40,808 bases of DNA, from NCBI GenBank assembly GCA_024641545.1, contig JAHECW010000030.1, forward strand, positions 1-40,808, written 5' to 3'. Made by a program: the position numbers and the translations under genes. This DNA is from Acidobacteriota bacterium. Lineage in GTDB: Bacteria; Acidobacteriota; Thermoanaerobaculia; Thermoanaerobaculales; Sulfomarinibacteraceae. The notes beneath the pieces were generated by a model. The model had not been told where the DNA came from and ran no database searches. It saw only the letters and a program-made list of their open reading frames with translations. This document shows, piece by piece, positions 1 to 40,808 of the stretch. Positions within the stretch are counted from its first letter, which is position 1; every line of letters starts with the position of its first letter.

Positions 1-513
1 GAGGCCGGAGAGGAGATCCTCGCGCTCGCGTTCGAGCGGGACGAGAGCTTCCCGCAGCCCCTGCTCGAGGCGCGCCCCACGGACCTGCCGAGCGGCCGCT
101 TCCACCGCGTTGGCGGTCGCCGCGGCCAGATCGGGGTCCTCGTCGCGGACGAGAACGAAGACGGTGTCCTGGCCGTTGCCGACGGCGGTGACCTGGTCGG
201 CCGTCCATCGGGTCTCGTCGGCGACCGCCGGGGAAGATGCAAAGGCGGCTGCGGCGCGCCGGGTTTCGGAGCCCAGGAGAAGGGGGATCACATCGTTCGC
301 GCCGAGTTGGAGACCGACGGTGGCGAGCAGGGGTTCCCGGGCGACGGCGAGCCGCAGCTCCAACGTGCTCTGAAAGCGCACCGGCATCAAGCTGAGAACG
401 GTCGTGGTGGCCAGCGCCGCGAGGACGAAGGTGGCGCCGATCCAACGCCACCCGCGCAGCAACGATCGCAGCACCTCAGCGAAGTCGAGGGTGTCGGGCG
501 GCGCCTCTGTCAT
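1..513 (-). CDS. Wzz-type polysaccharide chain-length determinant, C-terminus cut by window edge
   Basis: Reading the minus strand from the ATG at 513 gives 171 codons to the window edge with no stop. The protein begins MTEAPPDTLDFAEVLRSLLRG, followed by a hydrophobic segment at about residues 27-46 ending near SLMPVRFQST. That layout, a short cytoplasmic N-terminus, one membrane helix and then a periplasmic stretch, is the start of the Wzz family, which controls O-antigen or exopolysaccharide chain length in the inner membrane. The later part (about residues 90-171) is rich in Ala, Glu and Arg and is compatible with the periplasmic helical region. The start overlaps the stop of the upstream glycosyltransferase in an ATGA (510-513), so the two are probably translated together. 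The rest of the gene lies outside the window, so a fused BY-kinase domain cannot be excluded. Confidence 0.72.
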   Translation of the reverse strand, partial: MTEAPPDTLDFAEVLRSLLRGWRWIGATFVLAALATTTVLSLMPVRFQSTLELRLAVAREPLLATVGLQLGANDVIPLLLGSETRRAAAAFASSPAVADETRWTADQVTAVGNGQDTVFVLVRDEDPDLAAATANAVEAAARQVRGARLEQGLREALVPLEREREDLLSGL

Positions 514-1712
514 GTGATTCCCTTCCGGCCGTTTGAACGGCGGCTGCCGTCGGACGAGTCGACGATCTCGAGCAGCGGGTGGGTCGCCTGCCGCCACTGG
601 AACGAACGAAGGACGAGCTCGCGGCCCTTCCGCCCGAGCTCCCGCGCAGCCTCGGGGTCGCTCAAGAGGTGCTCGACCGCGTCGGCGAACTCGCGTGGCG
701 TTTGAGCCAGAATCACCTCGTCCGGCCCCGCCCCGAGCGCCTGATTGGCGAGGCTGGTGGTCACGCAGGGGAGCCCCGAAGCCATGGCCTGCAGCAACTT
801 GTTCTGGATGCCGGTGGCGGCCATCATGGGTGCGACGAAGACTCTCGACCGAGCGTAGCACCCGGCGATGTCGTCGATCCATCCGGTGACCGTCACCGAG
901 GCACTCCGGAGCCGCAGCACGGCACGTGTCGGTGTGGTTCCGGCAATCAGCAGGCGGCATCCGGGCCGGGTCTCCTGCACCCTGGGCAGGATCTCCCTCG
1001 CGAGGATCGTCGCCGCCGTGACGTTGGGGCTGTACGACATGTTGCCGACAAACAGGAGATCCGCTTTCGCCGGCTCGGATCGGGGCGCGAATGCTACGAG
1101 ATCGACGCCGTTCGGCACCAACCGGATCGAGTCGCGCTTGTCATGGTCGATGACCTGCCGATCCCGTTCGGAGATGATCGTGTGGTGATCGAATTCGTCG
1201 AAAACCGCGCGTTCGTAGTTGCGGACGGCCCGCCGTTCCCGACCGAGCATCAGCCGAACCGGCGCCGAGCTCATTTCCTCGCGTTGTCGAAGCCCGCGGG
1301 AAAAGGCATCCATGTAGTCGAGGGTCCGTGTGACGGGAAGGTCGCGGACGTAGCGGGCGGTCCGGATCAATTGGGCGATGACGTGATCGGGCTCGAACTC
1401 ACCGACCAGTTCGTGCACCCTCTTCCCGGCTTTGGGCGATGAAAAGTACCCGACCTGAAACGGTTCGTTCAACAATCCGGCGACGGCGGTTCGAAACCAG
1501 GACCACGCGCGTGACAACGGGACGATCTCGATTCTGCAGCAGTAGGGCTCCAGCGCCGCCAGGTTCTCGCGTGAGACCGGTTCGTGGCTCAGCGCGCACA
1601 GACAAACGTCGTGGTGCTCGGACAGAACCCTGATCTGGTGGAACGCACGAAGTTTGTCACCCTTGTCCAAGGGATGCGGAAAGCGCGGTGTGAGATAAAG
1701 AACTTTCGCCAT
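510..1712 (-). CDS. GT4-like glycosyltransferase, TIGR03087/XrtA-associated type
   Basis: This 400-aa protein starts with AKVLYLTPRFPHPLDKGDKLRAFHQIRVL. The opening LYLxPRxPxPxDKGDKxRxFHxxxxL and the later FVGNMSYSPNV are hallmarks I associate with the TIGR03087 family (sugar transferase of PEP-CTERM/exosortase-A exopolysaccharide loci). The fold should be GT-B: an N-terminal acceptor half, and a C-terminal nucleotide-sugar half with the GIQNKLLQAMASGLPCV segment around residues 300-320, where the GT4 E-x7-E region usually lies. It probably adds a sugar to a lipid-linked repeat unit at the inner face of the membrane. Its stop overlaps the wzz-like start, and upstream it is divergent from the polymerase/flippase operon. 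No exosortase or PEP-CTERM protein is in the window, so the association rests on family resemblance only. Confidence 0.82.
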   Translation of the reverse strand: MAKVLYLTPRFPHPLDKGDKLRAFHQIRVLSEHHDVCLCALSHEPVSRENLAALEPYCCRIEIVPLSRAWSWFRTAVAGLLNEPFQVGYFSSPKAGKRVHELVGEFEPDHVIAQLIRTARYVRDLPVTRTLDYMDAFSRGLRQREEMSSAPVRLMLGRERRAVRNYERAVFDEFDHHTIISERDRQVIDHDKRDSIRLVPNGVDLVAFAPRSEPAKADLLFVGNMSYSPNVTAATILAREILPRVQETRPGCRLLIAGTTPTRAVLRLRSASVTVTGWIDDIAGCYARSRVFVAPMMAATGIQNKLLQAMASGLPCVTTSLANQALGAGPDEVILAQTPREFADAVEHLLSDPEAARELGRKGRELVLRSFQWRQATHPLLEIVDSSDGSRRSNGRKGIT

Positions 1713-1740
1713 GGGACTCGCAGCGATCGATTATCACCGA

Positions 1741-1759
1741 TGTTGAAGCACCGTCAACA
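1741..1759. promoter_or_regulatory. Inverted repeat in the divergent polysaccharide promoter region
   Basis: TGTTGA (1741-1746) and TCAACA (1754-1759) form a perfect 6-bp inverted repeat with a 7-nt spacer. It sits between the divergent glycosyltransferase (start 1712) and polymerase (start about 1797) genes. It could be an operator that controls both directions. Six-base arms are short and may be chance. Confidence 0.25.
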
Positions 1760-1796
1760 ACGCACAGCTCCGGAGTGTGGTAGAAAGGGCCGCACT

Positions 1797-3035
1797 TTGG
1801 ATTTTGATTCTCCTGTCGCGAGCCCTTGGGATCAGCGGTCGCCGTACCTGCTCTTCGTTGTTCTTCTTCTCGGGTCGCTCTGCACCGAGGTGAAGATGCC
1901 GTTCGTGCATCTCGGGCTCTCGAATCTCCTGATTCCCCTTGCCGCAGTCGGCATCGTGGCTTTGTGCCGGGACTCGATCCGCCCGGTCTGGGCCGGGCAG
2001 AAACAGCTGCTGACGGCTCTTGTGGTCTTTTCCGCATGGGCGTTGGCGGCGTCGCTTCTCGGTTTGATGCCGGCAACCAGTTCGTATTATTGGGTCAAGT
2101 ACAACCTGCTCGGTCTTGCCGCGCCGGCATTTCTCCTCTTGGCGGCCGGCGAGCACCGACGGTGGGTGGCGACCAGGCTGGCGCACGTGTTCCTGCTCGT
2201 GCTCGCGTTGTTCGGGATCATCGAGGTCGTCTTTCCCCAAAGCGCCGTATTCGCCGCATTTCGAACCGAGGGCTCGCTGTCGATCTATCCCCGCGTGGCG
2301 TCCCTCCTGGGCTGGCCGAATCAGATCGGGGTGCTGATGGCGGTGGGAGTGGTGCTGACCGAACTGCTCCGGCGCAGGGGTTTCATCGAACGCCGCTTCG
2401 GTCTGCTCTGCACCTTTGTCTTCCTCACCCAGGTCGCCCAGTCGGGATCGCGGAACGCCTGGCTCACCCTGGTTGGGGCACTGTTCTGGATGGCGGCGCG
2501 GCGTATGCTGCCGGCGAAGCGTGCGGCCGCGCTGGGGGCCCTCTTCATCGCCATCGTCCTGATTCTCCCGGTTTCCGCGCGTCAGACCGGTCTGTGGGAT
2601 CTTCCCTGGGCGCCGGATCGATTCGACGACCAGCCGTGGACGCCGTCGCTGTCGCGTCCCGGCCTGTCGTTGACGCTCCGGACACGGCTTTGGCGGGAGG
2701 CCGCCCGCGAGATCCGAAACCACCCGGTCTCGGGCCTTGGACTCGAGGTCTTCGAGATCGAGGTCGGTCCCCGGGTCATGGGCCGCAGAGGTTTCAACGC
2801 CCACAACCTCGCGCTCAACATCACCGCCGAGCTCGGGTTCGTCGGGCTCGCGTTCGCCCTGGCGATCGGCGTGCAGCTGTTTCGCTCGCGATCGCGGGAC
2901 TCCGATGCGGCCGAGGCGGCGCTCGTCACGATGCTGGGCGGGCAGATGCTCGACTGCTTCGTCCACGACGCGACCTTCATGAGTCTGCTTTACTTTTTTG
3001 CCGCCTCGTTCGTCTGGCAGGGGCGCAACCCATGA
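1797..3035 (+). CDS. O-antigen ligase/polymerase-like membrane protein (Wzy_C type)
   Basis: This polytopic inner-membrane protein is 412 aa from the TTG at 1797, which has AGAAAGGG (1782-1789) at a good spacing; an in-frame ATG at 1740 is the alternative. About ten hydrophobic segments are visible. The Wzy_C-type region includes SGSRNAWLTLVGALFW (the S/GR-x-A/S pattern) and the late periplasmic loop VMGRRGFNAHNLALNITAELGFVGL, matching the H-N/S-x-x-L...E-x-G-x-x-G signature of O-antigen ligases and polymerases. It would polymerise undecaprenyl-linked repeat units or transfer finished chains to an acceptor. The stop overlaps the flippase start (ATGA, 3032-3035). The neighbour at 4258 carries a second Wzy-like domain, so one may be the polymerase and the other the ligase; sequence alone does not say which. 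Confidence 0.83.
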   Translation: MDFDSPVASPWDQRSPYLLFVVLLLGSLCTEVKMPFVHLGLSNLLIPLAAVGIVALCRDSIRPVWAGQKQLLTALVVFSAWALAASLLGLMPATSSYYWVKYNLLGLAAPAFLLLAAGEHRRWVATRLAHVFLLVLALFGIIEVVFPQSAVFAAFRTEGSLSIYPRVASLLGWPNQIGVLMAVGVVLTELLRRRGFIERRFGLLCTFVFLTQVAQSGSRNAWLTLVGALFWMAARRMLPAKRAAALGALFIAIVLILPVSARQTGLWDLPWAPDRFDDQPWTPSLSRPGLSLTLRTRLWREAAREIRNHPVSGLGLEVFEIEVGPRVMGRRGFNAHNLALNITAELGFVGLAFALAIGVQLFRSRSRDSDAAEAALVTMLGGQMLDCFVHDATFMSLLYFFAASFVWQGRNP

Positions 3036-4261
3036 TCCGCAATCTCGCTTGGGTCAGCCTGCACCACGGCGTCGGGCGCGCCGCGGTTTTCGTGTTCTTT
3101 CTCGCCATGCCGCGCCTGCTGGGCATCGAGACGACGGGCCGGTTCACCCTCTGGTACACCGTGATCCTGATGGTCTGTCAGCCGCTGCTGGATTTCTCGC
3201 TCAACATGGTGGTGGTCAAGTACACCGCCCGCGATGAACCGGCGGTGGTGCGCCGGGCCTTCGTCTTCGCGCTGGGTTTTCTGCCGCTGCTGCTGGTGTG
3301 CCTGTATCTGGTCGCGCTGGTCGGGCCCTGGCCGCACGACCTGGTGGGTCTGTTGTTAGGCGCGTTCGGCTTGAGCCTCTCGCTCAACCTGGTGTTCAGC
3401 TATTTCCGCGGACTCGAAGATCTCCAGGTCGAGGGCGTGGTCGGTGGAGCGTCCAAACTGCTGGGCCCGCTCCTGCTGTTTTCTCTGGTCGCACTCGGCG
3501 CCGGCGGTCCGGACCCCGGTCCGTGGTTGCCGGCGCTGGCGCTCGTGGGAACGGGAGTCGGCGGGTGGCTGCTGCTCGCAGCGCTCTATCCCGGCAGGCT
3601 TCGCGCCATGGTCGCGACGCTGCGAGCCGCCGCGGCGACCGCGAGGAGCGGGTTGTCTCTCGTGCGGGAGGGTCTCGCCCTCGGCGCCGTGGGCCTTGTC
3701 GGCGTGCTCTATCTCAGGGTTGACGTGGTGATGCTCGGGGCCATGGTCGGCGAGGCGGAGGTGGGGTTCTACTCCACCGCCTCGAAGATCGTCGAGGCGG
3801 CCTTCATCGTACCGCACGTTCTAATGCTGGTGGTCTTTCCGCGGTTGGTCAAAGCACCCGACACGGCCCCCCTCCTGCGGCGATTCTCGTGGCTCCTCGG
3901 CGGTCTTTCCGTGGTTGCCGCCGCCGGAGTGGTCGCCCTCGGCGCCTGGGCGGTGCCGCTTGCGTACGGCAGTTCGCTGAGTCGGATTTCAACCATGGTC
4001 TTCGCCCTGGCGCCCACCGTCGTGCCGGTGTATCTCGGCTACCTCTTCACCCAGGTGCTGGTCGTCAGAGATCTGCAGGGCCGCTACCTGGCCATCGCCG
4101 CCGCGGGTCTGGCGCTCAACCTGCTGCTCAACGCGCTGCTGATTCCGCTCTACCAGGGCATCGGCGCCGCGGCCGCCACCGTGGCGACGGAGCTTCTGAT
4201 CACCGTGGCGGCGGCCGTGACGATTCTGCGGGCGCCGCCATTCACCGGATCGAGCCGATGA
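3032..4261 (+). CDS. Polysaccharide flippase, Wzx/MOP family
   Basis: This 409-aa protein is almost entirely hydrophobic, with about 12 predicted transmembrane helices, as expected for lipid-linked oligosaccharide flippases (Wzx). Typical features are the N-terminal NLAWVSLHHGVGRAAVFVF segment, the central VDVVMLGAMVGEAEVGFYSTASKI, which matches the conserved DxxMLG...E-VGxYxxA-K motif of polysaccharide biosynthesis exporters, and a C-terminal stretch of paired helices with ALNLLLNALLIP. It should move the undecaprenyl-linked repeat unit to the periplasmic face for the polymerases encoded on either side. Start and stop both form ATGA overlaps with the neighbours, a tightly coupled three-gene operon. 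Confidence 0.88.
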   Translation: MIRNLAWVSLHHGVGRAAVFVFFLAMPRLLGIETTGRFTLWYTVILMVCQPLLDFSLNMVVVKYTARDEPAVVRRAFVFALGFLPLLLVCLYLVALVGPWPHDLVGLLLGAFGLSLSLNLVFSYFRGLEDLQVEGVVGGASKLLGPLLLFSLVALGAGGPDPGPWLPALALVGTGVGGWLLLAALYPGRLRAMVATLRAAAATARSGLSLVREGLALGAVGLVGVLYLRVDVVMLGAMVGEAEVGFYSTASKIVEAAFIVPHVLMLVVFPRLVKAPDTAPLLRRFSWLLGGLSVVAAAGVVALGAWAVPLAYGSSLSRISTMVFALAPTVVPVYLGYLFTQVLVVRDLQGRYLAIAAAGLALNLLLNALLIPLYQGIGAAAATVATELLITVAAAVTILRAPPFTGSSR

Positions 4262-7026
4262 CGCCGGCGGGATCGGAACCGGTGCCCGGCGTGCCCGGCG
4301 GGGGCGGATGGCGCGGCAGGTTGATCTTCGGTCTGCTGGCGGTCTTCATCCTCGGGTTCTATCTGCTGCCATCCAACCGGGAACTGGGTTCGACCCCGCA
4401 CGACCTGCTCTTTTATCTCGGCATGCTGCCGGCCTTCGTGGTGTTTGGCGCGAGCGGGTTGCGAAAGGGGTTCCGACCGGAGGATGGCGGCGGGCGGTTG
4501 CTCCGCCTCGCGCTCGCCTTCGTGCTCTACCTCGGAGTCTCGGGGCTGTGGACCCGAGGTGATCGCGAGCTCTCGATGCCGACGGTGGTGCTGTACACCG
4601 TCGCCACTGCGGTCTTTCTTGTCGGTTCGTCGCAGGTCTTGAACCACCGGCGCTGGCGGCAGCTCGGCGCCATGGTGGTCGGCGCCGCAACCGGCATCGC
4701 CGGGGTGTCGATGATCGCCTTCCTGGCGGCAGGCCACTCCTACCTGGGTCGACTCAGCAGCCTGATCCACTTCGAACACCCCAACCTCTTTGCCCACTAC
4801 ATCGGATTTGCCGCTTTGATCTGCCTGCTTCGAATCCTCGAAACGCGGCGATCCGGTGCGGGACGCACCGCACCTTGGGCGGCGGCCGGACTGGTTCTTG
4901 TCGGCGCGCTGGTCCTCACCGCCGGCCGCTCGGCAATGGTGGCATTCGTGCTGGCGGCGGCGTTGGCGGTCCTTTCGCAACGCGACCGGCGGGTCGCGGC
5001 GGTCTTAGCCCTGGTGCTGATGGCGGTCGTCCTCGGATTCCTCATCGTCGGCGGTGACTGGGGTCCCTCGTTGCTTCACCGGGGCGACGCCGGACGCGGT
5101 TTCATCTACCGGACGCTGGTCGAAAGGATGGATGGGCGGTGGCTGACCGGCGTCGGCCTCGCGGCCCGCGACGACGTCGAGTTTCCGGTCGGTTCCTGGG
5201 ACTTCCCGCAGGGCTTCACCATGCCCCACAGCCACAGCGCATTCGTCGCCACTTTCTTCCACGGCGGCGTCATCGGGATCGCCCTGTTGCTGGTCGTGGT
5301 GGGTTCGTCGGGCCGCACGGCGTGGCGGTACGCCCGCGAGCGGGGTGACCCCACGGGATTGGTGCTGCTCGCCTTCGGCGTGGCCTGTCTGGTCCCCGAT
5401 GGGCACCGGCTGGTGTCGAACCCGCACCTGTCATCGTGGTTGATCTTCTGGCTGCCCGTGGCCTTGATCATCGCGGCGAGGCGGTGGGACGATCCGGGGC
5501 CGGGGCGCGCCGAGGTTGACGAGCGCTTCCCGGCGCCGCGGGCGGCGGCGCTGCCCTCACCGTTGTTCTGGGGTCTGGTTGTCCTCTTTCTCGGTCTTCG
5601 CCTGCTCCACTTCGGCGCCGAGATCGACATGCCGAACATGTGGCGGCAGTGCGACACCGCACAGTACGCCCGCGCGTTTTTTCAGGACGGAATCGATCTC
5701 CTCGAGCCGTCAGTCTGCTGGCTGGCCGACCACAAGACGACGATCCTCGAGTTTCCCCTGCCCGAAGCCGTGGTCGCGGTGGCGTACCGCATCTTCGGGT
5801 GCCACCACGTGGTCGCGAGGGCGGTCTTTCTGCTCTTCTTCGTCGGGTCGGTCTTCTTCCTCCACCGTTTCGTCCGCGAGATCCTCGATCGGCGGCTGGC
5901 CGGCATGACGGTCCTGGTCTATCTCGTCATGCCCCTCTCGCTTTATTACTCCCGGGCCATCCACGTCGATTTCAGCGCCCTTTTCTTCGTCCATGCGATG
6001 GCCGTGTTCTTCGCCGTCGGCCTGCGGCTCGAGTCGCCGCGGTGGATGTGGGCGGGCGCCTGCTTCGCCGGTGTGGCGCTGATGATCAAGGCCCCCTACG
6101 TGGTGCCCGTGATTCCGCCGCTGGCGGTGCTGGTGATCCGTGACCGCAAGTGGCGCTTCGTCCTGCGCAGCCTGCCGCAGCTCCTGCTCCCGCTGCTGGC
6201 CTTCGGATTCTGGGAGGCTCATGTTCACGCCGTGAACTCGCTGGCGCCGGACTGGGACTTCATTCCCCACTACCGCAAGATGGTCCAGAACTGGGGGTGG
6301 TACTTCGGCACGTCGGCCCAGCGTCTCGACCCCCGCAGCTGGTTCATCCTGGGGCAACGGTTCTGGAGCGAAGTCGTCGGCGCCCTCGGCGTCGTGCCGC
6401 TGCTGATCGGCGCGGTGGCGGCGCTTCGGCGGAGATCGTGGTTGCTCCTGTCGTGGTGCGCGGGCGCGGCGCTGATGCTGCTGATCTTCTTCAACCTGTG
6501 CGTGGTCCACAACTACTATCTGATCCCGTTTCTGGCGCCGCTGGCCTGTCTGGTCGCCGCGGGCATCCTATGGCTCGCCGACGAGGTCGGGGTTGGTCGA
6601 ATCGGGGGTGCGGTCCTGGCTGTCGGACTGTTGCTCCTGGTCGCCGGGGAGCACCTCCGGTATTCCGAGAACCACTACTACGGAAGGCTCCCGGACATCG
6701 TCGAGGGCGGCCGTGAAATCGGGTTGCACACCCCGGACGGCTCGCTGGTTGTGGTCTCGAGGGGCGGTCTCGACTGCCGCAGCCCGCATCTGCTGTACCA
6801 CGCCGGACGATACGGCTGGTCCATCGCCGAGCGCGATCTGCAGCCGGATCTGATCGAGCGGCTGCGGAGCCTCGGTGCGGACCACCTGGCGATCGTCCGG
6901 ATCGGGGAACCGGAGGGCGATCTCGCGCTCTGGTTGGCCGCATTCGACAAGCTGGTGATCGATCTGCGCTCGAACGAGGCCAAGCTGTATCTCTACGACC
7001 TGCGGTCGGTTCGAACCCGGCCGTAG
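4258..7026 (+). CDS. Fusion protein: Wzy-like O-antigen polymerase/ligase plus GT39-type mannosyltransferase domain
   Basis: The protein is 922 aa from the ATG that overlaps the flippase stop. Residues about 1-420 form a Wzy-like polytopic half: HFEHPNLFAHYIGFAAL, the TAGRSAMVAFVLAAALAVL segment (G/S-R-S/G-x motif) and the loop FTMPHSHSAFVATFFHGGVIGIALL, which matches the H-S/N-x-x-L...G-x-x-G signature. After a linker (about 420-440, rich in Arg and Pro) comes a second polytopic half of the GT39/PMT/ArnT type: DMPNMWRQCDTAQYARAFF, an acidic loop like the D-E catalytic loop of GT-C enzymes, then LSLYYSRAIHVDFSALFF and repeated helices. GT-C enzymes use polyprenyl-phosphate sugars on the periplasmic side. 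The fusion could couple chain polymerisation or ligation to sugar decoration. The 3' end overlaps the convergent glycosyltransferase by 34 bp. Confidence 0.8.
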   Translation: MTPAGSEPVPGVPGGGGWRGRLIFGLLAVFILGFYLLPSNRELGSTPHDLLFYLGMLPAFVVFGASGLRKGFRPEDGGGRLLRLALAFVLYLGVSGLWTRGDRELSMPTVVLYTVATAVFLVGSSQVLNHRRWRQLGAMVVGAATGIAGVSMIAFLAAGHSYLGRLSSLIHFEHPNLFAHYIGFAALICLLRILETRRSGAGRTAPWAAAGLVLVGALVLTAGRSAMVAFVLAAALAVLSQRDRRVAAVLALVLMAVVLGFLIVGGDWGPSLLHRGDAGRGFIYRTLVERMDGRWLTGVGLAARDDVEFPVGSWDFPQGFTMPHSHSAFVATFFHGGVIGIALLLVVVGSSGRTAWRYARERGDPTGLVLLAFGVACLVPDGHRLVSNPHLSSWLIFWLPVALIIAARRWDDPGPGRAEVDERFPAPRAAALPSPLFWGLVVLFLGLRLLHFGAEIDMPNMWRQCDTAQYARAFFQDGIDLLEPSVCWLADHKTTILEFPLPEAVVAVAYRIFGCHHVVARAVFLLFFVGSVFFLHRFVREILDRRLAGMTVLVYLVMPLSLYYSRAIHVDFSALFFVHAMAVFFAVGLRLESPRWMWAGACFAGVALMIKAPYVVPVIPPLAVLVIRDRKWRFVLRSLPQLLLPLLAFGFWEAHVHAVNSLAPDWDFIPHYRKMVQNWGWYFGTSAQRLDPRSWFILGQRFWSEVVGALGVVPLLIGAVAALRRRSWLLLSWCAGAALMLLIFFNLCVVHNYYLIPFLAPLACLVAAGILWLADEVGVGRIGGAVLAVGLLLLVAGEHLRYSENHYYGRLPDIVEGGREIGLHTPDGSLVVVSRGGLDCRSPHLLYHAGRYGWSIAERDLQPDLIERLRSLGADHLAIVRIGEPEGDLALWLAAFDKLVIDLRSNEAKLYLYDLRSVRTRP

Positions 7027-8174
7027 ACGGCTTCGAGGGCCCTCGCCATGTCGCCCCAGCCGGGCATGGTCTGCGACAGCTCCCGGGCGGCGGCGCCCAT
7101 GCGCGCCGCGCGGTCGGGATCGTCGAGGAGCCGGCAGACGGCCTGGGCCAACGCGGAAGCGTTGCCCGGCTCGACAACCTCGCCGCAGCCGGCGGTTCCG
7201 ACGAGCGTCGGGAAATCGCCGGCCCGGCTGGCGATGATCGGTCGGCCGAGCTGCAGCACCTGCGACAGAACTCCCGACGCGTCCGACTCGCGGTAGGGCA
7301 GGAGAAAGATCGACGCCGAGCCCAGCAGCGCCGGCAGCTCATCGCGGGTCACGTAGCGGTCGATCCACTCGACGCCGGCTGCCACCCCCACGTCCCTGGC
7401 GAGGGCCCTGAGGCCTTCCAACGGCATCGCAGGTCTGCCCGCGACCACCAGGCGCACCCGTTTCCGATGCCGATCGGGCAGCAGGGCGAGGGCCTCGATG
7501 GCGAGATCGACGCCCTTGTACGGTTTGATCTCGCCGAAGATCAGCAGCACCGGTTGGTCGGGGTCGGGCTTCGTCGCCGTCGTCGGCGCGGGCAGCGGAA
7601 GCGGAGGGTGGGGCAGGATCTCGATCGACGCGTCGGCGACGCCGAGGTCGAGCAGAGCCCGCCGCCCCGCCTCGTTGTGGACGATGAGCGCGCTGAAGTG
7701 CCTGAGCGCAGCCCGTAAACCCACGGTCTGCATTGTCGCGAACCCCCGGCCCCCGCGTGCGGTGGCGTCGTGGACGGTGAGCACAAGCGGGCAGCGGCGC
7801 GCCATGGCTGCGAGAAAGTGGCGGTCGGCCCAGGGCAGCGGGAGCCATTGAAAGTGGACCACGTCCGGTTGGTTCCGGCGCACCGCGGCGGCGAGGCGGG
7901 CGGCGCCGAGCAGGTGTTCGAACCCCTTGCCGAGGCGGCCCGGGCCGTGCTTCGAGTCCCGGTTCCGGTCTTCGCTACGGCGGTAGAAGAGGGGATCGAA
8001 GACGTAGCGGGGGGGTGACATGGTCGTCTCGCTCGCCCGCAGAGGGCGGCCGACCAGACGAACCCGGAAGCCGGCCGCGGTCAGGGCCTGGCAGAGCTCG
8101 TGATCATAGGGCAGGGTGAAGAGGGAGGGGTCGACCACCCAGACGTCATGGTCGGCTCCGGTCGTTTCGGTCAC
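6993..8174 (-). CDS. GT4-family glycosyltransferase
   Basis: This 393-aa GT-B enzyme starts at GTG 8174, preceded by GAGGAT. The N-terminal half carries DVVHFQWLPLPWADRHFL and LVLTVHDATARG, typical of acceptor-binding domains. The C-terminal half has VLLIFGEIKPYKGVDLAIEAL (the donor-domain opening of GT4), LVVAGRP, WIDRYVTRDELPALLGSA and LLPYRESDASGVLSQVLQLGRPIIAS, where E and the downstream residues form the nucleotide-sugar E-x7-E-like motif. It should transfer a sugar from an NDP-sugar to the growing repeat unit in the cytoplasm. It is convergent with the Wzy-GT39 fusion. A 16-codon ORF (8221-8171, minus) with an AAAGGG six nt before its ATG ends in a GTGA overlap with this start, a possible coupling leader. 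Confidence 0.88.
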   Translation of the reverse strand: MTETTGADHDVWVVDPSLFTLPYDHELCQALTAAGFRVRLVGRPLRASETTMSPPRYVFDPLFYRRSEDRNRDSKHGPGRLGKGFEHLLGAARLAAAVRRNQPDVVHFQWLPLPWADRHFLAAMARRCPLVLTVHDATARGGRGFATMQTVGLRAALRHFSALIVHNEAGRRALLDLGVADASIEILPHPPLPLPAPTTATKPDPDQPVLLIFGEIKPYKGVDLAIEALALLPDRHRKRVRLVVAGRPAMPLEGLRALARDVGVAAGVEWIDRYVTRDELPALLGSASIFLLPYRESDASGVLSQVLQLGRPIIASRAGDFPTLVGTAGCGEVVEPGNASALAQAVCRLLDDPDRAARMGAAARELSQTMPGWGDMARALEAVYGRVRTDRRS

Positions 8175-8442
8175 GGCGCAGGATCCTCGGCGACGATCAC
8201 GTTCCGCTCGTTGTGCGTCATCCCTGGCCCTTTCCGGGATCCGAGACCTCGACCCCGTTTGCGATCGCCGCCGATGACCGCATTGTAGCTCCCGCGTTTC
8301 CCGGGCGTCGTCCTCCTGGATGCAGGCAGCCGAGGAACCCCGACGTGCGCGAGAGAACGGCCATCATGGTACAGATCGCGTGGTTTACAACCGCGGCGGA
8401 GAAGACAGCTTTCCAGTGTGACCCGCGAGGCTCCCGGATGTT

Positions 8443-9096
8443 GTGATAATCTGCAGCAGAGTGGGGGATTCTCCTATTCGTCACGATTCTGAGAACAAAC
8501 GGCGTTCGACGGCACGTGGGTCGTTGTGGCTCCACGGTGCGGTTGCGGCGATCGTGTTGCTCTTGCCACACACGCTGCCCGCTGAGGATCCTGGAACTCT
8601 TCCCGATAGGATGCTTACGTTGCCCGACCGCATCGGCAGTGCGCATACGGTGCATTGGACGGCCCAGACCTTCGAAGAGGGTGGGACCTTCACGCTGTAT
8701 CGAGGCAACCGGCTCGATCAACTCGAACCCACTCTGAGTACAACCGCTGTCCGCGGTGTCGAAACATACTCGGTGAGGGACGATGCGCCTTTTTCGGTCT
8801 GGCTGTTTTATCAACTCCGGTATGTACGAAAATCCGGTCACGAGGTGGTTCTCACCACGATCGCGGTGAATCAACAACGACTCGATCGGGATGTTTCCGG
8901 CGTTGAACTTCCGCCGCCAAGCGGCAAGGCTCTGGTCCGCTTGGAGTGGGCTGGGCCGGTGCTTTCCGAATCCATCAGCGCGCCCAAAGACGGCGGACTG
9001 CCATGGGACACGTCACCATCACCGGAAGTGCCGCCTCCACGGCCGGCTGCCGTTCGGAGGGGGACCTCGGTCGCAGAGGCCGACATGGGTGTGTAG
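8443..9096 (+). CDS. Secreted protein of unknown function with one beta-sandwich-like domain
   Basis: I do not recognise the family. The frame encodes up to 217 aa. A signal peptide is visible (HGAVAAIVLLLPHTLPAED) after a basic stretch ENKRRSTARG. The body reads like a fibronectin-type or CARDB-like beta sandwich (HTVHWTAQTFEEGGTFTLYRG...FYQLRYVRKSGHEVVLTTIAVN), followed by a Pro-rich tail. The start is uncertain: GTG 8443 opens the frame, but a possible -10 element (TGTGATAAT, 8442-8450) would place transcription start near 8457, favouring GTG 8461 (211 aa), nearly leaderless. The tail has no DGFE motif. Base composition is lower in GC than the flanking genes. It lies 57 bp before the next secreted protein, perhaps in one transcript. 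Confidence 0.55.
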   Translation: MIICSRVGDSPIRHDSENKRRSTARGSLWLHGAVAAIVLLLPHTLPAEDPGTLPDRMLTLPDRIGSAHTVHWTAQTFEEGGTFTLYRGNRLDQLEPTLSTTAVRGVETYSVRDDAPFSVWLFYQLRYVRKSGHEVVLTTIAVNQQRLDRDVSGVELPPPSGKALVRLEWAGPVLSESISAPKDGGLPWDTSPSPEVPPPRPAAVRRGTSVAEADMGV

Positions 9097-9153
9097 GCTC
9101 TGCAGCCGGGGGAGACATAGGATTTCACCGAGATTCAAAGTAAGGGGGAGAGT

Positions 9154-10356
9154 ATGAGGAAGGTTGCATTTGTGGCATTTTTGTTTGTGGTGTTCGGGAT
9201 TGCAGGGACGCTGGTTGCGGCCGGCGGTCCGGTCGATCCGGCAGGATTCTCCGCGGGAATGAGCATTGACAAGGCGGCGCCGGTGCCCCATCCCGATGGT
9301 TGGGTGCCGCTCGGACGCACCGGTGGCGAAACATGCGCAACCGCGACGGTGATCCCCTCCGTGCCGTACACCGATGATGGTTCAACCGCCGCCGCAGTCA
9401 ACGACTACGATGAGGTTTGTCCATACTCGGGAAGCACCTCTCCTGACGTGGTCTACTCATACACGCCGGCCGCCACCATCACGGTAGACGTCACCCTGTG
9501 CGCCGGGATAACGGATTACGATACGAAGCTCTACGTCTATGAAAACACCTGTCCGGGTGGCGGCCCGTTCGCGTGTAACGATGACTCGTGCACCGCTCCG
9601 TTAGGACAGAGTTACGTCTCTTCATTGAGCGCTCTCACATTGACAGCCGGCAACACTTATTATTTTGTTGTTGATGGTTATGGTGGTGCTTCCGGCAACT
9701 ACACGATTGACATCAGCGAGAGCGTGCCCCTTGCGCCCCTCGATTGTGACCCGGCAGGCCTCCTGTACGGACAGAATTCCGATCCTGATACCGCCAGTTG
9801 GTCATTCTCAACGAGCACTGCCGCGGCGTGGGCCGGTTCAGGATATGCCGTATACGATGACTTCCAAACGGACTATTTCGAGGTTTGTGACCTGCATTTC
9901 TGGGGATTGAGCCTGTTCAACAACGGCGCATGGAGTGCGTGTGATCCCACCGCCGATGGTGGCATGCCGTTTACAGTGGCCTTCTACAATGACAACGGTG
10001 CGGGACAGCCGGACACCGCCGCTTCGATCTGCGAATACACCGGCGTGGTCCCGGATGGCATCGCTGCCGCCGCGGGCTCGTATTCCGGTTTTACAAGCTA
10101 TAAGTTCGACATCAGCTCGCTACCGTCGTGCTGCCAGCTTCCTGCAACGGGAACGGTCTGGGTGATGATTCGCAACGAGGCGATGACAACTGTGGATTGT
10201 GCGTTCCTTTGGGCGAGCAGCGGCAACGGCCCGACGGGTAACTCGTGGCAGTATGACTATAGTGCGGGGACCTGGACAAACACCACGTACGAGCGAGGCA
10301 TGTGCCTGACCGGTACGACGTGGCCGGTTGAACTGCAGACCTTCTCGATCGAGTAG
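9154..10356 (+). CDS. Secreted protein with pre-peptidase C-terminal (PPC)-like domain
   Basis: This 400-aa exported protein starts at ATG 9154 behind a strong AAGGGGGAGAG. The signal peptide is MRKVAFVAFLFVVFGIAGTLVAAG. Residues about 65-190 match the PPC-type jelly roll: ETCATATVIPSVPYTDDGST, then YTPAATITVDVTLCAGITDYDTKLYVYENTC, then YYFVVDGYGGASGNYTIDIS. In known proteins this domain follows proteases and is often removed; here no protease is attached. Residues about 200-390 are a second beta-rich region with Cys pairs. The protein ends exactly at WPVELQTFSIE, resembling the LPVEL-x-SF linker that precedes T9SS tails in Bacteroidota, but with nothing after it. Codon use is richer in A and T than neighbours. 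A clear terminator follows. Confidence 0.75.
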   Translation: MRKVAFVAFLFVVFGIAGTLVAAGGPVDPAGFSAGMSIDKAAPVPHPDGWVPLGRTGGETCATATVIPSVPYTDDGSTAAAVNDYDEVCPYSGSTSPDVVYSYTPAATITVDVTLCAGITDYDTKLYVYENTCPGGGPFACNDDSCTAPLGQSYVSSLSALTLTAGNTYYFVVDGYGGASGNYTIDISESVPLAPLDCDPAGLLYGQNSDPDTASWSFSTSTAAAWAGSGYAVYDDFQTDYFEVCDLHFWGLSLFNNGAWSACDPTADGGMPFTVAFYNDNGAGQPDTAASICEYTGVVPDGIAAAAGSYSGFTSYKFDISSLPSCCQLPATGTVWVMIRNEAMTTVDCAFLWASSGNGPTGNSWQYDYSAGTWTNTTYERGMCLTGTTWPVELQTFSIE

Positions 10357-10376
10357 GCCTCTCATTGAAACCACCC

Positions 10377-10409
10377 GAGGCCTCGGCATTGCCGGGGCCT
10401 CCTTTTTTT
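10377..10409 (+). terminator. Rho-independent terminator
   Basis: GAGGCCTCGG (10377-10386), loop CATTG, then CCGGGGCCTC (10392-10401) form a 10-bp stem with one G-U pair, followed by a C and seven T (10403-10409). It is placed 20 bp after the secreted PPC protein. Immediately downstream, AATCAGGGAC (10410-10419) and GTCTCTGATT (10431-10440) form a second 10-bp stem with one G-U pair. Confidence 0.9.
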
Positions 10410-10581
10410 AATCAGGGACGGCCAACCGGGGTCTCTGATTGCCATGGCCAGACGCTCGAAACGGAAACGGTGATTCTCCTACGAGATCGGGGATAGGGCT
10501 GGGTCGGAAATCGTTCCGGCTCCCCGGTCGATCGAGAAAGAGGGCGAGGTTCCGCGCGCCCGGAGCAACAGGAGACAGACA

Positions 10582-11643
10582 GTGAATCTTGCAGATTTCG
10601 GATGGAACGACCGTCTCGAATCGCTCTTCAACACTGATCTCAACACCAATTTCGTTCCCGCCCGGGTGATCCGGGTGGATCGCGGCGCCGTGACCGTACA
10701 GAGCGCCGCCGATGCCGTCGCCGCAGTGGTCGCAGGTACCCTCGACCCTTCGGGAGAATCCGTTGCACCGGCTGTCGGCGACTGGGTTGTGCTTGATCTC
10801 GCCACCGACACTGCGGTGATCCGTGCCGTCCTGCCCCGCTCCGGAGCACTGTCGCGCCGGCGGCCGGGCTCGGCCGATCACGCGCAGGCGGTGGCCGCGA
10901 ATGTCGATGTCGTGTTCATCGTGGAGTCGGTCGAACGCGGCCCCAGTCCGCGCCGGATCGAGCGTGCCGTCGCCCTCGCGTGGGATGCCGGAGCAACCCC
11001 GGTGATTGTGCTGACCAAAACAGATCTCTGTGAGGATCTCGATGCCGCAGTTGCCGTTGCACGCAGGGGCGCGCCGTTTTCGGATGTCCTGCCTCTGTCG
11101 GCGGTGGCGGGTGACGGCATCGGTGACCTGGTTGCCCGTCTGCCGTTCGGATCCACCGCGGTCCTCCTCGGGCCGTCGGGAGTCGGGAAGTCGACGTTGG
11201 CCAATGCCCTGCTGGGAGAGCAGCGCCTGGCGGTGTCGCCCGTCCGCAAAGGAGATTCCAAGGGACGCCACACGACCACCCACCGCGAGTTGGTGCTGCT
11301 GCCTTCGGGAGGTTGCCTCATCGACACCCCGGGGATCCGTGAACTCGGTCTGTGGCTCGATCCGGGATCGGTGACATCGACCTTCCCCGAAATCGAGACG
11401 GCCGCCGAGCGCTGTCGTTTTCGGGACTGCCGACACCAGGACGAGCCCGGTTGTGCGGTGGTGGCCGAGGTCGAGGGGGGTCGGCTCGACGAAGCCCGTC
11501 TGGCCAGCTACCACCGCCTGCTCCGCGAGGCCGAGCACCTCGATCAGCGACTCGACGCCTCGCGGCGACACGAGATCCGGGCCCGCGAACGCAGCTTCGG
11601 CAAGATGGTGCGGGAGGTGATTCGGTTGAAGAACAAACGGTAG
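10582..11643 (+). CDS. rsgA: Small ribosomal subunit biogenesis GTPase RsgA
   Basis: This 353-aa protein starts at GTG 10582 with AGGAG about 8 nt upstream. The order of motifs is that of the circularly permuted GTPases: an N-terminal OB-fold (ARVIRVDRGAVTVQ...VGDWVVLD), then TKTD (G4), then the P-loop GPSGVGKST, then DTPGIRE (G3). The C-terminal zinc knuckle is CRFRDCRHQDEPGC, giving the C-x4-C-x-H-x5-C arrangement. RsgA binds the 30S decoding centre late in maturation and is stimulated by the ribosome. Length and motif set are normal, so function is confidently assigned. The next gene starts 11 bp downstream. Confidence 0.96.
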   Translation: MNLADFGWNDRLESLFNTDLNTNFVPARVIRVDRGAVTVQSAADAVAAVVAGTLDPSGESVAPAVGDWVVLDLATDTAVIRAVLPRSGALSRRRPGSADHAQAVAANVDVVFIVESVERGPSPRRIERAVALAWDAGATPVIVLTKTDLCEDLDAAVAVARRGAPFSDVLPLSAVAGDGIGDLVARLPFGSTAVLLGPSGVGKSTLANALLGEQRLAVSPVRKGDSKGRHTTTHRELVLLPSGGCLIDTPGIRELGLWLDPGSVTSTFPEIETAAERCRFRDCRHQDEPGCAVVAEVEGGRLDEARLASYHRLLREAEHLDQRLDASRRHEIRARERSFGKMVREVIRLKNKR

Positions 11644-11654
11644 AATCGGATTCG

Positions 11655-12422
11655 GTGGCACGCCTCGGACCCATTCGCACCTCCGCCGTCAAGATCTCCG
11701 TCGGCCTCGTCACCGCCGTGCTGGGCAGCGCGGCGGTGATTGCGGGTCTCGTGTCGCAGCGTGCCGCCGCCCGGGTGACCCATCTCTGGGGAGTGGCGTG
11801 TCTCCGGATCACGGGGGTGCCGGTCGTGGTCGAGGGGCTCGGCCACCTGGCCGAGGGACAGCGCTACGTGATCATGGCCAACCACGAGTCGAGCCTGGAC
11901 ATCCCGGTCCTTCTCGCCGCGCTGCCGCCGTCGCTGGAGCTGCGGTTTCTGGCCAAGAAAAGCCTCTTCGGGATTCCATTCCTCGGTTGGGCCATGACCA
12001 GCGCCGGCTTCATCCCGGTGGATCGGGAGGATCGGAGCACCGCCGCGGCGACCCTGAAACAGACCCTCGACGAGGTCAAGCGCGGCGGTTCTCCGCTCGT
12101 CTTCCCCGAGGAGACCTGGACCACCGACGGCCGGCTCCTGCGGTTTGCCCGCGGCGGCTTTCTGGTTGCCATCAAATCGGGTCTGGAGATTCTCCCCGTC
12201 GGGCTCGAGGGGCCGCGGATGGTGCTGCCGCCGGGCGAGGGGGTGATCCGGCCGCGGCGGGTGGCGGTGCGGATCGGCGAGCCCATCGCCACCGCCGGTG
12301 TCGGGGTTTCGCGGCTGCGTGAGCTCATGCGATCGACACGCTGCGAGATCGACCGCCTGCGCGGGCCGAAAGGGCACGTCACCGACGCCGAAGGGGATGA
12401 CTCGCGGCCAGCGGGTTGGTGA
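11655..12422 (+). CDS. 1-acyl-sn-glycerol-3-phosphate acyltransferase (PlsC family)
   Basis: The protein is 255 aa from GTG 11655, the only start in frame between the rsgA stop and the conserved core. One N-terminal membrane segment (VKISVGLVTAVLGSAAVIAGLV) anchors it. The four acyltransferase blocks are present: NHESSLDIPV (H-x4-D catalytic pair), SAGFIPVDR (acceptor binding), FPEETWTTDG (block III, where the usual Gly of FPEGT is Glu) and ILPVGLEG (block IV). It would acylate lysophosphatidic acid or a related lysophospholipid at the inner membrane. TAGAAT (11641-11646) resembles a -10 element, though the gene may simply be read through from rsgA. It converges with the DUF2270 gene 10 bp away. 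Confidence 0.88.
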   Translation: MARLGPIRTSAVKISVGLVTAVLGSAAVIAGLVSQRAAARVTHLWGVACLRITGVPVVVEGLGHLAEGQRYVIMANHESSLDIPVLLAALPPSLELRFLAKKSLFGIPFLGWAMTSAGFIPVDREDRSTAAATLKQTLDEVKRGGSPLVFPEETWTTDGRLLRFARGGFLVAIKSGLEILPVGLEGPRMVLPPGEGVIRPRRVAVRIGEPIATAGVGVSRLRELMRSTRCEIDRLRGPKGHVTDAEGDDSRPAGW

Positions 12423-12432
12423 AACCTGCGGG

Positions 12433-13128
12433 CTACTCCCGGGCCCGCGCGGCAACCTTGCGGTAGTGGGTGCTCCAGTCCTCGATCTGCTCCGCGGACG
12501 GGCAGGTCAACGACAGAACGACGGCGGTGATGACGAAGGCCACCGATGAGGCGGCGACGAACCACGAGGGAATGATGCCGCCGATGGCGAGGCGCGAGTA
12601 GAGCTCAGCGACGGAGTGCGGTCGCGCCGGGTGGATGATCAGCTTGATGACCCAGACGCCGGTGATGAAGAGCAGCAGCATGAGGTAGTTCCGCCGCAGC
12701 CGCACCCGAACCGCGGTGAACGTGGTGATCAGAAAGTGGGTGCGCCGCAGATCCGCGGCCAGCAGCCGGCGCCAGTCGGGGATGGCCCTGCGGTCCTCCG
12801 TGGGGTGGAGATGTTCCGCGAAAAAGCCGAGCTGGAGGAGGTAGACCCGCCACTTGCTGTGGTGGAGGTGGCGGTACCGCCGGCCCTCGATGAGGAGCGA
12901 GAACGAGAACAGTGCGAGTCCGAGAAGCAGGGTGTAGTGAGGAACATCCGGGTGGCCGAGGGTGAAGGTCGCGAGACCGGTGGCCAGGACAATGGCCCAG
13001 TTCGAGGTGACGTCGAGGCGCTGGCGCCAAACCGTGAGGCGGTTCATTTCCCCGCGATAGAGATGGGCGATCGCGGCCGAGCACGATGGAGAGTCGAGGG
13101 AGGGGAGTTCGGATTCGGGCTGTTGCAT
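12433..13128 (-). CDS. Integral membrane protein, DUF2270-like
   Basis: This 231-aa protein has four likely transmembrane segments. The N-terminal MNRLTVWRQRLDVTSNWAIVLATGLATFTLG and the following HYTLLLGLALFSFSLLIEGRRYRHLHHSKWRVYLLQLGFFAEHL match what I recall of the DUF2270 family, whose function is unknown. LRRNYLMLLLFITGVWVIKLIIHP and IPSWFVAASSVAFVITAVVLS are the last two helices. It starts 6 bp after the stop of the beta-helix gene on the same strand, so the two may share a transcript. Confidence 0.75.
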   Translation of the reverse strand: MQQPESELPSLDSPSCSAAIAHLYRGEMNRLTVWRQRLDVTSNWAIVLATGLATFTLGHPDVPHYTLLLGLALFSFSLLIEGRRYRHLHHSKWRVYLLQLGFFAEHLHPTEDRRAIPDWRRLLAADLRRTHFLITTFTAVRVRLRRNYLMLLLFITGVWVIKLIIHPARPHSVAELYSRLAIGGIIPSWFVAASSVAFVITAVVLSLTCPSAEQIEDWSTHYRKVAARARE

Positions 13129-13134
13129 GGCGCC

Positions 13135-13203
13135 TCAATCTAGCACGAACCGCGGCTGGTGCCACGCCGTGAGATCCCCCGACTCGAAGCCGTCGGCGAA
13201 CAG
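13135..13203 (-). other. C-terminal DGFE tag of the beta-helix protein
   Basis: The last 22 residues hold LF-A-DGFESGDLTAWH followed by a seven-residue extension. It is one of four copies of the (I/L)F-x-DGFE-x5-W pattern at the ends of unrelated exported proteins in this window. The extension after the Trp is unique to this copy. Confidence 0.7.
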
Positions 13204-15144
13204 GGGCGCGCCGTACTCGACGGCGCCGATGTCTGGGGCGGCGCCTCCGAAGCCGTCGTTGATGCCCGGGATGGTGAGGCCGCGGTTAATCAACGGGCTC
13301 GCCGCCAGCGGGGCGAAGTCGCCGCCTGAGGGATCGCGCAGCAGGGGAGGAGCGGACAAGCCGTTGGGCTCCTGGCCGGCGAAGAGTTGCAGCGCCTGGA
13401 GATCGGCGAGAACGGCGCCATCCCAGCGGACGAAACGGCCGGCGTCGGCGGTGTGGAGGTCGTCCCAGTCGAGATCGAGGGTGATCGGGTTGACCTTGTA
13501 GATCGCGTACTGGGTTCCGGCGAAGACGTTGTTGCGCGCGACAAGATAGGTGCTTTCGCCGGGGTTGAGCAGGGCGAGGGCGTCGGTCCCCGGCGCCTCG
13601 GTGAGGAAGGTGTTGTGGTAGAGAAAGAGCGGGCCGATGGGCGTTGCGTAGCCGCTGTTGATCTTGAGCGCGCTCGCGGTGTAGCCATCGGTCTGGCTGG
13701 TGCGGCTGTTGCCGAAGTTGTACGCCACGTTTCGGATGATCCAGGTCGGCCCCGGCGCCGCCGGCGCGACGGCAAAGGCCATGTGGACGTCCTCGATGCG
13801 GTTGCCCCAGATCCGGACATTGCTGCAGTAGCCCTCGGGCTCGATGGCGTCGTCGGTGTGCTCGGAGAATTTGTTTTCATAGACATCGGTCTCGGTGGTG
13901 AACCCGGTGGGAGGCGGTGACGAACCGCACGGGCCCATGCCGTTGAAGAACCCCCGGATCGCGTTGCGGCGGATGACGTTGCCGCGGCCCGGGTTGTCGG
14001 TGAGCGCCACCGCGTTGTTCTCGGCGCTCGAGGCCTTGGTGTAGGGCCACGGCCAGTCGAAGATCGAGGTGTCCCAGAACTCGTTGTTCTCGACGGTGTT
14101 GCGCTCGCCGCCCTTGATCCAGACTCCGGCTGAGCCGATCTCGTGGATCCGCGATGTGCGAATCACGCAGTCCGACGAGAAGCGCAGATAGACACCCTTG
14201 CCGTAGTCCCCGGCGCCGAAGTGGCGAATCTCGAGATTCTCGATCCGGACATGGCTGCGGCCGTCGAGGTAGAAGCCGTTTTCGAGACGCGCCACGTGCA
14301 TCTGGCGGGTCGCCGGCGAGCTGCCGTCGGCGTTCTTGACGAAAAGGGTTGAGCCGTCGAAGAAAAAGCCGCCCGGGGCTCCGGCGCCCAGGGCTCCCAG
14401 GTCGGCGAGACTCGAGTAGCGGAAGAGCCGTCCCTGGTCGGTGACGACGTGGCCCGTGGAGAACCCGAGGCTGTGGGAGTGGACACCGGTTCCGACCGGG
14501 GTCCATGCGACCCCGCCGAGTACGGTTTCGTCCGCGCCGTCGAGCACCGCCCCGGCGGCCGCGCCGCGGAAGACGATGGGTTGTGCGGCCGTGCCCGAGG
14601 TCGGGACGGTCACCGATTCGCGGTAGGTCCCCGGCTGGATCAGGATGAGATCGCCGGGTTGCGAGAGATCGGCTGCGTGCTGGATGGTCTCGAGGGGAGC
14701 GCCGGGGTCGGTGCCGAGGTTCGAGTTGTTGCCCGACGGCGAGACGTAGAGGGTTCGGACCGAGGGCTCGGGGAAGATGTCCGACCGGGTGTCGACGACG
14801 AACTCGACCTGCGAGACCCCGGTCACGCCGTCAGGATCGGTGAGATTCAACCGGACCGCGTACCCGGTGGAAGGTTCGAGATCAAACAGGCTACCGACAA
14901 AGTGGGTCGCGTCGATCCGCACCGCCGGATGGGCGGGAACGAACGTCTGGCCTGAGGGCGATCGCCGTTCGAGGCTCACCGAGGCGTCGAAATCGTCGTC
15001 ACCGTCAACGACGACAACGATACCGGCGGCGTGGAAGTTCGCATGGCCGCTTGCATCGACCAACGAAACGGTGTTCTGAGCCACGCCGGGAAGGGCGGTG
15101 GCAAGAAACAACCAGACCACCGGGAAGAAGCACCGGTATTTCAT
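13135..15144 (-). CDS. Secreted right-handed beta-helix protein with C-terminal DGFE tag
   Basis: This 669-aa protein starts at ATG 15144 behind AATGAGGTC. A signal peptide (KYRCFFPVVWLFLATALPGVAQ) opens it. Residues about 30-125 look like a fibronectin-type domain. From TLYVSPSGNNSNLGTDPGAPLETIQHAADL onward comes the DUF1565-type entry to a parallel beta-helix, with successive coils such as HVRIENLEIRHFGAGDYGKGVYLRFSSDCVIRTSRIHEIG and NTVENNEF. Such helices bind or cleave polysaccharides (pectate lyase-like), but I cannot identify a catalytic triad. The protein ends in DGFESGDLTAWH plus seven residues, the same tag found on three other exported proteins here. Confidence 0.83.
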   Translation of the reverse strand: MKYRCFFPVVWLFLATALPGVAQNTVSLVDASGHANFHAAGIVVVVDGDDDFDASVSLERRSPSGQTFVPAHPAVRIDATHFVGSLFDLEPSTGYAVRLNLTDPDGVTGVSQVEFVVDTRSDIFPEPSVRTLYVSPSGNNSNLGTDPGAPLETIQHAADLSQPGDLILIQPGTYRESVTVPTSGTAAQPIVFRGAAAGAVLDGADETVLGGVAWTPVGTGVHSHSLGFSTGHVVTDQGRLFRYSSLADLGALGAGAPGGFFFDGSTLFVKNADGSSPATRQMHVARLENGFYLDGRSHVRIENLEIRHFGAGDYGKGVYLRFSSDCVIRTSRIHEIGSAGVWIKGGERNTVENNEFWDTSIFDWPWPYTKASSAENNAVALTDNPGRGNVIRRNAIRGFFNGMGPCGSSPPPTGFTTETDVYENKFSEHTDDAIEPEGYCSNVRIWGNRIEDVHMAFAVAPAAPGPTWIIRNVAYNFGNSRTSQTDGYTASALKINSGYATPIGPLFLYHNTFLTEAPGTDALALLNPGESTYLVARNNVFAGTQYAIYKVNPITLDLDWDDLHTADAGRFVRWDGAVLADLQALQLFAGQEPNGLSAPPLLRDPSGGDFAPLAASPLINRGLTIPGINDGFGGAAPDIGAVEYGAPLFADGFESGDLTAWHQPRFVLD

Positions 15145-15187
15145 GTCGACCTCATTCTCATCGTCGTCCTGGATGATCGGTTCGGGC

Positions 15188-15203
15188 GGTGACGATCATC
15201 ACC
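15188..15203. promoter_or_regulatory. Near-palindrome upstream of the subtilase promoter
   Basis: GGTGACGATCATCACC is a 16-bp palindrome with a single mismatched pair (C and A flanking GATC). It lies 11 bp upstream of the -35 box at 15215 and between two divergent secreted-protein genes, so it may be an operator for either or both. Confidence 0.35.
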
Positions 15204-15214
15204 CACCGTGGGGA

Positions 15215-15244
15215 TTGACAAAGGAGATTTAAATCAGGTATCAT
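15215..15244 (+). promoter_or_regulatory. Sigma70-like promoter of the subtilase gene
   Basis: TTGACA (15215-15220) and TATCAT (15239-15244) are separated by 18 bp. The spacer contains the 10-bp perfect palindrome GATTTAAATC (15226-15235), a possible repressor site. It is a good match in a GC-rich background. A leader of about 120 nt would precede the start at 15374; I see no strong structure in that leader. Confidence 0.6.
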
Positions 15245-15373
15245 TACGAACGCCATGTTACCCCAACAACTCAAGAGTCCCTGAAGCGAGGCCTTTCCGC
15301 CGGCCGATGGCGGCGGTCCGCTCTTCGCCCGACGAGGCAGGCGCGACCCGTGGCGACCGGGAGGGTGATTCAG

Positions 15374-18313
15374 ATGTGTGACGCAGCGAGACCGAGATCG
15401 GGCTGGATTCGCACGGTGTTGATGGTGATGCTCGGTTGGGCGCTCGCGGTCGTTCAATCGGCGGCGGGGAGCGTCGAGGCGACGAAACAGCTCGAGCGCC
15501 TCGCCGCGGTTGTCGGTCGAGACGCCGCCCGCCTCGAGCTGGGATCGATCGAGTCGGAGGTCCTGTCCGACGGCCGCCGGATCGTGACCGTCAAGGCGGT
15601 CGACAGGGCGACCGGCGAGGTCGTCGGCGCCTCGTTCGACGGCGACGTGCCGGTGGACAGAGTTCTCGAGAAGCAGGCGGCAGCCGCCGAGTGGCGTTCC
15701 CTCCACGGGGCGCTCACGCCGGCGATGGTGGCCGCCCTCGAGACCAAGAGCGACGACGACCGGATGACCGTCGCGGTGTGGCTGACCGCCGACATCGACG
15801 GACTGCCCAGACCGGACGAGAACGACCAGGGTCGCGCCCCCGGAGGATCTGCTGCCGGTCCGGGAGTACAGAACGAGCGCGCAGCGTCGGCGGCCAAGAC
15901 GCCGAGCGTGCCTGTCGCCGATGACCAGGTGCCGGACGACATCCGCGCCCGGGTTCGGAATGCCGCCTGGACGCCGACCTCCCGCCCCGAAGATTCAAAG
16001 CCGGTCCCATCCGTCGAGGAGGAACGCGCGCTCGACGAGTCCGAGCTGGAGTGGCGGCGTGTGGAAATGGATTCGGTACGCGATTTCGACTCCCGGAACC
16101 TGGACCAGCTGCGGGCCCGCGTGAGGCCGCTGCGGGACCACCTCGTCGAGCGCCTCGAGCGCGCCGGGATCGAGGTGCTGTACGCCAGCGATCTGGTGCC
16201 GATGGCGGTTCTCGCGACGACCAGGGCGCAGATCGAGAGCCTCGCCTTCTGGCCCGAGCTCGACGCCGTCGATCCTGCCGACGGACCCCGGGGACCGGCG
16301 CTGGCGACCGCGCGGCCGACTCAGAACGCCGACCTGGTGAACACGGCCGGTTACGACGGGGCCGGAGTCACGGTCTCGGTCACGGAGGGCGACCGGGTCT
16401 TTCCGTCGAACCCCTACCTCGCCGTGACCGCCTCCTTCGACGTCACCCAGCTCTACCAGGGGCACCCGACGGCGGTCGGCGGCATCATCGCCAGCACCCA
16501 TGGCACCTATCACGGGCTGGCGAGCGGCGTCGACCTGTACAGTGCCAACGGCAGCTACTCCACGTATGCAACGATGTCCGCGGCGATGGATTGGGGTTCG
16601 GCCAACGCACAGGTGCTCAACAACAGCTGGTTCTGGGACACGGCGTCCAACAACCCTGTGTTCTGGGAGGCCGATCGGCACCAGGACTACTTCGTGCGCT
16701 ACGGGTACGACTTCGTGAGTGTGGCGGCCGGCAACTTCGGCAACGGTTGCACCTCTCCGGGGGGGTTTTCGAGCACCTACGTCGTGTCCCCGGCGAAGGG
16801 CTACAACGTCACGTCGGTGGGGAACTACGATGACTTCGACACCCTCGGTTGGCCGGGCGACGCCATGGATGTCTGCAGCAGCTTTGGCGATCCCGGCGGC
16901 GACTCGAGCTCGACCCACGGCAAACCCGAGGTCTCAGGCGTCGGCAGCGGGATCACCAGCACGACGACATCGAGCGTACCCGGCACCGCGGTCGGTTCGG
17001 TCGGCAGCGGCACGAGCTTCGCGTCGCCGATGATCGCGGCGACCGCGGCAACGCTGATCCAGGCCGATCCGACCCTGGGAAACAAGCCTGAAGCGGTCAA
17101 GGCGGTGCTGATGGCGACGGCGTTGCACAACATCGAGGGCGGCACGCGGTTCAGCGACGTCGACGGCGCGGGTGGGATGGTGTCGAGTGCCGCGGTGGCC
17201 GTGGTCGAGCGGGGGGATTGGAGCGACCAATCGGTCAGCAGCGGAACGACCTTTCCTCTGAGCTTCCAGGCCTTCGCCTATGCCGGGGAGGTGGTCCGCT
17301 TCGCCATCGTCTGGCTGTCGAATCCGGATGTCGGCTACACCGCGGACCAGCTGCCGGCGGATCTCGATCTCACGGCCTACCGGGCCGACGGGACGACGTT
17401 CATCACCAACTCGACCAGCAGCTTCAACGGGTTCGAGTTGGTTGAGTTCGTCGCGCCGGCGACCGAGACCTACCATTTCAAGGTGACGCGCTTCGGTGCG
17501 TGGACCGGCAACGGCACGTGGCTCGGCGCAGGATGGTGGCGAGGCGTCTGGCGCATCGGGGAGGAGATCGGCTACGGCGACCCACAAGCGACGCCGCTCG
17601 GGACCCACCTCGCCGTTCACCCGGGCGACGGGTCTCCGTCGAACTACTGGCGCGTCCTCGGCATTCGGCCGGATGCGACAAGCGATCACGATCTCACCCT
17701 GAGGAGTGCGTCGTATTTCGAAGACCCTGCAACCCGTCAATCCCTTGCTGCCTCGGCCTGGGGGACCGGGGTTCTTGACTTCGTGGTCGTCGACGGCAAC
17801 CACTGGTCGTCAGCGGCTCCTGAGAACTATCGCATTCACAGATTCGGTGGATCGGGCGGTTACCGGGTCAGCCGGTCCAACCTCGGCGAGCTTTTTTCGA
17901 GCGACTTGGGGGGGACGTACGGGCCGTTCAGCATGACCTCCACTGAGGTCGTCAAGGTCTTCGACGTGTCGTTCCTGGCCGGCAAGGAGCAGAGGTTGAC
18001 GGCGGTGCCGGCCGCGGCAACGCCGAACGGTGACATCCAGCTTTCGCTCTTCAAGTCCGATCCGGGCATCTCTGCGACGTGGGCTCAGCCGAGGAGCGCC
18101 TCCGTGGCTTTTGCCGACGCCCACGGCGTCGGCATCGATCCCGAATCGTTGACCTACCGGAACACCACTACCAGCAGCGACTTTCTCGGTCTGGTTGTGG
18201 CGAACAAGAAGGACGCGCCGATCACGTTCTACATCGTGGTCGAGAACACGACGATCTTCAATGACGGGTTCGAGTCCAACTCGACCGGCGCCTGGTCATC
18301 GACCTCGCCCTGA
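15374..18313 (+). CDS. Secreted S8-family (subtilisin-like) protease with C-terminal DGFE tag
   Basis: The protein is 979 aa from ATG 15374, chosen over GTG 15350 because GGGAGGGTG lies just upstream. A signal peptide spans about residues 12-32. A long prodomain-like region (33-310) holds the I9-like stretch RLERAGIEVLYASDLVPMAVLATT. The peptidase domain has GHPTAVGGIIAS (His364), VAAGNFG (oxyanion Asn454) and GTSFASP (Ser548). At the place of the usual DTG motif the sequence is VSVTEGD, so the catalytic Asp appears to be Glu338 unless Asp340 takes its role. A PPC-like beta domain follows (FAIVWLSNPDVGY...LDLTAYRADG), then about 300 further beta-rich residues. The end is IFNDGFESNSTGAWSSTSP, the shared tag. 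Confidence 0.87.
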   Translation: MCDAARPRSGWIRTVLMVMLGWALAVVQSAAGSVEATKQLERLAAVVGRDAARLELGSIESEVLSDGRRIVTVKAVDRATGEVVGASFDGDVPVDRVLEKQAAAAEWRSLHGALTPAMVAALETKSDDDRMTVAVWLTADIDGLPRPDENDQGRAPGGSAAGPGVQNERAASAAKTPSVPVADDQVPDDIRARVRNAAWTPTSRPEDSKPVPSVEEERALDESELEWRRVEMDSVRDFDSRNLDQLRARVRPLRDHLVERLERAGIEVLYASDLVPMAVLATTRAQIESLAFWPELDAVDPADGPRGPALATARPTQNADLVNTAGYDGAGVTVSVTEGDRVFPSNPYLAVTASFDVTQLYQGHPTAVGGIIASTHGTYHGLASGVDLYSANGSYSTYATMSAAMDWGSANAQVLNNSWFWDTASNNPVFWEADRHQDYFVRYGYDFVSVAAGNFGNGCTSPGGFSSTYVVSPAKGYNVTSVGNYDDFDTLGWPGDAMDVCSSFGDPGGDSSSTHGKPEVSGVGSGITSTTTSSVPGTAVGSVGSGTSFASPMIAATAATLIQADPTLGNKPEAVKAVLMATALHNIEGGTRFSDVDGAGGMVSSAAVAVVERGDWSDQSVSSGTTFPLSFQAFAYAGEVVRFAIVWLSNPDVGYTADQLPADLDLTAYRADGTTFITNSTSSFNGFELVEFVAPATETYHFKVTRFGAWTGNGTWLGAGWWRGVWRIGEEIGYGDPQATPLGTHLAVHPGDGSPSNYWRVLGIRPDATSDHDLTLRSASYFEDPATRQSLAASAWGTGVLDFVVVDGNHWSSAAPENYRIHRFGGSGGYRVSRSNLGELFSSDLGGTYGPFSMTSTEVVKVFDVSFLAGKEQRLTAVPAAATPNGDIQLSLFKSDPGISATWAQPRSASVAFADAHGVGIDPESLTYRNTTTSSDFLGLVVANKKDAPITFYIVVENTTIFNDGFESNSTGAWSSTSP
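18254..18313 (+). other. C-terminal DGFE tag of the subtilase
   Basis: The final 19 residues are IFNDGFESNSTGAWSSTSP. There is no hydrophobic helix and no basic cluster after the motif, unlike LPXTG, PEP-CTERM or GlyGly-CTERM tails. The codons GACGGGTTCGAG for DGFE are identical to those in the glutaminyl cyclase copy at 37341-37400. Confidence 0.7.
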
Positions 18314-18479
18314 TCCCGCCGGCCGCGATGGCCGGGAGCCGAGCCGGGCGCAGGAATCGGACGCGTCATCCCGGACACCGTGGAGGGGATCAACCGGCCG
18401 ACGGCGGCAGAAGACAACCGGCGGCGTGCGCACCGGGCTGGTTTCCTCCGGTCGGCGCAGGGAGCCGGTCACGCTGACG

Positions 18480-18491
18480 ACGGGCGCCCGT
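18480..18491. repeat. 12-bp perfect palindrome in the 18314-18583 intergenic stretch
   Basis: ACGGGCGCCCGT is self-complementary over 12 bp. It lies in a 270-bp gene-free stretch between the convergent subtilase and RHH genes. The same stretch has a weak stem CCGGCC/GGCCGG (18319-18335) without a T run, and I see no gene there. Confidence 0.3.
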
Positions 18492-18583
18492 TGCCAAGGT
18501 GAATCCGAATTCCGGTATTCTCGTTCCTCCACCCAATGTTGCGTGGCGTTGTCGCCGAGCATCAGACATCGGAATTCTGAGGT

Positions 18584-18775
18584 TCAATCCCTTTCGTTCT
18601 CGCCCGGTCGTTCGGTCACGCGCCCTTTCGCCAACCTCCCCTCCTTCTGCAACGCCCGTCTGAGGAGAAACTCCACCTGGGCGTTGACCGAGCGCAGGTC
18701 GTCCCGGGCCCAGCGCCTGACGGCGTCGAGGACCTCGGGATCGACCCGCACGAGGAACGGCTCGCGTTTGCCCAC
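18584..18775 (-). CDS. Small ribbon-helix-helix DNA-binding protein (Arc-like)
   Basis: This is a 63-aa ORF from GTG 18775, one base after the SPFH stop codon. It reads KREPFLVRVDPEVLDAVRRWARDDLRSVNAQVEFLLRRAL. The short strand FLVRVDP followed by two helices with RSVNAQVEFLLRRAL is the Arc/MetJ ribbon-helix-helix pattern, in which paired strands read DNA bases and the helices form the dimer. It is likely a transcription regulator, perhaps of its own operon, which carries three half-site-like repeats ahead of the SPFH gene. The tight spacing suggests translational coupling. An antitoxin role is possible, but no toxin is adjacent. Confidence 0.72.
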   Translation of the reverse strand: MGKREPFLVRVDPEVLDAVRRWARDDLRSVNAQVEFLLRRALQKEGRLAKGRVTERPGENERD

Positions 18776-18776
18776 G

Positions 18777-19736
18777 TCAGGTGTAGAGCGAGCCGGTGTT
18801 GACCACGGGCTGAGTGTGGCGGTCGCTGCACAGCACAACCAGGAGGTTGGAGACCATGGCGGCGCGGCGCTCGTCGTCGAGCTCGACGATGTGGTTCTCG
18901 GCCAGTTGGTCGAGGGCCATCTCGACCATCCCGACCGCACCCTCGACGATCTTGGTCCGGGCGGCGACGACGGCCTGGGCCTGCTGGCGTTGGAGCATGG
19001 CGGCGGCGATCTCCGGGGCGTAGGCGAGATGGCTGATCCGCGCCTCGATGACCTCGACGCCGGCCTTGTCCAGCCGTTCCTGGATGTCGCTTTCGAGCTG
19101 GTGGCAGACATCGTCCGGATTGCCCCGCAGCGAGACCTCGTGGTCGTGGCTGTCGTAAGGATGGCGGCTCGCCAGGTTGCGCAGCGCGGACTCACTCTGG
19201 ACCTGAACAAAATCCTCGAAGTCGTCGACCTCGAAGAGGGCCTCGGCGGTGTTGACGACCCGCCAGACGACGACTGCCGAAATCTCGATGGGGTTGCCGT
19301 CGCGGTCGTTGACCTTGGACGGCCGACCGTGGGTTCGGCTGGCCTGCTGCAGCACCTTTCCCTGGGCGTCCTTCTGTTCGGGCGTTTGCGTCGATCCGGT
19401 CTCGAAATTGCGGATTCTCAATGAGATTCTCTTCTTCGAGTAGAAGGGATTGACCCAGAAGAACCCGGACGTCAGCGCCGAGCCCTTGTAGCTGCCGAAG
19501 AGGAGCAGGGCCCGGGCCTGGTTGGGCGCGATGGCCATGAAGCCGAAGAGCGAAACAAAGGCCATCAGGAAGAGCAGGACTCCGAGAACGGCCCTGAGGA
19601 CGAAGCCGGCGCCGCCGGGGTAGTTGATCCCCATGAGGCCTGTGATGAAGAGAAACGGTCCCGCGAGGGCCAGGGCGATGGTCATGATGAGTGGGAACCA
19701 GCCTACGAGGGGGGAGAATGTCTTTTCGGCGACCAT
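18777..19736 (-). CDS. SPFH/band-7 domain membrane protein
   Basis: This 319-aa protein starts at ATG 19736 behind GGAGG. Two N-terminal membrane segments ([24 protein letters not shown] and [19 protein letters not shown]) are followed by an SPFH domain: [30 protein letters not shown], then [10 protein letters not shown], then [55 protein letters not shown]. The later [38 protein letters not shown] is the helical coiled-coil region that assembles into cages on the membrane. Such proteins scaffold membrane microdomains and regulate membrane proteases. The downstream RHH partner is coupled to it. Confidence 0.9.
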
Positions 19737-19752
19737 GGGAAACCTCCAAGTT

Positions 19753-19782
19753 TGATTTCACTATGATATCACGTTGAAATCA
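19753..19782. promoter_or_regulatory. Three-part palindromic operator ahead of the SPFH-RHH operon
   Basis: TGATTTCA (19753-19760), TGATATCA (19764-19771) and TGAAATCA (19775-19782) begin exactly 11 bp apart. The outer two are perfect reverse complements, and the middle one is itself a perfect palindrome centred on the same axis (19767.5). It ends 17 bp upstream of the SPFH start codon, so a bound regulator would block transcription or initiation. The 11-bp pitch puts the sites on one face of the helix, as expected for cooperative RHH dimers. Confidence 0.65.
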
Positions 19783-19800
19783 GAAAAAGGTTTCATTGGA

Positions 19801-19869
19801 AAGTGAGGAAGTGAGGAAGTGAGAAGGTTGGACGGTTAGAAAGTTAAGAGTTAGGAGTTGGGAGTTGGG
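19801..19869. repeat. Short tandem repeats in the SPFH/GGDEF intergenic stretch
   Basis: Three 8-bp units (AAGTGAGG, AAGTGAGG, AAGTGAGA; 19801-19824) are followed by four 7-bp units (AGTTAAG, AGTTAGG, AGTTGGG, AGTTGGG; 19842-19869). The tract is purine-rich on the plus strand and sits between the 5' end of the SPFH gene and the 3' end of the GGDEF gene. Confidence 0.75.
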
Positions 19870-19920
19870 AGTGAACCCCCCACGTCTTGCCCCTGACTTC
19901 TGACGTCGGACACCTCACCC

Positions 19921-21144
19921 CTACGGGACCTCGGTCGCGGGGCTCGAGTGGACGAGGTTGCGGCCCTCGTTCTTGGCGGCATAGAGGTTGGCGTCGGCGC
20001 TGCGAACGAGGTCCCCCTCCGATCGGTCCTCGGTGGGCACTCCGGTGGCGACGCCGATGCTGATGGTGAAACCCGCAGCCGGACCGAGGTCCTTCAGTTC
20101 GAGTTTCCCGATCTTCATCCGGAGCTCGTTGGCGAGCCTGACGGCCTCGTCCGGGGTGGTTTCAGGCAGGATGGCGCCGAACTCGTCGCCGCCGTATCGC
20201 GCGACGAGGTCGGCGGCGCGGGTGAGGGTATCGGTGAGGGTCGCCGCGACGGCTCGCAGGCATTCGTCGCCGGCGACGTGGCCGTGGAGGTCGTTGAATC
20301 GTTTGAAACGGTCGATGTCGATCATGAGGATCGAGAGTGGTTGCGAGTTCCTTCGGCACCGGCGCCACTCGATTTCGAGGCGCTCGTCGAAGACGCGGCG
20401 GTTGGCGATTCCGGTGAGGGCGTCGGTCGAAGCCGCGCGCTCGAGACGTTGGTTGGCCTCTTCGAGCAGTTTCGTTGTCTCGAGGAGGCGGTCGTAGAGT
20501 CTGCTCTTTTCGATGGCCAGGGAGAGCTGACCGGAGATTCTCGCGAGGAGGCGGGCGTGCTTCTCGGTGTAGATGTCGGGGGTCTGGCTGGAAAAGAAGA
20601 GAAAGCCGACCTCGTGCCCCATCGCCTTGAGGGGAACCGTCATGCTTGCCCGCATGCCCTCCTCGACCACGGCCCGGGTCGCGTCGGATTGCGGGCGCCG
20701 TTCGAGGTAGTCCACCAGGTCGTTGATGATCCGCGGCCGCCCGGTTTCGAGAATCCGCCCGAGGCTGGTTGAACCGAGGGACGCCGAGTAACCTTTCCCG
20801 ATCTTGATCTCCGAGGCGTCGCTGCGGGCCCAGACCGCGCGCACGGTCTCCGTCGCGCCGTCGACCTCCGCAAAACCGATCCGGTTGTACGGGACCACCA
20901 TGCGAAAGGAACCCCAGACGTGCTCGAGGACCTCTTCGAGACCAACGGCGGTGTTGATCTTTTCGGTGAGACTGCCGAGGCTGCGGACCTCCTGGGTGCG
21001 GAGATCGACCATGTGCTGGAGCACCCGCTCGCGCCGCTGCGCGGCTGCGAACCGGTAGCGGAGCACGGCCCAGATGAGGACGGTCGAGCTCGCGGCAAGG
21101 AGCCCGATGAACCACCATGTCTCGAAGAACATCGCAACAATCAT
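19921..21144 (-). CDS. Membrane-bound GAF-GGDEF diguanylate cyclase
   Basis: This 407-aa protein begins with one N-terminal membrane helix (WWFIGLLAASSTVLIWAVL), a short coiled-coil linker and a GAF sensor domain at about residues 55-215. A GGDEF domain follows at about 235-400, with STDALTGIANRRVFDERL at its start and an intact ARYGGDEFGAILPET active site. RAAD lies five residues ahead of GGDEF and fits the RxxD inhibitory site, so product inhibition by c-di-GMP is expected. It would make c-di-GMP from two GTP at the inner membrane in response to a ligand of the GAF domain. An in-frame ATG at 21132 is an alternative start. It is encoded alone, with no EAL partner nearby. Confidence 0.93.
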   Translation of the reverse strand: MIVAMFFETWWFIGLLAASSTVLIWAVLRYRFAAAQRRERVLQHMVDLRTQEVRSLGSLTEKINTAVGLEEVLEHVWGSFRMVVPYNRIGFAEVDGATETVRAVWARSDASEIKIGKGYSASLGSTSLGRILETGRPRIINDLVDYLERRPQSDATRAVVEEGMRASMTVPLKAMGHEVGFLFFSSQTPDIYTEKHARLLARISGQLSLAIEKSRLYDRLLETTKLLEEANQRLERAASTDALTGIANRRVFDERLEIEWRRCRRNSQPLSILMIDIDRFKRFNDLHGHVAGDECLRAVAATLTDTLTRAADLVARYGGDEFGAILPETTPDEAVRLANELRMKIGKLELKDLGPAAGFTISIGVATGVPTEDRSEGDLVRSADANLYAAKNEGRNLVHSSPATEVP

Positions 21145-21200
21145 ACGACGACATCGCCAGGGTCAGCCATCGAGTCGAGTTGGGACCCTTGGCGGGATCG

Positions 21201-21260
21201 TCAGGGCACGGTGTTCGACCACGCCGTGGCGGAGCCGTTCTCGAAGCCGTCCATGAAGAT
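21201..21260 (-). other. C-terminal DGFE tag of the VCBS propeller protein
   Basis: The last 19 residues are IFMDGFENGSATAWSNTVP. The spacing from the DGFE block to the Trp and to the stop matches the subtilase copy, although the protein bodies are unrelated. Confidence 0.7.
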
Positions 21261-22970
21261 CCCCTCGCGCCACCTGATGAGAGCCTGGCCCGAGCGCAGC
21301 GGACCGCCGCGGGCGGTGGGCCACATGACGCAGTTGGGTGCCGACCCGGGGATCGTGAACACATCGAGGCCGTGATCGAAGGTTTGGACAAAGACCTCGA
21401 GCTGCCCGTCGCCGTCGAGATCGCCCACCGCCGGCGCCGCCGGCGCACCGTTGCCGTTGCCGTTGTGGCCGGGGTTGGGAAGCGGGACGTCGCGGAGCAC
21501 GGCGCCGGTGGCTGCCGAGAGGATCATCAGGCGCCCCGAGGTCTGAACATCGGGGTCGCCGAAGGTGGCGAGCAGGAGCTCGGGCGAACCGTCCTGATTG
21601 AGGTCGGCGACCGTCGTCTCGGAGTTGAAGGCGATGGCGAGTCCGTGACGGGTGTTGGTCCGCCACAGCCTTTGACCCGTGCTGCCGAAGGCATAGACAT
21701 AGCCGTCGTTGAGCGAGACCACGATCTCGGGACGAGCGTCCCCGACGATGTTGACGATGGTGGCGGCGGGGACGCCCGAGGGCGGGTACCAACCATCGAC
21801 ATCGATGGGCGGGTCTCCCCGGGGCAGGGTCTCCCAGCCCGCTTTGCGGCGGGCCGATCGGCTGCCGTCGCCGTGCGCTCCCTCGAGCACCATGACCGCA
21901 TAGGCCTGGGTGACGTAGGGCACGTGCATCTCGACGTTGGGCACGCCGATGACCTCGTTGCGGCCGTCGAGATCGAGGTCCGCCACCGCCGGCGGCGACG
22001 CGGTCCACTGGAGCCACTCGGTCCAGTCGGGGTGCGGCCAGGTGCCGGTGTGGAGGTGGTAGTGGTCGTGCTCGACCGCGGGATCGGCCCAGCGGATGAA
22101 CTGGCCCCAGGTCAGCCGATTGCCGACCCACGGCGAGGTCCGGTTCGTGTAGTAGTCGGAGGCGTCGACGGCGACGCCGTCGTGGTCGAAGACCTGGATG
22201 TGGTGGTTGTCGTAGGTCGCGATGACCTCGAGCTCGTCGTCGTCGTCGACGTTGCCGACCGCGGCGTTGAGCCCGTAGCAACCGAAGCCGCTGTGGCCCG
22301 GTCCGTTGCGGTCGGCGTCGTTGCCGGGTCCGGGGAGGTTGTTGTATCGCGGCCAGGCCGGGTGGTGACCGCCGGCCGGCTGGTACGGGTTCCCGTTCGC
22401 GTCGAAGACAAAGACCTGGGCGCCGCCGCTCGAGGTCGGGACGGTCTGGGTGGTGGTGACGACGATTTCGATGGTTCCGTCGCCGTCGAGATCGCCGCTC
22501 GCCATGCCGCGGACCTCGGGCGAGCTGCCGCCGGTGGTGGTGTCGGCGGGCCAGCCGTTCTTGACCGTCAGCGCCGAACCGTTCCACTCCCAGGCCCAGA
22601 CCTGGTGGCCGCGGCCGGCGACGACCTCGGTGGTGCCGTCGCCGTCGAGATCGGCGACGACGTGCGGCGCGTAGACCCGGCCGTCGCCTTCCTGCGCGCG
22701 GTGGAGCAACGCGCCGTTACTGCCGAAGACGAAGACATCGTAGTAGGCCGCCACCAGCTCGTTCGACCCGTTTCCGTCGAGGTCGTAGACCACCGGAGAA
22801 GCGAACCAGCTGGTCTGACCCGCGAGGTTGGTGACGAAGACCGGAGCCTGGACCGGCCCGGTGGGCGAGCCGGCCGGACAGACCTGCTGGGCGTTCGAGC
22901 TCGGGCCTGCCGCCAGGAACACCGCGATCGCGAGCCACCCGAGCCGCATGCCTCGACGGTTGATGGTCAC
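21201..22970 (-). CDS. Secreted VCBS/FG-GAP beta-propeller protein with C-terminal DGFE tag
   Basis: The protein is 589 aa from GTG 22970 (ATG 22949 is the alternative; neither has a clear Shine-Dalgarno). The frame stays open upstream but that part is not protein-like. The signal peptide is MRLGWLAIAVFLAAGPSSNAQ. Seven D-x-D-x-D-G type loops occur: VYDLDGNGSNEL, VADLDGDGTTEV, SGDLDGDGTIEI, NVDDDDELEV, DLDLDGRNEV, DLNQDGSPEL and VGDLDGDGQLEV. Seven repeats fit one integrin-like beta-propeller with calcium in the loops, a fold used for adhesion. The C-terminus is IFMDGFENGSATAWSNTVP, the shared tag. The end is 56 bp from the GGDEF gene start. Confidence 0.85.
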   Translation of the reverse strand: MTINRRGMRLGWLAIAVFLAAGPSSNAQQVCPAGSPTGPVQAPVFVTNLAGQTSWFASPVVYDLDGNGSNELVAAYYDVFVFGSNGALLHRAQEGDGRVYAPHVVADLDGDGTTEVVAGRGHQVWAWEWNGSALTVKNGWPADTTTGGSSPEVRGMASGDLDGDGTIEIVVTTTQTVPTSSGGAQVFVFDANGNPYQPAGGHHPAWPRYNNLPGPGNDADRNGPGHSGFGCYGLNAAVGNVDDDDELEVIATYDNHHIQVFDHDGVAVDASDYYTNRTSPWVGNRLTWGQFIRWADPAVEHDHYHLHTGTWPHPDWTEWLQWTASPPAVADLDLDGRNEVIGVPNVEMHVPYVTQAYAVMVLEGAHGDGSRSARRKAGWETLPRGDPPIDVDGWYPPSGVPAATIVNIVGDARPEIVVSLNDGYVYAFGSTGQRLWRTNTRHGLAIAFNSETTVADLNQDGSPELLLATFGDPDVQTSGRLMILSAATGAVLRDVPLPNPGHNGNGNGAPAAPAVGDLDGDGQLEVFVQTFDHGLDVFTIPGSAPNCVMWPTARGGPLRSGQALIRWREGIFMDGFENGSATAWSNTVP

Positions 22971-23038
22971 CCCACGATTGTCGCGCGAAACCCGATGAAC
23001 CGGCGTGATACCGGCCACAGGAGGCGGCGAAATGCGGG

Positions 23039-24493
23039 TTACTCGGTTGTGAGGGCGGTTTCCACCTGCGCGAGGACGAACTCCCACGCCTTGTCGAAGT
23101 ACGACATGGTCTCGTCCCAGCTCGGGCCTTCGCCGAAGCCGAGATGGGTGAGCCGGACGCGGGTGTGGTCGTCGTCCAGCGCCTCGGTCTCGACCACCAC
23201 CCAGGTGCGGGCGAGGCGGCTGTCGGGCTGCGATGGCGGGGCGTTCCACGAGAAGCTGATCATCCGGCCGGGGATGTAGCTCAGGATCTGGCTGCCGTTG
23301 CCGCCGATGGCCCCGTCGAAGAGCCACTCGTAGCGGCCTCCGACGGCGAGATCGATGCGGCTCGCGGCGGGGGGTGGAAAGACGGCGGTCCACCCCTCGT
23401 CGCTGGCCCAGGCGGACCAGACCCGGTCCGCCGACGCGGGGATGACGCGTTCTTTGGTGAACGATCGCAGATCGGCGCCCGCCGCGGCGAACCGGTCCGG
23501 GTCGATGGGCGCCGTCGCGTCGCCGGGTCGTCCGCCCTGGCGCCACCACGTGCCGTCCATGAGCTCGGTCCAGGTCGACCCGGGGTTGTCGCGAACCCGC
23601 ACCCGCCAGCGGAAGGAGGTCGCCGATAGCATCTCGGCCGTCTGCTCGAGTCGGCCGCCGGACGGCGTCGGCCGCTCGATGGTCAGGACGCCGTCGGCGT
23701 CGCTGCTCACGGTGGACGTGGAGACCGACCCGTCTTCGCCGAAGGTCACCAGCGTCGGGCGGCCCTTTGTGCCGGCCGCACCGACAACCACGAGAATCGA
23801 GCGCCGAGCGCCCATGCCGGCCGGTTCGAGGACCCAGGAGTCGGCGTCGACGAATCGGCCCGCGAGACCGGCCCGGAGCTCAATCCGCGACCAGGTCGGC
23901 GAACCGTCGCCGCGCACGGCGCCGGTTTCCCAGCCGCCGAGCCAGGGCTCGAGGACGGCGACGCCGGCATCGAGCTCCTCAACCAGGGGAAGAACGACGG
24001 GATCGGCGGCGACCTTCTTCCAGACACCGTCCATGATGAGGTTCCGGCCGCCGCCGGCCGCGATCGCCCAGACCTGCCAGCGCATCGCATCCGCCGACTC
24101 GAGCTCCATCCGCTCGGCGATGGTCACCTCGCCCGCGGGCCACTCGCCGGTGATCACCGGGCCATCCACCTCGAGCCGGCTTTCGGCGTAGGAGCCGTCG
24201 GCGCTGAAGGTGTGGGCGGCGACCTCGCCGGCCTCGTTCGAGCCGACGAACAGGGTCCGGTAGCGCTGATAGAGCGGCCCGTCTCCGTCCCGAACGAAGA
24301 CCCTGCCCTCGACAAACGAGCCGCCGAGCACCGGACGGTACTCCGCCTGCGCCCACAACGCGGTGCCGTCGGACCAGACGGCATCGATCCGCCAGCTGCC
24401 GATGAGATTGTCGACGGGAGTGTCGGCGCGGCCGGTCGCGGCGAATACGGTGGCCAGGGCGAAGAACACGCAGACGTCCTTGATTCGAGTCAT
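23039..24493 (-). CDS. Exported protein with C-terminal SRPBCC (AHSA1-like) domain
   Basis: The protein is 484 aa from ATG 24493 behind GAGGAGAG. The signal peptide is VCVFFALATVFAATGRAD. Residues about 25-175 and 185-325 read as two copies of a lipocalin-like DUF1579-type domain, with repeated pieces such as LIGSWRIDAVWSDGTALWAQAEYRPVLGGSFVEGRVFV and WLGGWETGAVRGDGSPTWSRIELRAGLAGRFVDADSWV. Residues about 345-484 form an SRPBCC/AHSA1 domain: TKERVIPASADRVWSAWASDEGWTAVFPPPAASRIDLAVGGRYEWLF, later RVRLTHLGFGEGPSWDETMSYFDKAWEFVL. SRPBCC proteins bind hydrophobic ligands and are usually cytoplasmic, so export is unusual. The ligand is unknown. Confidence 0.82.
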   Translation of the reverse strand: MTRIKDVCVFFALATVFAATGRADTPVDNLIGSWRIDAVWSDGTALWAQAEYRPVLGGSFVEGRVFVRDGDGPLYQRYRTLFVGSNEAGEVAAHTFSADGSYAESRLEVDGPVITGEWPAGEVTIAERMELESADAMRWQVWAIAAGGGRNLIMDGVWKKVAADPVVLPLVEELDAGVAVLEPWLGGWETGAVRGDGSPTWSRIELRAGLAGRFVDADSWVLEPAGMGARRSILVVVGAAGTKGRPTLVTFGEDGSVSTSTVSSDADGVLTIERPTPSGGRLEQTAEMLSATSFRWRVRVRDNPGSTWTELMDGTWWRQGGRPGDATAPIDPDRFAAAGADLRSFTKERVIPASADRVWSAWASDEGWTAVFPPPAASRIDLAVGGRYEWLFDGAIGGNGSQILSYIPGRMISFSWNAPPSQPDSRLARTWVVVETEALDDDHTRVRLTHLGFGEGPSWDETMSYFDKAWEFVLAQVETALTTE

Positions 24494-24787
24494 CGGGCTC
24501 TCCTCGGTCGCTTCGGAATCGAACGTTCCGCCAATATCGAGCGACGGGTCCTCAGTGTCAAGGTCGGGTTCGGCCTCGTCGCGGACGACATCGACGGCAT
24601 GGACCGCAGCGGCGTGCGCTCCGTCACCCTCATCGGCGGCCACGGCCGGCGCGGGCCTGTTTCGATCGGCGGCCGCAGGCCCCGTCGACGGTTTGCGTGG
24701 TACGATTGAGGGTATGCCGCTCTGGCGAAGACTCGTCCTCCTCGAGGGGGTCCGCGGGTGGGGTTCTCCCCGCCCGGGAGGGGTCCG

Positions 24788-25849
24788 ATGAGCGCGCAAC
24801 GGCGGCTCAGGCGCCGGCTTTTCGAGGGGATCGCCGAGGAGAACCTCGAGCTCATCCACAACCAGCCGAGGGGGACGATCCGGCGCAAGCGGCTGGCGAG
24901 GCTCGAACGACTCAAGCGGCTTCGGCGCGCGCTGCTGGCGGGCGGATCGCTGGTTCTCGTAGCCGGGGTCGTGCTGACCCTCGGCCTTCGCACCGATGCG
25001 AGGGCGGACCGAAGCGAGCCGTTGCCGGTCGCCGCGGCGGTCGAGATGGCAGTGGATGCGCCACCCGTGACGCGGTCGGCGGATCCGTCCACGAGCCTGA
25101 GCGATGTCATCACCGGCCAGCAGATGCAGCCCATCGAGCGCGGCGTGATCCCGCTCGCGGTCAGAACCATCGTGGTCGATCCCGGTCACGGCGGGAAGGA
25201 CAGCGGCACCCTCCTGCCCCAGTTCGGGATCCTGGAAAAAGAGATCACGTGGGACATTGCGAAGCGCCTCAGCGACCTGCTCGGCAACGAGTTTACGGTG
25301 ATCATGACCAGGAGCGGCGATGAGACCGTCGCCCTCAAGGACCGCACCGAGATCGCCAACAACGCCAACGCCGATCTCTTCGTCTCCATCCATGTGAACT
25401 GGCTCCCGGATCGCGAAGCGCGGGGTTTCGAGACCTATTTCGCCGGGGCGACCGTGGATCCGTTCCTCAAACAACTGGCCGCGGAGGAAAACCGCGATTC
25501 GGGTTTTTCCATGGCCGACACTCGCCGGCTGCTCGATGGAATCTACTCCGGGGTGCGGCTCGATGAGAGCCGGCGCGTGGCCGACTGGGTCAGCCAATCA
25601 CTCTTCGACACCCTGCGGATGAGAAATCCCGACGTCGTCGATCGTGGCGTGATGCGCGCCCCTTTCGTCGTCCTGGTGGCCACCGAGATGCCGGCGGTGC
25701 TGGCCGAGGTGGCGTGCATCTCCAACGACCGCGAAGCACGGATGCTCGGGTTCCCGTGGTACCGACAAAGCATTGCCCAGGCGCTGTACTCCGGCATCAA
25801 GGGGTATGCGCGTGAGTTGAATGAAACAGACAAGGGAGAATCTACATGA
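24788..25849 (+). CDS. Membrane-anchored N-acetylmuramoyl-L-alanine amidase (Amidase_3)
   Basis: The protein is 353 aa from ATG 24788 with GGGAGGGG five nt upstream. A basic N-terminal stretch (RRKRLARLERLKRLRRALL) precedes one membrane helix (AGGSLVLVAGVVLTLGL), a type II anchor that leaves the enzyme in the periplasm. The Amidase_3 zinc enzyme follows: IVVDPGHGGKDSG (His ligand), EKEITWDIAKRLSDLL (Glu ligand), SIHVNW (His ligand) and PAVLAEVACISND (catalytic Glu). It cleaves the bond between MurNAc and L-Ala in peptidoglycan. A regulatory helix block such as that of AmiC is not obvious. The stop overlaps the actin start (ATGA, 25846-25849). A 25-codon ORF (24714-24791) precedes and overlaps it. 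Confidence 0.92.
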   Translation: MSAQRRLRRRLFEGIAEENLELIHNQPRGTIRRKRLARLERLKRLRRALLAGGSLVLVAGVVLTLGLRTDARADRSEPLPVAAAVEMAVDAPPVTRSADPSTSLSDVITGQQMQPIERGVIPLAVRTIVVDPGHGGKDSGTLLPQFGILEKEITWDIAKRLSDLLGNEFTVIMTRSGDETVALKDRTEIANNANADLFVSIHVNWLPDREARGFETYFAGATVDPFLKQLAAEENRDSGFSMADTRRLLDGIYSGVRLDESRRVADWVSQSLFDTLRMRNPDVVDRGVMRAPFVVLVATEMPAVLAEVACISNDREARMLGFPWYRQSIAQALYSGIKGYARELNETDKGEST

Positions 25850-26877
25850 CCGAAAAAGCCCAACACCTTCTCGTCGGCATCGACCTCGGAACCTCGCAGA
25901 GCGCCATCGTGACTTCGGCGGGTGTTCGCAAGGTCGTCGACAGCTATGTCGGCTGGCCGGTGGATGCCGTCGCCCGCAAGATCCTCAAAAAGGAAGTGCT
26001 CTTCGGTCAGGATGCCGTCGAAAACCGGACCATGCTCGAGGTTCACCGCCCCCTCGAGCGGGGCCTGCTCAAGGAAGGTTCCGACAAGGACCAGCAGGCG
26101 ATCCGCGAGCTCCTGTCGCACCTGCTCGATCTCGCCGGCGTGCCCGAGGTGCGCAAGAGCGGAGGCAAGGTCCGGGCGGTGGTGGGCGTGCCTGCCGAGG
26201 CGCTCCGGGTGAACAAACAGCACGTCCGAAAGGCCATGCACGGGCTCGTCGACGGTCTGATCATCGTCTCGGAGCCGTTTGCGGTGGCCTACGGGTTGGA
26301 CGCGCTGCTCCACGCCATGGTCGTCGATGTCGGCGCCGGCACCACCGATTTCTGCGTCATGAAGGGCCGCTACCCCACCGAGGAGGACCAGCGCACCCTG
26401 ATCAACGCCGGCGATTGGGTCGACGACCAGCTCTTTACCCTGCTCGGCGAGCGCCACCCGGGGATGAGCGTGTCGATTCACACGGTCCGCGATTGGAAGG
26501 AAAAGCACAGTTTCATCGGCAAAGCGCCGGGGAAGGTGACGGTCTCCATCCCCATCGAGGGCAAGCCGTCGGAGATCGACATCACCGACGAGATCAAGCA
26601 GGCCTGCGAGAGCCTGGGACCGCCGGTTGCGGAAGCCATGCTCGATCTCATCGCCAGCGGCGAATCGGAGTACCAGGAGAAGGTCCGCCAGAACATCATC
26701 CTCGCCGGGGGCTGTTCGCGGATTCCGGGGTTCGGCCAGTACCTCGAGAAGGCCATGGACCCGTTCGGCGGCGGCAAGGTGCGGGTTGTCAAGGACCCGG
26801 TCTATGCCGGCGCCAACGGCGGCCTCGCGCTGGCGGAGGATGCGCCCAAGTCGGACTGGGAGAAGCTTCCGGATTAG
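25846..26877 (+). CDS. MamK-like bacterial actin
   Basis: The 343-aa protein starts at ATG 25846 behind AGGGAGA. It has the actin-fold ATPase motifs: VGIDLGTSQSAIV (phosphate 1), VVDVGAGTTDFCVM (phosphate 2) and IILAGGCSRIPGFGQYLEKAM (adenosine). The N-terminal stretch RKVVDSYVGWPVDAVARKILKKEVLFGQDAVENRTMLEVHRPLERGLLKEG resembles the MamK filament protein more than MreB: VGWP...ARKIL and the HRPLERG block are what I associate with MamK and its relatives in non-magnetotactic bacteria. It should form ATP-dependent filaments. No magnetosome genes are in the window. Coupling to a wall amidase suggests a role in septation or wall remodelling, which is inference. A strong terminator follows. Confidence 0.8.
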   Translation: MTEKAQHLLVGIDLGTSQSAIVTSAGVRKVVDSYVGWPVDAVARKILKKEVLFGQDAVENRTMLEVHRPLERGLLKEGSDKDQQAIRELLSHLLDLAGVPEVRKSGGKVRAVVGVPAEALRVNKQHVRKAMHGLVDGLIIVSEPFAVAYGLDALLHAMVVDVGAGTTDFCVMKGRYPTEEDQRTLINAGDWVDDQLFTLLGERHPGMSVSIHTVRDWKEKHSFIGKAPGKVTVSIPIEGKPSEIDITDEIKQACESLGPPVAEAMLDLIASGESEYQEKVRQNIILAGGCSRIPGFGQYLEKAMDPFGGGKVRVVKDPVYAGANGGLALAEDAPKSDWEKLPD

Positions 26878-26899
26878 TTTCGTCCTCATCCGACCCACA

Positions 26900-26931
26900 G
26901 CCACCGGCCCACGCATGGGCCGGTGGCTTTT
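26900..26931 (+). terminator. Rho-independent terminator
   Basis: GCCACCGGCCCA (26900-26911), loop CGCA, then TGGGCCGGTGGC (26916-26927) form a perfect 12-bp stem, followed by TTTT (26928-26931). It ends the amidase-actin operon. Confidence 0.9.
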
Positions 26932-27058
26932 CGTATTCGCCCATTGCCGCCATCGAGAGCCAGCTCTCGCTGACGGCGAGTGGCCGAATCCGAGCCGCGC
27001 CACCAGCGCGGCTGTGGGTCTTGCATGCGAGTGATCCGTGCCCTTGACCCAATTTCAT

Positions 27059-27138
27059 CCCGCCCCCCACCCCCCACCCGCCCGCCCTCAGAAATCCCCA
27101 GGGCCTTCGCCCTGCGGTTTTCTGGGGGTGGGGGAGGC
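27059..27138. repeat. C-rich tract and large fold-back in gene-free stretch
   Basis: A tract of six C-runs (27059-27087) has G-quadruplex potential on the minus strand. It is followed by CAGAAA(27089-27094)...TTTCTG(27119-27124), enclosing CAGGGC(27099-27104)/GCCCTG(27109-27114) with a 4-nt loop. The C-tract can also pair with GGGGGTGGGGG (from about 27124). The rest of 26878-27419 holds the terminator upstream and the dispersed-repeat-like element downstream; I see no gene. Confidence 0.6.
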
Positions 27139-27148
27139 AGCCGTTTCC

Positions 27149-27280
27149 TGTCATTCTGAGCGAGCGTAGCGAGTCGAAGAATCCCCCGAATCTCAGAGCG
27201 GCGATGAGGGAAGCAGCGCGCGTCCGACCCGATGGGGACCCTTCGACTCGGTCGTAGAACTCCCTCGCTCAGGGTGAACA
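27149..27280. repeat. Dispersed-repeat-like element with imperfect inverted arms
   Basis: The left arm (27149-27186) contains GTCATTCTGAGCGAGCGTAG followed by CGAGTCGAAGAATCC. The right arm (27234-27280) contains GGACCCTTCGACTC and, further on, CTCGCTCAGGGTGAACA, an imperfect reverse complement. The core TGAGCGAG...GAGTCGAAG is a pattern I recall from intergenic repeats in several bacterial phyla. The internal 50 bp is ordinary sequence with no ORF of note. Confidence 0.65.
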
Positions 27281-27419
27281 GTGTGTCATCGGGAGTCCCG
27301 GAGACCCGAGAGGGGAAATGCAAATAGGTCTCAAGTGCGTTAGAGTGGGAGAGAACGAGCAATGTGAGCGCAGGTGAGTCGGGGCCGCCCTGTGGTGTGC
27401 CCCGCGATTGAGGGGAATG

Positions 27420-30134
27420 ATGATCGGCAGCACTCTGGCCCACTTCGAAATCAAGTCCAAGCTCGGCGAGGGCGGGATGGGCGAGGTCTGGCTCGCCGGG
27501 GACACCAAGCTCGGACGGGATGTCGCGCTCAAGCTGCTGCCCGCCGATGTCGCGGGAGACCCCGACCGGCTTGCGCGATTCGAACGCGAGGCCAAGGTCC
27601 TGGCCTCGATGAACCACCCGAACATCGCGCACCTGTACGGGTTGGAGACGATCGAATCGGGAGAGGGAGAGGAAGCGACCTCACGACCTCAAGACCTCAA
27701 GGCCTCAGGCCCTGTGACGTTTCTCGTCATGGAACTCGTCGAAGGAGAAGATCTCTCCGAGCGCATCTCGCGCGGGCCGGTCCCGGTGGACGAAGCCGTC
27801 GCCATCGCCCTCCAGATCGCCGAGGCCCTCGAAGCGGCGCACGAGCGCGGCATCGTCCACCGCGATCTCAAACCCGCCAACATCAAGATCCGACCCGACG
27901 GCACGGTCAAGGTGCTCGATTTCGGACTCGCCAAGGCGTGGGACGCCCGGAACAGCAACGCCTCGCTCTCGCTTTCGCCGACCCTGACCCAGCACGCCAC
28001 CGCCGCCGGGGTCATTCTCGGCACCGCGGCCTACATGTCGCCGGAGCAGGCGGCCGGGATCGCGGCCGACCAGCGCGCCGACATCTGGGCCTTCGGCGTC
28101 GTGCTCTGGGAAATGCTCACCGGTCACAAGCTCTTCGCCGGCGAGACCGTGTCCCACGTCCTCGCGTCGGTGCTCAAGGACGAGATCGATCTCGACGAGT
28201 TGCCGTCGGAAACCCCGCCGCACGTCAGGAAGCTCATCGCCAGGTGCCTGCGCAAGAAACCGAAGATGCGGCTGCAGGCCATCGGCGACGCCCGCATCGC
28301 GCTGATTGAGCCGGACGATGCGGCTGAGCTCGAGGTTCTCGATTCGGCTGCGCCGCAGGGCCGAACCATGTTCGGGTGGATCGCCGCCGCCGCGGCCGGT
28401 CTGGCGGCGATCGTGTTCGCCGCCATGTGGCTGCTCGACGGCACCGGCGAGTTGCCGGTGGTCCGGGCGGCGATCCCGGCGCCCCCGGGAACCGCCTTTC
28501 ACCTCGATCCACTCAACCCCGGCGCCGCTGCGCTGTCCCCCGACGGGCGCAAGATGGTCTTCAGCGCCCGGAACGAGTCGGGCGGTTTCATGTTGTACCT
28601 CCGCTCCATCGACGAAGGCGAAGCGCACGCCCTCGCAGGGACCGAACTCGGCCACTACCCGTTCTGGTCGCCGGACAGCCAGTGGATCGGTTTCGTGGCT
28701 AACGGCAAGCTCAGGAAGATCAAGGCGACGGGTGGTCCCGCGTTGACCATCTGCGACGCGCCCGACGGCAAGGGCGGGAGCTGGAACGCCGACGGCGTCA
28801 TCGTTTTCGCGCCGGATTCCGGAACGTCGCTGCACCGGGTTGCGGCGGTGGGCGGCGAGTCGACTCCCATCACCGAACTCAACCGCGAGGTCGGGGACAA
28901 CTCGCACCGTCTGCCGCGCTTTCTCCCGGACGGGAAGCATCTTCTCTACTACGCCCGCAGCTCGGCCGGCGATCACAAGAGCGTCGTAAGGGTCGTCGGG
29001 CTCGACGAGGGAGGAACCGGCAAGGACATCGTCAGCTCGCCGGCGTCGGCCTGGTACTCCTCCGGTCACCTCCTGTATGTCAGGGAGAACATGTTGATGG
29101 CGCAACCATTCGACCCGGATGGTCTCGAATTCTCCGGTGAGGCGGTTCCGCTCGCCGAGGACATCGTCGTCCGACCGCTCACCGGCGCGGGGGTCTTTTC
29201 GGCCACCGACAACGGTGTGCTCCTCTACATGACCGGGAGTCAGAACGCGGAAGACGTGCTGCAGTTCTTCGATCGGACCGGACGGCCGCTGGAAGGGCTG
29301 GGCGGGGACAAGGCCTATTACGACCAGGTCACGCTCTCGCCCGACGGCAGGACCGCCGCCGTCGTCGTCCTCGACCCGGCGCAGGGCACCCAGGACATCT
29401 GGCTCGTCGATCTCGAGCGCGGCCTGCGCACCCGGTTCACCTTCGACAAGGCGAGCGACAACTACCCGGTCTGGTCGCCCGACGGCGAGAGCCTGATCTT
29501 TGCCTCGCGGCGGGGCGCGACCCGGGCCATCTACCGCAAGTCGGTGGGCGGCACCGGCGAGGTCGAGCTGATCTTCGCCTCGACGGTGGACATCATTCCG
29601 AACAGTTGGTCGCCCGACGGGCGCTACGTGCTCTTCGACCAGCCCGGCCAGGACACCGGCTCGGATCTCTGGGTTCTCGACCTCGAGGGCGGACCGAGCG
29701 CCGAGGTCTTCTATCAAACCGAGTACGAGGAGGGCGCCGGGGTCTTTTCGCCCGACGGACGGTGGATCGCCTACTGGTCGCAGGAGTCGGGCCGCGGCGA
29801 GGTCTACGTCACGCCGTTTCCCGGTCCGGGCCGCCGGTTCCAGGTTTCCGACAACTCCGGCACCTGGTCGCAGTGGCGGTCCGACGGCAGCGAGCTCTTC
29901 TACCAGGAGGAGAACGGGCCGCTCAAGGTCGCTGCGGTGGACGGCCGGGGCGAGACTTTCACCGTCGGCAAGATCGACGATGTGATGGAGCTCGCGAGCT
30001 CGAACATCAGCGGTCCGTTGTTCTCGGTCGCGCCCGACGGCCAGTCGATCCTCGCCGGGGTCTCCACCTCCGGCGAGCAGTCGGACTACCTCGATCTCGT
30101 GGTGGGGTGGGTGGAGAGCTTGGGGGAGAGATGA
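27420..30134 (+). CDS. Ser/Thr protein kinase with C-terminal TolB/PD40 beta-propeller
   Basis: The protein is 904 aa from ATG 27420 (behind GAGGGGA). Kinase domain, about residues 1-300: IGSTLAHFEIKSKLGEGGMGEV (P-loop), VALKLL (ATP Lys), IVHRDLKPANIKI (catalytic loop), VLDFGLAK (Mg binding) and GTAAYMSPEQA (activation segment), so it should be active. A membrane helix near 320-340 (AAAAAGLAAIVFAAMWLL) leads to a periplasmic propeller with repeated SPDG blocks (ALSPDGRKMVF, WSPDSQWIGF, LSPDGRTAAVV, WSPDGESLIF, WSPDGRYVLF, FSPDGRWIAYW). Only the kinase is cytoplasmic. A short insert rich in Glu, Ser and Pro (about residues 82-98) is encoded by four 8-bp repeats, in the loop before the VTFLVMELVEG strand. 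The stop overlaps the next start. Confidence 0.92.
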   Translation: MIGSTLAHFEIKSKLGEGGMGEVWLAGDTKLGRDVALKLLPADVAGDPDRLARFEREAKVLASMNHPNIAHLYGLETIESGEGEEATSRPQDLKASGPVTFLVMELVEGEDLSERISRGPVPVDEAVAIALQIAEALEAAHERGIVHRDLKPANIKIRPDGTVKVLDFGLAKAWDARNSNASLSLSPTLTQHATAAGVILGTAAYMSPEQAAGIAADQRADIWAFGVVLWEMLTGHKLFAGETVSHVLASVLKDEIDLDELPSETPPHVRKLIARCLRKKPKMRLQAIGDARIALIEPDDAAELEVLDSAAPQGRTMFGWIAAAAAGLAAIVFAAMWLLDGTGELPVVRAAIPAPPGTAFHLDPLNPGAAALSPDGRKMVFSARNESGGFMLYLRSIDEGEAHALAGTELGHYPFWSPDSQWIGFVANGKLRKIKATGGPALTICDAPDGKGGSWNADGVIVFAPDSGTSLHRVAAVGGESTPITELNREVGDNSHRLPRFLPDGKHLLYYARSSAGDHKSVVRVVGLDEGGTGKDIVSSPASAWYSSGHLLYVRENMLMAQPFDPDGLEFSGEAVPLAEDIVVRPLTGAGVFSATDNGVLLYMTGSQNAEDVLQFFDRTGRPLEGLGGDKAYYDQVTLSPDGRTAAVVVLDPAQGTQDIWLVDLERGLRTRFTFDKASDNYPVWSPDGESLIFASRRGATRAIYRKSVGGTGEVELIFASTVDIIPNSWSPDGRYVLFDQPGQDTGSDLWVLDLEGGPSAEVFYQTEYEEGAGVFSPDGRWIAYWSQESGRGEVYVTPFPGPGRRFQVSDNSGTWSQWRSDGSELFYQEENGPLKVAAVDGRGETFTVGKIDDVMELASSNISGPLFSVAPDGQSILAGVSTSGEQSDYLDLVVGWVESLGER
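27679..27713 (+). repeat. 8-bp tandem repeat inside the kinase gene
   Basis: Units CCTCACGA, CCTCAAGA, CCTCAAGG and CCTCAGGC follow one another without gaps, plus a partial CCT. Because 8 is not a multiple of 3, each unit is read in a different frame; a gain or loss of one unit would shift the frame. Confidence 0.8.
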
Positions 30135-31009
30135 CGACACGAAGGACGGTTGACCAGGACGCGATCGCGCTCTTCGACGAGTTCACCCACGGGACCATGA
30201 GCCGCAGGTCGTTCATGGAGCGTCTTGCCGGGCTCGCGGGGGGCGCGGCGGCAGCCGCGGCGCTCGTGCCCTTCCTGCAGAACAACTACGCCGAGGCCGC
30301 CGTCGTCGCCGAGGACGACGACCGGTTGGCCGCGGAGACCGCGACCTTCGAGGTCGGTGGGACGGCCGTTTCCGGTTACCTCGCCCGGCCGAAGGACGGC
30401 GGGAAGCACCCCGCGGTCCTCGTCATCCACGAGAACCGCGGTCTCAACCCGCACATCAAGGATGTCGCGCGACGGATGGCCCTCGAGGGTTTCTTGACCT
30501 TCGCGCCCGATGCTCTCTCACCGGTGGGTGGGACCCCCGAAGATCCGGATCGCGCGCGCGACATGATCTACGACCTCGACGCCGATGAAAATCTCGCGCG
30601 GTTCGCCGCCGCTGTCTCGTTCCTTGCGAAGCACCCCGCATCCACCGGCAAGATCGGCGCGGTTGGTTTCTGTTGGGGTGGGGGAATGGTCAACCAGCTT
30701 GCCGCCGCGGGCACCGTCCTCGCTGCCGGAGTCCCGTACTACGGCCGCCAGCTCCCAGCCGAGGACGTGCCGAAGATTACCGCGCCGCTCTGTCTCCAGT
30801 ACGCCGGGCTCGACGAGCGGATCAACGAAGGAATCGACGCCTATGTGTCGGCCCTCGAGGCCAACGGCAAGCCCTTCGAGATCCACGTCTACGAGGGCGT
30901 CAACCACGCCTTCAACAACGACACCAACGAGGCCCGCTACGACAAGGCCGCCGCGGATCTCGCGTGGGGCCGGACGGTTGCGTTCTTGAAGAAATTCCTC
31001 GAAGGCTGA
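30131..31009 (+). CDS. Tat-exported dienelactone hydrolase family protein
   Basis: The 292-aa protein starts at ATG 30131, overlapping the kinase stop (ATGA), behind GGGGGAGAG. The N-terminus HGTMSRRSFMERLAGLAGGAAAAAALVP carries a twin-arginine motif. The alpha/beta hydrolase core has HENRGLNPHIKDVARRMA, GFCWGGG (nucleophile Cys), YAGLDERI (Asp) and GVNHAFNN (His), the Cys-His-Asp set of dienelactone hydrolases. The family hydrolyses carboxymethylenebutenolide or related esters and lactones; the real substrate here is unknown. Co-translation with a kinase may simply be operon sharing. Confidence 0.88.
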   Translation: MTTRRTVDQDAIALFDEFTHGTMSRRSFMERLAGLAGGAAAAAALVPFLQNNYAEAAVVAEDDDRLAAETATFEVGGTAVSGYLARPKDGGKHPAVLVIHENRGLNPHIKDVARRMALEGFLTFAPDALSPVGGTPEDPDRARDMIYDLDADENLARFAAAVSFLAKHPASTGKIGAVGFCWGGGMVNQLAAAGTVLAAGVPYYGRQLPAEDVPKITAPLCLQYAGLDERINEGIDAYVSALEANGKPFEIHVYEGVNHAFNNDTNEARYDKAAADLAWGRTVAFLKKFLEG

Positions 31010-31020
31010 CGGTGCCGGCC

Positions 31021-32202
31021 TCAGGCGGGGTCGTCCCCCCGCTCGAGGTGGCGGAAGGTCGGGAGCACCCGCTCGAAGATCACCAACAGCACGAATGGAA
31101 TGAAGAGAATCAGCGCCGCGGCGAGGATCCCTTCCTTCTCGAACATCCCGGGAACGTAGGCCTCGCGGAATCCCCGCATGCTCTTCGAGAACATCTGGCC
31201 GCCGATGACGACGTTCCAGCGCATGGAGAGCACCTGCAGCAGGAGCAGCAGCGACGCCACCATGGACAGGGTGTTGCGGATCCGGTCGTCCATGTAGCGG
31301 TCCATCAGGACCACGATGCCGAGCAGGATCAGCGGAACCAGCCCGCCGCCGATCATCTGCAGCGAGATGAAGGAGAACGAAAGCTGGTGGGTGAGCAGGT
31401 GGCCGATGACCTCCCACTCTTCAGCCCGTTCGTAAGCCAGCATCATGATTTCGAGAAGCTCCAGGGTCAGCGACATGATCATGAAGAGCCAGAGCCAGCG
31501 AGACATGGCCGCGATGGCGTAGCGATCGATGGCCATGCCCTTGAGCTTCATGGCGATCTGATAGAGCACGATGAGCAGCGCGATGCCCGAGACCATGGCC
31601 GAGAACAGGAAGATCACCGGCATCAGCGGGGTCGACCACCAGGGATTCGCCTTGACCGCGCCGAAGAGAAACCCGACGTAGCCGTGCAGGAGACAGGCCA
31701 TGGGAATGCCGATCGCGGCCAGGATCCTGGTGATCCGCTTGTCGACGGCCTGCGACTGGGGAGAGACGTCGTAGACACCGAGGGCGAGGATCGAGAAGAG
31801 CCGACGTTTGAATCCGCGTGATCGGGCTGCGGTTTCGATGATGTCGACGCGAAAGACGAACCACACCTCGAAGAGCAGAATGATGAAGTAGGAGGCGTAG
31901 AGGATTCCGAAACCTGCCATCGCCGAGGTGAAGTTCGGCGTGACGACGATGTTGATCGCCCGTTCGGGGTGCCCGAGGTGGTTGAGCAGCGGCAGCCCGG
32001 CGACGGCGAGGAAGCAGAGCGCGGTGGCGAGCGCGAAACGGCCGAGCGGTTTGAACTCGTCGCGCCCGAAGACATGGTAGAGCGACGACACGAGAAACGC
32101 TCCCGCGACCAACCCCGTGATGTAGGGGTAGAGAACGATCATCAGGCTCCAGTGGATGTGGACGTCGTTGGGGAAGAGAAAACCGGTCAGCTCCGGAAAC
32201 AT
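31021..32202 (-). CDS. NrfD/PsrC-family integral membrane quinone-interacting subunit
   Basis: The protein is 393 aa from ATG 32202, which shares its A with the TGA of the Fe-S gene; GGAGGT lies upstream. Nine to ten membrane helices are visible. Opening FLFPNDVHIHWSLMIVLYPYITGLVAGAFLVSSLYHVFG and the later GHPERAINIVVTPNFTSAMAGFGILY, YDVSPQSQAVDKRITRILAAIGIPMACLLHGYVGFLFG are typical of the NrfD/PsrC family. It takes electrons to or from the quinone pool and passes them to the periplasmic Fe-S subunit encoded upstream. I cannot judge the ability to pump protons. Confidence 0.88.
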   Translation of the reverse strand: MFPELTGFLFPNDVHIHWSLMIVLYPYITGLVAGAFLVSSLYHVFGRDEFKPLGRFALATALCFLAVAGLPLLNHLGHPERAINIVVTPNFTSAMAGFGILYASYFIILLFEVWFVFRVDIIETAARSRGFKRRLFSILALGVYDVSPQSQAVDKRITRILAAIGIPMACLLHGYVGFLFGAVKANPWWSTPLMPVIFLFSAMVSGIALLIVLYQIAMKLKGMAIDRYAIAAMSRWLWLFMIMSLTLELLEIMMLAYERAEEWEVIGHLLTHQLSFSFISLQMIGGGLVPLILLGIVVLMDRYMDDRIRNTLSMVASLLLLLQVLSMRWNVVIGGQMFSKSMRGFREAYVPGMFEKEGILAAALILFIPFVLLVIFERVLPTFRHLERGDDPA

Positions 32203-32987
32203 CAGCGCACCTCCATGTCGAGGCCGAGGTAGTAGCACTGCGGGCGGGTGAGGAGCTCGGGTTGCAGAACCTGGACGCGGCGGGTGGCGAGGATCTCGTT
32301 GACCGGGTCGTCGGGATCCTCGCGGTCGCCGAGCCGTCGGGCGCCCACCGGGCAGATCTCGACGCAGGCGGTCTTCAGACCCTCGGTGATGCGGTGATAG
32401 CACAGGGTGCACTTGTCCGCGGTGTGGGTGGCCGGGTTGATGTATCTGCTGCCGTATGGGCAGGCCTGGACGCAGTAGCCGCAGCCGATGCAGTGCTCCT
32501 GGTCGACAAGTACGACCCCGTCGCGGGTGCTGAAGGAGGCGCCGACCGGGCAGACCTGGGTGCACGGCGTCGCTCTGCAGTGGTTGCAGATCTTCGGTAC
32601 GAAGAACGCCTTGCGGACGTTGAGACTGCTGGTGACCGGGTCGAACCCGCGCTCGCCGCCCGCCGGCGTGTCGACGAGCGCTTCGCCTTCGGCCGGGATC
32701 TCGTAGCGCTCGATCCAGGTCCGGTACATGCCCTCGGGGACCGAGTTCTCGGCGCGGCAGGCGCGCACGCACGAACCGCAGCCGATGCAGGCGGTGGTGT
32801 CGACCAGGTAGACCCAGCGGTGGCGGCTCCAGTCGTAGTCTGCGCCCTCCACGCCCTCGGCGCTGCCTTCCGGAAGAACGAGGACGATCGCGAGCGCGCC
32901 GGCGGCGGCCGAGCTCGTCGAGCGGAGGAACTCGCGACGAGAGAAACTGTCGGGTCTCGGGCTCCGGGGATCACTCTTCCTGTTCAT
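32202..32987 (-). CDS. Tat-exported four-cluster ferredoxin-like subunit (NrfC/DsrO/DmsB type)
   Basis: The protein is 261 aa from ATG 32987 behind GAGGAGGTT. SFSRREFLRSTSSAAAGALAIVLVL is a twin-arginine signal, so the subunit sits on the periplasmic side. Cys groups: CIGCGSCVRAC, CNHCRATPCTQVC, CIGCGYCVQAC and CTLCYHRITEGLKTACVEIC, giving room for four [4Fe-4S] clusters. It should relay electrons between the tetraheme cytochrome and the NrfD subunit. It lies 18 bp downstream of the cytochrome gene and directly before nrfD-like. Confidence 0.92.
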   Translation of the reverse strand: MNRKSDPRSPRPDSFSRREFLRSTSSAAAGALAIVLVLPEGSAEGVEGADYDWSRHRWVYLVDTTACIGCGSCVRACRAENSVPEGMYRTWIERYEIPAEGEALVDTPAGGERGFDPVTSSLNVRKAFFVPKICNHCRATPCTQVCPVGASFSTRDGVVLVDQEHCIGCGYCVQACPYGSRYINPATHTADKCTLCYHRITEGLKTACVEICPVGARRLGDREDPDDPVNEILATRRVQVLQPELLTRPQCYYLGLDMEVR

Positions 32988-33005
32988 CAGAACCTCCTCC
33001 GAGAC

Positions 33006-33497
33006 TCAATACGGCGAGTGGGGGTCGTGGCAGTCGAAGCAGGCGTCCGGGGTGAGGTCGGCGCCCTGTTCGGTCAGATGCTCGCGAACGTCGATCTGCG
33101 GAAACGAGGCCGGGCGGGCGTCGAGCTTTCGATGGCAGAGCTCGCAGAGCTCTCGAGACCGGCGGACCGGCATGTCGGCGATCTTCTCGCCATCCTCGAG
33201 ATTCGCGTGAAGGACCAGCGGGCCGTGGCAGAGCTCGCACCGCACCGCCGCGTGGACCCCCGCGGCGTGCTCGGCGAACTCGGCGTCGTGACACATTGCG
33301 CAGGACTCGTCGCCGAGGTGGCGAACCGGCCTGGCGCGGTGCTCGGCGACGGCGGCGCCGCGATACCAGCCGAACTCTCCCCAGGTGTCGGGGACAAATA
33401 GCGACCTGCCGAGGAGCAGACTGCCGATGACTGCAAGCAGCAGGATCGCGGCTCGAAAGACGTGCTTGGTGTGGATGAGAGGGCTCTCAGGATCCAT
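33006..33497 (-). CDS. Membrane-anchored tetraheme c-type cytochrome
   Basis: The protein is 163 aa from ATG 33497 behind GAAGGAGG. One N-terminal helix (HVFRAAILLLAVIGSLLLG) serves as an anchor or signal. Four CxxCH heme sites are present: CAMCH, CELCH, CELCH and CFDCH. Size and heme number fit the small multiheme partners of NrfCD-like modules (NrfB-like or NrfH-like). It would carry electrons on the periplasmic side. The upstream small gene overlaps its start by 11 bp. Confidence 0.88.
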   Translation of the reverse strand: MDPESPLIHTKHVFRAAILLLAVIGSLLLGRSLFVPDTWGEFGWYRGAAVAEHRARPVRHLGDESCAMCHDAEFAEHAAGVHAAVRCELCHGPLVLHANLEDGEKIADMPVRRSRELCELCHRKLDARPASFPQIDVREHLTEQGADLTPDACFDCHDPHSPY

Positions 33498-33861
33498 GGA
33501 TCGAGACCTCCTTCGTCGGTCGTGTTGGTTGATCGGTGGTGAGTTGCTCGCTGCTGCAGAGCCAACCGAGAATCGACTCTCGGGACGGCTCGTGGGCGGT
33601 CGCTGCGTCGGGCATGGGTTCGGAAGACGCCAGCCACGAGAAGAACTGTCTTCTGGGTGGCGTCTCGTCCGCCAGGAACGGCAGAGGTTGTCGATCTTCC
33701 GGCCACGGTGTGAAGCCCGGCGCCGGCGCTCTCCTCCTCGGCTCCACAGGTGAGTGGGGAAGCCGCTCGGGTTCGAGGATCCAGGTTCCGAACGCCCTCA
33801 GCACGTGGGCAATTTGCCGCGCTGTCGTCTCGCGCCCGGGTGGCCGCGATCTCGGGTTCAC
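33487..33861 (-). CDS. Small Pro/Arg-rich protein of unknown function upstream of the cytochrome
   Basis: The ORF has 124 codons from GTG 33861 with no good Shine-Dalgarno. I recognise no family. The second half holds a faint internal duplication: FFSWLASSEPMPD and ILGWLCSSEQLTTD. It has no clear membrane helix or heme motif. Its end overlaps the cytochrome start by 11 bp and contains that gene's ribosome binding site, which favours a real first gene of the operon, but a non-coding leader is also possible. Confidence 0.42.
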   Translation of the reverse strand: MNPRSRPPGRETTARQIAHVLRAFGTWILEPERLPHSPVEPRRRAPAPGFTPWPEDRQPLPFLADETPPRRQFFSWLASSEPMPDAATAHEPSRESILGWLCSSEQLTTDQPTRPTKEVSIHGS

Positions 33862-33893
33862 CTCATGACCGATTCGCTGGGCAGGTAATTAGA

Positions 33894-33917
33894 ATAATTG
33901 AGCATTCCCTCAATTAT
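33894..33917. promoter_or_regulatory. 9-bp perfect inverted repeat between divergent operons
   Basis: ATAATTGAG (33894-33902), spacer CATTCC, then CTCAATTAT (33909-33917). It lies in an AT-rich island (about 33885-33970) between the cytochrome operon and the membrane protein at 33986, a likely operator acting in one or both directions. Just downstream, TGATATC (33917-33923) followed by TTGAAAATCA recalls the SPFH operator units. Confidence 0.55.
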
Positions 33918-33985
33918 GATATCTTGAAAATCAGAGCGTTGCAATTTTTTTGTAGGATATAAAGACTCTGTCTCAGGAGCCCTTC

Positions 33986-35728
33986 ATGGATGAACGGGTG
34001 CGCAGACTGGAGCTGGCGGTCGAAGCCACTGCGGCCACGGTCGCTCTTCTGGAAGCGCGTATCGCGGCCCTCGAACTCGGGGAGCGACCCGCGCGAGTTG
34101 ACGGCGCCGAGTGGGAGCAGGACGACGGCGCCGCCGTCGTCGGTTCGCAGATCGAGTCCCAGATGGCTGCGGTTCTCGGCACGCCGACCCTCGTCGGCCG
34201 CAGCCTCCTCGTTCTCGCCGGGGCGTTTCTTCTCCGCGCGCTGACCGAACGAGGGACAGTCGCACCTGGGATGGGTGTGGCGTTGGGAATGGCCTATGCA
34301 GTGATCTGGATTGTCGTTGCGGCGTTCGCCGCGCGGAAAGGCTCGCGGGCAAGCGCGGGATTCCATGCGGTATGTTCGGCCGTCATCGCCGGCCCGCTCC
34401 TCTTTGAGGCCACGACCTCCTTCGGAGTCCTGTCCCCGACGGCCGGCGCCGTCGCGCTCGCCGGGGTGACCGCCGCGGGCCTGGTGGTCTCGGTTCGCTG
34501 GCGCCTGCAGTGGACGGCGTGGGTCTTCACCCTCGCCTGCCTGATCACCGCCGCGGCGGTGGCGACCGCCCGCTCGCCGGGGGAAGCGGCGACGGCGGTG
34601 GTGGTCGTACTGGGTCTGGCGACACTGTGGTACACGGGCGAGCTCCGATGGAGCAGTCTGAAGTGGCTTGCTGCGCTTTCGGCTGATCTGGCCGTGCTCC
34701 GTCTCACGGCGATCGCCACCGTGAACTTCGAACTCGGGCCGGCGGTCGGACCCGTTCACCCGATCCTCGTGGCCTTGCTGCAGACGGTGCTCCTCATCGG
34801 TTTCGCCGGGACCTTCGTCGTCCGATCGCTGCGTGGGAGGGCTCCGGTGGGAGTCTTCGAGTTCGCTCAGACCGTGGCGGTGTGGATGATCGGCTGGGGG
34901 GGAGCGGTCAGGTTGGCGGAGGTCAACGGCTGGTCGACCGGAGGCCTCGCATTCATCGCTCTCATCGCCGGTGCGGCGGCGTATGCCGGCGCCTTCGGGG
35001 TGGTGGACCGGAAGCAGGGCAGAAACGCCGCGTTCATCTACCTGTCTTCGCTCGGGCTCGGTCTCGTGGTGGTTGGATTGCCGGGCGTCGCCGGAGCTGC
35101 GGCCGCGGTGGTGTGGGCGGGCCTGGCGGTCGCGGTCGCTGCCGTCGGCAGCGGCTGGGACCGCGTGACCCTGCGGGTGCACGCTGCGATCCTCGTCGCC
35201 GCCTCCTGGGCTTCCGCCGGTGTCGTCCCCGGCGTGCTGTCCGGTCTCGTCGGTGGTGGATCGGTCGCCGCGGCGCCCCGGCTCGAAACCGGCCTCGTGG
35301 TTCTTCTGACCCTGGTGACCACCGCCGTCGTCGTCGCCGGACGGAAGCGTCGATCCGGCGGCTGGGCGCAGCGGTTGCCTCTCACCGGCTTGTTGGCGAT
35401 GTCGGCCTTGGCGGTCGCAGCGGCGATGGTTGCTGCCGCAGCAGCCGTTCTTCCTTCCGAAAGCGCCGCCGCAACCGGAACCGTGGCCCTGTCCCTGGTC
35501 ACCGTCGGGCTTGGCGCGTTTGCGCGCCGATGGGGAATTCGGGAGGCCGGCTGGTTGGTCTACCCGCTCTTGCTGGTGACGGGTTTGAGAATGGTCGTGC
35601 GGGATTTCCTGTCTGGCCAGACGCTCGTGCTCGTCATCGCGTTGGCGGCATACGGATTCGCGCTGATCGTCTCCACCAAGATGATGAAGACGACGACCGG
35701 GTCACCCGATCAGAACCCACCGGAATGA
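33986..35728 (+). CDS. Polytopic membrane protein, DUF2339-like
   Basis: The protein is 580 aa from ATG 33986 with AGGAG upstream. The first 35 residues (DERVRRLELAVEATAATVALLEARIAAL) form a coiled coil. GTPTLVGRSLLVLAGAFLLRALTERG begins a run of about 15 hydrophobic helices separated by short basic loops. The coiled coil followed by many helices resembles DUF2339 proteins, of unknown function, but those I recall are longer. It could be a transporter or a sensor. Composition is very rich in Ala, Val and Gly. Confidence 0.7.
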   Translation: MDERVRRLELAVEATAATVALLEARIAALELGERPARVDGAEWEQDDGAAVVGSQIESQMAAVLGTPTLVGRSLLVLAGAFLLRALTERGTVAPGMGVALGMAYAVIWIVVAAFAARKGSRASAGFHAVCSAVIAGPLLFEATTSFGVLSPTAGAVALAGVTAAGLVVSVRWRLQWTAWVFTLACLITAAAVATARSPGEAATAVVVVLGLATLWYTGELRWSSLKWLAALSADLAVLRLTAIATVNFELGPAVGPVHPILVALLQTVLLIGFAGTFVVRSLRGRAPVGVFEFAQTVAVWMIGWGGAVRLAEVNGWSTGGLAFIALIAGAAAYAGAFGVVDRKQGRNAAFIYLSSLGLGLVVVGLPGVAGAAAAVVWAGLAVAVAAVGSGWDRVTLRVHAAILVAASWASAGVVPGVLSGLVGGGSVAAAPRLETGLVVLLTLVTTAVVVAGRKRRSGGWAQRLPLTGLLAMSALAVAAAMVAAAAAVLPSESAAATGTVALSLVTVGLGAFARRWGIREAGWLVYPLLLVTGLRMVVRDFLSGQTLVLVIALAAYGFALIVSTKMMKTTTGSPDQNPPE

Positions 35729-35767
35729 CCGGTTGTGGTGGTCCAGACTCCGCGAGTCCCGCAGAAT

Positions 35768-36373
35768 TTACTCTCCACGGACGTAGTGACAGGTGTAGCC
35801 GCCGGGGTTTTTCTCGAGGTAGTCCTGGTGGTGCTCGGCGGCTTCTTTGAACTTCCCGGCATCGTTGATCTCGGTGACCACGGGATTCTTCCAGAACCCT
35901 GAGGCGTCGACATCAGCGCGCACCCGGACGGCGACTTGGCGCTGCTCGTCCGAGAGGACGAAGATGGCCGATCGGTACTCGGCGCCGCGATCGTTGCCCT
36001 GGCGGTTCTTGGTCGTCGGGTCGTGCATCTTGAAGTAGAAGCGGAGAAGGTCCTCGAAGCTGATTCTTTCGGGGTCGTACTCGATCCGGATCGCTTCCGC
36101 GGGCTCGGCCTTCTTGTCGTTTTTGTCGGCCGCATAGCCGACCTCGGTGTCGACGACGCCGTCGAGGTCACGGATCAGACCCTCCATGCCCCAGAAACAC
36201 CCACCGGCGAGGATGGCGGTCTCGGTCGCGGCGGTTTCATCATCGCCCGACCACGCCGCGGCGGGTTGACCGAGCGCCATGAAGAAAACACCGAAAACGG
36301 CAACAAGGACGAAGCCGAGCAGCGCCGGTCTCGGACCGGCGGTGGGGGAATCGGGTTGACTGGTTCTGGACAT
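35768..36373 (-). CDS. msrA: Exported peptide methionine sulfoxide reductase A with a shortened loop
   Basis: The protein is 201 aa from ATG 36373, preceded by GGGAGG; ATG 36391 lacks a ribosome site. The signal peptide is [25 protein letters not shown], so it would repair oxidised methionine in the periplasm. GGCFWGMEG holds the catalytic Cys; [27 protein letters not shown] is the conserved MsrA core, with Asp and Tyr of the active site; a Cys near the C-terminus (GGYTCHY) can resolve the sulfenic acid. Between GYAA and [10 protein letters not shown] only about 10 residues remain, where E. coli MsrA has about 20 including Y-x-x-V-C-x-G-x-TGH. The Glu before AIRI is kept. Confidence 0.9.
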
Positions 36374-36530
36374 GGTATTGCTGCCTCCCATGGCTAGTGT
36401 GCCGAAATCGGGTCTGAGGTTGCACCGGAGCGTTCAAAACCGATGAGCATCGTCGACGACTGAGGCGACGGCTGCCCGGCCGGGTCCCACCGAGGCGGCG
36501 ATTCGTGCCGTACGCCGCGTCGTCGTCGGT

Positions 36531-36536
36531 TATGAT
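36531..36536 (+). promoter_or_regulatory. Possible -10 element close to the glutaminyl cyclase start
   Basis: TATGAT lies 9 nt ahead of the ATG at 36546, followed by CTGAGGGTC. If it is a true -10, the transcript would be nearly leaderless. The same arrangement, TACGAT then TGAGGGT then ATG, occurs at 24701-24716. No convincing -35 is visible. Confidence 0.3.
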
Positions 36537-36545
36537 CTGAGGGTC

Positions 36546-37400
36546 ATGGGATCACCCCGGCGCTTCCCCGTCCCTCTCCGGTGCAAGACCTGCGCTGTGC
36601 TGCTGGTCGCGGTTGCGGCGGCGGCGCAGGTCCGCGCCCAGACACCGGTGTGCTCGTACACCGTGATCAACAGCTATCCCCATGACGACGGGGCCTTCAC
36701 CCAGGGATTGCTCTACGACGGTGGCGTCCTCTTCGAGAGTACCGGTCTCTACGGCGAATCATCCCTGCGCCGGGTCGATCTCGAGAGCGGAAATGTGCTC
36801 CAACAAATCGGCCTGGACGCGGCCTACTTCGGCGAGGGTCTGGCCTTGTGGGACGGCAATCTGATCCAGCTCACCTGGCGGGAGCACACCGCCTTTCTCT
36901 GGAATGCAACGAGCTTTGCATCGACCGGGAGCTTCGCCTACACCGGGGAAGGATGGGGCCTCACCCACGACGGTCGACGCTTGATCATGAGCGACGGGTC
37001 CTCGAACCTCCGCTTTCTCGATCCCGTGACCTATGCCGAGTCCGGCACCGTCGCGGTGGTCGACGATGACGGCCCGGTCGACGACCTCAACGAGCTCGAG
37101 TGGATCGCCGGCGAGATCTTCGCCAATCAGTGGTACACCGATCGGATTGCGCGCATCGATCCCGACACCGGAGGGGTGATCGCCTGGATCAACCTCGACG
37201 GTCTCCTCGACCCTCAACCTCCCGCAGGCGACGTCCTCAACGGTATTGCCTGGGATGCCGCGGGCGAGCGGCTCTTCGTCACCGGCAAACGGTGGCCGAG
37301 TCTGTTCGAGATCGAGCTCGTCGGCTGCCCAGAGCTCCGGCTCTTCTTCGACGGGTTCGAGACCGGCGGGCTCGAGGACTGGTCGACGACCCAGCCGTGA
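36546..37400 (+). CDS. Secreted plant-type glutaminyl-peptide cyclotransferase with DGFE tag
   Basis: The protein is 284 aa from ATG 36546. The signal peptide is CKTCAVLLVAVAAAAQVRAQ. It follows the plant-type (papaya/Xanthomonas) glutaminyl cyclase pattern: INSYPHDDGAFTQGLLYDGGVLFESTGLYGESSLR, YFGEGLALWDGNLIQLTW, LNELEWIAGEIFANQWYTDRIARIDPDTGGVIAWINL and LNGIAWDAAGERLFVTGKRWPSLFEI. This is a five-bladed beta-propeller that converts N-terminal Gln to pyroglutamate, stabilising exported proteins. The last 19 residues, LFFDGFETGGLEDWSTTQP, are the shared C-terminal tag. It is divergent from msrA. Confidence 0.9.
   Translation: MGSPRRFPVPLRCKTCAVLLVAVAAAAQVRAQTPVCSYTVINSYPHDDGAFTQGLLYDGGVLFESTGLYGESSLRRVDLESGNVLQQIGLDAAYFGEGLALWDGNLIQLTWREHTAFLWNATSFASTGSFAYTGEGWGLTHDGRRLIMSDGSSNLRFLDPVTYAESGTVAVVDDDGPVDDLNELEWIAGEIFANQWYTDRIARIDPDTGGVIAWINLDGLLDPQPPAGDVLNGIAWDAAGERLFVTGKRWPSLFEIELVGCPELRLFFDGFETGGLEDWSTTQP
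37341..37400 (+). other. C-terminal DGFE tag of the glutaminyl cyclase
   Basis: The last 19 residues are LFFDGFETGGLEDWSTTQP. The enzyme's propeller is complete before the tag, so the tag is an addition to a known fold. Confidence 0.7.
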
Positions 37401-37444
37401 TCCCGGCTCGTCGTTCTCGGCTAGGATGATCGCGGGAGGATCGC

Positions 37445-38839
37445 ATGACTGTTCGTCGTGATTTCGCTCCGCCTTATCCGATGGATGGATTGAACCGGCG
37501 CGAGCTCGTCAGGCTCGGCGCCCTCGGTGCCGGGGGGCTGATGATCCGTTCGCTGCCGGTGGCGGCATCGACGGTCCCTTCGACCAAAGCGGCCATGATC
37601 GATTTCCAAGCTGAGCCGATGGACGTGGTTCGGATCGGTTTTGTCGGGGTCGGCCTCCAGGGCACGTCGCACGTCGAGAACTTCCTCAAGATCGACGGCG
37701 TCGAAATCCGGGCGGTCTGCGACATCGTCGAGGATCGGGTCGCGCGGGCGCAGCGGCTGGTGGTCGAAGCGGGCCGGGAGCAACCGACGGGCTACAGCCG
37801 CGGACCGCGGGATTTCGAGCGCCTCTGCGACCGGTCGGATCTCGATCTGGTCTTCTGCTCGACTCCGTGGGAGTGGCACGTGCCGGTCTGCGCCGCAGCG
37901 ATGGAGAACGGCAAGCACGCCGCCACCGAAGTGCCGATGGCCCTGACCGTGGACGACTGCTGGCGGCTGGTGGAGACCTCGGAGGCGACCCGCCGCCACT
38001 GCGTGATGATGGAGAACTGCAACTACGACCGCTTCGAGATGATGGTTCTCAACATGGTGAAGCAGGGAGTCTTCGGCGAGCTGCTCCACGCCCGCTGCGG
38101 TTATCTCCACGATCTCCGTGCGGTCAAGCACGACATGGACGGCGAGGGCGCCTGGCGACGGGCCCACTCGCTGACGACCAACGGCGACCTCTATCCGACC
38201 CATGGGCTCGGCCCGGTGGCGCAGTGCCTCGACATCAACCGGGGCAACGCGATTTCGTCGCTGTCGTCGTTCGGCACCAAGACCCGGGGGCTTCGTCGGT
38301 ACGCCGTGGAGCGTTTCGGGCTCGAGAGCCCGCAGGCGGACGAGATCTTCGTGCTCTCGGATATCGTGACGACGGTCCTGCAGACGGCGGCCGGCGAGAC
38401 GGTTGTCGTCACCCACGACACCAGCTCTCCGCGCCCCTACAGCCGCGACTATCTCATTCAGGGCACCCGGGGCCTCGCGCGCAAGTACCCCGAGCCGCTG
38501 ATCTCCATCGAAGGCCGGAGCGAACCCCATCGGTGGGACCCCGCAGAAGAGTATTTCAAGGAGTTCGACCATCCGGTGTGGCGCCGTCTCGAGGAGGCGA
38601 GCGCAGGGGCGGGCCACGGCGGGATGGACTTCATCGAGGATTTCCGGCTCGTCGAGGCCTTGAGGAAGGGCCGGCCCGTCGACATGGATGTCTACGACGG
38701 AGCCATGATGAGCGCGGTGGTCGAGCTCAGCGGCCGTTCGATCGCGGCCGGCGGCCAACCCCAGGATTTCCCCGATTTCACCCGTGCTGGTTGGAAGAAC
38801 CCTCGGCCCCTCGAGGTGATGCGGACCGACCGCTCGTGA
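37445..38839 (+). CDS. GH109-type alpha-N-acetylgalactosaminidase (Gfo/Idh/MocA fold), exported
   Basis: The protein is 464 aa from ATG 37445 behind GGGAGG. LNRRELVRLGALGAGGLMIRSLPVAAS is a twin-arginine-like signal, consistent with an enzyme exported folded with its cofactor. RIGFVGVGLQGTSHVENFLKIDGVEIRAVCDI is the NAD-binding Rossmann start. The segments PWEWHVPVCAAAMENGKHAATEVPMALTVDDCW, MMENCNYDRFEMMVLNMVKQGVFGELLHA and TNGDLYPTHGLGPVAQCLDINRG match the GH109 subgroup that uses tightly bound NAD to remove terminal alpha-GalNAc. Other oxidoreductases of the fold cannot be fully excluded. The stop overlaps galK (GTGA). Confidence 0.83.
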   Translation: MTVRRDFAPPYPMDGLNRRELVRLGALGAGGLMIRSLPVAASTVPSTKAAMIDFQAEPMDVVRIGFVGVGLQGTSHVENFLKIDGVEIRAVCDIVEDRVARAQRLVVEAGREQPTGYSRGPRDFERLCDRSDLDLVFCSTPWEWHVPVCAAAMENGKHAATEVPMALTVDDCWRLVETSEATRRHCVMMENCNYDRFEMMVLNMVKQGVFGELLHARCGYLHDLRAVKHDMDGEGAWRRAHSLTTNGDLYPTHGLGPVAQCLDINRGNAISSLSSFGTKTRGLRRYAVERFGLESPQADEIFVLSDIVTTVLQTAAGETVVVTHDTSSPRPYSRDYLIQGTRGLARKYPEPLISIEGRSEPHRWDPAEEYFKEFDHPVWRRLEEASAGAGHGGMDFIEDFRLVEALRKGRPVDMDVYDGAMMSAVVELSGRSIAAGGQPQDFPDFTRAGWKNPRPLEVMRTDRS

Positions 38840-40017
38840 CCGCCGACCCGCCATGGACCGTCCGGCTCGCAGCGGAGTTTCGCTCGCGGTTCGGCCACGC
38901 CGCGGCGCCGAGGGTCGCCGTGGCCCCCGGCCGCGTCAATCTCATCGGTGAGCACACCGACTACAACGACGGCTGGGTCCTCCCCATGGCCGTCGATCGT
39001 TGGGTCGGGGCCGCCTTCGCCCGGCGCGAAGACCGCCGGATCCGGGCGTACTCCAGGGTCTTTGACGAAACCCGCGAGATCGCCCTCGACGGGATCGCTC
39101 CACCCGGAGGATCCGACTGGTTCTCCTTTGTGGCCGGTGCGGCCTGGGCGCTGCGCTCGGCGGGCTACCGGGTGTCCGGAATCGATCTCGCGGTCGACGG
39201 CGATGTTCCTCTGGGCTCCGGTTTGTCGTCGTCATCGGCGCTCGTGATGGCGTCCATGCTCGCCCTGTGCGAGGCTTCAGAGATCGCCTGGGCGCCGGTC
39301 GAGATGGCCCTCCTCGGCCATCGCGCGGAACACGACTACATCGGGGTCAAGGGCGGGGTGATGGATCAGCTCGCCTCGGTCCTGGGTCGCGAGGGCCATG
39401 CGCTGCTTCTCGACTGCCGCACCCTCGAGACCGATCTCGTCCCGTTGCCCGCCGAAGCCGCCATCGTCGTCATGGACACCGGTGCTCCGCGGATCCTGGC
39501 CGCCAGCGCCTACAACGATCGGAGTCGGAGCTGCCGAGAGGCGGTGGCGGAGCTTCGCGGCGCCGACCCGGGGATCGCAGCTCTGAGAGACGTGGAGCCC
39601 GGGTTTCTCGAGTTCGAACGCGGCCGGTTGGACGACACCACCTACCGGCGGGCGCTCCACGTCGTGGAGGAGATGAGCCGGCCGTTTGCCCTCGCCCTTG
39701 CCCTGGCCGAAGCGGATCTCGTCGCCGCGGGTCGCCTCATGAGCGAATCCCACGCCAGTCTCCGCGATCTCTTCGAGGTTTCGAGCCCCGAGCTCGATCT
39801 GTTCGTCGAGTTGGCGCGGCGGCAGCCGACATGTTTCGGCGCTCGACTCACGGGGGCGGGTTTCGGCGGCTGCGCCATCGCGCTGGTCTCGGCCGAAGCC
39901 GCGCCGGCCTTCGCCGACGAGGTGCACGCGTCCTATCGGGCCGAGGTCGATCTGCCGAGTTCGGTCTTCATCTGCCGTCCGGTGTCCGGCGCGCACATCC
40001 TCGATTCCACCTCCTGA
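38836..40017 (+). CDS. galK: Galactokinase (GHMP family)
   Basis: The protein is 393 aa from GTG 38836, overlapping the GH109 stop. The galactokinase signature GRVNLIGEHTDYNDGWVLPMAVD is near residue 35, the GHMP P-loop-like GSGLSSSSALVMASM near 130 and TGAGFGGCAIAL near 340. MDTGAPRILAASAYNDRS is also typical of GalK. It phosphorylates galactose at C1 with ATP in the cytoplasm. Placement behind a GH109 enzyme suggests that GalNAc, or galactose from GalNAc-containing glycans, may be the substrate in vivo; specificity cannot be read from the motifs. Confidence 0.92.
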   Translation: MTADPPWTVRLAAEFRSRFGHAAAPRVAVAPGRVNLIGEHTDYNDGWVLPMAVDRWVGAAFARREDRRIRAYSRVFDETREIALDGIAPPGGSDWFSFVAGAAWALRSAGYRVSGIDLAVDGDVPLGSGLSSSSALVMASMLALCEASEIAWAPVEMALLGHRAEHDYIGVKGGVMDQLASVLGREGHALLLDCRTLETDLVPLPAEAAIVVMDTGAPRILAASAYNDRSRSCREAVAELRGADPGIAALRDVEPGFLEFERGRLDDTTYRRALHVVEEMSRPFALALALAEADLVAAGRLMSESHASLRDLFEVSSPELDLFVELARRQPTCFGARLTGAGFGGCAIALVSAEAAPAFADEVHASYRAEVDLPSSVFICRPVSGAHILDSTS

Positions 40018-40222
40018 CGTGCTCGGCCCCGGGCCCCGCTCCGCGCGTCTGACGTCTCACCCTCATCTTCCTGCTGCCCTCAACGCAGCTTCGACCTCCG
40101 GGGCATTCCGCTCCCGTTTCGGCCGGTGAGGGTGACGGATGGTGGCTTTCCCGCACGCGGTTATAGTGGCCATTGAATGAGATGATCCGGCGGCCTTCGG
40201 TCGGGTCGAGGGAGTGAAAACG

Positions 40223-40808
40223 ATGCGTTCAACGTTGTTTCTTGTGATCGGCTCGGTCCTCCTCGCGGCGGCCGCCCCGGCGGCGGAGCTGCCCGACTAC
40301 CGGGACGGCCTCGAGCTCCAGGTGCGGAGCAACATCGTCGACGGCTTCAACCTGCCGCCGAACTCGTCCTTCAACAGCAAGACGCCCTCTCTGGCCGATA
40401 GCGGCCGGGTGGCGGTGAGTCTGGGGATCGTGGCGGGAAATGTCGACACCGTCGGTCTGTGGTTGGGCGGGTCCGGGGTGGGTTCGCCGGTGTGGACCGA
40501 CAGCGGAGGGTCCTTCATCTCCGACTGCAGCCTGAACAACACCGGCCTCGCCGTTTTTCCGCTCGGTTTCGCGAGCCCGGACGGGCTTTACTTCTACAAC
40601 GACTCCAACGGCAGCTCGGGCCTCCTGACCAACAAACCCATCGGCTCTTCGGCCTGGACCGGGGCCGAGGTCAACGCCTCGGGAACCGTCGCGTTCAGGG
40701 CCAGTTTCTCGGGCCAGCACGGCTGGGTTTCCTTCGCCGGCGAAACCAACCCGCCCTACCACGCCATGGAGGTCGGGCTCGAGCCGACCAGCCCGTACTG
40801 GTATCTCT
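40223..40808 (+). CDS. Secreted protein of unknown function, 3' end cut by window
   Basis: The ORF has 195 codons from ATG 40223, chosen because GAGGGA lies 9 nt upstream (in-frame GTG 40214 is nearer the Shine-Dalgarno). The signal peptide is RSTLFLVIGSVLLAAAAPAAEL. The rest reads as beta strands with Gly- and Ser-rich turns (SLADSGRVAVSLGIVAGNVDTVGLWLGG, YFYNDSNGSSGLLTNKPIGSSAWTGAEVNASGTVAF), suggesting a propeller. TATAGT (40162-40167) may be its -10. Whether it carries the DGFE tag cannot be seen here. The 205 bp before it has a 9-bp inverted repeat (TCACCCTCA 40057-40065, TGAGGGTGA 40127-40135). Confidence 0.65.
   Translation, partial: MRSTLFLVIGSVLLAAAAPAAELPDYRDGLELQVRSNIVDGFNLPPNSSFNSKTPSLADSGRVAVSLGIVAGNVDTVGLWLGGSGVGSPVWTDSGGSFISDCSLNNTGLAVFPLGFASPDGLYFYNDSNGSSGLLTNKPIGSSAWTGAEVNASGTVAFRASFSGQHGWVSFAGETNPPYHAMEVGLEPTSPYWYL

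Follow-up and report, generated by a model that had tools for sequence, protein, structure and literature searches.

The window, by which we mean the whole stretch of 40,808 nucleotides that was analysed, encodes a cell-wall amidase and a MamK-family actin-like ATPase as a coupled two-gene operon, and this pair is a real module that recurs across the Acidobacteriota. We think it fairly probable that the module is a self-contained cytoskeletal system in which a MamK-family filament would bind the cytoplasmic tail of the amidase and thereby place peptidoglycan cleavage along its track. The component families are known, while their pairing and the tail motif described below appear to be new: within the partial coverage of the literature no paper was found that joined MamK with an N-acetylmuramoyl-L-alanine amidase or with Acidobacteriota, nor was a function found for MamK-like actins outside magnetotactic bacteria. 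Here such an actin is tied gene-to-gene to one enzyme with a known substrate across the membrane. Since the proposed contact is a peptide of about 20 residues, it can be tested quickly. If the reading is right, it would (i) add cytoskeleton-guided wall hydrolysis beside MreB and FtsZ/FtsA, (ii) provide a dedicated route by which an internal skeleton steers wall cutting outside, and (iii) supply a docking motif for finding the clients of other MamK-family actins, with MamK and viral members included.

The features of the locus and of the viral contigs discussed below are collected in Table 1. The first-pass annotation of this DNA had reported the coordinates of the gene pair, their ATGA overlap and a strong terminator, all of which proved correct on re-examination. 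An AGGGAG sequence resembling a Shine-Dalgarno motif lies inside the amidase gene just 5' of the actin start, and the terminator consists of a 13-bp stem followed by TTTTC (fold energy -29.6 kcal/mol, z = -4.35). The amidase gene has an alternative start at GTG 24758, which would give 363 aa; the ATG start was preferred because many relatives have their Met 6-9 residues ahead of the tail motif. Ten neighbouring genes in the window were scanned, with matches to GGDEF, FG-GAP, AHSA1, protein kinase, DLH, NrfD, beta-helix, subtilase and glutamine cyclotransferase families and one gene without a match. No magnetosome genes were found among these ten, in line with the first-pass annotation, which had seen none in view. 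The Magnetochrome model (PF18509) matched none of 15 genomes, a count to be read with the controls, which likewise gave no match. On the minus strand an open reading frame of 852 aa with a TTG start (window positions 23039-25597) crosses the amidase gene; it probably prolongs, as a shadow frame, the AHSA1-domain gene lying within 23039-24505.

Table 1. Coordinates of the amidase-actin operon in the window and of the related genes on three viral contigs (L119, L120 and L126, each in its own numbering).
Feature	Position	Strand	Details
Amidase gene (Amidase_3)	24788..25849	+	353 aa; PF01520, 5e-46
Tail motif, amidase residues 5-25	24800..24862	+	RRLRRRLFEGIAEENLELIHN; invariant Asn19; conserved, predicted cytoplasmic; proposed filament-docking peptide
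Transmembrane helix, about residues 49-67	24932..24988	+	single; mean Kyte-Doolittle 2.31
Amidase_3 catalytic domain, residues 128-338	25169..25801	+	PF01520; AmiA/AmiC-type insertion
MamK-family actin-like ATPase gene	25846..26877	+	343 aa; NF040964 373.8 bits, 5ljw 270 bits, tree
ATGA shared by the amidase stop codon and the actin start codon	25846..25849	+	actin ATG 25846-25848, amidase TGA 25847-25849; translational coupling
Intrinsic terminator ending the two-gene operon	26899..26928	+	stem and fold energy
Viral MamK-family actins	L119 2998-4041; L120 2983-3990; L126 2989-3993		
Small coiled-coil-like viral proteins near the actins	L119 2110-2595; L120 2676-2981; L126 920-1312		

The taxonomic distribution of the pair was determined in two genome samples. 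The MamK profile divided 297 sampled Acidobacteriota genomes into two score groups, namely 29 carriers of the actin at 346-415 bits and the rest at about 91 bits or less, and the amidase adjoined the actin in every carrier locus fetched. In a set of 80 closer relatives both genes were found side by side on the same contig in 53 genomes and neither gene in the remaining 27, so that the survey across Acidobacteriota proposed in the first-pass annotation found the pair strictly conserved. Both samples together hold 56 distinct carrier genomes, all with the amidase adjoining the actin, although in two of them (G303 and G333) the actin is adjoined by amidase fragments. The carrier genomes named here are assemblies from metagenomes. 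The linked amidase of one locus (L020, genome G237) is split into two reading frames, whether by an error in sequencing or because the copy is decaying. A generic, separate amidase was retained in almost all of the 80 genomes.

The carriers span several families and the surroundings of the pair are otherwise unrelated. Inspection of 25 loci, most of them with flanks of as much as about 10 kb in either direction, yielded no further broadly conserved neighbour, and we therefore regard the two genes as the unit. The genes overlap or are separated by at most 10 nt in 45/53 distinct loci (one of these a truncated-frame artefact), with an overlap of -4 in 14/53. Chance neighbours were ruled out by the strict adjacency in unrelated contexts, and the coupling of amidase and actin exceeds chance. 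As to scope, the survey covers Acidobacteriota, and the scan of genome contigs with a single protein retrieved five close Acidobacteriota relatives only; neither a plasmid collection nor the INPHARED phages gave a match to the actins searched.

The family membership of the actin was determined using NCBIfam models, solved structures and phylogenetic trees. Against the MamK model (NF040964) the window actin scored 373.8 bits (cut-off 400), against BeeR (NF053558) 218 bits (cut-off 530), against the MreB model 52 bits (cut-off 293) and against FtsA (TIGR01174) 13.3 bits (cut-off 175.85), in each case below the cut-off. MamK (5ljw) was the best of the solved relatives, with BeeR at 156 bits and MreB at 47 bits, and MamK was also the closest by fold to the modelled actin of a relative (L011), with 40% identity in the fold match. 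Three motifs of the nucleotide site, DLGTS, SEPF and DxGAGT, are conserved. The trees separated the actin from MreB with full support and grouped MamK with two Acidobacteriota actins (86/98), a placement in which the MamK branch is long and represented by one sequence; a clade of Acidobacteriota actins without MamK was not rejected in the same one-sequence setting (AU p 0.41). The second tree was built without FtsA, whose branch had proved saturated. Judged from profile scores and trees, the window actin is a member of the MamK family and an identity as MreB or FtsA is ruled out; the first-pass annotation had likewise called it MamK-like and not MreB, and the grouping with MreB or FtsA that it had named as evidence to the contrary did not occur. 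The genome encodes its own MreB-like protein (G000:C180) and its own FtsA (G000:C4, 306.6 bits) elsewhere. Two relatives that share the gene pair, from genomes G037 and G196, exceed the MamK cut-off, with 407.8 and 415.2 bits. The actins of two loci (L034 and L035) come from genomes outside the class to which the window belongs, pass the MamK cut-off and still have a linked amidase; they are possibly the nearest to the origin of MamK.

MamK (5ljw, 5jyg; NF040964), the closest family, polymerises and has a role apart from MreB and FtsA, and the window actin would be expected to polymerise in the cytoplasm; it differs from MamK in its score below the cut-off and in its partner, which is a wall amidase and not a set of magnetosome proteins. 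BeeR of Verrucomicrobiota (8r2n) is, like the window actin, MamK-related and from non-magnetotactic bacteria, and its function is unknown according to its authors, whose paper names neither an amidase nor a gene neighbour (PMC11929497). The window actin is set apart from BeeR by its score against that model and by beginning a few residues ahead of the fold, without the N-terminal extension of 30-50 aa.

For the amidase the PF01520 match reached 157 bits (cut-off 27), and an AMIN domain was not detected in the domain search. The scores against the NCBIfam AmiA/AmiB/AmiC equivalogs (96.7/92.9/94.2 bits) lie below the cut-offs of 400/532/700. An AlphaFold model of the amidase from the relative L011 was closest in fold to E. 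coli AmiA (8c2o, Z 30.1), with AmiC at Z 28.0, and this model shares with E. coli AmiA/AmiB/AmiC the catalytic fold and the insertion. AmiA and AmiC are exported to the periplasm, whereas the window amidase is predicted to be membrane-anchored with a conserved cytoplasmic tail. Its layout comprises 48 basic N-terminal residues (net charge +11), one membrane helix, a variable linker and the catalytic domain, and the predicted topology is that of a type II, bitopic inner-membrane protein with the N-terminus inside and the catalytic domain outside. The single hydrophobic N-terminal helix bears out the membrane anchoring that had been noted at first pass. An A-x-A sequence follows the helix in 5/30 amidases, the window's included, and cleavage by signal peptidase is possible in those five. 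The conserved tail is absent from the other amidase of the genome (473 aa, C126).

The residues H117, E132, H185 and E291 (L011 numbering), which we take to be the zinc ligands and the catalytic Glu, are invariant in 30 sequences, and the active site is intact by this measure. In the proposed module the periplasmic Amidase_3 domain would cut peptidoglycan where the filament holds the amidase, and the filament would set where, and perhaps when, the wall is trimmed; such trimming could serve division, cell separation, elongation or the anchoring of the filament. The same parts could be weighted differently, with the amidase acting mainly as an anchor: its wall-facing domain would grip peptidoglycan and its tail would fix a MamK-like filament that positions another cargo or organelle, cutting being secondary. 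MamK does position cargo along the cell in magnetotactic bacteria (PMC11929497), and conservation of the tail motif does not depend on that of the catalytic domain, but a pure anchor has no need of catalytic residues that stay invariant in 30 relatives, and no third gene of a cargo type is conserved near the pair; we consider the anchor role unlikely.

The part of the amidase that would meet a filament guiding cleavage is a predicted helical motif in the tail with the consensus [KR]xxhLxxAVx[ED]NLxhh, which was present in each full-length module amidase examined and reads RLRRRLFEGIAEENLELI in the window amidase. By mean pairwise similarity the motif (0.67) comes close to the catalytic domain (0.69), whereas the basic stretch that follows it (0.36), the membrane helix (0.40) and the linker (0.32) score much lower; by identity the motif, at 0.38, stays below the catalytic domain, at 0.53. 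In 27/27 non-redundant amidases the Asn of the motif was identical. A motif profile was searched against six carrier genomes, in five of which the module amidase was the sole match and in the sixth of which the same amidase was a marginal one (E 0.06). No other clients of the motif were found in these six genomes, and two non-carrier genomes gave no significant match. The cytoplasmic helix bearing this motif would dock on the filament. In AlphaFold models of a read-through amidase-actin fusion the confidence of the tail was 78/88/85, compared with 74/81/77 for the amidase alone, and this slight rise of 4-8 points is too small for proof of docking.

The long, poorly conserved linker bears on a further possibility, in which the actin polymer would regulate the amidase, its assembly toggling the activity across the membrane much as FtsEX acts on EnvC and the E. 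coli amidases. The AmiA/AmiC-type insertion of the catalytic domain, which in E. coli amidases holds an inhibitory helix, is in keeping with such control, but a linker of this kind fits tethering better than the transmission of a mechanical signal, and regulation is in our view quite improbable. The tail itself is basic and amphipathic and could simply rest on the membrane. If it were such a membrane-surface element, or an export signal of the degenerate Tat type, the two genes would be merely co-expressed without contact, an explanation to which we give little weight. E. coli AmiA and AmiC do carry Tat signals with an RR motif, but motif position 10 of the module amidases is K in 21/30 and R in 9/30 and position 11 is R, K, Q or S, and the hydrophobic core begins about 20-25 residues beyond the motif. 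With RR not invariant and the core not adjacent, a Tat signal was excluded; moreover, a signal function would leave unexplained the invariant Asn and the matching motif found near viral MamK-like actins. We read the motif as a docking element, which probably grips the filament, because a matching motif occurs in small viral proteins near MamK-family actins. The suggestion of the first-pass annotation that the amidase N-terminus touches the filament thus gains a conserved tail motif and a viral counterpart, while the contact itself is one that we infer.

Docking of a hydrolase by its tail has partial parallels in known systems. The bitopic proteins FtsN and PilN each attach to an actin-like partner, FtsA and PilM respectively, through a short cytoplasmic tail (PMC7613929); FtsA and PilM differ from the window actin in having a 1C subdomain and belonging to other families, and FtsN and PilN, unlike the amidase, are not hydrolases. 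In B. subtilis MreBH interacts with LytE and is needed for the lateral-wall distribution of LytE, so that an actin homologue can direct a cell-wall hydrolase, although that actin is an MreB paralogue, the autolysin is a different one, and the accessible part of the source describes neither a coupled two-gene operon nor a cytoplasmic tail (PMC3817527).

The viral counterpart was found in scans of IMG/VR, which yielded three contigs (50, 114 and 274 kb) that encode MamK-family actins. The MamK model gave 359 bits for the L119 actin and 381 bits for the L120 actin. Upstream of each actin lies a small protein, directly, one gene off or four genes off, and the C-termini of the three small proteins read KLELLKVVFEENKQLR, KLKVFERVLKENLDLR and KLAIFQALIEENLRIR. 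With a profile built from the amidases only, these proteins were the top ORFs of their own loci (scores 7.9-8.4), against a background in which 13/2725 ORFs reach 7, and they aligned best in exactly the C-terminal motif segment. The shuffle p for each was 0.004-0.008, values that are not independent because the three proteins are mutually related, so that they amount to one family-to-family match and not three; the match is short, and the protein four genes from its actin was picked because it has the motif. This match lends moderate backing to the docking-motif reading, and the small proteins are possible filament adaptors. PHROGs gave no match for the two small proteins tested.

More tentatively, and as a proposal that we rate as rather less than even, a dedicated two-gene system, distinct from both MreB and FtsZ, would steer a peptidoglycan hydrolase by a short docking motif, viral MamK-like actins with coiled-coil adaptors would use the same code, and magnetosome MamK would be one side branch of an older system in which filaments recognise their cargo by such motifs. 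As to the contigs themselves, the L119 actin had no match in the INPHARED phage collection and no terminase was found on the 114-kb contig in the test that detected terminase genes on the other two. One of these two also carries a major head protein, and one of the three viral actins adjoins a terminase gene.
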